IMG/VR virus record: IMGVR_UViG_3300048831_000066
Span: 1 to 42,311 of that record
Reading direction: 5' to 3' (one strand)
DNA length: 42,311 nt
Source of the DNA: a virus
The position numbers and the translations under genes were made by a program. Below, piece by piece: positions 1-42,311 of this stretch (the stretch's first letter is position 1; each line of letters opens with the position of its first letter). Under the pieces are notes generated by a model, which worked only from the letters and a program-made list of their open reading frames with translations, did no database searches and was not told the origin of the DNA.

Positions 1-52
1 CGTGAGGAAAGCGTTTATCAATATAGATAGACCTCTCCCGCGAGACGCTAGT

Positions 53-658
53 CTACCCTTTAGCTTTCCCACCGTCAAGCTCAAAAAACCTTTTTTTGAA
101 TTCCATGTAGTCTCTTCTCGGGTTCGCATGACACGTGTCCAGTTCCATTAGTCGGACCTCGAGGCCCTGCCTCTGGCCGATGTACTTGTTCAAGAGCAAT
201 CGTCCGTAGTTTCGGAAAGGCCCCTCGGGAGCCAAGCTCGTGATTTCTCGAGCCATCTGTAAGTCGTCGGCATCATTTATAATTTGCAACTGACCTTTAT
301 GCATGGGAACGCAGTCATATCGACGCCATATCAACTTCTGCCATCGGGCTTCGTACTCGTCGAGGTCCACGCCGAGCTGCTTAAGGTAGCGCTTCACCGG
401 CCGCGTGACGTCGCCCACATAGGTCTCATGGGCATCGTGCAAGAGGGCGGCGAGACGGAGCTCGTCGGGGACCAGACGAGACACTTCCAACGAGTGACGA
501 GCGACCGAGATGTGGGTCGATAGGTGTCCGTTGAACCGTAGGATTCCCGCCAGACTCCATGCAATATCTTCTATATCAATGTCTTCTGATTTAGGATCAC
601 TTAGATCAACCCAAGCACCAGAAGACACACCTAGCCAACAGGGCTCATTTGAACTCAT
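53..658 (-). CDS. HD-domain phosphohydrolase (YfbR-like nucleotidase)
   Basis: A 201-aa protein of the HD metal-dependent phosphohydrolase superfamily. The metal ligands are visible as His55, the His74-Asp75 pair in an ALLHDAHE stretch, and Asp131 in a DADD stretch. Glu78 and Asp83 match the LLHDA-E-YxGD-xxRPxK pattern typical of YfbR-like 5'-deoxynucleotidases and phage relatives. Such enzymes dephosphorylate nucleoside monophosphates, so a role in shaping the dNTP pool beside the virus-encoded dCMP deaminase is reasonable. It is the last gene of the leftward series seen here. Its ATG overlaps the stop of the upstream membrane-protein gene in an ATGA, implying translational coupling. Family is confident; the exact substrate is not. 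Confidence 0.85.
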   Translation of the reverse strand: MSSNEPCWLGVSSGAWVDLSDPKSEDIDIEDIAWSLAGILRFNGHLSTHISVARHSLEVSRLVPDELRLAALLHDAHETYVGDVTRPVKRYLKQLGVDLDEYEARWQKLIWRRYDCVPMHKGQLQIINDADDLQMAREITSLAPEGPFRNYGRLLLNKYIGQRQGLEVRLMELDTCHANPRRDYMEFKKRFFELDGGKAKG

Positions 659-1134
659 TTAGAAATTCCCCATAGCATACCAAAGGTTATCGTTCCTGCC
701 GCAAGTATACCTATACCTCCCCACTTTAACCCATTTTTGATTTTTCGAATCCTTTCGGCACGAGCATATTCCTTCTGCTGTTCGCCTACCAAAGCCCGCA
801 ACCGGCTAACTTCTAAATTACTGGCTTCTAATTGGCTCGCTCTTATTTCGGATGTTTGACCTACAACAGTCAATTCAGCCCTAGTGGTATCTAGCAGGAC
901 ATTCAATTCGTGATTTACATAGTGAAAATGCTTAGCTACCTCTATCCAGATAACAATTTTTCTGAATTCCTCGGTAGGATAGCACTCACGCAACCCCGAG
1001 GGTGTTTTTATCGTGTACCCATCGGGTACTTCAGGCAGCTCGTCGGCCCTCAGGGACCACGTCAAGGCTATCAAAGCCCAGAAAATTAGCCCGACGAGGA
1101 GGTCTTTCAGAAAATTAGTCAGCGCTCTTTCCAT
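655..1134 (-). CDS. Two-helix membrane protein with central coiled coil
   Basis: A 159-aa protein not recognised as a known family. An N-terminal hydrophobic segment (about residues 10-28) is followed by a soluble region with Cys, a long heptad-like helix rich in Glu, Leu, Ala and Arg, and a second hydrophobic segment at the extreme C-terminus. I chose the ATG at 1134 because the longer frame (to 1209) would add residues read from the middle of the upstream gene. Its start overlaps the end of the upstream membrane gene by 20 bases, and the two look like a co-expressed pair. A spanin-like lysis role or a virion membrane role are both possible; nothing in the sequence decides. Confidence 0.6.
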   Translation of the reverse strand: MERALTNFLKDLLVGLIFWALIALTWSLRADELPEVPDGYTIKTPSGLRECYPTEEFRKIVIWIEVAKHFHYVNHELNVLLDTTRAELTVVGQTSEIRASQLEASNLEVSRLRALVGEQQKEYARAERIRKIKNGLKWGGIGILAAGTITFGMLWGISK

Positions 1135-1498
1135 ATAAACGATCTTTGAGTTCCTCGTGGGTAGCGTTAGCCACTGATTTCCGGGTCTGTTCGAAGTCGG
1201 CTCGGGCATCTTGAATCACCTTCTCGACAATAGCGGCCTTGTCCTTCAAGGCTTTTTGCTGTCCTTTCAATTGGGCGATGGATTTGTCGCAGGATTTATT
1301 TAGGCTGTCAAGTGGGGCGTTCTTCGCTCGCTCGATGTAGTTCTCGGTCAACCTGCTTGAATTCAACATCCACCACAACCCTGCCACGGTGAGAAGAGCA
1401 ATCCATGGAAGGATCAATAGGAGTATCACCCACCATTTTTTGTTACGGAATAGACTTGTGGGGTCATACAATATTTGGTCCCATACATTTTTTATCAT
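1115..1498 (-). CDS. Single-pass membrane protein with coiled coil
   Basis: A 127-aa protein with a strong hydrophobic helix at about residues 22-45 (KWWVILLLILPWIALL type) and then a charged, Lys/Glu/Asp-rich helical domain likely to form a coiled coil. The arrangement (short cytoplasmic start, one membrane span, periplasmic helix) is that of inner-membrane spanins, but this is only architecture. A GGAG Shine-Dalgarno lies 8 bases before the ATG. It overlaps the next membrane-protein gene by 20 bases, which supports a functional pair. Confidence 0.6.
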   Translation of the reverse strand: MIKNVWDQILYDPTSLFRNKKWWVILLLILPWIALLTVAGLWWMLNSSRLTENYIERAKNAPLDSLNKSCDKSIAQLKGQQKALKDKAAIVEKVIQDARADFEQTRKSVANATHEELKDRLYGKSAD

Positions 1499-1509
1499 TC
1501 TGGGAACTC

Positions 1510-1800
1510 CTATGCCTGGTGCCGCGTGTTTGCTGAATCTAAAACGACTGTGACCGGACTATCGTCTACAAGTTCACCTATTATATGCTCACGACACATT
1601 ACCCAAGAGCGCCTATCGTTAGAACTCTCCGCTCGAGAAGCAATATCGAACAGAGCGCACCACGTTCCACACTGCGCAGACCCGTCACCATAAGGACAAC
1701 CAAGCTTCCGACCATCCTCGGCTACCAGGATCTTGGTGGTCTTGGTGTTCTTCCGAATTAGGCTAACCCTCTTCACGTTTTCACCGCATGGATTCCGCAC
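1510..1800 (-). CDS. Small Cys-containing protein, unknown
   Basis: A 96-aa protein of unknown function containing four Cys (two in a GCPYGDGSAQCGTWC stretch) that could bind a metal or form disulfides. It reads from a GTG at 1800 and overlaps the end of the CysH-like gene by 28 bases, so the true start may be further in. It is the last gene after the ATP-grasp/PLP/CysH cassette and may belong to it. I do not recognise the family. Confidence 0.45.
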   Translation of the reverse strand: MRNPCGENVKRVSLIRKNTKTTKILVAEDGRKLGCPYGDGSAQCGTWCALFDIASRAESSNDRRSWVMCREHIIGELVDDSPVTVVLDSANTRHQA

Positions 1801-2396
1801 TCTAGCCTCTCACCGGCCCAGCGGCCAGAGCGCTCATCGTCCGAGGTCGGCAGGCTCGTGCAAGGCTGGCACCCAATCGACCGGTATCCCTGGCTGTGCA
1901 GCGGTTGCACTGGTACGTCGTTATCTCGAATGTATTTCCAGCATTGCTCGCTTGTCCAGTTTAGCATCGGAGCCAAACGGATCTTGCCAAACTGGTCAGG
2001 CTCGATTTCCCTTGTGTCCTTTCTCGTCGAGGCCTGGTCCCACCGAAGAGCGGAAACCCATGCCTGATAAGGCTGTAGCGCGCACCACAGTGGAAGAACC
2101 TTGTGCTCGGTGCAGCACTCTTGCGTCGGCGGGAGGTGCGTGCTCTGCGGGGGAGGTCCGACCCAGTGCAGGTCCAGATCCCATTCCCGGCCCATGAGGT
2201 TGGCGAAGTCCACGGTTTCACTGAACAGCTTGCCAGTGTCGATGGAAATGACCGGGACGTGCTCCCAGACCTTGCGGGCATGATCAAGCAGAACCATCCC
2301 TGAGTAGCCCCACGCTGTGGTGAAGATGACCTTGTCGTTGTACATGTCACGGTAGAAACTCAAAGTCTCGCGCAACCTATCAGACTTCTCTGTCAC
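1773..2396 (-). CDS. cysH: Phosphoadenylyl/adenylyl-sulfate reductase (CysH-like, 4Fe-4S type)
   Basis: A 207-aa adenosine-phosphosulfate reductase-family protein of the PP-loop/HUP fold. It has the nucleotide-binding start (TTAWGYSGMVLLD), the IDTGKLFSET strand, a Cys94-Cys95 pair, a Cys176-x-x-Cys179 pair, and the C-terminal catalytic Cys200 in ECGIH. The CC plus CxxC set is the ligand pattern of the 4Fe-4S cluster in APS-type reductases, which reduce activated sulfate to sulfite. The start is taken as the GTG in a GTGA overlap with the PLP gene; a TTG one codon upstream is an alternative. The glycine-rich loop is unusual (Gly-Tyr-Ser-Gly in place of the usual Gly-Ala-Gln-Ser type), so the substrate may differ. 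CysH-like genes are known as viral auxiliary metabolic genes. Confidence 0.85.
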   Translation of the reverse strand: MTEKSDRLRETLSFYRDMYNDKVIFTTAWGYSGMVLLDHARKVWEHVPVISIDTGKLFSETVDFANLMGREWDLDLHWVGPPPQSTHLPPTQECCTEHKVLPLWCALQPYQAWVSALRWDQASTRKDTREIEPDQFGKIRLAPMLNWTSEQCWKYIRDNDVPVQPLHSQGYRSIGCQPCTSLPTSDDERSGRWAGERLECGIHAVKT

Positions 2397-3154
2397 CAAG
2401 GTACTGGTCCTTTCAGCGCTCCGGTGAGGTTGATCACGGGAGGTCTCTCGGTCTCACCATATTTCTTAGTCCATCTCCACCATCCTGCAAGGCCTACCGC
2501 GGCCTCGAGGCCGGGAGCAGGCAAGCAGTTCACTAAGCTCTGTAGGTGCTCCAAGGCGCGGTAAATCTCCGATGCCGAGACCTCGATAGCCTCGGGGAGC
2601 TCGGGCGCGTCGGCCAGAGCAGGCGCCCAACGAGGGATGAGATCGGGCTCGGGGCGCACGGGAATGACCACGGTACTTCGAGCTGGCCAAACGGCTTTGA
2701 CCGCCGCGCAACCATATCCGCCGCCTGTGGCCTGGAAGTAATGATCTGGCGGGCTATCACGGTACATTTCATGGACTTGCTGTAATATCTCTCGAGCCAT
2801 AATCTGATGAGCAATCATCTTCAATTGGTTGTTGCTTCCAGCGAATAAGATAGTCCTTCCCTTATCAGACATCTCATACTCGTCCATAACCTGCTTTATG
2901 ACACGAATCCGGGGAGTCTTATCGTCCCATGTGTAAACTACAACATCTAAATCTTTGCATATACTAGTTATAGCCTCACCAGTGTTACCACTGGTTGCTA
3001 CAATAATCGTTTTCACACCCTGCAAAGCCGCAAAATGTTTCACAACCACAGCTTCGCGGTATTTAAAAGACCCCGTTGGGAGCATATAATCACATTTCAG
3101 ATAAACCATTCGGCCGCAACCGTCATCTGATAGGATGAGGGGACTTCTTATCAT
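2393..3154 (-). CDS. PLP-dependent enzyme, fold type II (threonine/cysteine synthase-like)
   Basis: A 253-aa tryptophan-synthase-beta-fold enzyme. The PLP-binding lysine is Lys31 in PTGSFKYRE, followed by the Asn loop SGNTGEA (residues 55-61), the glycine-rich phosphate loop TGGGYG (143-148) and a C-terminal INLTGALKG that would contact the pyridine nitrogen. The lysine context resembles threonine synthase and diaminopropionate-type enzymes more than CysK. It is shorter than the 300-400 aa usual for the family. I chose the ATG at 3154 because it forms an ATGA overlap with the upstream ATP-grasp stop and has GGAAG before it; an ATG nine bases upstream is possible. It sits between ATP-grasp ligases and CysH, so it may supply an amino-acid-like building block. 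Exact reaction unknown. Confidence 0.8.
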   Translation of the reverse strand: MIRSPLILSDDGCGRMVYLKCDYMLPTGSFKYREAVVVKHFAALQGVKTIIVATSGNTGEAITSICKDLDVVVYTWDDKTPRIRVIKQVMDEYEMSDKGRTILFAGSNNQLKMIAHQIMAREILQQVHEMYRDSPPDHYFQATGGGYGCAAVKAVWPARSTVVIPVRPEPDLIPRWAPALADAPELPEAIEVSASEIYRALEHLQSLVNCLPAPGLEAAVGLAGWWRWTKKYGETERPPVINLTGALKGPVPW

Positions 3155-3963
3155 TTCTTCCATACAACACCTTTGAATTGCGTGCCGGGGTTATGATTGA
3201 TTTCTATAATCACAAATTTATTATTTTTATCAAATGTTCCATCGACGGACCAATTTTGATTTCTATAACGTTTAACCTTTGGGACTATCTCTTTGTTTAT
3301 CTGCTCGACTACTTCAGGAATGCCCCCAAGCTTCTCCCCAAAAGGAGCGGTCTCAAGAGATTTTTCTTTGACTACTTTAGCCGTATGAGAATCAATTGAT
3401 TTCAAATCAATATCTTCTTTACTTCGAATAACACCCTCTAAGTCGACCCATATGTATTTTCTGTCCTTCCAGCCAGAGTTAGAGATTCCTGAATGTTCAA
3501 AATACAGTGGCGTTAGGCCTATAAAGCTCACTCGGTCGTGCCCAATAAGTCGGATAACCGGGGGGCATCTAATATCATCGGTGAACTTGTGTAGCCGTTC
3601 ATGTGGGTAAATCCATTCCTCGGCAAACCACGAACGTACAGCCATTAATTTTTTTGGAGTGTTTAGCTTTATCTTTCTTATCCTATTTAGTTTGACCCTT
3701 AGCTTGTTAGGTGCAATTAAATCTTTATCTGGAAACATTATGAAACCTTCAGAAGTCTTCTCTAGCAGAGCTATGCCGCTGCTTTGACGACCACTCTGAG
3801 GTTTCCACACGTATTCTCCCATAGGGGCGTTCACTAGAGCCCCTACCGTAGCATAAAACCGCCCAGGATTAATCAAGTTGTTAGGATAAGAAAAAGAGGT
3901 ATTCTCGCTAAGCCAAAGCTTAGTGAAAATCTTGTTCCAAAACATTTTGGCATTTATTAACAT
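3151..3963 (-). CDS. ATP-grasp ligase-like protein, copy 1
   Basis: A 270-aa ATP-grasp superfamily protein, clearly paralogous to the next two genes. Shared landmarks are an N-terminal KIFTKxWLSENTSF stretch, the ATP-binding lysine in YVWKP followed by a glycine/Arg loop, a WFAEEWIYPHER segment expected to contact adenine, a conserved PPVIR strand, an LDxxGV strand, and the C-terminal WSVDGxFDKNN...VIIEIN metal-binding motif. Enzymes of this fold join a carboxylate (activated as acyl-phosphate) to an amine or thiol. It is AT-rich compared with its surroundings, begins directly after the stop of copy 2 and overlaps the PLP gene. Substrate unknown. Confidence 0.75.
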   Translation of the reverse strand: MLINAKMFWNKIFTKLWLSENTSFSYPNNLINPGRFYATVGALVNAPMGEYVWKPQSGRQSSGIALLEKTSEGFIMFPDKDLIAPNKLRVKLNRIRKIKLNTPKKLMAVRSWFAEEWIYPHERLHKFTDDIRCPPVIRLIGHDRVSFIGLTPLYFEHSGISNSGWKDRKYIWVDLEGVIRSKEDIDLKSIDSHTAKVVKEKSLETAPFGEKLGGIPEVVEQINKEIVPKVKRYRNQNWSVDGTFDKNNKFVIIEINHNPGTQFKGVVWKK

Positions 3964-4791
3964 CTATTTCTTCTTCCAAGTGACTCCTAAAAATGGGGTT
4001 CCTATTGCAGAGTTAATTTCGATAATAACAAACCGATTATTCTTATCAAAGACTCCATCAACAGACCAGCACTTGTTATGAACTAGCTTCAATTTCGGAC
4101 TAATTTCACTATTCACTTGATCGATGATTTCCTTAACGCCCTCAATTTTTTGGCCACACAAGTCCGTGTCAATACGCCTATCCACAACAGACTTTAGTGT
4201 TTTCTTGTCAGCACTAGACAGGTCCATTTCATCGGTGTGTCTTACGACACCATTAAAATCTAACCATAGATACTTCCGATGGTCCCAACCAAAGGAAGAT
4301 ATGCCGACCTCGTTAAAGTATACTGGCGAAATCACAACAAAATGAACTTTACTGCGGCCGCAAATACGAATAACTGGCGGACAGCGCATGTCATCCGTAA
4401 ACGGTTTCAAGCGTTCGTGTGGCTTAATCCATTCCTCGGCAAACCACCTTCTATGACCTCGAATCTCTTTGGCCTCGGAAATAGTTAACCGCTTTATCCT
4501 AATTAACTCTTCAATAGTGGCTTGCAAAGATAATACATCACTAGATGGAAATATCTTGTATCCGTCGGCAGTTTTATCCAGTAGAGCTACTCCCCAACCC
4601 TTGCGGCCAAAGCATGGCTTCCACACATATTCCCCAACGGGTAACTCCTCTAATTTATTGATAGAAACGTCGAAATAATCGAGCTCTATGCAGTTCTTAG
4701 GATAAGCAAATGTAGTATTTTCGCTAAGCCATTGCTTAGTATAAATCTTGTTTGCAAACCTTTTAGGTATTATCCTATGATTAATAATCAT
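3964..4791 (-). CDS. ATP-grasp ligase-like protein, copy 2
   Basis: A 275-aa ATP-grasp paralogue. It shows KIYTKQWLSENTTFAYPKN near the N-terminus, YVWKPCFGRKGWGVALL (ATP lysine and glycine loop), RRWFAEEWIKPHER, CPPVIRICG, YLWLDFNGV and WSVDGVFDKNN...IIEIN. I use the ATG at 4791 rather than 4815: it forms an ATGA overlap with the stop of copy 3, is preceded by GGGAAGG, and gives an N-terminus (MIIN) matching MLIN and MRIN in the sister copies. Low GC like its neighbours, consistent with local duplication after acquisition. Confidence 0.78.
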   Translation of the reverse strand: MIINHRIIPKRFANKIYTKQWLSENTTFAYPKNCIELDYFDVSINKLEELPVGEYVWKPCFGRKGWGVALLDKTADGYKIFPSSDVLSLQATIEELIRIKRLTISEAKEIRGHRRWFAEEWIKPHERLKPFTDDMRCPPVIRICGRSKVHFVVISPVYFNEVGISSFGWDHRKYLWLDFNGVVRHTDEMDLSSADKKTLKSVVDRRIDTDLCGQKIEGVKEIIDQVNSEISPKLKLVHNKCWSVDGVFDKNNRFVIIEINSAIGTPFLGVTWKKK

Positions 4792-5630
4792 GGCCTTCCC
4801 GACTTCCCTTTCCATGTAACACCCAAAAATCCTGGTGCGGCCATTTTATTAATCTCGACGACAATGAATCTGTCATCTTTATCAAAGATTCCATCAACAG
4901 ACCAGCTTCGGAACTTGTTAAATTTCAGCTTAGGGCTAATTTCTCGATTTATTTGGTTTATCAGTTCTCTAACACCTTCTATTTTTTCACCGTAAAAAGG
5001 TGTTTCTACACTTCTATCTGGTACAATTCGCTTAGTTAAAGCATTAGATTTTTTTATATTTAGCGCCTCTTCCGGTATAATCACGCCATCGAAATCGAGC
5101 CATATATACTTGCGTTGTTTCCAACCCGTCGGCGCTATACCTGACAAATTGAGATACACTGGCGACAACGTCACAAAATGGACTCTATTCTGACCACAAA
5201 CGCGAATAAGTGGGGGCAACCTTTTGTCATCGGTGAATTTATGGAAGCGTTCATGTGGATAAATCCACTCTTCTGCAAACCATTTTTTAAATCTTCCGGC
5301 TTCACGGACCTCTGAAATAGATAATCTTTTTATCCTAGTCAGTTCACAAACTAATTCTTCCGAAGACATAATTTTGTCGGACGGGTATACTTTAAAACCT
5401 TCTACGTTTTTTTCTACTAGGGCTACACCCCAGCTTTTTCTACCATAGCAAGGCTTCCAAACATAGTTACCACAAGGTATATCAAGAAACCGGCTAGAAG
5501 CTTTACCGAAATCATCTAAATCTATAACATTCTTAGGATAGGCAAAGGTTGTATTAGCCTGCAACCATTCCTTGGTAAAAATCTTATCGTCGAATCTTGC
5601 AGTGTTGAGACCATCCTTATTTATTCGCAT
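4788..5630 (-). CDS. ATP-grasp ligase-like protein, copy 3
   Basis: A 280-aa ATP-grasp paralogue with all expected elements: Lys59 in YVWKP, the loop GRKSWGVALV (63-72), Glu120/Glu121 in WFAEEW, and Asp246, Glu259 and Asn261 in the C-terminal SVDGIFDKDD...VVEIN Mg/ATP site. The start has a GAGG Shine-Dalgarno six bases upstream and overlaps the fourth ATP-grasp gene by 10 bases. High similarity to copies 1 and 2 in motif order and length indicates tandem duplication. The retained catalytic residues suggest all three are active rather than decaying. Confidence 0.78.
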   Translation of the reverse strand: MRINKDGLNTARFDDKIFTKEWLQANTTFAYPKNVIDLDDFGKASSRFLDIPCGNYVWKPCYGRKSWGVALVEKNVEGFKVYPSDKIMSSEELVCELTRIKRLSISEVREAGRFKKWFAEEWIYPHERFHKFTDDKRLPPLIRVCGQNRVHFVTLSPVYLNLSGIAPTGWKQRKYIWLDFDGVIIPEEALNIKKSNALTKRIVPDRSVETPFYGEKIEGVRELINQINREISPKLKFNKFRSWSVDGIFDKDDRFIVVEINKMAAPGFLGVTWKGKSGRP

Positions 5631-6529
5631 GGTCGCCTCAACCCGTCGTAAGTGTTTAGATGCTTCACGTTTGGAGCATGCTCAATCTCAATGCAAACGA
5701 AGTCGACCGAACCATCCTTGTTCTGCCGATAGACCCCATCGAACGCAAACAATGCGTGAGGGCTCATTGCCAAGCATATCTCATTTTTTATTGAGTCTAG
5801 GATCTTGTCGAAGAACGGCAAGACCATCCCCGTAACGTCCTTCACCGTCCCGTAGTTCTCGATGGACCAAGGCAGGTCGTTCGGCACGTCTGGGCGGGTC
5901 TGTAGGAGCTCTCCCGCGTAGTTGAAACAGATGCGCCGAGCCCCACCCTGCAAGGTTCCCCGGCCTCGAGAGGCTTTCGTCGGTATGTGGATTTCACCGA
6001 AGTGGAAATCTCCTCGGCTCATGATGATTCTCACGAGCGGATTGAATGGGGCGTCATACTCAAGGGTTTTCAGTTCTTCGGGTGCAGGCGAGATGTACTC
6101 TTCCACAATCCACTTAAGAGCTGTCGGAGCTTTGGGGATGTCTGAAACAATATCAAGGAACAACTCGTTGGAATCAAGTAGGCGTAAATTAGCATCCCTG
6201 AATCCAATATCATTTGGTTCCTTCCAGACCATACGAACTCCCCTAGAACGGGACAAGTTAACAGGCTTCACTATCACCCAACGTTCTGTAGGACAGCTCG
6301 TACCTGTCAACCATGCACGCAACTCGGCCCAAGTAGCCGAGCAAACTAGCGTAGGAGGAATATTAAACGACGTATTGGCTAACAGCCAGTTCTTAGTCCA
6401 AACCTTATTCCATGTAGACTTTAATATTTTCCTGTATGGTGCAGGTTCATTCTTTCTTCGCTCTGCACGCAACCGTTTAGGATTTATAACATGAGGCCTT
6501 TTCTGAGTCGTTACTACAACCTTACCCAT
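5621..6529 (-). CDS. ATP-grasp ligase-like protein, divergent copy 4
   Basis: A 302-aa distant paralogue of the following three genes and the first of the cassette to be translated. It keeps KVWTKNWLLANTSF at the N-terminus, WVIVKP (ATP lysine), a WIVEEYISP segment, NPLVRI, and FAFDGVY...VCIEIE. Asn of the usual EIN triad is replaced by Glu-His (EIEHAPN), so the metal site may differ. I place the start at the ATG at 6529: it has GAGG nearby, overlaps the zinc-protein stop by 8 bases and gives a family-like length; the open frame continues upstream to 6703 but only through the neighbour's coding sequence. Less AT-rich than copies 1-3. Confidence 0.7.
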   Translation of the reverse strand: MGKVVVTTQKRPHVINPKRLRAERRKNEPAPYRKILKSTWNKVWTKNWLLANTSFNIPPTLVCSATWAELRAWLTGTSCPTERWVIVKPVNLSRSRGVRMVWKEPNDIGFRDANLRLLDSNELFLDIVSDIPKAPTALKWIVEEYISPAPEELKTLEYDAPFNPLVRIIMSRGDFHFGEIHIPTKASRGRGTLQGGARRICFNYAGELLQTRPDVPNDLPWSIENYGTVKDVTGMVLPFFDKILDSIKNEICLAMSPHALFAFDGVYRQNKDGSVDFVCIEIEHAPNVKHLNTYDGLRRPCE

Positions 6530-6911
6530 CTTTTTGCCTCTTTCGTGGTGTTTTAGAACGTACAATATGCCGAGGTGCTTTTTTACCTTCGGGGTCCGCT
6601 TTGGCTTGCCGAGCTTTCTTTGCTCTTGCCGCTCGCTCGAAAGGTCCAGTTCCATGTTCAGACATGAACTTGCCAGGGGAACTGGATAAGATTTGATTAT
6701 CACGCAACTCTGCTAACCCACAAAGGTCGCAAGAACTTCCAAGCAGGCGGTTTCCGCACTTCTCGCAGGCCTTGGTACCCATCCAACACACAAAACACAG
6801 ATCACCCACGTGAGTGTCTCTTATGGGCATCTTTGAGCGTTGACATTTCCTACACGCCCTTATTGTAAGGGGATAATGTCCCCAACTCTTACTTGTAAAG
6901 GTTGTGGTCAC
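6522..6911 (-). CDS. Small protein with four CxxC zinc knuckles
   Basis: A 129-aa protein whose first half carries four regularly spaced CxxC pairs (Cys20/23, 39/42, 49/52, 61/64), enough for two zinc sites of rubredoxin/zinc-ribbon type. The second half is a basic Lys/Arg/Ala-rich tail that could bind nucleic acid. It starts at a GTG that overlaps the ribbon-helix-helix gene by 23 bases and precedes the ATP-grasp cassette. Function unknown; a transcription or nucleic-acid cofactor is the simplest guess. Confidence 0.6.
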   Translation of the reverse strand: MTTTFTSKSWGHYPLTIRACRKCQRSKMPIRDTHVGDLCFVCWMGTKACEKCGNRLLGSSCDLCGLAELRDNQILSSSPGKFMSEHGTGPFERAARAKKARQAKADPEGKKAPRHIVRSKTPRKRQKDG

Positions 6912-7167
6912 GATACTCTTTCAGCGCTACAAAGACGGTGTCAGCGACCTCCCGCATTACCACGCCCTTGGCGCTGTGCCAAAGCTGCGCGGTAATCTGC
7001 TCTTGTGAGCTGCCCAAGGCGCTCGAGATGAGGATTCTAAGTGCCGCCGATATATTAAGCGAGCCCCCCTCGTTTACGAGCCCATTCTTCTCAGCAAAGA
7101 CCTCGATTCGTTGGATTGTCTCGTTGTCCAGTCTAACTGCAAGTGCGCGTGTTTGCTCTTTATTCAT
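6889..7167 (-). CDS. Ribbon-helix-helix (CopG-like) DNA-binding protein
   Basis: A 92-aa protein with an N-terminal ribbon-helix-helix pattern: a beta strand RALAVRLD, helix NETIQRIEVFAEKN and second helix ISAALRILISSAL, followed by a helical extension. Such proteins bind DNA as dimers and often repress nearby promoters. I chose the ATG at 7167 (GGGGA upstream); an ATG at 7179 would add four residues but has no ribosome site. It lies directly after the DNA polymerase gene (60 bases apart) and overlaps the zinc-protein gene. Confidence 0.6.
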   Translation of the reverse strand: MNKEQTRALAVRLDNETIQRIEVFAEKNGLVNEGGSLNISAALRILISSALGSSQEQITAQLWHSAKGVVMREVADTVFVALKEYRDHNLYK

Positions 7168-7227
7168 GCAAATCCCCATATCACAATGTTGGAATGTTTA
7201 CAAGGCCAGAAAATGGTAAACCGCTTT

Positions 7228-9738
7228 TTATTTAGGGACGCGGAGATCAAGATGGTTGGGGCCTAGCTTGCCCTCGACCTCGAAGGCCATGTGATACGTC
7301 TTGCCGGTGATAGGCGAGGTCAGCTTCTTCGAGCAGCGCATCGAGCTCATGAGATCCTCGAGGGCCTGCTCGGCGTAGTCGACACTGACCTCGGCGCGAA
7401 GATCGTCATGAAGCTGCATAATTGGCCATACTCTCGTGTGGTAGTCACCTTTCTCTTCCAATAATTGCATCCATCTGATTGTAGCAGTGTCTACAATGTC
7501 TGCCGCGCCGCCCTGAACCGGGTGGTTCGTGGCCTCGGTATCAGGCACACCCCCCAGGGGCCAGCGCCTTCGCCGGCCAAGCCAGGGCGTTCGGAGCTCA
7601 AAGGTCCGGTTTGCGATTTCAGTGACGTAGGCAGAATACTCATTGACATTTTGGTATTTTGCTCTCTTACGGGCCTGCATGACCTGGACCTCTTTGAAAG
7701 TGATCCCAGGAACATCCTCGCGCACGTTCTCATACAAAGTCTGTGGTCCAGCTCGATAGATGTCACCGAAGGTCACAGGCTTGGAGTTCGTCCGCAAGAG
7801 CTTGCGTTGATCGGTGCTCGCTCTATGCCAGGTCTCACCGAAATAAACCTCAGCAAACATAGAGTGTACGTCAGTCCCATTGATGAAGGCCTCGATGAGA
7901 TCCTCTTGGCCGGCGAGCAGCACCGATATGCGAAGCTCGAGCGCTGCGTAGTCCGCTGAGATGATGCAGCGCCCTGGTGCTGGCACGAGCATACGTCGCA
8001 TGGACCTCGGCCAGTTCTGCACAGCGGGCTTTGTGCCGAAGCGTCCTGAAGGCGTCGCGGTCTTGTTCCAGCGCGTGTGAATGCGCCCGTCCGAGCCGAC
8101 CTCTTGACCCAAACCGTCGATGTAGGTCGAGAACAATTTCGTTTTGGTTCGATAGGCCTGCAAGAGCTCGACGAACGGATGATCTCTGAACTCAAAAAGG
8201 CTGGCAGCATCGGTCGAAAGCTGGCCACTTTTCGTGACCTTTTTGGGTACTAAATTGAACTGCTCAACGAGCACCTTCTGAAGTTGTGGGGGACTGTTCG
8301 GATTGAAGTCGCGACTCCCCACGAGAGACCATATATTCTCTTTCAGGCATGCGATGCTCTCGCTGAATTCCTTATGCAGCACAAGGCGCGCATCCTCGTC
8401 GACTCCGAGTCCGACCTTCTCCCAGTCCATAGCGTAGCGCGTGATAATCCGATCTGTCTCGTACACATTCAGAACGTTCTCACGACGCATCTCTTGCCGC
8501 AATTTGTCATGCAGAAGGATCGTGTTCGCGGTGTCCGCTCCGTTGTAGTAGAGCAGCGCGGGGATGTCCTCGTCGCTCACGTTGATGAACCGCTTATCGT
8601 AGTATTCCTTCCAGGGCTCGACCGGGAAAAATTGAGTCGCCACAGCTTGCAAGTCGTGAGGTGTTTTTGGGTAGATCGCGTGGTGCTCGAGGAACGTGTC
8701 TTCGATCTTCCCAGCAATCTGGATTTCCATCATTCGCTCGATGATCGGGACGTCGAAAGCCATGTTGTGGAACACCCACGTTCGCTCAGGATCTTGGAAG
8801 GCGATCTTGAGTGCATTCCAAGAGGCTTGCCAATCTTCCGTGGTGAAGTAAGAGCGCAACCCTGGGCATGGAATGGACACCGCGAGGGGCTTCTCTTCGC
8901 CTGTCTCGTCATCATAGATGAGACGCGCCAAACCTACTGTCGTGATCCCGCATTCGCGCACGTCCAGTCCATCTGTCTCGAGGTCCACGGCTACGGGTTC
9001 TGAAGGTAACTCAAGCACTCGTTGAACAGCTTCAAGGGTGAAGGCCTCGACCACGGGCTGGCGCAACGCAAGCTTCTCGTTGGCCAAGAGGTGCGCCTTC
9101 TCGACGTCGGCAACGAACAGATCCAACCACACTTGCTTCGCGGGTGAGCGCAGCATAGCCGCTGGATGGATAGTCGACACGACGAGCGTTCCCCACGTCT
9201 CTTCGGCGGTGGCCTCGGTCTGTGCTGGCGGCTCCACTATCTTTGGGTCAAAGTCAACAGGAAACTGTGCAGTCTCGGACGTCAAGACCTCGAGGGGATA
9301 CTTGATACTAAAGTCTTGCCAAGTAGTAGCTCCTCGGAACTTCTCAACGCCTTTGAGGCCCGTCGTCGACTGCAATGCAATACCACCCAAAGTCAAGATC
9401 GCCCGCGGCTTCACTTCGACAATGTTGGCCTCGAGCTCCCCCTGACAACACTCTCGAGCAACCTTCATTGCGGCATCCGATGGTTTAGTCCCGCCGCTGA
9501 AGTTGCATCGAATCGCATTCGTGATATGGGTCGCCTCAATTGACGTGTGCAGATGGTCTAAAACCGTCTTCAAGATGTGTCCCGAGGCCCCCACAAAGGG
9601 AACTCCCCGCTTGACCTCTTCGCGGCCCGGGCTCTCCCCGATGACCAGCAAGTTGTTCCACGCGACGAGGGGGTGCTTGTCCATGACTTCCAATCCATTC
9701 TCGAAGAATGGGCATGTAGTCTGATTACATGGTTTCAT
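7228..9738 (-). CDS. Uracil-DNA glycosylase / family A DNA polymerase fusion
   Basis: An 836-aa fused replication enzyme. Residues 1-225 are a family 4-type uracil-DNA glycosylase: GESPG (35-38 region), GVPFVG (45-50), ITNAIRC (72-78) and the active-site HP (191-192), with Cys4, Cys9, Cys78 and Cys97 or 98 as probable 4Fe-4S ligands. Residues 245-430 are a DEDDy 3'-5' exonuclease: DLE (252-254), HNMAFD (324-329) and YNGAD (398-402). Residues 430-836 are a Pol I-type polymerase: motif A ADYAALELR (595-603), motif B around 646-661 with Lys653 and TFGDIY, and motif C LHDD (776-779) where most Pol I enzymes have HDE. No 5' nuclease is present. A GGGAG site sits 7 bases before the ATG and lies in a region that can pair with the upstream structured RNA. 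Confidence 0.93.
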   Translation of the reverse strand: MKPCNQTTCPFFENGLEVMDKHPLVAWNNLLVIGESPGREEVKRGVPFVGASGHILKTVLDHLHTSIEATHITNAIRCNFSGGTKPSDAAMKVARECCQGELEANIVEVKPRAILTLGGIALQSTTGLKGVEKFRGATTWQDFSIKYPLEVLTSETAQFPVDFDPKIVEPPAQTEATAEETWGTLVVSTIHPAAMLRSPAKQVWLDLFVADVEKAHLLANEKLALRQPVVEAFTLEAVQRVLELPSEPVAVDLETDGLDVRECGITTVGLARLIYDDETGEEKPLAVSIPCPGLRSYFTTEDWQASWNALKIAFQDPERTWVFHNMAFDVPIIERMMEIQIAGKIEDTFLEHHAIYPKTPHDLQAVATQFFPVEPWKEYYDKRFINVSDEDIPALLYYNGADTANTILLHDKLRQEMRRENVLNVYETDRIITRYAMDWEKVGLGVDEDARLVLHKEFSESIACLKENIWSLVGSRDFNPNSPPQLQKVLVEQFNLVPKKVTKSGQLSTDAASLFEFRDHPFVELLQAYRTKTKLFSTYIDGLGQEVGSDGRIHTRWNKTATPSGRFGTKPAVQNWPRSMRRMLVPAPGRCIISADYAALELRISVLLAGQEDLIEAFINGTDVHSMFAEVYFGETWHRASTDQRKLLRTNSKPVTFGDIYRAGPQTLYENVREDVPGITFKEVQVMQARKRAKYQNVNEYSAYVTEIANRTFELRTPWLGRRRRWPLGGVPDTEATNHPVQGGAADIVDTATIRWMQLLEEKGDYHTRVWPIMQLHDDLRAEVSVDYAEQALEDLMSSMRCSKKLTSPITGKTYHMAFEVEGKLGPNHLDLRVPK

Positions 9739-9741
9739 TGT

Positions 9742-9754
9742 TCTTCTCCCTTGG
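9742..9754 (-). promoter_or_regulatory. Polymerase ribosome-binding site, pairable with upstream RNA
   Basis: The Shine-Dalgarno region of the UDG-polymerase gene (minus strand CCAAGGGAGAAGA) is complementary over 12 base pairs, with one bulged G, to positions 9829-9840, the pyrimidine-rich internal loop of the tRNA-like domain just upstream. Pairing would bury the ribosome site. This suggests translational control of the polymerase, but AG-rich ribosome sites find CT-rich partners easily, so it is a hypothesis. Confidence 0.4.
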
Positions 9755-9787
9755 GGGGCGAGTGACTAGAAATTGTCTAAAACTGGG

Positions 9788-9880
9788 TGGCACGAGCAGG
9801 ATTCGAACCTTCCACGACGGCACTACAGCCAAGGAGAAGAGAGACAACCGGCTTGTCCCGTCGCATCACCAGATCGTGCC
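9788..9880 (-). ncRNA. tRNA/tmRNA-like domain
   Basis: Read on the minus strand, this 93-base stretch has a perfect 7-bp acceptor-type stem (9874-9880 with 9789-9795), an A discriminator at 9788, and a canonical T-arm with loop TTCGAAT and a 5-bp stem with one A-G mismatch. It does not fold into a normal cloverleaf: there is no proper D-stem or 7-base anticodon loop. After the 5' acceptor strand comes TCTGG and, five bases later, CGACGGGA, closely resembling the conserved D-domain of tmRNA (TTCTGG...TCGACGGGA as I recall it for E. coli ssrA). The interior contains a 7-bp hairpin (9841-9847 with 9853-9859). No tag reading frame or encoded CCA is seen, and the Ala-identity G3-U70 pair is absent. 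Confidence 0.55.
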
Positions 9881-9884
9881 AGAA

Positions 9885-9977
9885 GGAGCCTTGAACCGTT
9901 GCAGGTTAGTTGGGCAACTGGCGCATCTTGTGGAAGAGATACAGCCTGCAACGACAAGGGCTCCATAAAGCGCCAGT
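9885..9977 (-). ncRNA. Extended H-type pseudoknot in the polymerase leader
   Basis: Two long perfect or near-perfect complementary pairs are interleaved. Helix 1 joins 9897-9905 to 9945-9953 (9 bp) and continues through 9885-9893 to 9955-9964 (9 bp with one bulge). Helix 2 joins 9917-9924, inside the loop of helix 1, to 9970-9977 outside it (8 bp). This is a pseudoknot of 26 bp that would not be expected by chance in about 90 bases. On the minus strand it ends four bases before the tRNA-like domain, so both probably belong to one RNA. The pairing is strand-symmetric; I assign minus because the tRNA-like domain and the operon read that way. Confidence 0.65.
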
Positions 9978-10016
9978 GGCCAATTTAATGTCCAGCGAAC
10001 TGGCAACCTGGACAAC

Positions 10017-10079
10017 GGAAGGATTAAGGGCACGGTCCTTCCATGGCTCAAGCAAGGCGTGACTCTAAGCTTGAGCCAT
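10017..10079 (-). ncRNA. Two abutting hairpins at the 5' side of the structured leader
   Basis: An 11-bp perfect stem (10043-10053 with 10069-10079, 15-base loop) lies against a 7-bp perfect stem (10017-10023 with 10036-10042). A third helix of 6 bp (9990-9995 with 10008-10013) lies between these and the pseudoknot. The first begins 8 bases after the stop of the ssDNA-binding-like gene, so it could act as a terminator or as a processing signal, but no U-run follows it on the minus strand. Together with the pseudoknot and tRNA-like domain, nearly the whole 349-base gap between genes is base-paired. Confidence 0.55.
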
Positions 10080-10087
10080 TCTCGCCG

Positions 10088-10648
10088 CTAACGCCCTCGC
10101 CGCATAACTGTGGGCGCTGGAGCCGGTCTTGGTTGTGGAGCCGTCGTGGGCTGTGCCACGGCAGGCGCCGCCGCTACAGGAGCCGCTACGGCTGCTACCG
10201 GGGGCTCTTCCGCAGGAGCGTGCGAAATGGGAATGATGTTCGAAAGGCTTACCTTCGGATTGCCATCCGCACCAGTCTTGATCTTCACGTCCGCTGAGAA
10301 GGTCGTGTCGATGAGATTTTGCGTGTCCGCGTCCTCGCCGGCCTCGAGCAGATCATACCGACCCCATGCCTTGAGATAGCCGACCGTCTGCTCGATAGGC
10401 CTGCCCCACTTGCCAAGCTTGTCGCTCAGGCCGAGGTACTGACTGTGAACCTTGGTCCCTGGGTCATCGCCGCTGATTTGGACGCACTTCGCAGTGACGT
10501 AGCGCTCGCCGGCATGCTCCCCTTGAGAGTTTACGCCCTCGGTGATACCGGTAATCTGGAATTCCTGCCGGCCTGGGTCTGGTGGAATCCAGCCAGCTCC
10601 CGGAACCTTACCCTCAAACTCGTCCATCTTGATACCAAAAACGCCCAT
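10088..10648 (-). CDS. Putative single-stranded DNA-binding protein
   Basis: A 186-aa protein with a beta-rich N-terminal domain (about residues 1-130, strands such as EFQITGITEGV and ERYVTAKCVQIS) and a low-complexity Ala/Pro tail (135-180) ending in basic residues. The plan resembles phage ssDNA-binding or DUF669-type proteins found near Sak4 and exonuclease genes, which is the context here. Family membership is inferred from architecture and neighbours, not from a diagnostic motif. AAGGAG lies 9 bases upstream of the ATG. Confidence 0.45.
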   Translation of the reverse strand: MGVFGIKMDEFEGKVPGAGWIPPDPGRQEFQITGITEGVNSQGEHAGERYVTAKCVQISGDDPGTKVHSQYLGLSDKLGKWGRPIEQTVGYLKAWGRYDLLEAGEDADTQNLIDTTFSADVKIKTGADGNPKVSLSNIIPISHAPAEEPPVAAVAAPVAAAPAVAQPTTAPQPRPAPAPTVMRRGR

Positions 10649-10734
10649 TGTGTGTCTCTCCTTGTCAGTGATTGGTTTAGGTTTGATCCTTCTGGCATAC
10701 CCAGTATCAGGGTGTCAACCAAAAAATACACCCG

Positions 10735-11337
10735 TTAGGATTTTCGAAGACTGTTCAGAATACTAAAAGTTATCCTTGCTGTAGCGCGAGCATCCTCTAA
10801 GGCATCATGAGCATGTAACAGTTCAATTTTCATATTTTTTGCCGTTGTTTCCAGCTTGTAATCTAATGGCTCTATGTTACGTATTGCAAAGTATAACATT
10901 GCAAATTGCATCGCGTCCCATACACGCATGTCCATTGGCAAGAAAATATTATAAAACCTGCAAACGTTCAGAATGAACGGATGATCGAACTTAGCCGCGT
11001 TGTAGCCACAACCTTGCGCGACGTAGTAACCTTTACCACTCTTGGCTATGCGCTTCTGATCGGTGAACCGTCCAACCCAACCAGCAAACCTATTCAGGGC
11101 TAAGCCTCTGTTAACGCCTTCCAAGCCCCATATTTCTGGGTCATAACAATTAGTAAATCCAGACTCTTTCATGCTATTTAGAGAAGCTACTCCCTTTTCA
11201 GTAGGTAAAAGCTTCACCTCGAAGGAAGAAATCTCCCTTCCTGTCAAACTATCCATACAAATAGCACCTATTTGTATGATTTCATCTTTGGAAATGTCTA
11301 CACCCGTCGTTTCAAGGTCAAAAATTACTACGTTCAT
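10735..11337 (-). CDS. DnaQ-like 3'-5' exonuclease (DEDDh)
   Basis: A 200-aa exonuclease of the DnaQ/epsilon type. ExoI is IFDLETTG with Asp7 and Glu9; ExoII is the YNAAKFDHPF region with Asp118; ExoIII gives His177 and Asp182 in HDALEDA, defining the DEDDh class. It would digest single strands 3' to 5' in proofreading, repair or recombination. AT-rich codon use, like the deaminase next to it, differs from the GC-rich genes on both sides. The polymerase already has its own exonuclease domain, so this is a second one. Confidence 0.88.
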   Translation of the reverse strand: MNVVIFDLETTGVDISKDEIIQIGAICMDSLTGREISSFEVKLLPTEKGVASLNSMKESGFTNCYDPEIWGLEGVNRGLALNRFAGWVGRFTDQKRIAKSGKGYYVAQGCGYNAAKFDHPFILNVCRFYNIFLPMDMRVWDAMQFAMLYFAIRNIEPLDYKLETTAKNMKIELLHAHDALEDARATARITFSILNSLRKS

Positions 11338-11345
11338 TTCTACAC

Positions 11346-11762
11346 CTAGTCTATCAGTTGTGCTGTTTTTATTCCGACCTGATTTAACATTTCAATAGAA
11401 TCTACCATCCTATATAAATCTTTATAGAACAGTTTCTTAACACCACCCATATTTATAATTCTTTTTGCGCACATAACACACTGATTCACAGTTACAAACA
11501 CAGCCTTTGGAATATCTCTATGACAAGTACAGTTTATTATTGCATTCTCTTCAGAATGCAAACATCCACAATTTCCTGCCTCATGTCTGTCACAATCATG
11601 CTGCATACCGGAAGCGTTACCATTGTAACCTATAGCATACACATAGCGATAATCTAATGATGTTATAACAGTTCCTACTTGCAGACGCTGGCAAGTAGAC
11701 CGTTGTGATAATGAAATAGCTAAATCCATATAAATCTTTTCAAATGAAGGTCTTATACGCAT
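11346..11762 (-). CDS. dCMP deaminase (cytidine deaminase-fold)
   Basis: A 138-aa zinc deaminase. His69 and Glu71 lie in CLHSEENAI (the HAE-type motif with Ser in place of Ala) and Cys95/Cys98 in QCVMCAKRI complete the zinc site. Extra Cys and His around residues 55-67 match the second structural zinc seen in phage dCMP deaminases. It converts dCMP to dUMP for thymidylate synthesis. Its ATG overlaps the Sak4-like gene stop in TAATG. The Pro that normally precedes the first Cys of the PCxxC motif is Gln here. Its dUMP product also links it loosely to the uracil glycosylase domain of the polymerase. Confidence 0.85.
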   Translation of the reverse strand: MRIRPSFEKIYMDLAISLSQRSTCQRLQVGTVITSLDYRYVYAIGYNGNASGMQHDCDRHEAGNCGCLHSEENAIINCTCHRDIPKAVFVTVNQCVMCAKRIINMGGVKKLFYKDLYRMVDSIEMLNQVGIKTAQLID

Positions 11763-12484
11763 TACCTACCCTCAATTTTGGCGCATGATTCGAGGCCCAG
11801 TATTTCCGCAAAGTCATCGTAATGGGGCGAAGGCCCTATGCGAGCGAATCCGGCGTTGTTTGCGTGGGCTCGAGCGAGGCGCATACGAGCTGGCCACGTG
11901 CCAAATTTGCGGCCGTGAACGTACCACTCGAGGCCCTTGCTGCCCATGTCCTTGACGTCACTATACAATAACAGGTCTGCATTCCCTGGAAAGAAATTCT
12001 TGGAGTCGCCCTTAAGCGTGAAGGTGCGCTCCTTGTCTGAATGGCAAATCCAGATCGAATGAATAGGCCATTTTTTGATGGTTGTCATGAGATGCACAAA
12101 GAAGCTCGTAAACTTGCCCCAGTGTTCCCACTCGAGCTTGTTGACTTTGAATTCCTTCTTTATCTCATCCTCGAATAGAAGCTGTGTCGTCGTGAGATTG
12201 TCCAGCACGATCGTCTTGCAAGCTACCTCGCCACTCTCAATGGCTTTGCCGAGGGCTTCGAGCTGGACCTTCAAGTCGTCCATGCTTCTGAAGAAGACCA
12301 CTGGAAGATTGAACTCGGCCAAGGTGCGCATCTCTCCCCGGGCGATGGTAGGCACCAGGAACACTGGGTGCGGCCAAGTTCCGGCGAAGTGCGTCTTGCC
12401 GGCGCCGTTCTCACCGTACAGCAGAACGTTGTACGTTGCATCGGACAGCAGATCCGACGTGCTGGACAATCGCAAATTACCCAT
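11762..12484 (-). CDS. Sak4-like RecA-fold ATPase
   Basis: A 240-aa P-loop ATPase: Walker A GENGAGKT (24-31), Walker B TIVLDNL with Asp95, and a short RecA core. Size and motif layout match phage Sak4-type recombinases (AAA_24 family), which work with a single-strand binding protein in annealing-type recombination. It lies in a run with a Cas4/RecB-like nuclease and a putative ssDNA-binding protein, the usual Sak4 setting. Start and stop are joined to the neighbours by TAATG overlaps on both sides. Confidence 0.8.
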   Translation of the reverse strand: MGNLRLSSTSDLLSDATYNVLLYGENGAGKTHFAGTWPHPVFLVPTIARGEMRTLAEFNLPVVFFRSMDDLKVQLEALGKAIESGEVACKTIVLDNLTTTQLLFEDEIKKEFKVNKLEWEHWGKFTSFFVHLMTTIKKWPIHSIWICHSDKERTFTLKGDSKNFFPGNADLLLYSDVKDMGSKGLEWYVHGRKFGTWPARMRLARAHANNAGFARIGPSPHYDDFAEILGLESCAKIEGR

Positions 12485-13380
12485 TAGAACTCACTCCGAT
12501 CCTTCTTCCGCAAGCCGTCCATCGAGTCTCTCAAGCACATGCCCATGTACTCACACGTCCGGTTCCACATGACGCAATTGTGCATGCGCTGGGGCCATTT
12601 CCCGAAATGGGAGCACTCTTCCAGTTCCCAGGAAATTTTCTTCATGGATTTTTCCCAGGCTTTGAGCATCTCATCGGGAATCACTACCTCTTCTTGATAA
12701 ATCATGACCTCGCGTTCATGCTTTACGATCTGGTCAACCATGAAGGAACGCAAGTCACCTAGATCACACTTTTTCCAGAGCCAAACCTGCCCCAGAAATT
12801 GGGGGTTCAACTTGTAGCTGTCGAGCAGTACGGTAGACCTTCTCGCCGCGGTCTTGTGCTCGCAAATTGTCGCCTGACCCTTTACTTGAATGACCGCATC
12901 GAGACGCGCCGAGTAGTGGAAGGGCTTCTTCACTTCGAGGGCGAGCTCGACGTGCAAAATGTCTGACTCCGTTATCTTGAGCACGCCCCCTGGACCCCAG
13001 AAGCGCGCCCATGCCGATAGCAGTCGACGCGCCTCGTTGGCAGTCACAGGCGCCACGGTAGAAGCCAGGTCGATGACATACCAAAGCGAAGCCCAGAAGG
13101 CTTCATCGCCATCCTGCCACGCAAGCAGAGCTTGGGCAATGGCTTCGTGCACCAGTCCGCCGAGCTCAAGCGCAGGGGAGAGCTCGACCGTGGTCAATCG
13201 CTTCACGAACTGGTAGAAATACCGCTTCGGGCAGCGAACGAACTCGGCCCACTTGGAGTTTCCCATGGGCGAAGGCCCACCGGCCAAATCTTCTTTTCGA
13301 AAAGCAGTTTGCCAGCTCGGCTCTTGCGCGAGCAGTCCGCCCTTGACGTCCACGTTTGAAAAGTCGACTCCAAATTTCAT
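12484..13380 (-). CDS. PD-(D/E)XK exonuclease with Fe-S cluster (Cas4/RecB-like)
   Basis: A 298-aa nuclease of the RecB/Cas4 group. Catalytic elements are His78 in GGLVHEA, Asp161 in SARLDAVI, and Glu174 and Lys176 in ICEHKT, followed by a QVWLW helix (198-202). Four cysteines (Cys50 in RCPKRY, and Cys269, Cys276 and Cys282 near the C-terminus) have the one-plus-three layout of the 4Fe-4S cluster in AddB, Cas4 and related enzymes. It probably resects DNA ends for the adjacent Sak4-like recombinase. There is no Cas1/Cas2 or CRISPR array nearby, so a CRISPR role is not supported. Confidence 0.85.
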   Translation of the reverse strand: MKFGVDFSNVDVKGGLLAQEPSWQTAFRKEDLAGGPSPMGNSKWAEFVRCPKRYFYQFVKRLTTVELSPALELGGLVHEAIAQALLAWQDGDEAFWASLWYVIDLASTVAPVTANEARRLLSAWARFWGPGGVLKITESDILHVELALEVKKPFHYSARLDAVIQVKGQATICEHKTAARRSTVLLDSYKLNPQFLGQVWLWKKCDLGDLRSFMVDQIVKHEREVMIYQEEVVIPDEMLKAWEKSMKKISWELEECSHFGKWPQRMHNCVMWNRTCEYMGMCLRDSMDGLRKKDRSEF

Positions 13381-13381
13381 G

Positions 13382-13765
13382 CTATGCTCTTGGTCCGTTT
13401 CCTGCCGGAACGCTTACTATTAGTGGCTTGTCTTTCTTCTTCTCATGCACATCTATCCACGCGGCCTCAATGCCCATGCGAAGAGTCGTGGCCACGAGGT
13501 CACTGATTGCCTGCAATTGGACCTGAAGCTCTTCTCGCGTTTGAACGGTTTGCACAACGGCCGCAGCGGCAAAGCGCGCCGAGGCGTAGCCCAACGCAAC
13601 CAAACCATGCAACGTGGGCATCTCGCCGCCGAAGGCCTTAATCAGTTCGTTTACTGTATTCATAGAAAACTGATTTAGCCCTATGGCCGAAGGAACACCA
13701 TTCTCGGGTGTTTTTTCCATTAGGGCTCGGGTAGCTTCAGCTACTACTTGTTTTGTGCTCTTCAC
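13382..13765 (-). CDS. Hypothetical helical protein
   Basis: A 127-aa protein, mostly alpha-helical by composition, with an Ala/Val/Gln-rich middle that could form a coiled coil. Not recognised. I use the GTG at 13765, which forms a GTGA overlap with the upstream stop and has GGAAAGGA at proper distance, instead of a longer frame reaching 13825 inside the neighbour. Confidence 0.55.
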   Translation of the reverse strand: MKSTKQVVAEATRALMEKTPENGVPSAIGLNQFSMNTVNELIKAFGGEMPTLHGLVALGYASARFAAAAVVQTVQTREELQVQLQAISDLVATTLRMGIEAAWIDVHEKKKDKPLIVSVPAGNGPRA

Positions 13766-14136
13766 TGCATTTCCTTTCCGCTTCCCAGTGCGATGTAGAT
13801 AAACCGGCCGATTTTCCTTCGACACTCTTTACAACAATCTGACAAATCAGCTAGTGACCGTCCAATGTTTACCGTGGTCGATCCATACCATCGGGCGAAA
13901 GCGATGCACTCCGCTGCGCTCAGGGGGCTATTGAGCTTTCCGCCTCTTGCCATGATCTCGTCTTCGAGTTCCTTGTGCCGTGCGTAAATACTTGAAATGT
14001 CTAATACCTGCCGTAACAAATAGCTTCTAACGTCTCTCCCCTTTCGGAGATTTGCGACGAGTCGATGGACTTCGCAATGCTCTCGACACAAATGTTTAAA
14101 GCACATGATTCGAGGATCGACCATCCACATACGCAT
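13762..14136 (-). CDS. T4 endonuclease V-like DNA glycosylase (DenV-like)
   Basis: A 124-aa protein whose first 75 residues resemble the endonuclease V fold: MRMWMVDPRIMCFKHL, then E-H-C-E-V-H, an LRKG turn, and a SSIYARHKELEDEIMARG helix. In T4 DenV the comparable order is QHL-xAEYRE-xxR...RK...LRKRQIELIAE-x-LKRG. This WMVDP type is, as I recall, common among phage proteins annotated as pyrimidine-dimer glycosylases. Such enzymes cut UV-damaged DNA. Identification is from pattern memory; the C-terminal half, with a Cys-Cys-x-x-Cys motif, does not obviously match. Confidence 0.5.
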   Translation of the reverse strand: MRMWMVDPRIMCFKHLCREHCEVHRLVANLRKGRDVRSYLLRQVLDISSIYARHKELEDEIMARGGKLNSPLSAAECIAFARWYGSTTVNIGRSLADLSDCCKECRRKIGRFIYIALGSGKEMQ

Positions 14137-14421
14137 TTAGGCATCCTCTTTTCCTTCGACTAGAGGCGTTCCAGGTGCTTTACCGGTCAATGCAACAAAT
14201 CTTACATACTTGTCAAGCTCTGCTTGCTTCGCGTTGAATGCAACCGCAATAAAGCCCATATTGAATACTACAGCGGTTAAGAAAGATACTACTGGCCAAC
14301 CAAACGTGCCGAGGCTGTATACGGTATAGAAAGCAAGACCACCTAAGATAGCTTCCATTATCAGAAAAGCTAGGAATTTCTTGCTCTTATGCCAAACCTT
14401 CTCGATCACATTTTGGGCCAT
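14137..14421 (-). CDS. Small two-span membrane protein
   Basis: A 94-aa protein with two hydrophobic segments (about residues 15-35 and 40-62) flanked by charged ends. Not recognised. It ends directly before the DenV-like start and lies between replication genes; a holin-like or membrane-remodelling role is possible but unsupported. Confidence 0.5.
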   Translation of the reverse strand: MAQNVIEKVWHKSKKFLAFLIMEAILGGLAFYTVYSLGTFGWPVVSFLTAVVFNMGFIAVAFNAKQAELDKYVRFVALTGKAPGTPLVEGKEDA

Positions 14422-14430
14422 AGGTCTCTC

Positions 14431-15042
14431 CTATTTCACTCTTAGGTGTACTCTGTCTCCGACCAGTCGAGCAAACTGTATATCGGAATCTCCAGCCTTC
14501 AAGGCAGCTAAGAGATCCTTTTTGTTCACTGAAACATCAATACGTAAGAAACGTGGTAAGTTTTTAAGGTCTAGCATTACATGCTCCTTCTCGGGATCTG
14601 TCACACCCACAACAATGTAAGACCCTTCTTGCAAGTAATGCTCAATGAACTTTTCCTCATTTTCCACAACGGCGCTTGGCGGATTCTGCTGAACTGAAGC
14701 CATGAAGTTCAACGTCTTAAGCTTGTCCACTTTGGCTGTGGTCATTGCCCATAGGACGTAGTCTTCTAAGCGAGCTGCTTGATTTTTCAGCACCTTCGCC
14801 CGGTCCGCAAAGGTCTTCGCTCGTTCGGCCCAGACCCCTGCCTGCGCCTCGGCTTCTCGAGCGACCCAGAGACATCGGTCGACCTTGTCTGTGAGCTGGT
14901 CTTCGCACGCGGTGAGCTCTTCTTCGAGCTCGGGTGTGACCTCGCCTTCGAGGTCATCAATCGAGTGAATCACCTTCCGAAACTGTTCGATGATTTCAGA
15001 AAGTGTTTGCTTGCGAGGTTCTAATTTTTGTGCTTCTTCCAT
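14431..15042 (-). CDS. Gp157-like protein
   Basis: A 203-aa protein fitting the siphovirus Gp157 family in plan: a Glu-rich N-terminal coiled coil (about 10-105), then a short beta domain around KTLNFMASVQQNPP and SYIVVGVTDPEKEH. Gp157-family proteins are often encoded beside phage recombination genes; their function is not firmly known. The ATG overlaps the preceding stop as TAATG. Confidence 0.6.
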   Translation of the reverse strand: MEEAQKLEPRKQTLSEIIEQFRKVIHSIDDLEGEVTPELEEELTACEDQLTDKVDRCLWVAREAEAQAGVWAERAKTFADRAKVLKNQAARLEDYVLWAMTTAKVDKLKTLNFMASVQQNPPSAVVENEEKFIEHYLQEGSYIVVGVTDPEKEHVMLDLKNLPRFLRIDVSVNKKDLLAALKAGDSDIQFARLVGDRVHLRVK

Positions 15043-15365
15043 TATTTACTCTCCGCTAGATGCAATTCTACCAGTTCACTAACAGTTACCTCACGCAACG
15101 TTAGCTTATCCCCTGATATATCGTCAGGAACAATCTTATGTACTCCAAACTCTACATCGTTCGCATAAGGAAAATTAACTAACAAATCCATTCCAGCAAA
15201 CATGACCGACTTATGATCTTCTTCGAAGAAGAATTTTGAATCGTCTTCCTCAATGATGTGTCTAAGTGCCGACTCGGCCCCAATGATGTCCGCAGAATCG
15301 TCTACTAGGACATTGAACATTCTACGGTACGTCTTCCGTACCAAGATTTTAGCAATTTTCATCAT
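15042..15365 (-). CDS. Hypothetical acidic protein
   Basis: A 107-aa protein not recognised. The N-terminus (MMKIAKILVRKTYRRMFNVLV) looks like a beta strand, followed by an acidic middle with EEDDSKFFFEEDHK. It overlaps the helicase gene by 17 bases and is coupled to the Gp157-like gene by TAATG. Somewhat AT-rich. Confidence 0.5.
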   Translation of the reverse strand: MMKIAKILVRKTYRRMFNVLVDDSADIIGAESALRHIIEEDDSKFFFEEDHKSVMFAGMDLLVNFPYANDVEFGVHKIVPDDISGDKLTLREVTVSELVELHLAESK

Positions 15366-16968
15366 GGTTCGACCCCATTAACATACGTTTCGCGGCCGTG
15401 GCAACAATTTCTTGCTCGGTCAAGTACGAATTTTCGGAATCGAGTAGCAGGCGCATCTGAGCCAGCGATCCATCTTCGCCGAGGGCTCCCTCGGACTCCT
15501 CTTGCTTCTCTGCAAGGGACAACGCCATGGCCTCGTCCACGGTCCCAGGGACCACGTAATAGTCCGTCCACAGTTCGTCGTAAAGCGAGCCGAAGCGATG
15601 GTGACGCTTCTCCGCTTGGATGAGATTGAGCGGTGTCCAGTCGAGGTCCACAAACTGGGCAGCTCGAGCGTTTGACAAGGAGATGCCCGTCGACGCGGCG
15701 GCGACCGACGCTATCAAAGCTCGAGGCTCGCGCAGCTTATCAGACGAGCCCCACTCCTCGAGGATACGAGTTCTTTTAGCTGTGGGTGCGTCGCCGGTCA
15801 TAACATCGACCGGGATGTTGAAGGCCTTGATGCGCTCTTCCAAAATCTTGGCTGTGTCACGGAACCAGACCCACCAAACCACGCGGTGGTGAGTGATCTG
15901 GATATGCCCCACGGGAACAGCCTTGGCCTTTTCGGTCGAAATGTGTTGACGTAGCTCGTTGATGATGGTAAGATGAGCCCCAGTTGGGGCAGATACACCT
16001 TTCAATATTTCAGTCAAAGTCGGGAACTTCCGCGCAACGGGCAAATCGTGAACGGAGCGATGGTGCACTGGAACCGGGATGCCCATCTGCTCACGGGTCC
16101 GCTTGAACACAACCTCGGTGAGTCTTGACGCAAGTTCGTCCACATTTGTTCGGCCTGTATCAACCATGCCCCCATAAGGGCTCGGTGCCGCGCCGCAATA
16201 TCGAACTCGAAACTCGTTGCGCCCACCGAAAGCCCGTCCGCAAGCCGCGTCGAGCAACCCCCACAAGCTGACCAGCCTATTTCGCATGGGCGTGGCCGTG
16301 ATCAGATACGTCCGACCTCGAGGTATTCCTCGGAAGGCCTGCGACCAAGTCACGTACTTGTTCGCCACGGTGTGCGCCTCGTCGCAGAGCAGCGTTCCCA
16401 TGCGGTGCGCGGTGAAGTAGCCCGCGAGCCGGTCTGCCATGGAGTAGGGCAAGATGTAACAGTCGGTCTTGCCCGCCTTCAAGGTCGCCTTGAGCTCTGT
16501 GGCGTCTTTGCAAACGTGGAAGGTCCATCCGCATCGGCGGCACTCCGTGCGCCACACGTCGATGACACTAACTGGCACGCCCACGACAATGGGGAGATCT
16601 GAAGCGGCTGTAGCAACCGCAGTCTTCCCGCCGCCGAGGTCCAGGGCCAAAATAGCTCCGTGGCGTTGACGTAACCAAGCCACGGCTTCGAGCTGGAAGG
16701 GACGCAACCACCCTTGAGATGCTAGTGGAATAGCGTGGTGATCGTCGAGTTGCGTCCCAGTGGGGATAAGCCCTGACAACAAGGGCAGGTGGCTCCGATG
16801 GACGTCGACCTTCAAGGACTCGGGTGGCACAGGATTGAGCCAACCACGGTTTGAAGAAAATCCCGTGATCCTGACCCCTGGTATAGAGGATAGACCCCTA
16901 GCGGTGCTAGCATAACGCCTGATTTCCTCGGTGTCAAGAGCCCACCAGTCGTTTCCGATCAATTTCAT
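15349..16968 (-). CDS. SNF2-like superfamily 2 helicase
   Basis: A 539-aa DNA-dependent ATPase. Motif I is LDLGGGKT (109-116), motif II CDEAH (195-199) and motif III TATP (224-227). The C-terminal lobe carries ASTGISL, LDWTPLNLIQAEKRHHRFG (motif VI, HRxG type). This is the compact SMARCAL1-like arrangement found in many phages, used in replication-fork or recombination remodelling. It is the first gene of the leftward operon; GGAGG lies 6 bases before the ATG and a promoter-like element lies at about 17,013-17,041. Confidence 0.9.
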   Translation of the reverse strand: MKLIGNDWWALDTEEIRRYASTARGLSSIPGVRITGFSSNRGWLNPVPPESLKVDVHRSHLPLLSGLIPTGTQLDDHHAIPLASQGWLRPFQLEAVAWLRQRHGAILALDLGGGKTAVATAASDLPIVVGVPVSVIDVWRTECRRCGWTFHVCKDATELKATLKAGKTDCYILPYSMADRLAGYFTAHRMGTLLCDEAHTVANKYVTWSQAFRGIPRGRTYLITATPMRNRLVSLWGLLDAACGRAFGGRNEFRVRYCGAAPSPYGGMVDTGRTNVDELASRLTEVVFKRTREQMGIPVPVHHRSVHDLPVARKFPTLTEILKGVSAPTGAHLTIINELRQHISTEKAKAVPVGHIQITHHRVVWWVWFRDTAKILEERIKAFNIPVDVMTGDAPTAKRTRILEEWGSSDKLREPRALIASVAAASTGISLSNARAAQFVDLDWTPLNLIQAEKRHHRFGSLYDELWTDYYVVPGTVDEAMALSLAEKQEESEGALGEDGSLAQMRLLLDSENSYLTEQEIVATAAKRMLMGSNHDENC

Positions 16969-17012
16969 GCTCGCACCTCCACTAAATGACCTCTAATTTC
17001 AAGGGGCACCCT

Positions 17013-17041
17013 GTTTTAATGGAGCTAGAAACATATGTCAA
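17013..17041 (-). promoter_or_regulatory. Leftward sigma70-like promoter
   Basis: On the minus strand there is a perfect -35 box TTGACA (17036-17041), a 17-base spacer and TAAAAC as -10 (17013-17018). It is about 45 bases upstream of the helicase start and would drive the leftward replication operon. CAAGGG and CCCTTG (about 17,000 and 17,052) form an inverted repeat around it that may be an operator. Confidence 0.55.
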
Positions 17042-17068
17042 CTGAAAAACTCCCTTGCGCCTAAAGGG

Positions 17069-18340
17069 GTGGCCGTGCTACCCAGGCGCATGCGGAAAAA
17101 ACTAAGCTCTCCTCTCCCAAAGTGGGCGATAAGTCAACAGGATATTGTTGACGTGGACCTACCTGTTGGATTTCTAAGAGATTTTATTGACTACGTAGAG
17201 CTGTGTACGGATGCCCCTAAAGTTTTTGCTCTCGGAACGGGACTAGGTATACTAGCAGTTGCGTGTGGTAGATGCAACGTCGTTGTTAAAAGTCTCGATT
17301 CTAATTTAGAGTCTGTTTTGCCTATTCGTTTATGGCAAGCTTTACTAGGAACATCTGGACAAAGAAAGTCCAAGGTGATGGATTTAGGTGTTGGATTATT
17401 GCAGCGCACCAATCATCAATTTTTATTGCCTGATGATGGTTCAGTGGAAGCTTGGCACGATGAAATGGTCGAACAACCAATATCTTTAATGTATCAAGAA
17501 GAGTTGTCAGGGTTATTTGATGCCCAACAGCGGTCATATAGTCTTGGATTGCAATCTTGGATGCTAAAGTTATGGTCTGGAACAGATAAAGATAGAAAGA
17601 CTAAAGGTGGTGGTACTAAATCTATAGTGAGGCCTAGACTAAATATTCTCGGAGCCATACCACCGGATATATTTTTGAAAAAAACTAAATCAACTGATTG
17701 GAGAAGTGGTTTTCTGCCTCGGTTTTTATATTGGGGAGGTGCTAGAGAAGAATGGTCATCTACTTGTTATAGTGCTCCTAAACAAGAGTTATTTTTATCT
17801 GAGCAATTAAAGAATATTCATTTTAATAGTGATGGTGATATAGTAATAACTAGTATGATTAGTAGCTTATTAGCAGAATGGTTTTATGAAACAGTGGAAT
17901 TAAAAAGTGATATATACCTTGAAGATACTTATGCTGGGTTATTAAGGTTTCAAGAAATGGGTTATGTCATTGCTGCTTTGATAGCAATGTCTAGGTCTAT
18001 GATGATTGTTAGTAAAGTAGCTTCGAAGCGCCTTCTTGTATCTCAGAGTGACATGCTCACAACAATTAAGATTCTTAACTTATGCAAGAAGACGATTGAA
18101 GTTGTATCCAGTAAAGCTAATATGGATGTTATATCGGCTATTGAAGAATCCATAACAGAGCTTCTAACAGCGAATCCGTCAGGTTTAACCATAAAAGAGG
18201 TGTCTAAGAGACTAAGAATCTCTACTAGAGAGGCGGGCGCTCATCTAAAGTTGCTCACCGCGAATCAACAAATATCAGTAACTTCCCGGCCTGGTCCTGG
18301 TAGAGGCAGGCCCACTAATGTATACAAAGCTAATGAATAG
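17069..18340 (+). CDS. DUF3987-like protein with C-terminal winged helix
   Basis: A 423-aa protein, the only rightward gene between the replication arm and the non-coding region. The middle (SLGLQSWMLKLWSGTD, RPRLNILGAIPPDIFLK, WRSGFLPRFLYWG) resembles the DUF3987 group of helicase/primase-associated proteins. The last 70 residues read as a winged helix (SGLTIKEVSKRLRISTREAGAHLKLLTANQQI) with a Gly-Arg-rich tail. No intact Walker A is evident. It is markedly AT-rich with different codon choice from its neighbours. The start is uncertain: GTG at 17069 or ATG at 17090, neither with a good ribosome site. A replication initiator or regulator is a reasonable guess from its place next to a candidate origin. 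Confidence 0.6.
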   Translation: MAVLPRRMRKKLSSPLPKWAISQQDIVDVDLPVGFLRDFIDYVELCTDAPKVFALGTGLGILAVACGRCNVVVKSLDSNLESVLPIRLWQALLGTSGQRKSKVMDLGVGLLQRTNHQFLLPDDGSVEAWHDEMVEQPISLMYQEELSGLFDAQQRSYSLGLQSWMLKLWSGTDKDRKTKGGGTKSIVRPRLNILGAIPPDIFLKKTKSTDWRSGFLPRFLYWGGAREEWSSTCYSAPKQELFLSEQLKNIHFNSDGDIVITSMISSLLAEWFYETVELKSDIYLEDTYAGLLRFQEMGYVIAALIAMSRSMMIVSKVASKRLLVSQSDMLTTIKILNLCKKTIEVVSSKANMDVISAIEESITELLTANPSGLTIKEVSKRLRISTREAGAHLKLLTANQQISVTSRPGPGRGRPTNVYKANE

Positions 18341-18439
18341 CGAATTAATTCTCGAAAAGACCCGCGAAAACATTTAAAAACGGCGAAATCCTAAATTATC
18401 TCAAGTAGTTGCTGATTTAAGGTATTTTTATTTAATTCA

Positions 18440-18466
18440 CCCCCCCTCTCTCTCTTTCTCTCTCTC
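18440..18466 (+). repeat. 27-base homopyrimidine run
   Basis: A C7 block followed by CT repeats with no purine over 27 bases. Such runs can adopt triplex or other non-B structures and often mark regulatory or origin DNA. It may also mutate by slippage. Confidence 0.85.
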
Positions 18467-18845
18467 AGGAATACCCTAGTAGGTATCTCCTTTGCATACT
18501 CATTATGCACACTATATGCAAGGAATGAAACTGAACGAGCATCCTACCCTTGCAGGTGTTCCCGCGAAGATATCGGTGTGCGCGTGATCAGATCTTTGAA
18601 AATAGGAAATTAAAAAAAAATATTCTAAATACCTATGTAAGAGCATGAGATCACTAGGTTTGTTTGTTTCCGATTTGACTACTTTGGACTGTTTTCATTT
18701 CTAAAAATCCGGGATCGTTTGGCTTTTCGTCTTTATCGTTATAAGATATTTATGTGTTTTTAGGGGGGTATTATTAAGGTAGACTCTTGTCAATGCGTCG
18801 GTACGAAACGGGTAGACTGTCGTTACAACGTTGAGATGACGCGCC

Positions 18846-18911
18846 CGTCTTAGCTTCAGACGACGTCGTCTCTTCGCTTCAGACGACACCCGTCTTCGCT
18901 TCAGACAACAG
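18846..18911 (+). repeat. Three tandem hairpin repeats
   Basis: Three imperfect copies of about 20-24 bases (starting at 18846, 18867 and 18891) each contain CGTCT...GCTTCAGAC followed by GAC or AAC. Each can fold with GTCT pairing AGAC around a short loop, and an extra TTGTCT follows the third. Spacing is close to two helical turns, as for iterons or tandem regulator sites. Confidence 0.75.
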
Positions 18912-19091
18912 TTGTCTCGAAACCGTTCTATGGCTCTTGAAGCACTAAAAGCGAGTTATAGTTGTTGTTAGTTATGGATATTATTAGTGAATTAGCTAAG
19001 CTTGTGATGTTGTTAGGGACAGAAAGAAAAGTTGAATCCTCGTGGTTTTTTTTGCTTGACACTGTTGGAAGCTTTGGTAAGCTGCTGGGCA

Positions 19092-19835
19092 ATGAATGCG
19101 GCTCTGCATGATCTCTGCTTGTTTTGGGTGCCCAACAGGGTAGCCCCATCTCCGCGTAGTTCCTCTGTAAATACCGAGAATCCTGATGATATTTGTGCCT
19201 ATCAGGACGAAGTGACCGCTCTCGAAACCCTACGCGAAAAGCTGAGCATGATAGCCCAAAAGGCTACTGGGACCATTCACGAACTCCCCCAAATTGACGG
19301 CGCTCCCAAAGTCATCGAGAAGCCATGGGCTACCTTCGAGGCAGGGCAGCGTTATGTAGCTTGGAACCTGTTCGCCATCGACCCTGTTAGCGGTCACGAG
19401 GTCCAGCTCTCAAAGCGCCTCGAAAACGTTGGCGGCGGAGTCATGTGGGTAGAAACTCCCCGGTCGAACCGGGGGGTGGTTCAAAATTCCCCACCTCTAG
19501 AGAACGTCCAGAAGGGATACCGGTGCGAAATGTGCCGGCGATTCTCTTATGAGCAGGGGCAGAAGTGGCTCAATCAAGAGACGCATCGCTTTGAAAGCTC
19601 AAGCGCGCAGATGTGGCGTGACGTTGTAGAGCTCGTCGCTGAGAATTCGGAAGTGGAAGTGCCGAATTCTCTGTCAGACTTCGGCGCGTGCTTGGAAGAT
19701 TCCAAGCTGGTTACAAAAATGTACCCAGGCTGTAATAAGTACAAAGCTCGCACACTTTGGAGGGTCGAGGCATGTCCGCCAACGGGAACGACCCCCGGAA
19801 GAGAGGAGAGTGGCGAGTCTCGCCATGGGCGGTAA
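19092..19835 (+). CDS. Hypothetical protein with CxxC motif
   Basis: A 247-aa protein, not recognised. It has a Glu/Leu helical stretch near the N-terminus (DEVTALETLREKLSMIAQK), a beta-rich middle (WATFEAGQRYVAWNLFAID), and a single CEMC pair near residue 150. I take the ATG at 19092; the frame is open back to a TTG at 19032. The last 64 bases overlap the next gene in another frame, so the C-terminus may be read-through of little importance. First gene of the rightward series. Confidence 0.5.
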   Translation: MNAALHDLCLFWVPNRVAPSPRSSSVNTENPDDICAYQDEVTALETLREKLSMIAQKATGTIHELPQIDGAPKVIEKPWATFEAGQRYVAWNLFAIDPVSGHEVQLSKRLENVGGGVMWVETPRSNRGVVQNSPPLENVQKGYRCEMCRRFSYEQGQKWLNQETHRFESSSAQMWRDVVELVAENSEVEVPNSLSDFGACLEDSKLVTKMYPGCNKYKARTLWRVEACPPTGTTPGREESGESRHGR

Positions 19836-20260
19836 CAACCGCCAGTGAGGCTCGAAACGTAGCAGGGCCAAAGATGATCGTCCCAGATTCCCAAGCGAAT
19901 TCAATGCGTTTGGCGTCTGGAAGGCCCCACGGACTGTGTACACATTTTTCGTTATCCGATGGACAGGCGCTCGTTAATGAACATATGTTCTTTACCGAGC
20001 TTTTGAACGGAGGATTGTCGGACACTGCTTATCTGCCAGAGTGGCTGGACAAGAAAAGCGGTTACGGGATTTGTGCGCTCATTGGTTCGGATACGTTGAT
20101 CCATGCTCTGCATCCGGGAACTTGTACGCTAGACCAAGCGCAAGCTTGGGGAAAAGCTGAAGGATTACACGCTTGGCGCCGAGGCGACGGCGATATAGTC
20201 GCCTGCCCCTGCTGGCAAGAGAGGTCTGAACAGGCTGGCAAGGGTTCGAGGCGGCGATGA
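19772..20260 (+). CDS. Hypothetical protein with C-terminal CPCW motif
   Basis: A 162-aa protein of unknown function with ACPCW near the C-terminus and a basic tail. The ATG at 19772 is preceded by GGAGGG. Its 3' end overlaps the next membrane-protein gene by four bases (ATGA). It may act with that Cys-containing membrane protein; nothing more can be said. Confidence 0.5.
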   Translation: MSANGNDPRKRGEWRVSPWAVTTASEARNVAGPKMIVPDSQANSMRLASGRPHGLCTHFSLSDGQALVNEHMFFTELLNGGLSDTAYLPEWLDKKSGYGICALIGSDTLIHALHPGTCTLDQAQAWGKAEGLHAWRRGDGDIVACPCWQERSEQAGKGSRRR

Positions 20261-20601
20261 TCTCACTTATCCCACTTCAAGACCTGCTCGTGATAACCCT
20301 GATTTCCGTGGGATTCTCATTCGTTGTGACCGGTTCCACGATAGGATATCCCATACGCTACGTGGCTTACAAGGCCCTCGGCTGGATAGGCTCGAGCCCC
20401 ATTTGGCTGGACAGTATCGCTCGTTGTCCGTATTGCCACGCATGGTGGCAAGGGCTCGGGTGGGCCTGGTACACCGGCCACGGATTGTGGGGATCTCTCC
20501 AGGCGGCGTTCGTTGCATGCGGCATTGCCGCTATAGTACAAGCTCAGTGGTCACTCGCGGCCGGGAAAGAAAGTTACATACGGGAAGGGCGCAATGTCTA
20601 A
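20257..20601 (+). CDS. Membrane protein with CPYC motif (DUF1360-like)
   Basis: A 114-aa protein with a hydrophobic segment at residues 9-29, a CPYC motif at 57-60 followed by HAWWQGLGW, and a second hydrophobic segment near 80-98. The C-P-Y-C plus aromatic pattern between membrane helices is reminiscent of DUF1360-type small membrane proteins. Coupled to both neighbours by overlaps. Confidence 0.5.
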   Translation: MISLIPLQDLLVITLISVGFSFVVTGSTIGYPIRYVAYKALGWIGSSPIWLDSIARCPYCHAWWQGLGWAWYTGHGLWGSLQAAFVACGIAAIVQAQWSLAAGKESYIREGRNV

Positions 20602-22393
20602 AGTCAGCAAAGACGAGGTCTTGAAGGCCTTGGGCCAAGCCCAAGTGCAGGGTGTCAAAGAGGCTGTCAAAGAGCAGGCCAAAGAAATGGGGATGCTCAG
20701 CGGGATGATGCCTGGCAGGGCGAATCCCGTGGTTACAGGGGCCTTCGAGCAGGTTGCCCAACAGGCAACTGCCGTCCGCCTGAACATCCAGCGACGCGAT
20801 CCAGTCTCGGGCAAGATGACCTACATTCGCGGGCCTGGTGAGATTGACGCGAATCTCATCGCCAGCAAAGGCCTTCCTGAGATTATCGATGACTGGTGCG
20901 GCGGCGGCGAGTACACCGTCGAGGTCATGGCGCCTGGGCAAGAGCGCCTCATGCAGAACTTCACGGTCGGCGGGGCTCCGCAAGATCCTGGCTATCGAGC
21001 GAAGACTGCCGTTGCCGGTGGGGTTCCGGTCAATCAGGCCTATGACCCCTCGCATTACTTCGGTGTGCCAAGGCCGATGTACGCCTCTCCGCAAGACAAC
21101 TCGAGCAATATGGCTGTCAAAATGATGGAAATCATGATGGCCAAGGAAATGATGAGTGCCAAGTTGGGCAGCGTATCTAACGCAGGTCAAGCCTCGTCCG
21201 AGGTTCAAGAACTCCGCGCCGAGCTCGCTCGCATGCGAGATGACCAGAAGCGCGCCGAAGAAGATCGCCGCCGCACCGAAGAGATGGAACGCTTGCGGCG
21301 CGAAGCGGCCGAAGACCGGCGCAAGTCCGAAGAGCGCTTCGAGAAGCTGCTCGCGGAGATGAACAAGGACAAGACCCCGGCATGGGTGGGCTTGGCACAG
21401 GCGGCGATGCCGGCGATTGCCGAGGTGTTCCGAGGCAAGGACGCCACAATGGGCTTGCTCTCAAACACGTTCGGAACGGTCCTGCAAGCTCAGCAGATGG
21501 CGTCAAATCAGCAAGCAGAGACCTTCAAGATGTTGCTGAACCGGCCCACGGCCACCGACGAAATCTCGAAGATGACCTCGGTCTTCGCACAGAGCCAGCT
21601 CACGAATCTGCAAACCATCAACCAGATCGTGAGCTCGGGCCTGCTCGACAAGGGCGGCGGACATCCACTGGTCGAGCTTCTCTCGCAGATCATCGATCAG
21701 GGTGGGCAAGTGCTTCAGGCAGGTCTGTCAAACAAACAGGCCGCGGGCAACATCGCCGGCATGGAATCGGAACCAGCTCCAGTGCTTCCGACTCGAGCAA
21801 GCTCCGAGGTTCCGCAACTGCCGGCTCCCAAGGATGCCCAGAAGCAATATGACCTGAACGCAGATCCGAGCTTCCGCGTCATCATCGAGCAGATCAAGGG
21901 CGATGGCGACCCACGTGAGATCGCTCTGCGACTCTATCGTCACGGACAACCGCTCCGAGAGGACCAGGGACACCCGTTGGCGAAGTCCTGGTGTCGAGAT
22001 CCCGAAAGCTACTCACGTCTCATCCTCAGTCAGCTAGGCGTGGCAGACTCACGCATTCAGCAGATCACAACTGCCCTGGTCGACCTCGCGCTGTGGGTCA
22101 AAGATGGTCGTGACCCCGAGGAGTTTGCGCAAGTCGAAACACGTCGCCGTCGACGCAAGAAGTTGATCCCTTCGGCGTCGCCCGAAATGCAGTCGACACA
22201 CGGCTTCTCGTTCAGCGATCCTGAAGAGGGCGAGGAAGACGACGACAACGGGGAAGAGTTTTACGAGGATGAGACTGACCGAAGTCTTGAAGACGACGAA
22301 CTCAACGGCGAAGACGAGCGGCAACAAGAATTGAGCGCGGTCATTGCAGAAGAGGCGCGGACTGCCGAAGCTTCTTCAGTCGCGGAGTCGTGA
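20594..22393 (+). CDS. Large coiled-coil virion-associated protein
   Basis: A 599-aa protein, not matched to a named family. Residues 55-125 look like a small beta domain (AVRLNIQRRDPVSGKMTYI, then GGGEYTVEVMAPG). Residues 205-265 form a strong Arg/Glu coiled coil. A helical middle follows (residues 270-390), then a globular part around 420-520 and a very acidic tail (about 530-580) rich in Glu and Asp. It is the largest right-arm gene and heads the virion module. A scaffold, a vertex/spike base, or a DNA-binding assembly protein are all compatible; the acidic tail could pair with the many basic tails of the small membrane proteins downstream. Confidence 0.55.
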   Translation: MSKVSKDEVLKALGQAQVQGVKEAVKEQAKEMGMLSGMMPGRANPVVTGAFEQVAQQATAVRLNIQRRDPVSGKMTYIRGPGEIDANLIASKGLPEIIDDWCGGGEYTVEVMAPGQERLMQNFTVGGAPQDPGYRAKTAVAGGVPVNQAYDPSHYFGVPRPMYASPQDNSSNMAVKMMEIMMAKEMMSAKLGSVSNAGQASSEVQELRAELARMRDDQKRAEEDRRRTEEMERLRREAAEDRRKSEERFEKLLAEMNKDKTPAWVGLAQAAMPAIAEVFRGKDATMGLLSNTFGTVLQAQQMASNQQAETFKMLLNRPTATDEISKMTSVFAQSQLTNLQTINQIVSSGLLDKGGGHPLVELLSQIIDQGGQVLQAGLSNKQAAGNIAGMESEPAPVLPTRASSEVPQLPAPKDAQKQYDLNADPSFRVIIEQIKGDGDPREIALRLYRHGQPLREDQGHPLAKSWCRDPESYSRLILSQLGVADSRIQQITTALVDLALWVKDGRDPEEFAQVETRRRRRKKLIPSASPEMQSTHGFSFSDPEEGEEDDDNGEEFYEDETDRSLEDDELNGEDERQQELSAVIAEEARTAEASSVAES

Positions 22394-22396
22394 TCC

Positions 22397-22609
22397 ATGG
22401 CGGTCAACATCGACCGCGGACAGATTTCGGTGCGCTTGACGGACGACCAAGCACGCGCTCTCGAGCGGTATCGAGTAACGCTTCAGAAGCGTATTCGCTG
22501 CCACGCTCCGGGGTGGTCATGCAGTTCGGCACATGCAATCCGCGATCTGATTTTACGAGGATTGAAGACCGAAGGCCTCATTCCTGACGTAGCCGAGCCC
22601 CCCGAATAA
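22397..22609 (+). CDS. Ribbon-helix-helix-like small protein
   Basis: A 70-aa protein beginning with a possible ribbon strand (QISVRLTDDQARALERYR) and then a second helix (SSAHAIRDLILRGLKTEG), the CopG/MetJ pattern. It sits directly upstream of the promoter that precedes the transglutaminase-like gene, whose -10 box is flanked by a palindrome, so it could be that promoter's repressor. Confidence 0.5.
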   Translation: MAVNIDRGQISVRLTDDQARALERYRVTLQKRIRCHAPGWSCSSAHAIRDLILRGLKTEGLIPDVAEPPE

Positions 22610-22643
22610 CGGTTTCCATTAGTTAACCTCAAAACCCCCTCGA

Positions 22644-22681
22644 TTGACCTCTGTATACAACCGCCTAATATAATTGCGGTT
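22644..22681 (+). promoter_or_regulatory. Rightward sigma70-like promoter with operator palindrome
   Basis: TTGACC (22644-22649), a 16-base spacer and TAATAT (22666-22671); TATAAT overlaps at 22669-22674 with a 19-base spacer. The -10 lies within an inverted repeat AACCGC (22659-22664) / GCGGTT (22676-22681), well placed for repressor binding. It would drive the virion module from 22,771 onward. A second TTGACC lies at about 22,735 without a clear -10. Confidence 0.6.
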
Positions 22682-22770
22682 TCATTAAACACACCGGAAA
22701 ACCTAAGTATTCAAAAACACCCAGGATTTCGCTATTGACCACTAAATAGCTCGTTGTAGTCTGCCAGTGT

Positions 22771-23358
22771 ATGAGTCTACCTGGCAGAAGAATTGTCGAT
22801 GCACAATTCGGGACAGCCGAAGTTCACGACGTCTATTCGCTCAACGACCGCTTGTCCCTCATCAACGGTCAAGTTTTCAAAAGCCTGCGAGACCCTTCCA
22901 TACGCGCCCTTGCGTTAGACCTCGTTCGAGGCACCCCGCAACATGGCAATGAATCCGAGCTCTCAGAACTGTCGCGAGTCTTCTGGTTCGTCAAGAAGAA
23001 TGTTGAATACAGGCAAGACCCACACCAGTACGATTTATACTCTACAGCTTCTAGGACTATCCAGGTGCATGCGGGGGATTGTGACGATCACTGCACGTTG
23101 ATCGCTGCCCTGGTAGGAAACCTTGGATTCATCCCAGGGGCTAAAGTGATTTCACCGGATGGAGCTAACTGGCACATCTACGCGCTCACTTCAGTGTTTC
23201 CGCGTAGCAACCCGCAAGCTCCCACGGCAAGATATTTAGCTCTCGACACCACACAACCGGCAAGTCACCCAGGGTGGGAACCTCCCGCGAAGTTCCAACG
23301 CTACGCACGGGTGGTCACGTTCACTGAAAGTGGGCCACTGGTCCAAACCGTGAGGTAA
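22771..23358 (+). CDS. Transglutaminase-like cysteine protease-fold protein
   Basis: A 195-aa protein with the transglutaminase/papain-like triad: Cys104 in AGDCDDHCTL, His135 in WHIYALT and Asp159 in YLALDTTQ. In bacteria and viruses this fold mostly acts as a peptidase or amidase, not as a true transglutaminase. At the head of the virion operon it could mature capsid proteins or cut host peptidoglycan or protein on entry. There is no signal peptide and no strong ribosome site. Confidence 0.75.
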   Translation: MSLPGRRIVDAQFGTAEVHDVYSLNDRLSLINGQVFKSLRDPSIRALALDLVRGTPQHGNESELSELSRVFWFVKKNVEYRQDPHQYDLYSTASRTIQVHAGDCDDHCTLIAALVGNLGFIPGAKVISPDGANWHIYALTSVFPRSNPQAPTARYLALDTTQPASHPGWEPPAKFQRYARVVTFTESGPLVQTVR

Positions 23359-23360
23359 TC

Positions 23361-24287
23361 ATGGAATATCATCGTTTCATTACGGACCCCAGTCGAACAT
23401 TGTCCGCGGCAGATCGCATGGACGTGTTTGGCGGCGGGATGGACCCTGCTGGCCTTGGCACCTTGGGAGCTCCCGTGAATCCGGCGCACGTCTTCGAGTA
23501 CCTTGGCGAGAATCTCCCCCCTTCAGGGAATCCGAAGGACTTCATTGGGCGCGGTGGGGCTCGATGGGCTCGTGGCGCGCAAGACGTCTACGGTGGTAAG
23601 TACATCACCGAGACACAGAACCGCTTCTCACCCAACACGAAGACGATCACGGTCGAGGATGCACAGCCGGTGGTCATGCGGCCCGACGAGCTCACCGAGA
23701 TCAAGAACAATTCGCAGATTGTTCGGGAGATGACTCAGAACATCGGCTCAGTCCGAATGTTCCCCGCCCGTCCGAATGCGAACCACTTGGCCGAGCAGGT
23801 CAGTGCCGATGCCGAGGCGCGCAACACGCAAGACCAGGCTGTCGCGCTCGTCTATGAGAGCCAAATGGACGCCATTCGAGCATCACATTTGGGTGCTCGA
23901 GCTCGAGGAGCTGCTCTTCGCGGTGAGACCATCGGTGCCATGTCATCGGCCATGCCGCTGGTTCAGGCTCGCAAGCCCATCCTGTCAACGAACACCGTCC
24001 GCATGCAGGCGCCAGCGCCGAAGACCATGGTGACGCTCTACCCCGTCGTGGGAAAGGCGAGCTCCCCGCCAGCCGGTAGCAGTGACCCCGCGCCAGTGTC
24101 GTTCACGACCGGCGAGAACATGTCTTTGGCAACCTTCCCCACCACCTCGAATGGTTCCTTTTCGGCCGAAGAGGCTGGCATGGGAGAAACCTACGTGGAC
24201 ACGCGCTTCGAGCCCACGAAGGTCGCGATGATTCTTGGTGGCGTCGCAGTCGCGGCCGTTGCCGCTTATTTCCTGATGAGGAAATAA
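23361..24287 (+). CDS. Virion-like protein with C-terminal membrane anchor
   Basis: A 308-aa protein, unrecognised. It has a long soluble part with Ala/Arg-rich helix around 150-200, a Pro/Ser/Thr-rich stretch near 220-280, and one hydrophobic helix at about 288-305 ending in LMRK. AGG lies before the ATG. The single C-terminal span with a basic end recurs in at least four other proteins of this module. Confidence 0.6.
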   Translation: MEYHRFITDPSRTLSAADRMDVFGGGMDPAGLGTLGAPVNPAHVFEYLGENLPPSGNPKDFIGRGGARWARGAQDVYGGKYITETQNRFSPNTKTITVEDAQPVVMRPDELTEIKNNSQIVREMTQNIGSVRMFPARPNANHLAEQVSADAEARNTQDQAVALVYESQMDAIRASHLGARARGAALRGETIGAMSSAMPLVQARKPILSTNTVRMQAPAPKTMVTLYPVVGKASSPPAGSSDPAPVSFTTGENMSLATFPTTSNGSFSAEEAGMGETYVDTRFEPTKVAMILGGVAVAAVAAYFLMRK

Positions 24288-24290
24288 CTC

Positions 24291-25217
24291 ATGAAGACTT
24301 GGGCATGGATTGTCGGTGGAGTCGGAATCGCGGCCGGCGCATGGTGGTATCTCAAAGGGCGCAACTCTGCAATGCCTGAAGCGAGCTACCCCGAAGGCGT
24401 GGTCCCTGGTGTAACTCCCGGTTATCCCCTCGCTCCGAGTGCCGATGAGCTCCCGCCTGACACCGCTCAGCAAATGGCGCCTGCCATGGGAGAAAGCTAT
24501 GCCACTCCAGCACAGTCATCTTCTTCTCAAGCGTCCGCTGTCAGTACAGGATACAGCGAGCCTTCGACGAACACCCCTTCGAGCAGTGGAGCGCCATATG
24601 CCGTGGATACCGGAACTGGGACGACCACGCCTTCGGCGAAGACGTCGTTCCCCTCGATAGCGCCCTCTTCTCCTTCGGTGGCGACGACGTCCTACGTGCG
24701 TCCTATCACGCCTTCACCGAAGCCTTCGGTAGCTTTGATGTTAGCTCCGAGGCCCACGGTAGCTCCGCAAGCAATGCCTACCGTGAGTCTGCCAAAGACG
24801 GTGATACCTTCACAGCCTACCGTGAGCTTGCCAAGTCCGGTGGTAGCTCCGAGGCCTATCGTGAGTTCACCGCGGCCGGTGGTAGCGCCACAACCGACCA
24901 AGGTCATGGTCACGACGTATCGAAGCCCGGTGACGAGCGCCACGCGAACGGTTGTCGTTCCAATGTCGAAGGCTCCGATGCCGGTGGTCGTCACTCCGAT
25001 GCCAAAGAGTCCAACACCGCCCGTCGTGACGAAACCTTTGACCAGGCCCCTGGCCGTGGTCCGACCGACGAACCTCCGAGGCGTCTATGCCGTTGGGGCA
25101 GACTTCACCGAGGCCGAGTATCGCGCCATGGGCGTTCGAGCTGAGCTCGAGACGCGACGGCGTGAGTGGGCAGCAAACCAAATGGCGGAAAATGCCGCCG
25201 TCAACGCTCGGAGATAG
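24291..25217 (+). CDS. N-terminally anchored Pro/Val/Ser-rich protein
   Basis: A 308-aa protein with a membrane helix at about 5-21 (WIVGGVGIAAGAWWYL), then about 230 residues of low complexity rich in Pro, Ser, Thr and Val with loose repeats such as PTVSLP and PVVAPRP, and a short folded C-terminus. It looks like a stalk that projects from a membrane. The matching DNA repeats make this gene prone to length change. Unknown family. Confidence 0.55.
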   Translation: MKTWAWIVGGVGIAAGAWWYLKGRNSAMPEASYPEGVVPGVTPGYPLAPSADELPPDTAQQMAPAMGESYATPAQSSSSQASAVSTGYSEPSTNTPSSSGAPYAVDTGTGTTTPSAKTSFPSIAPSSPSVATTSYVRPITPSPKPSVALMLAPRPTVAPQAMPTVSLPKTVIPSQPTVSLPSPVVAPRPIVSSPRPVVAPQPTKVMVTTYRSPVTSATRTVVVPMSKAPMPVVVTPMPKSPTPPVVTKPLTRPLAVVRPTNLRGVYAVGADFTEAEYRAMGVRAELETRRREWAANQMAENAAVNARR

Positions 25218-25219
25218 TC

Positions 25220-25507
25220 ATGGCCAAAAAAGGTGCACCTCGACGAAAACGCCCTTCACTTTGTAGCGCTCTCAAGTCTCAAGCAGAGTTTGCACTCAAG
25301 CGGTTTAGAGCGGCTCGAAAAGCAGAAAAGGCATGCGCTGCTAAGCCGTCGGGCGACAAGTGTGATCTGTCTTTGAAGAAGGCTATCACTCAAGAAGCTC
25401 GAGAAGCGTTTCATACTGAGGCTGGACGCATCGAAGATAATTGCGGGAACGCAACCATTTCTAAGGTGCGCGTAATGGCCATGAAAACAAGAGTGTATCA
25501 GAAGTAA
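25220..25507 (+). CDS. Small basic Cys-containing protein
   Basis: A 95-aa basic protein (Lys/Arg/Ala-rich) with four Cys. It begins three bases after the preceding stop at the ATG in GATAGTCATGG. Highly basic and soluble; may bind nucleic acid. Not recognised. Confidence 0.5.
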   Translation: MAKKGAPRRKRPSLCSALKSQAEFALKRFRAARKAEKACAAKPSGDKCDLSLKKAITQEAREAFHTEAGRIEDNCGNATISKVRVMAMKTRVYQK

Positions 25508-25543
25508 GGATGGGCGTCAAGAGATAGATTGGAGATCCCGACT

Positions 25544-25927
25544 GTGGCTAAGGCTATCACACTTTCAGGCGTAGGACAACCGGCCAATGTTCCTTGGCAG
25601 TATCGTGCATGCACGCCTGTTGAGGTGTTTTCGCCGCCTCTCAACCAGAACGTGACGGTATGCCGCGAGTCGCTTCCAGCGGCCACGCCGACAACGGTTG
25701 TGCCGGCCGCTCCAATACCTATGCCGAAGAAGCGCGGCAGGCCTCGAGGCTCGAAGCCCGGCGCCCTCGACAAGAAGGGTCGACCGATTCACAGGCCGCA
25801 GTTCCCGGCATGCTCCCGATACGAGTGGATTCAGACGAAAAAAGGCCCGCGGTGTAAGTGCACTCGCGGTCAAGGAAAGTATGCCCCGAATGACATGTGT
25901 CGTCGAGGGTCAAACAACGCGGGCTAG
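25544..25927 (+). CDS. Small basic protein with AT-hook-like motif
   Basis: A 127-aa protein with an AT-hook core (KKRGRPRGSKPG) in the middle and a C-terminal Cys/Arg/Lys segment (GPRCKCTRGQGKY). AT-hooks bind the minor groove of AT-rich DNA. The GTG at 25544 has GGAG upstream; a TTG at 25529 is an alternative. Its C-terminal CxC-basic pattern resembles that of the 40-aa protein at 42,119. Likely genome-binding in the virion or in the cell (inference). Confidence 0.5.
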   Translation: MAKAITLSGVGQPANVPWQYRACTPVEVFSPPLNQNVTVCRESLPAATPTTVVPAAPIPMPKKRGRPRGSKPGALDKKGRPIHRPQFPACSRYEWIQTKKGPRCKCTRGQGKYAPNDMCRRGSNNAG

Positions 25928-25948
25928 CTTTGCCCGTAGGAGGTCGAC

Positions 25949-26443
25949 ATGGGAAAAGACATGATCGCCCGCAACGACGGGCAAGATGAGTCGGATGGCG
26001 ATTTCGGTGCGCTCGACATTCAAGTGTTGAGTGGACTGGACCTCTCTGCTGACAACGTGATCCCGCCGATTCTGGGCGTGGGCGCGGCGGCGATTTCCTC
26101 GCTGCTCGTCCGAAAGTTCGTCGCGCACGAACTCGTCCAGAACTGGGCAGATGCGATTGGCGGCGTGATCGGTGCGGCTCTCTGCATGCCGATCAAATAC
26201 TGGAAGGGCGACGAAGCCATGAGCTCTGCCATGGTGTCGTCTCTCGCTTACGGCGTGGTCACAACTGCCGTGAAGAAGCTCGGCCCCATGCTCGGCATCG
26301 GCTATCTGGTTCCCCAGATGAGCGGCCTGGCCATGGAGCGCATGGGCTATCTGCCGCAGATCCCGACCATGTCCGCTCAGCAGGCATCCATTCCACGTGA
26401 GGTCCGTGCGTCCGCTGACATTTCGGCTTTCGGCCGTCCGTAG
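25949..26443 (+). CDS. Multi-span membrane protein
   Basis: A 164-aa protein with Asp-rich N-terminus and several hydrophobic stretches (about 37-55, 68-83, 90-108 and 112-125), rich in Gly, Ala and Met. AGGAGG lies 6 bases upstream of the ATG. It directly precedes the putative capsid gene and may be a virion membrane protein. Not recognised. Confidence 0.55.
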   Translation: MGKDMIARNDGQDESDGDFGALDIQVLSGLDLSADNVIPPILGVGAAAISSLLVRKFVAHELVQNWADAIGGVIGAALCMPIKYWKGDEAMSSAMVSSLAYGVVTTAVKKLGPMLGIGYLVPQMSGLAMERMGYLPQIPTMSAQQASIPREVRASADISAFGRP

Positions 26444-26509
26444 TCAGTACGCAAAAACAAATGCCGCTTTAAGGCATAGAAGACCGCAAAGGTCACAAGA
26501 GGTTTCATC

Positions 26510-27618
26510 ATGGCACAGATCAAGAAAATCGAATTCGGCGACGGCTCCCAGGTCACGATCACTGATTGGGGTAAACGGTAATTGCCCCCCACTCCCGTGA
26601 GGGAGATGGGATAACCGGGTGAAGGAGGAAACTCCGGTGCGAGAAGGAAGAAACAACATGAATTCGTGGACTGTTGGAACCCGTTTCCTACAGTTCCCCG
26701 AGTTATATGTGTCGTCATCTTCTCGTGCCTACGGGGAAGCCCGACCGGCCCCTTCTGGGTCGAGGGTAATCCCGTCGGAAGCCTTGGGAAGCACAACAAG
26801 TACCAAGGAACCGCTAGAGAGCAGAGCGACGAGCAGTGCATGCAGTAATTCGCTCCACGAGTGCCCGGCACCCTTTGAGGGTGAAGATGTGCTCCGATCC
26901 TCGAGGAAACTCGAGAGCTGGGATAAAGAGCCCAGCGAAGACATAGCGGCTAACTGAGGGAACGGATTACCCCCTCTGGTCGCGCATCTGCGTCACGGCG
27001 GCAGGCTTCGGCACGGACCAGGCCTTCTTCCAGTACCAGAGTGGACAGGCGGCGCCTGGCATCACTCTGTCGACCGACCTGGACACGAACATGCTCGCCA
27101 ACGGCCAGCTCCCGGCGTCGCATGAGTTCCTCGTCTACTCGTTCCAGATCATCCCCGATGAGATCCTCGGCGTGGACACGACCGTGGCCGAAGTGACCTA
27201 TGCAGCGGGTCATCACCTCCCCGAAGTGGACGTGACAGCGGGATTCCAGAAGATGAACCAAATCTTCAACTCCCTGCTCTTCCAGTTCCGCATCGAGCAG
27301 AGCAAGACCTACGTGGAAGGCCCCATCGGCTACTTCCCCGCAGGCGGCGGCGCGCACATCGAGCACAACTCGGCTGTGGACGGTCAGGCTTCGGAAGCCG
27401 CGTCCTACATCGAGGCCTATGCGATCCACAACGGTCGCCAAGGTTGGGATCACGTCCGACGTCTGTGGATGCCGATCTACATCGCCGGACTCGAGACGTT
27501 CCGGGGCACCCTGCGTGCTCCCCGCGGCGCGTTCAACACTGACACGCCCATCGATTGGGACTTCGGCATGGGCTTCACCTGCCGCATGACCGGCCCGCGC
27601 AAGCGCCCGACCTACTGA
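26510..27618 (+). CDS. Putative capsid protein, split by a group I intron
   Basis: A 238-aa protein when joined: exon 1 is 26510-26572 (21 codons) and exon 2 is 26965-27618. Without splicing the frame meets a stop two codons into the intron (AAA CGG TAA). Exon 2 continues in phase 0 from its first codon GAT and has no initiation codon near its 5' end; an ATG-started frame would begin only at 27091 and lose over 40 conserved-looking residues. The product is beta-rich with GPIGYFPAGGGAHIEH and an aromatic Arg-rich C-terminus. Position at the head of the capsid-like gene run suggests a major structural protein, but no family is recognised. Confidence 0.7.
26573..26964 (+). ncRNA. ORF-less group I intron (392 bases)
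   Basis: P1 forms between exon GGGGU and GCCCC of the internal guide (26584-26588), leaving the diagnostic U-G pair at the 5' splice site. The guide's 5' part GGUAAUU pairs with the first seven bases of exon 2 (GAUUACC) as P10. The intron ends in G. Near the 3' end, AAGACAUA (26938-26945) runs into UAGCGG (26944-26949), which pairs with CCGCUA (26811-26816): this is the J8/7-P7 signature (compare AAGAUAUAGUCC). Hairpins with GNRA loops include 26592-26605 (GUGA), 26624-26635 and 26900-26915 (GAAA), and 26917-26936 fits P8. No homing endonuclease frame is present. Confidence 0.88.
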
Positions 27619-27637
27619 TCGGTCGCGTGTTCGAATT

Positions 27638-27694
27638 CTGCCCCTGGGTGGCTTAAAAAACACCCTTCCCGTTGGCTTGGCTGTCCGGGGGCAG
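27638..27694 (+). promoter_or_regulatory. Nested hairpins between capsid-like genes
   Basis: A 7-bp stem CTGCCCC/GGGGCAG (27638-27644 with 27688-27694) encloses a second hairpin GGGTG/CACCC (27646-27650 with 27661-27665) with an A-rich loop. No T-run follows, so it may be an attenuator or RNA-processing site that sets different expression of the two capsid-like genes. Confidence 0.4.
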
Positions 27695-27728
27695 TCTCGA
27701 GAACACGACCCATAGGAGGCTGTCAGAT

Positions 27729-28601
27729 ATGGGAAAGATGAAATACGTGCCCCACTGGATTCATTCCCGTGTGGTTGTTACATCGATAGGCGACGTTATA
27801 GCCGATCCTGAAGCCTTCATGAACAAGACCATGTGGCCGTTCAAGATCGAGCATCTAACAATCTTCGGTTATCCCCTAGATGTGGCGAATAACTTTTGGC
27901 GTTGGGGTGGTATCGGACCACTTGTTCAGGGTGAAATTGGTATCAGTGGTGCAACCGACGTGAACCTCGTGCCCGCTTATGTGAGCGCTTCATTTGGCCG
28001 AAAAGAGCCGCATCTTCAAACGGGCGCGTTCATGCAGGGAACAACCATGAAGTTCAAACATCCGTATTTGCTCCCACGTGATAGTGGGTTCAATGTCGAG
28101 TGTACTTTGAACATTGATGATTGTGGCACAAACACCTTGGCCACTGCTATGAAGCATGGAATAACGGTGTTTGGCACAAAGGTGCAATCAAATAAGCCTG
28201 CCATGTTTGCGGGTTTGTTCAGACATTTGAACATGCCCACAGGAAGCTCTTTCTCTGTTGAGACGGCAGACCTCTTGAATGATGGTGAAGAAGACGTGTA
28301 TGTCCAGAGCATGCAATTGACGCATCCTATGGCAGACATGCAAAACATCCTTATGGGTGTTTACTGGAAAATAAATCCGATGTCTGGCGTGACTTGGATG
28401 GACTCACCCATACATATTTCAGGAATTACCCCCTACACTCAAGGGGTGTTTTTACAAAGGGGTATCGCACCATTCTCGTTGACTCCGCTCGAGAACACCT
28501 ACCTTTATCGACGGCAACGGCTTGGAATCAAGTTGACACCTCTGGTGACAGAAGATCAACCCGTCAACTTGACGCTCTTTGGATATTTGGAGGTCGAGTG
28601 A
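27729..28601 (+). CDS. Capsid-like beta-rich protein, paralogue 1
   Basis: A 290-aa protein, the first of three tandem related genes. Shared features are a segment HPYLLPRDSGFNVECTL (P-Y-hydrophobic, three residues, Gly-x-x-Phe-x-Val) and a terminal strand NLTLFGYLEVE. These and the high content of beta-type residues suggest a jelly-roll virion protein, but the fold is inferred. AGGAGG lies 9 bases before the ATG at 27729; the frame is open further upstream. Its stop overlaps the next start by one base (TGATG). Confidence 0.55.
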   Translation: MGKMKYVPHWIHSRVVVTSIGDVIADPEAFMNKTMWPFKIEHLTIFGYPLDVANNFWRWGGIGPLVQGEIGISGATDVNLVPAYVSASFGRKEPHLQTGAFMQGTTMKFKHPYLLPRDSGFNVECTLNIDDCGTNTLATAMKHGITVFGTKVQSNKPAMFAGLFRHLNMPTGSSFSVETADLLNDGEEDVYVQSMQLTHPMADMQNILMGVYWKINPMSGVTWMDSPIHISGITPYTQGVFLQRGIAPFSLTPLENTYLYRRQRLGIKLTPLVTEDQPVNLTLFGYLEVE

Positions 28602-29479
28602 TGGCTAAGAACTATCTCCCCTTTGCTCGCCGTGTGTACCTCACGGTTCCTGTAGGAGCTCGAAGAGCGGTCCTTCGTGAGCAGTTCTCTAGCGGCATGG
28701 GAAATCGGACATTTTTGTCCGACGTTGCTATCGACTTGGTTGTTGATGACCGCGGGCTAGGAACCCAGTATGATTATACATGGGCAAACGCTCGAACGCT
28801 CACTGAGCGGGTGTTCATGCGAATGGGAATCTTCGGGCGTCCCTATCTTACCGAAGATTTCTATCCCATCGCCCTGTTCAACGATCTTCCCCTTGAGGAG
28901 TCGGGTGTCTGGCGCTTGCCAAAGCCCTACACGATCTTCCCGGGCGAACGTATGAAGGCCGCTGTGCGCTTCTCCCCAGGCGGCGCGGTTGCCCCCTTGC
29001 CGGATGATGCCTATGCAGGCGCTTGGGCAACATGGCCAAGCATCTCGTTCCATGGGGTGCGGCGGGATAACAATTGGCCAATCGTTCTTTATGACACCTT
29101 CCCTTCGACGTTTAATGGTGCAGATGTGTTCGTGAACCCCCCACTTGGAACGCCAACGATTCTGCAAGGCCCTCGGTTGCAGTGTCCCCAGGAAACTGAA
29201 GTCGACATTTACGCCGTCAAACACCCGACCACGGGTGGTGCTGGCGGAAATCAAAACCCTGGTGTGCAGATTTGGAGCCCTGATGGGCGCAAGTGGTGGG
29301 AAAACGATCTATGGCCTGAAATCCTACTGCCGACCTTTATCATCAAGGATCTTCGCGGCCCTGAATGGGTTCTTGATTCTAGCGAGACCTTGCTGCTTGA
29401 GTTTGAGAATCTTGGAGAATACGCCTTCACGAATGTTCTCGTGCTCACATTGCGCGGCCAGGTCGAGGTAGAGATATGA
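28601..29479 (+). CDS. Capsid-like beta-rich protein, paralogue 2
   Basis: A 292-aa protein. LPKPYTIFPGERMKAAVRF is the equivalent of the PY-x-G segment, and the C-terminus VLVLTLRGQVEVEI matches LTLFGYLEVE of the preceding protein. The start at 28601 has GGAGG at 28589 and the TGATG overlap; the frame is open upstream inside paralogue 1 but that part is a shadow. Ends in an ATGA overlap with paralogue 3. Probably a structural protein of the same fold. Confidence 0.58.
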   Translation: MAKNYLPFARRVYLTVPVGARRAVLREQFSSGMGNRTFLSDVAIDLVVDDRGLGTQYDYTWANARTLTERVFMRMGIFGRPYLTEDFYPIALFNDLPLEESGVWRLPKPYTIFPGERMKAAVRFSPGGAVAPLPDDAYAGAWATWPSISFHGVRRDNNWPIVLYDTFPSTFNGADVFVNPPLGTPTILQGPRLQCPQETEVDIYAVKHPTTGGAGGNQNPGVQIWSPDGRKWWENDLWPEILLPTFIIKDLRGPEWVLDSSETLLLEFENLGEYAFTNVLVLTLRGQVEVEI

Positions 29480-30531
29480 AAAACATTTTTGTAACAACCC
29501 CAGGTGTCCCACGACCTACGCTTGCCTCGAGGTTCACAGCCATAAAGGGTGAGCGCCCGAAGACTTTGACAGAAGTTCCGGCCGGTGAGGCTGTTTCCGA
29601 AGTATATCCGTGGATTTCCAGTTTGAAACAGGTTATTTCGGGTGTTGCACAAACCGAGACGCGGATTGTTCGTGCTGGTTATGGTTCGTCGGCTTTCATC
29701 AACAATACCGACCGGTTCATCAACATCAAGCAGCTTCGAATCTTTTGCATTGCGCCCGTTGGCGCGACTCTCACAATGGGCAACTTGATGATAGGTAATC
29801 GTTTAGGAATCAAGGTTCGGCATACTGATTTTGAAGTAGTGTCCGAATGGATTCCTTGTGGTATGCTTGCAACGCATAACAATCTCATTGCGGCATCGCC
29901 AAGACCCAATTTCTGTATGTCGTTGCCGACACCTTATTACTTGCAATCAGGGCATCCCTTCAGGGTCAGGATACGGGCTACGAATCCTTACCATGTTCCT
30001 GACGTAGACTACACCTTCTTCATGACACTATTTGGCAAAGACCCAAAGAATGGAAAGCCCTATGAGCTTTGCAAGCAGGTAACGATTCCTTACCGTGCCG
30101 CGCCTGCTGTGAGCGATGCGAATCCATTGTATGTCGATGTGGTGTTCGATGAAAATCGAGATTACCCCATGCGCGACATGCTCTTGACGAACATCATCTT
30201 TGCAGCAACGCCCTACACGAGCAACGTTCCGGCCGTGGTTCTGCAATATATTCAACAACTGGATTTTCAGATTATGCCCCCAGAAGGACCGAAGTGGATG
30301 GACTTCGCAGACTGGGCGCCTGTTGGAAATCTCGTGGACCAGGCGGTTGCAGCGTTCCTGATCATTCATAAGCCCGAGACGCCGATTCCATTCTTGCCAA
30401 GCCAACAAATTGACATTGACGTCAAAGCATTGCTTAATTTGTCGTACAGTCCTAATGGTGAAACATTCACTTTCGAAGCGCCCTTGTGGTTCACTTTGAT
30501 TGGAACACAAGAACAGAGGGTGACACGATGA
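29476..30531 (+). CDS. Capsid-like beta-rich protein, paralogue 3
   Basis: A 351-aa protein. LPTPYYLQSGHPFRVRIRA corresponds to the PY-x-G segment of the two preceding proteins, and PLWFTLIGTQEQRV to their final strand. It carries about 60 extra residues, mainly at the N-terminus. Joined to its neighbours by four-base overlaps on both sides, so the three paralogues and the next small gene should be made from one message. Probably a minor or vertex-type capsid component (inference). Confidence 0.55.
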   Translation: MKNIFVTTPGVPRPTLASRFTAIKGERPKTLTEVPAGEAVSEVYPWISSLKQVISGVAQTETRIVRAGYGSSAFINNTDRFINIKQLRIFCIAPVGATLTMGNLMIGNRLGIKVRHTDFEVVSEWIPCGMLATHNNLIAASPRPNFCMSLPTPYYLQSGHPFRVRIRATNPYHVPDVDYTFFMTLFGKDPKNGKPYELCKQVTIPYRAAPAVSDANPLYVDVVFDENRDYPMRDMLLTNIIFAATPYTSNVPAVVLQYIQQLDFQIMPPEGPKWMDFADWAPVGNLVDQAVAAFLIIHKPETPIPFLPSQQIDIDVKALLNLSYSPNGETFTFEAPLWFTLIGTQEQRVTR

Positions 30532-30821
30532 GCCAGCTTGACCGCTATATGTTGAAGTCATCGCCCGAAGTGATCGTCAAGGTCCAAGTTCCGTCGCTTG
30601 TCACCCTTTGGGTGGTCCCCGTCGTGGACATGGAAGATGAGACCTTCGAGTCGTCGATGGTCTATATCACGATCAACGACGAGACAAAGTGCCGCTTGTG
30701 GAAGGGGACACCCCTCATGACGAACCGGCTCCACTTCCTGCATCTCGAGGCCGGTGATTCCGTTTGGGCGTGTACTCGTGACCAGGCTCTTGTAGGAATC
30801 CAGATCGACGCGGAGAACTGA
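30528..30821 (+). CDS. Small beta-rich protein
   Basis: A 97-aa protein with alternating beta-type segments (EVIVKVQVPSLVTLWVVPVVD, SSMVYITIND, HFLHLEAGDSVWACT). Not recognised. Its ATG overlaps the stop of capsid paralogue 3. Size and location suggest a small virion component such as a capsid glue protein or chaperone, which is a guess. Confidence 0.55.
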   Translation: MSQLDRYMLKSSPEVIVKVQVPSLVTLWVVPVVDMEDETFESSMVYITINDETKCRLWKGTPLMTNRLHFLHLEAGDSVWACTRDQALVGIQIDAEN

Positions 30822-30823
30822 AG

Positions 30824-31375
30824 ATGGACGTCACCTACGGGCATGACCAGCGCTGGCCGGCAAACACATGGATAAACCTGTGGGTTGAGACCTACAATCG
30901 CCCGCCTGTCATGCCCTCGGAGATGCTTCCCGAGCTCGAGGCTCTTGGGCTCGACGTGCTGAATCCCGAAGAGGGTGTGTTCTCCGTGTTCGGCGAATCC
31001 TTGGTGAGCTACGATCCAGACCAAGAGATCGGCAAGTCGCTCGTGATCGTGCGTGACCGTAGTGGTCTTATGACCAAAACCAATTTGATCTCGTCGCTCG
31101 CGCAGGCTCCCTGGACACCCGTCACGTCGGGACCGTCCATGCCCTCTGTGTCATATTGGCCGGGATTGTCCGACACGCTCAAGACGAACCAGGACACGAT
31201 CACGGCGCTGTGGGAAGCTCAAAAAGGCGTCGAGGATGCTTGGAGCTTTGCCAAGTTTTTCGGGACCGTTCTTAAGGTGGGAGCGGTGGGTTTGGTCGGG
31301 ATTGTGTTATACTCGATCTACACCAGAGCCATGCCGGAACCCAGCATGTATTATAAAAGAAAGAGAATCCGATGA
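30824..31375 (+). CDS. C-terminally anchored virion-like protein
   Basis: A 183-aa protein with a soluble N-terminal part, an amphipathic stretch around 120-145 and one membrane helix at about 147-166, then a tail ending KRKRIR. It follows the capsid-like genes by two bases. The inside-positive tail would place the N-terminus outside the membrane. Could link an inner membrane to the capsid; family unknown. Confidence 0.58.
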   Translation: MDVTYGHDQRWPANTWINLWVETYNRPPVMPSEMLPELEALGLDVLNPEEGVFSVFGESLVSYDPDQEIGKSLVIVRDRSGLMTKTNLISSLAQAPWTPVTSGPSMPSVSYWPGLSDTLKTNQDTITALWEAQKGVEDAWSFAKFFGTVLKVGAVGLVGIVLYSIYTRAMPEPSMYYKRKRIR

Positions 31376-31527
31376 ATACGAATGACAAGATCAAACTCGG
31401 AGCAAGTCTCTTGAAGGCGCTCGTTGCCGGCGCGGCAAAGAACCGTTCACAGCGGTCCAACGAGAATGCAAAGCAGAATACGAACTTGAGCGGCTGTGGA
31501 GGTTGCTCGCGTTCTGATCACAAGTGA
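31372..31527 (+). CDS. Small protein with GCGGC motif
   Basis: A 51-aa reading frame joined to the preceding gene by ATGA. It has an amphipathic Ala/Leu/Lys N-terminal helix (KLGASLLKALVAGAAK) and an Asn/Ser/Gln-rich end with SGCGGCSRS. It fills what would otherwise be a gap before the next gene. Function unknown. Confidence 0.45.
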   Translation: MNTNDKIKLGASLLKALVAGAAKNRSQRSNENAKQNTNLSGCGGCSRSDHK

Positions 31528-31535
31528 GGTGAGTC

Positions 31536-32510
31536 ATGTCAGAACCCTGGGAAGCCGACGAAGACACCAGTTATTGGGATACGACAACGCAGGACTACAG
31601 CTCGCAAGCTGAACGCGATGCAGGTGGTCAGACGTTGGACGAGTCGTGGGAATACCAGACGGACGACTACGGCTACACCAAGCAGGACAACAGCCAAACC
31701 ACAGGCTACAAGGAAGCGCGCAAGACCGAGATCAAGCGGATTCAGACCGCCCTCTTGCGAGCGACCTTCAACCCCGGCACCATCGACGGCTCTTGGGGTC
31801 CGAAGACCTGCTCGGCCATGCTCGCCTTCCAGAAGAGCCGCTTCGGCTCGGCCAAGAAGGCCTGGCTGGATATCGAGACGTGGACCAAGCTTGACTTTGA
31901 CATGAGCACCTCGAAGCGATTCGAGGATCTCTACGGTCGGTCTTGCGGTGGCACTCCACCGGCCGGCTGGACGGGCGCGGGAAGCGGCACGAATGTCGGA
32001 ATCAACACTACCGAAATCCAGAAGATTCAGTATGGCCTCGGCGTGCTCACAACAGGCAAGTTCGACAAAGCAACGTGCGAGGCGCTCTACAAGAAACAGG
32101 CGGCTCTCGGGGTAAGCGGGTCCGTGCTCACGAAGCGCGTCTTCGAAACGCTCGGCTTCACGACCTCGGACGCTCAGAAGTTGGCTACGCAGCTCGGCAC
32201 GGCTTGCACAGCCTACTACAAAGCGGCCGGGACCACAACTGGTGGCGGTGGAAGTGTCACGCCAGCGAAACCGCCGACTCCAAAGCCACCTACCCCGGCA
32301 GTGAAGTGCGCGACGGGTTACACCGCAATCAATGGCAAGTGCACCTTCACAGGATGCCCCATTGGCTACGTCCGAGATTCGAAGGGCGCGTGCGTTCAGC
32401 AACAAGCCGCAGGGCTCAGTGGATGGTGGATTCTCGCTGGCATGCTCGTCGTGGGCGTTGGCGGGATGATTTTCATGAAAGACCAGAAGCCTGGTAAGAG
32501 GCGCCGATAA
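31536..32510 (+). CDS. Peptidoglycan-binding protein with membrane anchor
   Basis: A 324-aa protein. Residues 60-120 resemble a PG_binding_1 domain (IKRIQTALLRATF, PGTIDGSWGPKTCSAMLAFQ) and residues 150-215 a second, weaker copy (EIQKIQYGLGVLTTGKFDKATCEALY). A Pro/Lys/Thr linker, a Cys-rich piece (CATGY-x-CTFTGCPIGY) and a membrane helix at about 296-314 with KPGKRRR tail follow. No catalytic lysin domain is seen. It probably lets the particle or infected membrane engage the cell wall. The start has GAGGTGAG upstream. Confidence 0.72.
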   Translation: MSEPWEADEDTSYWDTTTQDYSSQAERDAGGQTLDESWEYQTDDYGYTKQDNSQTTGYKEARKTEIKRIQTALLRATFNPGTIDGSWGPKTCSAMLAFQKSRFGSAKKAWLDIETWTKLDFDMSTSKRFEDLYGRSCGGTPPAGWTGAGSGTNVGINTTEIQKIQYGLGVLTTGKFDKATCEALYKKQAALGVSGSVLTKRVFETLGFTTSDAQKLATQLGTACTAYYKAAGTTTGGGGSVTPAKPPTPKPPTPAVKCATGYTAINGKCTFTGCPIGYVRDSKGACVQQQAAGLSGWWILAGMLVVGVGGMIFMKDQKPGKRRR

Positions 32511-33190
32511 TGCCAATCGTTCACGCACAATTTGGACTTCCGATTTTCATCGCTGATGACGGTGAAAAACCCCAACGTGGTGCGTTCTTCGCGACGAATG
32601 CCAAATGGACGTTGTCCGGCATTGCGAAGGCGGCGTACAACGACAGTTCGGCGTGGAAGATCATCAACAAGAACGGCTGGAACACCTCGAATCTCGTCTA
32701 CCGAGCAGATTCCACGAATTGCTCTTCGGCAAAGCGTGAGAGCTCGTGGGCGCTCACGACTCTGTCGCCCGTGGCGAGCACGAAGTCGGCATTCATTGCG
32801 TTGTGCCAGCGCGATGCGAAAGCGGTTCTGTCCATTCCGGCGAGGGGCTTCAAGTTTCCAGTGATCTGGATTCCTGACCTCGAGAAGATGCCTTTGCCAG
32901 TCGCCGGGAAGCCTGTTGCGGAACCGGAAACTCAACCGGTCGGGCCGGCCGTGTTCGTCGATGCAGTCAAGGCGGACATTGACATCGCCGTGGACCCCGG
33001 CAAGCCCACGAGCGACGGCTCTGGGAGCGGCTCTGGCGGCGGTTCGGGCGGTGGGTCGTCCATTATCACCCCTGGGACACCACGGCCGCAAGAGGCGGGC
33101 ATGGGACCGTTTGTGCTAATCGGTGGCGGACTGCTCATGTTGCTTGGCCTGTTCATTTGGCCGGTGACGAAAGGCAAGAAGCGTAGATGA
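32510..33190 (+). CDS. LysM-like membrane-anchored protein
   Basis: A 226-aa protein. Residues 30-70 (KWTLSGIAKAAYNDSSAWKIINKNGW) fit a LysM-type sugar-binding repeat. A Gly/Ser linker (about 168-185) precedes a membrane helix (200-218) and TKGKKRR tail. It starts in a TAATG overlap with the peptidoglycan-binding gene, and both share the plan wall-binding domain, linker, helix, basic tail. LysM assignment is by pattern and moderate. Confidence 0.6.
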   Translation: MPIVHAQFGLPIFIADDGEKPQRGAFFATNAKWTLSGIAKAAYNDSSAWKIINKNGWNTSNLVYRADSTNCSSAKRESSWALTTLSPVASTKSAFIALCQRDAKAVLSIPARGFKFPVIWIPDLEKMPLPVAGKPVAEPETQPVGPAVFVDAVKADIDIAVDPGKPTSDGSGSGSGGGSGGGSSIITPGTPRPQEAGMGPFVLIGGGLLMLLGLFIWPVTKGKKRR

Positions 33191-33408
33191 GCGCGGCGGT
33201 TGTGAAGCATGTGGAAGTTCTTGAATCTCGCCTTGTGGCGTTGTGTGTCTGGTGCAAGCGTGACGCGGATGACGCAGCGCAGTGGATTTCCTTGAACGGC
33301 CGGCCGGTGGTCCCTCTCTGCTCAAGGTGTCATAAAGACGTTGAACGAGTCGCTCAAGCCATGGTTGTTTTTGGGCGCTTTGTGCTGCCAAAGATGGTGA
33401 AGAAATGA
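33187..33408 (+). CDS. Small protein with two CxxC pairs
   Basis: A 73-aa protein with CVWC and CSRC pairs about 25 residues apart, suited to one zinc site. The remainder is helical and basic at the C-terminus (VLPKMVKK). Coupled to both neighbours by ATGA overlaps. Function unknown. Confidence 0.5.
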   Translation: MSAAVVKHVEVLESRLVALCVWCKRDADDAAQWISLNGRPVVPLCSRCHKDVERVAQAMVVFGRFVLPKMVKK

Positions 33409-34802
33409 CAGCTAAGTCTCAAGATGTAAAAGTCTTTCCCGGCGATGAGAGCACAAAGTTCCGCTTGCTCGAGCGCACCATCGACACTGGCGCTGACCCC
33501 GCATTTGCCGAGGCGCCGCCCTACATCCTGAACGCCACAGGCAACAATGCCAATGGTGTGGACGTGACCAAGTGGCACTCGGTGACGGTCACGCACACCG
33601 CACAGGACTATTCCCAAACGGGATGGACTGGGTGTTCGGTGACGTTCATCCCGTGGCGCTACTACAAGCCGATCACTCCCCAAGCAGCGGCAACACCTCC
33701 CGCCGTGAACATCCCGCCGCAAGGTGCATGGATCGCGGACAACGAAGAGACCATCGCCATTGACGCGGTGCTGCTCGGCGTCACTCAGCAAAAGGTGTAC
33801 TCGACGCTCAACTGTGATCGCATGTTCTTCCAGATCACGAGCGTTCTGAGCACTGACGAAGAAGAGGCAGTCATTGCCGGCGCCGAGGTCATGCGCCAGT
33901 CAGTGTTCGGCGTGACGCCTCGGCAGGACGATGGATATTCGCCCACCGTGGTCGGCGCGGCTGGCACGGGCGGCTCGGGCGGCGGCGGCACGGTCACGAT
34001 TCCAGACCCGATCAACAATAACACGATTCAGTTGGCTGGCAATGCCATCGACCTGCAAGCGGGCAACGTCGCGGCAGGAACCCAACGGGTCACGATTGCC
34101 ACTGACGACGTCAACCTCGCGGCGATAAACACGAACATCGCAGACATCGAGACTGACACCGGGGATATCGTCACCAATACTGGTACGATAGTCACCAATA
34201 CCGGCAACACCGCGACGTCTGTTGCCATCATGGACGACTGGGACGCGGTCCACGATGCAGTGGCCGGGACCGACGGCGTGCGCCTCGAGGGCTATGCGTC
34301 CGACTCACAAGTCACCGCGGTGTCTGCGAATGCGGATGACGTTCGCTTGGCTCTGAGCAAGCACGGCGAGGTCTACGAGGCGAATCACACCTACGCCACG
34401 CAGAGCAACCGCACTGAGGAAATCGACCCCGCCAATCAGTGGTACGAATTCTCAACGTTGGTCGCTGTCACGAACGGCGCCGATGCCACGAATTACTACT
34501 ACATACCCATGGCGGCGTACACCCGCCTGGACATGCAGTTAATCTTGAGCGGTGGCTCTGGTACGGTTACGGTCACTGTCGAAGCTTCCGTGCAAGCAGA
34601 CGGCACGGCTCCCGCAAGCTTGAACTATCTCGACGTCACAAATCAAGCTTACGGCTCGGCAAGCTTCACAGCCAGCATCATGCTAGTGGACAATACGCAG
34701 TTCTTCGGCGCATTCAATTACGTCCGCGTGAAAGTTGTGGCCTCGACGGGCGGCGCGAACGACGGCGATTGGACAATCTACATAAAGAAGACGTGGGAGT
34801 AA
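33405..34802 (+). CDS. Fibre/spike-like structural protein
   Basis: A 465-aa protein. The middle has a virus-typical NVAAGTQRVTIATDDVNLAAINTN stretch and heptad-like repeats (IADIETDTGDIVTNTG, IVTNTGNT) that suggest a trimeric coiled coil or short fibre. The N- and C-terminal parts are beta-rich, and the end (NYVRVKVVASTGG...DGDWTIYIKKTWE) looks like a jelly-roll type domain. Heads the presumed host-recognition block. Confidence 0.55.
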   Translation: MTAKSQDVKVFPGDESTKFRLLERTIDTGADPAFAEAPPYILNATGNNANGVDVTKWHSVTVTHTAQDYSQTGWTGCSVTFIPWRYYKPITPQAAATPPAVNIPPQGAWIADNEETIAIDAVLLGVTQQKVYSTLNCDRMFFQITSVLSTDEEEAVIAGAEVMRQSVFGVTPRQDDGYSPTVVGAAGTGGSGGGGTVTIPDPINNNTIQLAGNAIDLQAGNVAAGTQRVTIATDDVNLAAINTNIADIETDTGDIVTNTGTIVTNTGNTATSVAIMDDWDAVHDAVAGTDGVRLEGYASDSQVTAVSANADDVRLALSKHGEVYEANHTYATQSNRTEEIDPANQWYEFSTLVAVTNGADATNYYYIPMAAYTRLDMQLILSGGSGTVTVTVEASVQADGTAPASLNYLDVTNQAYGSASFTASIMLVDNTQFFGAFNYVRVKVVASTGGANDGDWTIYIKKTWE

Positions 34803-34806
34803 ACCA

Positions 34807-35355
34807 ATGGCGGTACGTGGACGCACAGCGATCTATCCGGTAAAAATCGATCAAACGACCGATTCCGCCGCCGTGGTTGATTATGAACACAAAGAGGTTC
34901 ATACCGGCGACGCCTTCTATGTGACACAGGTTGATGAGGTTGACTCAGCAGGTATCACATCTCATCGTTTTTATCCGCCAAATACTGTAGAGTGGATGCA
35001 CTTCTATTTTTCTATCGAAGCGCAAGCAACCTGCTTGATAGAAATAAGAGAAGGCATAAGTGATGCCCTAGAAGCTAACTCGGGCATACGCAACCGAAAT
35101 CGTAATTTTTCCGACGCTTTGTCTACTATGGGTCATGAGAGACAACTCGCCGCTGCTACGGGTGGTACGGTGATATGGTCGTGGGCCAGTGGCGGGGCTA
35201 CTGCGAGTGCCAGAACCCCGGCTGTCACAAGACAAAGTGGTGAGATCGTGTTTAAACAGGGCACAAAATATGAAGTTCGGGTGACTTCAGGTGCCGATGG
35301 CAATATCGTTTCAACTTATTTCACTTGGTATGAGCATACCAATGTTGAAAACTGA
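34807..35355 (+). CDS. Spike-like protein, paralogue A
   Basis: A 182-aa protein paired with the next gene. Shared ends are MAVxGRTAxxPxKIDQTT plus YEHKEVHTGD at the start and TWYEHTNVEN at the finish, with different middles. This is the usual sign of a conserved particle-binding shell and a variable receptor-facing part. Family not recognised. Confidence 0.55.
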   Translation: MAVRGRTAIYPVKIDQTTDSAAVVDYEHKEVHTGDAFYVTQVDEVDSAGITSHRFYPPNTVEWMHFYFSIEAQATCLIEIREGISDALEANSGIRNRNRNFSDALSTMGHERQLAAATGGTVIWSWASGGATASARTPAVTRQSGEIVFKQGTKYEVRVTSGADGNIVSTYFTWYEHTNVEN

Positions 35356-35364
35356 GGTGCTATA

Positions 35365-35910
35365 ATGGCTGTTGTAGGACGCACCGCACTATTCCCAAAT
35401 AAGATAGACCAGACCACGTCTGGCAAGTCGCAGCTAGAATATGAACATTTCAAAGTTCATACAGGGGATTCTTGGGTAGTTACCTATAACGCATCCACTA
35501 ATGATGCTGCTACGCTAGACCGTTACATAATAACTCCTAACACGACGAGATGGCCTCATGTATTCTGGGACGTAGTTGGCCAGGGGCTAACAACCATTTC
35601 GTTGTATGAGGGCGCTTCTGGCACTTACAATGCCGTCACAGCATATAACAGAAATAGAAACAGTGCACTGGTTAACACAACGGTTATTGGGAACCCAAGC
35701 GGCGCAGTTACGGCAGGGACGCTAATATGGACGTGGCAGTCTGGCACGACGGGTCCGGGACCGGCGCGGAGTACGGGCGCTACACGAGAGACCGGCGAGC
35801 TTGTGCTGAAACAGAACACTCAATATCTATTTCGATGCACAAGTGGTGTCAATAACAACATCATTTCAGTAGACTTAACTTGGTATGAGCACACAAACAT
35901 CGAGAACTAG
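35365..35910 (+). CDS. Spike-like protein, paralogue B
   Basis: A 181-aa sister of the previous protein (MAVVGRTALFPNKIDQTT..., C-terminal LTWYEHTNIEN). The central 100 residues diverge, including the PSGAVTAGTLIWTWQS region equivalent to GGTVIWSWAS in paralogue A. GAGG is present upstream. Tandem duplication followed by divergence is the simplest history. Confidence 0.55.
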   Translation: MAVVGRTALFPNKIDQTTSGKSQLEYEHFKVHTGDSWVVTYNASTNDAATLDRYIITPNTTRWPHVFWDVVGQGLTTISLYEGASGTYNAVTAYNRNRNSALVNTTVIGNPSGAVTAGTLIWTWQSGTTGPGPARSTGATRETGELVLKQNTQYLFRCTSGVNNNIISVDLTWYEHTNIEN

Positions 35911-35919
35911 GAGCTGCCA

Positions 35920-36210
35920 ATGGCACAGACAGATAAATGGGTAACAGACCTCGTGAAGGAGCTCGACAAGAAGGACGCGAAAGACCTCGAGCCAACTAAA
36001 GTCGTGCCCGACGGCAAGTCGAACCTCATCGAGCCGACCCTCGTGGAGTCGCAACAGATGGTCGAGTATTTCCGTGCAGGGTACTTGCCATGGGACGTCA
36101 TGAAGCTCGTGAAGCGAGGTCAGCTCACGTTCTCGTTTGAGCAACTGAACGACGCCATGATAGCATGGCAGGGCGTTTTAGCGAAGAAGACGGTGACAAC
36201 GATTCCATGA
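35920..36210 (+). CDS. Small helical protein
   Basis: A 96-aa Lys/Asp/Glu-rich protein, mostly helical, with a KKDAKDLEPTKVV stretch. Not recognised. GC-rich, unlike the spike genes that follow. Its stop lies in an ATGA with the next gene. May be a connector or chaperone for the spike set. Confidence 0.45.
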   Translation: MAQTDKWVTDLVKELDKKDAKDLEPTKVVPDGKSNLIEPTLVESQQMVEYFRAGYLPWDVMKLVKRGQLTFSFEQLNDAMIAWQGVLAKKTVTTIP

Positions 36211-36884
36211 CGAGCTCGGTTTACAACTATGTGAACAATGCTAAGTTATGGTTGCCTATGACTGCGGCATGCCATGATCCAGTTAACGTTCGCACGTTGG
36301 ACAAGAGCGGCAACGGTTTACATTACCGCTTTGGTGATGGAGTTACCGCGAACACTTTTCCGACAAAATTGACTGCTAGGGGGTACTCTTTTGATGGAAG
36401 CAATGACTATTTAATAGCACTAGCTAATCAAACAAATGCTATAACAGAAGCAACTTGGGCAGTTTTATATCGAGAAACCTTAGTAACTACCACTGAATAT
36501 ATATCTTCACATTGGGATGCTGGAGGTACACGGCATTTAATATTGCACACTACTAGTAACATACAATTTTATTGCGGTGATATTGTTAATTTTGCTCTCG
36601 TTAACACTGCCCCTATTCGAGGACAAGCGTCTTTTGTCGCTGGTTATAGGACAATAGATGGATTTAGACGTGTATATTATAATGGTATAGTTGGGACTCC
36701 TAGTAACACGGGGGTCACTTTACCCAGCACAACGGTTATAAGTAATCCTTATCTAGGGCGCGGATCTGGCGGCGGGATTAGTTCGTGTGATATTTTATGG
36801 CATGGTCATTGGGAATATGCACTATCAGAGCTTCAACTAAGAGACCTCGAGCAACGCCTACGTCGTCAACTGAACGATGTGTGA
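36207..36884 (+). CDS. LamG/concanavalin-like spike protein
   Basis: A 225-aa protein with hallmarks of a LamG-type beta-sandwich: LWLPM near the N-terminus, D-K-S-G-N-G, a SFDGSNDYL strand, and later IRGQASFVAGYR and VYYNGIVGTPSN strands. Such domains bind surface glycans or proteins. The gene is AT-rich compared with the capsid genes, pointing to separate origin. Start taken in the ATGA overlap at 36207. Confidence 0.62.
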   Translation: MTSSVYNYVNNAKLWLPMTAACHDPVNVRTLDKSGNGLHYRFGDGVTANTFPTKLTARGYSFDGSNDYLIALANQTNAITEATWAVLYRETLVTTTEYISSHWDAGGTRHLILHTTSNIQFYCGDIVNFALVNTAPIRGQASFVAGYRTIDGFRRVYYNGIVGTPSNTGVTLPSTTVISNPYLGRGSGGGISSCDILWHGHWEYALSELQLRDLEQRLRRQLNDV

Positions 36885-36893
36885 GGATATATA

Positions 36894-37562
36894 ATGGGAC
36901 TAGGCGGTATATTACAAGAACTGAAAACTGAGGGCGTTCTAGGGTTTTATCATGATTACCGCTCAGGACGTTTGTACGATTATTCTGGTAATGGTAATAA
37001 TGTAAGTTTAAATAGTAACTTTATTTTTACTAAACAAGGCTTAAATGTTACTAATACTTCATCTTTACAGATACCGTTCAGCGCCACGTGGGCTTGGAAT
37101 ACCCAAGTTACAATATTACTGTTCTATAAAGTGGCTAAGTCATTATTAACGACAGCAGCATCTAATTATGGATCTTATCATACAACTCCACCAACTCAAG
37201 CAATGCGTTTAGGTGACACAATTATCGGTTGGAGTGACGGCATAAATCTTAGAGTTCTTTCGGCCAATGCTAATATTTATAGGTGTTTAGGTGTTAGCAT
37301 GTTAAATAATGCTATAGGCACGGTTTATGGTAATGGTGTGTCGTTAGGAAGTCTATCAGGAACTTCTGTTATACAAGCTCCTACAGCGGGAGATTTGCTC
37401 CTCGATTATCCACAGCTAGATCCTTCTTGGCGATGGTTAGCTCGAGCTGATGTTCTTGTAAAGAGAGTGCTCACAGCAACAGAGCATGCAAGGCTTTACG
37501 GGCAACTTGAAAATATGCGATGGAATACAAAAGGACTAACTCCCGGACCTATGATGCCGTAG
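36894..37562 (+). CDS. LamG-like spike protein, paralogue C
   Basis: A 222-aa AT-rich gene product. The N-terminal 30 residues (MGLGGILQELKTEGV, FYHDYRSGRLYDYSGNG) are nearly repeated in the next gene, and the remainder fits a beta-sandwich with SSLQIPFSATWAWN. The short N-terminal helix is probably the particle-binding tag. Receptor recognition is the likely role (inference). Confidence 0.58.
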   Translation: MGLGGILQELKTEGVLGFYHDYRSGRLYDYSGNGNNVSLNSNFIFTKQGLNVTNTSSLQIPFSATWAWNTQVTILLFYKVAKSLLTTAASNYGSYHTTPPTQAMRLGDTIIGWSDGINLRVLSANANIYRCLGVSMLNNAIGTVYGNGVSLGSLSGTSVIQAPTAGDLLLDYPQLDPSWRWLARADVLVKRVLTATEHARLYGQLENMRWNTKGLTPGPMMP

Positions 37563-37571
37563 GAGGTTTGA

Positions 37572-38183
37572 GTGGGTTTAGGTGGTATACTACAACGATT
37601 GAAAACAGAGGGCGTGATACTTGTGTATCACGATCACCGCTCTGGGACTCTATATGATTTCTCTGGCAACGGTCGGACGGGATCTCCTTATGCAACTAAT
37701 TATTTCAGTAAAAACGGTATGATCACTAAAGGCCAAGTGACGGTAACTAATGACGCTACGTTACAATCTGCCACAACTGGAACTTTAATAGTTCGGCAGA
37801 GTGCTACTCGTTCTGGGTCAACGTCCTACTTTGCTAAAAAGAATAATCAATTTCAGTTCACTTATTCTTATGGACTGAATCAATATGATCTGTATATCAA
37901 TGGAACCTCACGAACTTTAAATTATACTAATCTAGTAGGTATGCACACGCATGCGGTTGAGTTTGATAATGCTGGAGGTACTCCTAAAGGATACCTGAAC
38001 GGAATCCTGTTAGGTAACTATTCTGGTGTGCAAACCTCGGTAGCCGATGCCTCAAATTTGTTTTATGGCACGGCTTCTAGTGACCTAGAACCTCAAACAG
38101 TAAGATATTTCTTGTGGATTTCTAGAAAGCTATCGGATGCAGAACATCAAGAAATCTATCAACAATTGCAGGCGCTATCATGA
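37572..38183 (+). CDS. LamG-like spike protein, paralogue D
   Basis: A 203-aa sister of the preceding protein, beginning at a GTG with AGGAGG at 37561 (MGLGGILQRLKTEGV, YHDHRSGTLYDFSGNG). The remaining sequence has diverged strongly, including THAVEFDNAGGTPKGYLNG, a typical LamG strand pair. ATGA overlap with the next gene. Confidence 0.58.
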   Translation: MGLGGILQRLKTEGVILVYHDHRSGTLYDFSGNGRTGSPYATNYFSKNGMITKGQVTVTNDATLQSATTGTLIVRQSATRSGSTSYFAKKNNQFQFTYSYGLNQYDLYINGTSRTLNYTNLVGMHTHAVEFDNAGGTPKGYLNGILLGNYSGVQTSVADASNLFYGTASSDLEPQTVRYFLWISRKLSDAEHQEIYQQLQALS

Positions 38184-39514
38184 GTTGGCCAAATAAAGTT
38201 TACTCTCAAAGTTCTCGAAATGGGGATTTTACAGACGACTCGACTCTGGTTGCTCGTTGGGGCGGTTCTATATGCAACCAGTTATTGATTGATGCCGTAG
38301 GCACTAGAAATTTGACCGTTCCTAGTGGAGTATCTTCTTATTGTAAATTGCGAAATATTATGCGCCGATCTACAGATGGTGTGGCTTTCAATAGCACTGC
38401 GGCATTTGCTTATCCATCGGTAAACAATATTCCTGTTACTGCTGTAGCTTTGATACGCTCAAGAAGTGTTGGTTCAGAGTTTATTTTCAATAGTTCTAAT
38501 GCAGGTAATCCAGGATGGAATCTCATTGTTCATCCGGCATTAGGATTACAGATAGAGCGAATAAATTATCCTGATAGTGCTCGATATGTGTCAGGAATAC
38601 TTCTATCAGTTAATCAACAAAGCTTGGTTATGGCTCAAGTTAATCCGGCTACACCGACAATGTCTGTAGGCGTAAACGGTCAAGTTTATACTGGTGCTGC
38701 TGGTGCGCTATTTTATGGCGCTGCTACTGGCCTGGCATTAGGTCGGCAAGCCTCGGCAACCTTTGTGTTTACTGGTGATATTGGCAGAGCGGCTATTTAT
38801 AATGGTTTTAAAGATGCTGCATGGTTTAGGAAAGAATGGGTGAAAGTAGCTCAAGCGGCGCACCTAAAAACTGGGTGGGGCTCCAAGGTATCCATCGCCA
38901 TCGAATCCACGGTTGGAAATTTCGTCGGCAATGGGTCGACCCCATTTGAGATCCTATCAGGGACGTGGAAGGTCTCAACGCAGACGGTCGACGGCGAGCT
39001 CCACAAGGTGCTTGAATGTGTAGCCGCTGGCACTATTTGGCTTGATCGCCACTTCATGGGCATCAACAGTTCCGAAGCCTCTTATGGCGGTTGGCGCTTC
39101 TTTGTGAGCCATGCGGCGAGCGCTACACCGACCACGATAGCGCTCACTGCGACGGCAAAGAACACCCCAGCGGTGACGACCGGTTACTACTTGCGAGTCT
39201 ATGATACCGAGACTCGCGAGGGAAGGTACAGTGCCGGCGCTTACACCGACTTTGAGACCTTGGCCACGGGCGGCGGCGCTACTGAGCCTCTCGAGGTCCA
39301 AGTACGTCGCCGGTTCGACAACGTTTGGCAGCACCACAACAGGCGGATAGGTCAAGCTTGGTTGACCAGTGGCAGTGACACGGACGCCACGTATCTGACC
39401 TCAGAAGGTGTGTCGATCACGGCGAACGCGGGAGATTGGATTTCACTGGGCACGGTGCGAGACAACTTCGCCTTCACCAAGTACCTCGGTGAATTTGATC
39501 CTTCGGAGGTGTGA
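38180..39514 (+). CDS. Chimeric spike protein: LamG-like N-half, different C-half
   Basis: A 444-aa protein. Residues 1-230 are an AT-rich LamG-like domain (VNNIPVTAVALIRSRS, GLALGRQASATFVFTGD, RAAIYNGF). From about nucleotide 38,850 the base composition switches to GC-rich and the protein continues as a different beta-rich domain (GNFVGNGSTPFEILSGTWKV, GGWRFFVSHAAS, GYYLRVYDTETREGRYSAG). The frame is kept across the junction. This looks like a recombination joint that placed a new tip domain on a conserved base domain. Confidence 0.6.
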   Translation: MSWPNKVYSQSSRNGDFTDDSTLVARWGGSICNQLLIDAVGTRNLTVPSGVSSYCKLRNIMRRSTDGVAFNSTAAFAYPSVNNIPVTAVALIRSRSVGSEFIFNSSNAGNPGWNLIVHPALGLQIERINYPDSARYVSGILLSVNQQSLVMAQVNPATPTMSVGVNGQVYTGAAGALFYGAATGLALGRQASATFVFTGDIGRAAIYNGFKDAAWFRKEWVKVAQAAHLKTGWGSKVSIAIESTVGNFVGNGSTPFEILSGTWKVSTQTVDGELHKVLECVAAGTIWLDRHFMGINSSEASYGGWRFFVSHAASATPTTIALTATAKNTPAVTTGYYLRVYDTETREGRYSAGAYTDFETLATGGGATEPLEVQVRRRFDNVWQHHNRRIGQAWLTSGSDTDATYLTSEGVSITANAGDWISLGTVRDNFAFTKYLGEFDPSEV

Positions 39515-39516
39515 GC

Positions 39517-39705
39517 ATGAAGCTGAAGTGTCCACGTCTGCCGAAGGGAATCTCGAAGAAGGAGCTCGCGAAGGGCATCAAGGTCGAACTCGAGCACACG
39601 GATGACCATCAAGCTGCGACGTGCATTGCGAAGGTGCATCTCAATGAGTGTCCGACCTATTATCGACGCCTAGAAAAAATGGAAAAGGCATGCCAGGCGA
39701 AATGA
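39517..39705 (+). CDS. DUF5661-like small protein
   Basis: A 62-aa protein. The pattern LAKGIKVELEHTDD, then IAKVHLNECPTYYRRLEKMEKA corresponds to the DUF5661 type (GMxVELEHG... IAxAHLxEIPDYYxRLxKME) known from many phages. Function not established. GAGG precedes the ATG at 39517, and the stop is in an ATGA with the next gene. Confidence 0.68.
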   Translation: MKLKCPRLPKGISKKELAKGIKVELEHTDDHQAATCIAKVHLNECPTYYRRLEKMEKACQAK

Positions 39706-40187
39706 TGGACTTGGGCAAGACCTACCGTGGCCTACCACCCTCGGACACGGGGATCTTACAGGTCGTCTTGGCCGGCCAAGAGCAGATCCGTTCCGAGATT
39801 AACAAGCTTGCTCAGATCGCGGCGGCGCAGGGTGCGAAGCTTGAGACGTTTGACAAGCGTTTCGACTTTTTCCAAGATTCACTTTCCAAGATTTATGAGC
39901 ACAACAGCAATTGCCCGGTCAAGACGCACCTTCAAGAGCTCCGCGGCGACGTGTCCGAGATTCGCGTCATGGTCGGGACGCACGATAGGCAGCTCGCTGA
40001 AGAGCAAGGCTTCAAGGCCGGCCGGAAGATGAAACCCACGCCGTGGGCGGGGATTTCGAAGTACACGAGCTCGCCGCCTGTGACGCTCTCGTTGTCCATC
40101 AAAGACCCCAAGGTGTGGGGCAAGATCATCTTCTATACCATCGTGGCAGCGGCCGCGGGAGCGAGTTTGCTCGCACAGTACATGTGA
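39702..40187 (+). CDS. Coiled-coil protein with C-terminal membrane helix
   Basis: A 161-aa protein: a helical coiled-coil region (residues 20-100, QEQIRSEINKLAQIAAAQG and LQELRGDVSEIRVMVG), a short linker and one membrane helix at 141-160. Cys is present in NCPVKTH. Architecture resembles the XhlA-type hemolysin/holin-associated proteins or a virion membrane linker. The start is placed in the ATGA at 39702. Confidence 0.55.
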   Translation: MMDLGKTYRGLPPSDTGILQVVLAGQEQIRSEINKLAQIAAAQGAKLETFDKRFDFFQDSLSKIYEHNSNCPVKTHLQELRGDVSEIRVMVGTHDRQLAEEQGFKAGRKMKPTPWAGISKYTSSPPVTLSLSIKDPKVWGKIIFYTIVAAAAGASLLAQYM

Positions 40188-40196
40188 GGTGTTTGC

Positions 40197-40334
40197 ATGC
40201 CCGACAGCAACCTTCAACCGACTCGGCCCAACAACATGCCGGTGTTCGGGGCTATGGTGGGAGTCTTTGTCTTCTCGGCGTTCACGTACTTCATCATCCA
40301 GTGGATGGGATCGGGGATGACTCGTGACTACTAG
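40197..40334 (+). CDS. Tiny single-span membrane protein
   Basis: A 45-aa frame with one membrane helix (FGAMVGVFVFSAFTYFIIQW). GAGG lies 8 bases before the ATG. Small hydrophobic proteins like this are typical of membrane-containing virions and of holins; neither is shown. Confidence 0.5.
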   Translation: MPDSNLQPTRPNNMPVFGAMVGVFVFSAFTYFIIQWMGSGMTRDY

Positions 40335-40413
40335 CAATTGGGGCTTCAAAGATGCGTTGATCGTCGGCGGCGTGCTGGTGCTCTTCTTCTACGTGGCGAA
40401 GACTCGGAGCTGA
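40324..40413 (+). CDS. Tiny single-span membrane protein (GTG start)
   Basis: A 29-aa frame from GTG at 40324 with one hydrophobic helix (LIVGGVLVLFFYVA) and a KTRS tail, overlapping the previous tiny gene by 11 bases. GGGG lies upstream at suitable distance. It fits the pattern of the region but is very short, so caution is needed. Confidence 0.35.
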   Translation: MTTSNWGFKDALIVGGVLVLFFYVAKTRS

Positions 40414-40416
40414 AGC

Positions 40417-40791
40417 ATGAATCTCGACCAGTACATGGCGCAGCGCGGTTACGAACATCTCGTCGATGACTTTTTCATTGACGGTGTGCGGCAACCTGTT
40501 TTGCCTGACGAGGCCGTGCTGCTACCGCTCAGTAATTTACGGGCGGACACCAGCGCGACGACCGTCTATGACCTCGCACGAACCGACTACGGTGCCTTCG
40601 AAGGTCCGGTAGAGCTTTACGTTTGGCGCCAGACCGACGGTTCCGAGCTCGAGTACGTTACGGTTGCCGGCCAGGCCTTCGCACGTCAGCGGTTGTCGGC
40701 AACAGAGGCTCGCAACAGAGTGCGAATGTTATTTGCAATCGCTGGAGCACTCGGCGCACTTGGCGCGGGAGTTTACCTGAGCAAGAGGTGA
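40417..40791 (+). CDS. Virion-like protein with C-terminal membrane anchor
   Basis: A 124-aa protein with a soluble domain that is beta-rich (PVELYVWRQTDGSELEYVTV) and a C-terminal helix at 103-121 ending in YLSKR. Unknown family; the same topology as the other C-anchored proteins of the module. Confidence 0.52.
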   Translation: MNLDQYMAQRGYEHLVDDFFIDGVRQPVLPDEAVLLPLSNLRADTSATTVYDLARTDYGAFEGPVELYVWRQTDGSELEYVTVAGQAFARQRLSATEARNRVRMLFAIAGALGALGAGVYLSKR

Positions 40792-40794
40792 GGC

Positions 40795-41469
40795 ATGAGT
40801 GAGCGCACAGAGAAGCTTGCGTGGGGTGCGGTCCTGCTGAGCATCATCGGGGCCGGCATCTTCGGATGGTGGCGCCAGAAGAAGGCGAGCATCGGCGGTT
40901 ACGACGACGTCAAGGACATCAAGCCGATGGTCATTCATGCGCCAAGTTACACCTATCCGACCGGTCCCGCTCTGAGCGCGGAAGAGAAGCCGAAGACTCG
41001 GAAACGCCCGGTGAAGCGCAAATGTGATCCGGTTGAGATTGTGCAAGAGTCGAAGAGCAACACACAGATCCTCGCGTGCCGAGGTGAACCTCTCGGACGA
41101 GTGCAGAGCGCTCGAGACGCCTATGATTTCGTTCGCGGCCAATCGCAGCTTTTGCAAGAAGAGATGATCGTGTTGGCCATGAACTCGAGGAATGATATCA
41201 TGGCGACCTCGCTGGTCCATCGAGGAGCTGTGAACGAGGTCCATGTGAATCCCATGGACGTGTTCCGTACCCCGGTTATCTACGGGGCGCCGCGAATGAT
41301 TCTGGTCCACAACCATCCTTCGGGCGCTCCCGCGCCGAGCCCGAGTGATGTGGCGATGACTCGGAAGATGAAAGGCCTTGGGGATGAAATGGGGATAGCC
41401 CTGCTGGACCATATCATCGTGGGCAAGGATGACTTCGCGAGCCTTCGAGACATGGGGATTTTGCAGTGA
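40795..41469 (+). CDS. Membrane-anchored RadC-like JAB/MPN metalloprotease-fold protein
   Basis: A 224-aa protein with a membrane helix at about 9-26, a basic linker (KTRKRPVKRKC) and a RadC/JAB domain from about 105. The JAMM zinc motif is visible: Glu122 or Glu123 in LQEEMIVL, His172 and His174 in HNHPSG, and Asp185 in PSPSD. RadC domains are usually soluble; anchoring one to a membrane in a virion module is unusual. It may cleave isopeptide or peptide bonds, or modify wall peptide links; the substrate is unknown. Confidence 0.78.
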   Translation: MSERTEKLAWGAVLLSIIGAGIFGWWRQKKASIGGYDDVKDIKPMVIHAPSYTYPTGPALSAEEKPKTRKRPVKRKCDPVEIVQESKSNTQILACRGEPLGRVQSARDAYDFVRGQSQLLQEEMIVLAMNSRNDIMATSLVHRGAVNEVHVNPMDVFRTPVIYGAPRMILVHNHPSGAPAPSPSDVAMTRKMKGLGDEMGIALLDHIIVGKDDFASLRDMGILQ

Positions 41470-41483
41470 GAGAGGAATTAATA

Positions 41484-41495
41484 GGCATATATGCC
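41484..41495. promoter_or_regulatory. Perfect 12-base palindrome in a gene gap
   Basis: GGCATATATGCC lies between the RadC-like gene and the next, immediately followed by a second small inverted repeat (TGCCC/GGGCG). Possible operator or processing hairpin. Confidence 0.3.
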
Positions 41496-41530
41496 CCCTA
41501 TGGGCGTAAGCATACCTCGGAGGTTTGACC

Positions 41531-41881
41531 GTGTCAAGCAAAAAATCAACGTGTTCTTGGGACATGATCTCGGTGAGCAAAAACGTCGCCCAAGGCAAGT
41601 GGGAGATGGACCCAGACGGCAAGGGCCAAAACTACTGCGAGCTTCACTGGGACCGTGCGGACGAAGGCGGCGAGATTTGGTGGGTCTGCTTTGCGGGCAA
41701 GTCTCACAAAAAAGGGACTCATCAAGCGTCGGTTCCAGCGGCGAAGAAGGCAGCTTGCAAGTGGTTTACTAAGGCGAAAGCAGTTCACGCCCTCAAGGAT
41801 AACCTCCCTGTAGGTTTGATGCTTCTTGTTCCTGCTGTGGCCGTCGTTGGCTATGGCGTATATAAGTCCACGAAAGCGTAA
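41531..41881 (+). CDS. Virion-like protein with C-terminal membrane helix
   Basis: A 116-aa protein: an N-terminal domain with Cys and aromatic residues (YCELHWDRADEGGEIWWVCF), a Lys/Ala-rich helix, and a membrane helix at 94-112. GGAGG precedes the GTG at 41531; an in-frame TTG at 41525 is less likely. Unrecognised. Confidence 0.5.
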   Translation: MSSKKSTCSWDMISVSKNVAQGKWEMDPDGKGQNYCELHWDRADEGGEIWWVCFAGKSHKKGTHQASVPAAKKAACKWFTKAKAVHALKDNLPVGLMLLVPAVAVVGYGVYKSTKA

Positions 41882-41883
41882 AG

Positions 41884-42126
41884 ATGATCTTGACGGTGAA
41901 CAGAGAGCCCGGTAGACTGTCCCACGGGAAGGGTGTTGGTAGGAGCATCCGATTGGATGATGACCTCTCAACTCCCTGCTCTTCTATGGTAGAGTCGCTC
42001 TCCTCGTCTCTCCTATCCGCCAAGTATCCGAAAAGTTTGGGCAATTTCGCCCGCAAGGGACTCGGGAAGGGTTTATCCTCACGAGCCCACAACGGCCCAC
42101 TGGGCAATGAGGTTCATCATGGCTAA
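41884..42126 (+). CDS. Possible small protein
   Basis: An 80-aa frame rich in Ser, Leu, Gly and Lys with no recognised feature and only a weak ribosome site. It fills the gap between two better-supported genes and overlaps the next start by eight bases. It may be real or the stretch may be regulatory. Confidence 0.35.
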   Translation: MILTVNREPGRLSHGKGVGRSIRLDDDLSTPCSSMVESLSSSLLSAKYPKSLGNFARKGLGKGLSSRAHNGPLGNEVHHG

Positions 42127-42241
42127 GCGTCGTCGCGCTCGCAAGTCCGGTTCCTGCAAGATCATCTCCCTCAAGGGTGGCCGTGGTCGCCGCTGCATGT
42201 GCAAGGGCAAGTTTCGGAAGATGGCTTCCTGCAAGCGTTAG
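42119..42241 (+). CDS. Tiny highly basic Cys-containing protein
   Basis: A 40-aa frame with GAGG before the ATG. Over 40% Lys/Arg with five Cys or His-like positions (SCKIISLKGGRGRRCMCKG). It resembles nucleoprotein/protamine-like core proteins, and its RRCMCKGKF part recalls the GPRCKCTRGQGK of the AT-hook protein. Likely nucleic-acid-binding; function inferred. Confidence 0.55.
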   Translation: MAKRRRARKSGSCKIISLKGGRGRRCMCKGKFRKMASCKR

Positions 42242-42255
42242 GATCGAGAAGTTCG

Positions 42256-42311
42256 ATGGACCGGAAGCGCTCGCTGCTTGAGGCGTACCTACAAGGAACG
42301 GCAGACCTCGT
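42256..42311 (+). CDS. Partial gene at window end
   Basis: An open frame from ATG at 42256 (MDRKRSLLEAYLQGTADL) running off the window, with GAGAAG upstream. Too short to identify. Confidence 0.35.
   Translation, partial: MDRKRSLLEAYLQGTADL

Follow-up and report, generated by a model that had tools for sequence, protein, structure and literature searches.

A viral cassette of CysH-type reductase, PLP enzyme and ATP-grasp ligase genes, and its possible role in making a ligated sulfonated amino acid

Introduction

What might a virus make with a sulfonucleotide reductase, a PLP enzyme and a row of ATP-grasp ligases? Such genes lie side by side in an unclassified DNA virus, within the stretch of 42,311 nucleotides analysed here (the window). 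The original prediction placed four ATP-grasps, a PLP enzyme and an APS reductase at 1773–6529, and all six ORFs are indeed present and open, arranged head to tail on the minus strand. The answer favoured here, tentatively and with somewhat less than an even chance of being correct, is that the product is a sulfonated amino acid, which the cassette enzymes link to an acceptor through amide bonds.

Organization and conservation of the cassette

The joins between the cassette genes are overlaps of 4–13 nt or abutting ends. Translational coupling had been put forward for these genes; the joins do overlap or abut, but there is nothing special in this, as 20 of the 23 minus-strand neighbour joins in this genome arm overlap or lie no more than 12 nt apart. 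Coupling was therefore dropped as special evidence. The overlapping run also exceeds the cassette, extending from 7164 to 1510. At its head is a small repressor-like protein, possibly of the ribbon-helix-helix type (6889..7164, minus strand), with a weak PHROG match to a transcriptional repressor (E=0.008). A small zinc-ribbon-like protein with several CxxC pairs (6522..6911, minus strand) overlaps ligase d, and an 88-aa protein with four Cys (1510..1776, minus strand) shares a GTGA overlap with cysH. Genes for a dCMP deaminase, a 5′-dNMP phosphatase-like protein and a UDG-PolA protein are found nearby.

Conservation of the neighbourhood had been suggested as a check on the set, and the block and its order do recur, in one other virus. 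This relative has a complete genome of ~61.9 kb and holds the cassette genes in the same order, with three ATP-grasps versus the four present here, copy a being the one missing. Its copies of the repressor-like and zinc-ribbon-like proteins are 96 and 82% identical, respectively, to those described above. No more relatives of the ATP-grasps, the PLP enzyme or CysH were found in IMG/VR, INPHARED, plasmids or GTDB genomes. Relative to this sole relative, dN/dS ranges from 0.04 to 0.19 across the five cassette genes with an orthologue (0.14 for CysH, 0.09 for the PLP enzyme and 0.06 for ligase d). These five genes are under purifying selection, which, with the kept gene order, confirms that the cluster is real.

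Could chance alone nevertheless have brought these genes together, as unrelated auxiliary genes of a compact early arm? The generic overlap of genes in the arm would fit such an origin, as would the uneven composition of the cassette. The G+C content is 0.39–0.40 for the core ligases, 0.58 for CysH and 0.52 for the PLP enzyme, and pS for the ligases (0.63–0.73) is above that of CysH, the PLP enzyme and other neighbours (0.36–0.55); the genes therefore have differing histories. Chance stacking is quite improbable, however, given that the second virus has retained the block and its order in spite of this divergence, and that the chemistries of CysH and the PLP enzyme match.

The CysH-type reductase

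As judged from its sequence, the 208-aa product of 1773..2399 (minus strand) is a canonical CysH-type (APS) sulfonucleotide reductase, predicted to carry out APS/PAPS reduction. It matches Pfam PAPS_reduct (E=2e-34) and scores 173.2 bits with NCBIfam NF002537, over the cut-off of 154, and 149.9 bits with TIGR02055 (APS_reductase), under the cut-off of 235.3. Matches in the PDB were 7lhr (E=6e-31) and the APS reductase 2goy (E=4e-22). All four Fe-S cysteines (ECC...GCxPC) and the catalytic Cys (ECGIH) are present in both viruses. Thioredoxin is the usual CysH reductant, and a thioredoxin gene is found in the complete relative (Pfam E=1.2e-18). The scanned proteins of the relative included no recognisable sulfite reductase, and for that reason sulfite is probably where the pathway ends, unless host enzymes carry it further.

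Viral cysH is common in metagenome reports, where it is mostly read as a booster of sulfur assimilation. Five CysH matches were obtained from INPHARED. Of the two examined, one was a contig of bacterial appearance and the other an Acidovorax phage protein of the PAPS-reductase family; no PLP or ATP-grasp neighbours were annotated in either.

The ATP-grasp ligases

The three core ligases are copy a (4788..5630), copy b (3964..4791) and copy c (3151..3963), all on the minus strand, with pairwise identities of 46–53%; the divergent ATP-grasp-like protein d (5621..6529, minus strand) aligns with them at about 25% identity. Copy d has no Pfam match, although it matches copy a with E=1.5e-7. Identities to the relative's orthologues are 83% for copy b, 60% for copy c and 81% for copy d. 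Alignment and a residue table, based on the catalytic residues listed in PMC4431377, reveal the linker Lys, strand-2 Lys, Arg, Asp and ExN in all three core copies. The prediction that these copies keep every expected catalytic residue thus holds for Lys/Lys/Arg/Asp/ExN but not, in every copy, for the Gly-x-Gly ATP loop, which reads GWG in copy b, SWG in copy a and SSG in copy c. The altered metal triad noted for the fourth copy is genuine, both viruses having ExE where ExN is expected, and copy d may be regulatory or have a changed chemistry. A pre-ATP-grasp domain is not apparent, the linker Lys being near the N-terminus.

An AlphaFold model was built for copy b only, standing for the ligase fold (pTM 0.76). 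Foldseek returned 198 PDB matches at E≤0.001 (best E 2.5e-6), of which the best were the carboxylate-amine ligases DdlB, ArgX and L-amino-acid ligases. On the basis of this model, the predicted fold of the cassette ligases is that of the ATP-grasp amide ligases. None of the curated RimK, YheCD and ATPgrasp_ST models was matched over its cut-off: copy b scored 19.0 bits with rimK_fam (E=7e-4; cut-off 143.4), and the ATP-grasps reached 15.9 of 26.8 bits with YheCD and 17.9 of 31.4 bits with ATPgrasp_ST. Halogranum virus HGTV-1, the source of a BFVD ATP-grasp match, has no similar set annotated in the parts examined, all of them outside 50–100 kb.

It was of interest to consider whether the ligases modify a protein, in the style of RimK, LysX/ArgX or the tubulin ligases. 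The target would be, for example, the zinc-ribbon-like neighbour, a tail of the virion or some factor of the host, with the PLP enzyme and CysH supplying an unusual amino acid or being incidental. Phage R2K ATP-grasps have been proposed to carry out protein-peptide ligation (PMC4431377, PMC7824862). In the Foldseek results, ArgX bound to the zinc carrier protein LysW ranks second and tubulin tyrosine ligase is also found, and the weak profile hits include MptN as well as rimK_fam. The multi-CxxC protein overlapping ligase d is a possible partner or acceptor of the cassette. LysW carriers, however, end in EDWGE, whereas this protein ends in KRQKDG or KKPKDG in the two viruses, and a LysW carrier system was rejected. 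In addition, the linker lysine is kept, whereas R2K enzymes are defined by having lost it, and no acceptor was recognised. Modification of a protein in this manner is considered unlikely.

The PLP enzyme

The gene at 2393..3163 (minus strand) encodes a short, 256-aa PLP enzyme of fold-type II (Pfam PALP E=2e-17) that is cysteate-synthase-like. Its best match in both PDB searches was the cysteate synthase 9k3c. Its motifs are TGSFKYREA, TSGNTG, PDHYFQATGGGYG and NLTG, the third of these being the phosphate-loop strand YFQAxGxGxG, and they correspond to the cysteate synthase motifs PDHYFQAxGxGxG, SFKxxEA and N(L/I)TG. In a GTDB scan, the carriers of YFQAxGxGxG with a threonine-synthase fold were all cysteate synthases, among the matches listed, and SFKxxEA and N(L/I)TG coincide with those of cysteate synthases along a global alignment. 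A cysteate synthase profile gave 35/29 bits, versus no more than 24 for TrpB, TS, IlvA and CysK. In the tree, the pair of phage sequences is sister to the cysteate synthases (95/95) but outside their 100/100 clade, on a very long branch (3.47). Profile and tree thus lean, not decisively, towards the cysteate synthase group. The enzyme scores 26.7 bits with the curated cysteate synthase model TIGR03844, below its cut-off of 324.9, and 35.7 of 167 bits with thrC, slightly above its cysteate synthase score. Since it is about 170 aa shorter, its substrate loops differ from those of cysteate synthases. An AlphaFold model, from a two-sequence alignment, had a pLDDT of 42. No CysH or ligase genes were found at E≤1e-3 beside bacterial cysteate synthases at the loci examined.

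The PLP enzyme might instead make another β-substituted or β-eliminated amino acid (cysteine, 2,3-diaminopropionate or a threonine-type product) for coupling by the ATP-grasps, with CysH only boosting host sulfide/cysteine assimilation. Its profile matches are scattered over thrC, threonine/serine dehydratase, OrtB, CysK and SbnA, placement with TrpB (p-AU 0.28) or CysK/M (p-AU 0.17) is not rejected by the AU test, and cysH is an often reported viral metabolic gene. The sharing of YFQA-GxGxG, SFKxxEA and NLTG with cysteate synthases argues otherwise, as does the lack, among the scanned proteins of the window and the relative, of any recognisable sulfite reductase, serine acetyltransferase or siderophore gene. 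This alternative is regarded as rather doubtful.

Proposed pathway

In the favoured route to a sulfonated amino acid, CysH would reduce host adenylyl sulfate (APS) to sulfite with thioredoxin. The PLP enzyme, as a divergent cousin of cysteate synthase, would then use the sulfite to displace the phosphate of O-phospho-L-serine, or a similar β-leaving group, yielding L-cysteate. Finally, the ATP-grasps would convert a carboxylate to an acyl phosphate for coupling to an amine, in two to four steps, successive or alternative, with cysteate as the carboxylate or the amine partner. The sequences show the superfamily to which each gene belongs, the intact catalytic residues, the conservation and the selection; we infer the flow of sulfite into cysteate, and the use of cysteate as ligase substrate.

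An amide- or thiol-containing product had been suggested. Successive amide ligases agree with the former; a thiol is less likely than a sulfonate, because CysH yields sulfite, a reductase to take it further was not recognised, and the PLP enzyme looks like cysteate synthase, a sulfite user. DNA is a less likely acceptor than a small molecule or a peptide of the surface or virion; capsid, cell-wall and small-molecule targets are all candidates, on an equal footing. Phages are known to place amino acids or amines on thymine, and that precedent, with the dCMP deaminase, 5′-dNMP phosphatase-like and UDG-PolA genes close by, could point to hypermodification of virion DNA bases. DNA-base modification, one of the targets originally considered, received no support: no hydroxymethylase, base (DNA) kinase, pyrophosphorylase, glycosyltransferase or other known modification family was recognised among the relative's scanned proteins. 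A large share of the genes have no match, and enzymes of an unfamiliar kind may be among them. Hypermodification of DNA is nevertheless very improbable.

The claim of an undescribed biosynthetic set with successive ligases is supported, in that the block is kept in a second virus and no description of any such virus-encoded pathway was found. The fuller version of the sulfonate hypothesis, in which the ATP-grasp set builds a cysteate amide or peptide, or decorates the surface or virion with strongly acidic cysteate, possibly varied among strains by ligase number, is conceivable, if on balance unlikely. The neighbours of this cysH suggest a specific other use for the viral gene, namely, the supply of sulfite for a ligated sulfonated amino acid. 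Such a cysteate pathway, if real, would be the first from a virus to be found in the literature searched, would provide a testable role for a viral cysH and would add a family of minimal ATP-grasp ligases without known close relatives.

Comparison with known systems

The viral CysH is like the assimilatory APS/PAPS reductases in its full domain, Fe-S cysteines, catalytic Cys and NF002537 score over the cut-off, and unlike them in its shorter N-terminus and in having PLP and ligase neighbours rather than other cys genes. As in other cysH auxiliary metabolic genes, it is located on a viral contig; the PLP and ATP-grasp neighbours are seen only here, as compared with the two INPHARED cases examined.

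The viral ligases share their fold and catalytic residues with DdlB, ArgX/LysX, RimK, L-amino-acid ligases and the graspetide ligase PsnB, but differ from those carboxylate-amine ligases in matching no family over its cut-off and in occurring as tandem sets of three or four paralogues. The R2K ligases are, as here, phage-borne ATP-grasps of the peptide type; they have neither the linker lysine nor a standard loop (Burroughs et al. 2015, PMC4431377), whereas the cassette ligases retain that lysine, and R2K membership was rejected on its presence in 7/7 sequences from both viruses.

Cysteate synthase (TIGR03844), known from the coenzyme M pathway of methanogens and the sulfonolipid pathway of Bacteroidota, is about 420–440 aa long, as against 256 aa for the viral PLP enzyme, and no coenzyme M or capnine genes were recognised near the cassette. 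The two have in common the threonine-synthase fold and the motifs PDHYFQAxGxGxG, SFKxxEA, GNT and N(L/I)TG, and the chemistry of cysteate synthase fits the sulfite that the viral CysH is predicted to make.

Organization and conservation of the cassette

Six minus-strand genes run without spacing from 6529 to 1773 of the 42,311-base IMG/VR virus record. They encode a divergent ATP-grasp ligase (copy d, 5621-6529), three related core ATP-grasps with pairwise identities of 46-53% (copies a, 4788-5630; b, 3964-4791; and c, 3151-3963), a fold-type II PLP enzyme (2393-3163) and a CysH-type reductase (1773-2399). On the same strand, the overlapping run takes in two further genes upstream, for a protein carrying several CxxC pairs (6522-6911) and for a repressor-like protein (6889-7164), and one gene downstream, for an 88-aa four-cysteine protein (1510-1776). 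The original prediction noted translational coupling of the six genes. The overlaps (4-13 nt) are real, but they do not distinguish the cassette: of the 23 joins in this arm of the genome, 20 show an overlap or a gap of no more than 12 nt, so that coupling is a general habit here.

Searches of IMG/VR, INPHARED, plasmids and GTDB yielded a sole relative, IMGVR_UViG_3300037041_001875 (65,599 bases). Its first 3,735 bases, compared at 200-base intervals, are repeated at the other end, so it is a complete genome of ~61.9 kb. It is colinear with nearly the whole window and contains the cassette in identical gene order, without ligase copy a. In this comparison of two genomes, for which alignments are shallow, dN/dS was 0.14 for CysH, 0.09 for the PLP enzyme, 0.19 and 0.04 for two core ligases and 0.06 for copy d, with 0.08 for DNA polymerase as the comparison gene. 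These genes have therefore been maintained.

Ligase paralogues are at most 53% identical, whereas orthologues in the two viruses are 60-83% identical; the paralogues thus predate the split of the viruses. It is more likely, therefore, that copy a was lost from the relative, or that the lineage of the window acquired it from some third source. The ligases have diverged more at synonymous sites (pS 0.63-0.73) than the rest of the measured genes (0.36-0.55), and the core ligases are poorer in G+C (0.39-0.40) than the PLP enzyme (0.52) and CysH (0.58), suggesting exchange of the ligase stretch (3151-6529) by recombination.

Relationship of the PLP enzyme to cysteate synthase

The PLP enzyme was originally described as amino-acid type. 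Its top match in two PDB searches was cysteate synthase. Its motifs are PDHYFQATGGGYG, TGSFKYREA and NLTG. Among the matches listed from a scan of GTDB genomes for YFQAxGxGxG (80 loci fetched) were many cysteate synthases, from Bacteroidota, methanogens, Nitrospirota and a cyanobacterium; the others listed were unrelated proteins or frames, with no other enzyme of this fold among them. The same scan of IMG/VR revealed no further viral protein that combines this fold with the motif. Against a profile built from 47 cysteate synthases, the two viral enzymes scored 35.1 and 29.1 bits, and TrpB, TS, IlvA and CysK/M profiles, each built from far fewer sequences, gave at most ~24 bits.

In the maximum-likelihood tree, the viral pair adjoins the cysteate synthases (support 95/95), but its branch is 3.47 changes per site long. 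Of the four partners put to AU tests, the cysteate synthases by themselves (p=0.46), TrpB (0.28) and CysK/M (0.17) were not rejected, and threonine synthase gave p=0.03. The curated cysteate synthase model scored 26.7 bits, far below its cut-off of 324.9. By the tests made, then, the enzyme is not a member of the cysteate synthase family, though it may work like one. The methanogen cysteate synthase originated from threonine synthase. A threonine-synthase-like protein in a Moorena genome (L171, 1486-2622), with 79 bits to one cysteate synthase, is an unassigned, long-branched cousin.

The ATP-grasp ligases

Only sub-threshold matches to the ligases were obtained with Pfam and NCBIfam (YheCD, ATPgrasp_ST, RimK). 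An AlphaFold model of copy b, from a seven-sequence alignment (pLDDT 71.7, pTM 0.76), matched 198 PDB chains at E<=0.001, headed by DdlB, ArgX with LysW and L-amino-acid ligases. The ATP-grasp fold class is secure; the nearest subfamily is not, because TM-scores are modest (mostly 0.3-0.45).

Compared with a published residue list (PMC4431377), all three core copies, like their two orthologues, have the linker Lys, strand-2 Lys, Arg, Asp and ExN. The claim that these copies keep all catalytic residues holds to that extent; the Gly loop varies (GWG in copy b, SWG in copy a and SSG in copy c). The altered metal triad noted for copy d is borne out by ExE in both viruses. Because the linker lysine sits near the N-terminus, a pre-ATP-grasp domain appears to be missing. 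R2K clade membership was ruled out, the linker lysine being present.

Other features of the genomes

The plus-strand arm (window 17069-42126; relative 29388-60000) has almost no Pfam or PHROGs match, and no terminase, portal, capsid or tail gene was recognised among its scanned proteins. Several begin with a hydrophobic segment. A protein with a weak transglutaminase-like match (22771-23358) is 99% identical in the relative, far above most genes, and 25949-26443 is 100% identical. A family A DNA polymerase with a fused UDG domain (7228-9738) has at most ~25% identity to the known phage polymerases listed.

The relative encodes a CheR-type methyltransferase (L010:10867-11661; Pfam E=1.7e-20) and a tyrosine recombinase-like gene (60676-61716; L013:676-1716), whose protein batch contained a Phage_integrase match (E=9e-15); this gene suggests integration.

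A possible route to cysteate and its ligation

CysH scored 173.2 bits against NF002537 (cut-off 154). In both viruses it retains the cysteines characteristic of APS-type reductases (ECC and GCxPC) together with the ECGIH nucleophile. Reduction of host APS to sulfite by CysH is thus well supported by sequence. Thioredoxin is the usual CysH reductant, and the 118-aa thioredoxin of the complete relative (58146-58502; L012:18146-18502; Pfam E=1.2e-18) is a possible one here; the matching position would fall outside the window. The PLP enzyme would convert sulfite to cysteate, as its motifs and its fit with CysH suggest. The ligases, judged by their class, would form amide bonds; their likely substrate is cysteate, given that these genes are kept together.

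DNA, one of the targets originally suggested, is disfavoured, since the scanned proteins of the complete relative revealed no known partner for base modification; even so, many of this virus's genes, a large share, have no match at all. No relevant paper combining cysteate with phage biology was found in the literature searched, which is weak evidence, as most subscription journals lie outside it.

The individual components do have counterparts in known systems. cysH is commonly reported in viruses, and cysteate synthase has a role in sulfonolipid synthesis. Phosphoserine is made into sulfonolipid in four steps (PMC11211663), and phage ATP-grasp ligases have been proposed as protein modifiers (PMC4431377, PMC7824862).
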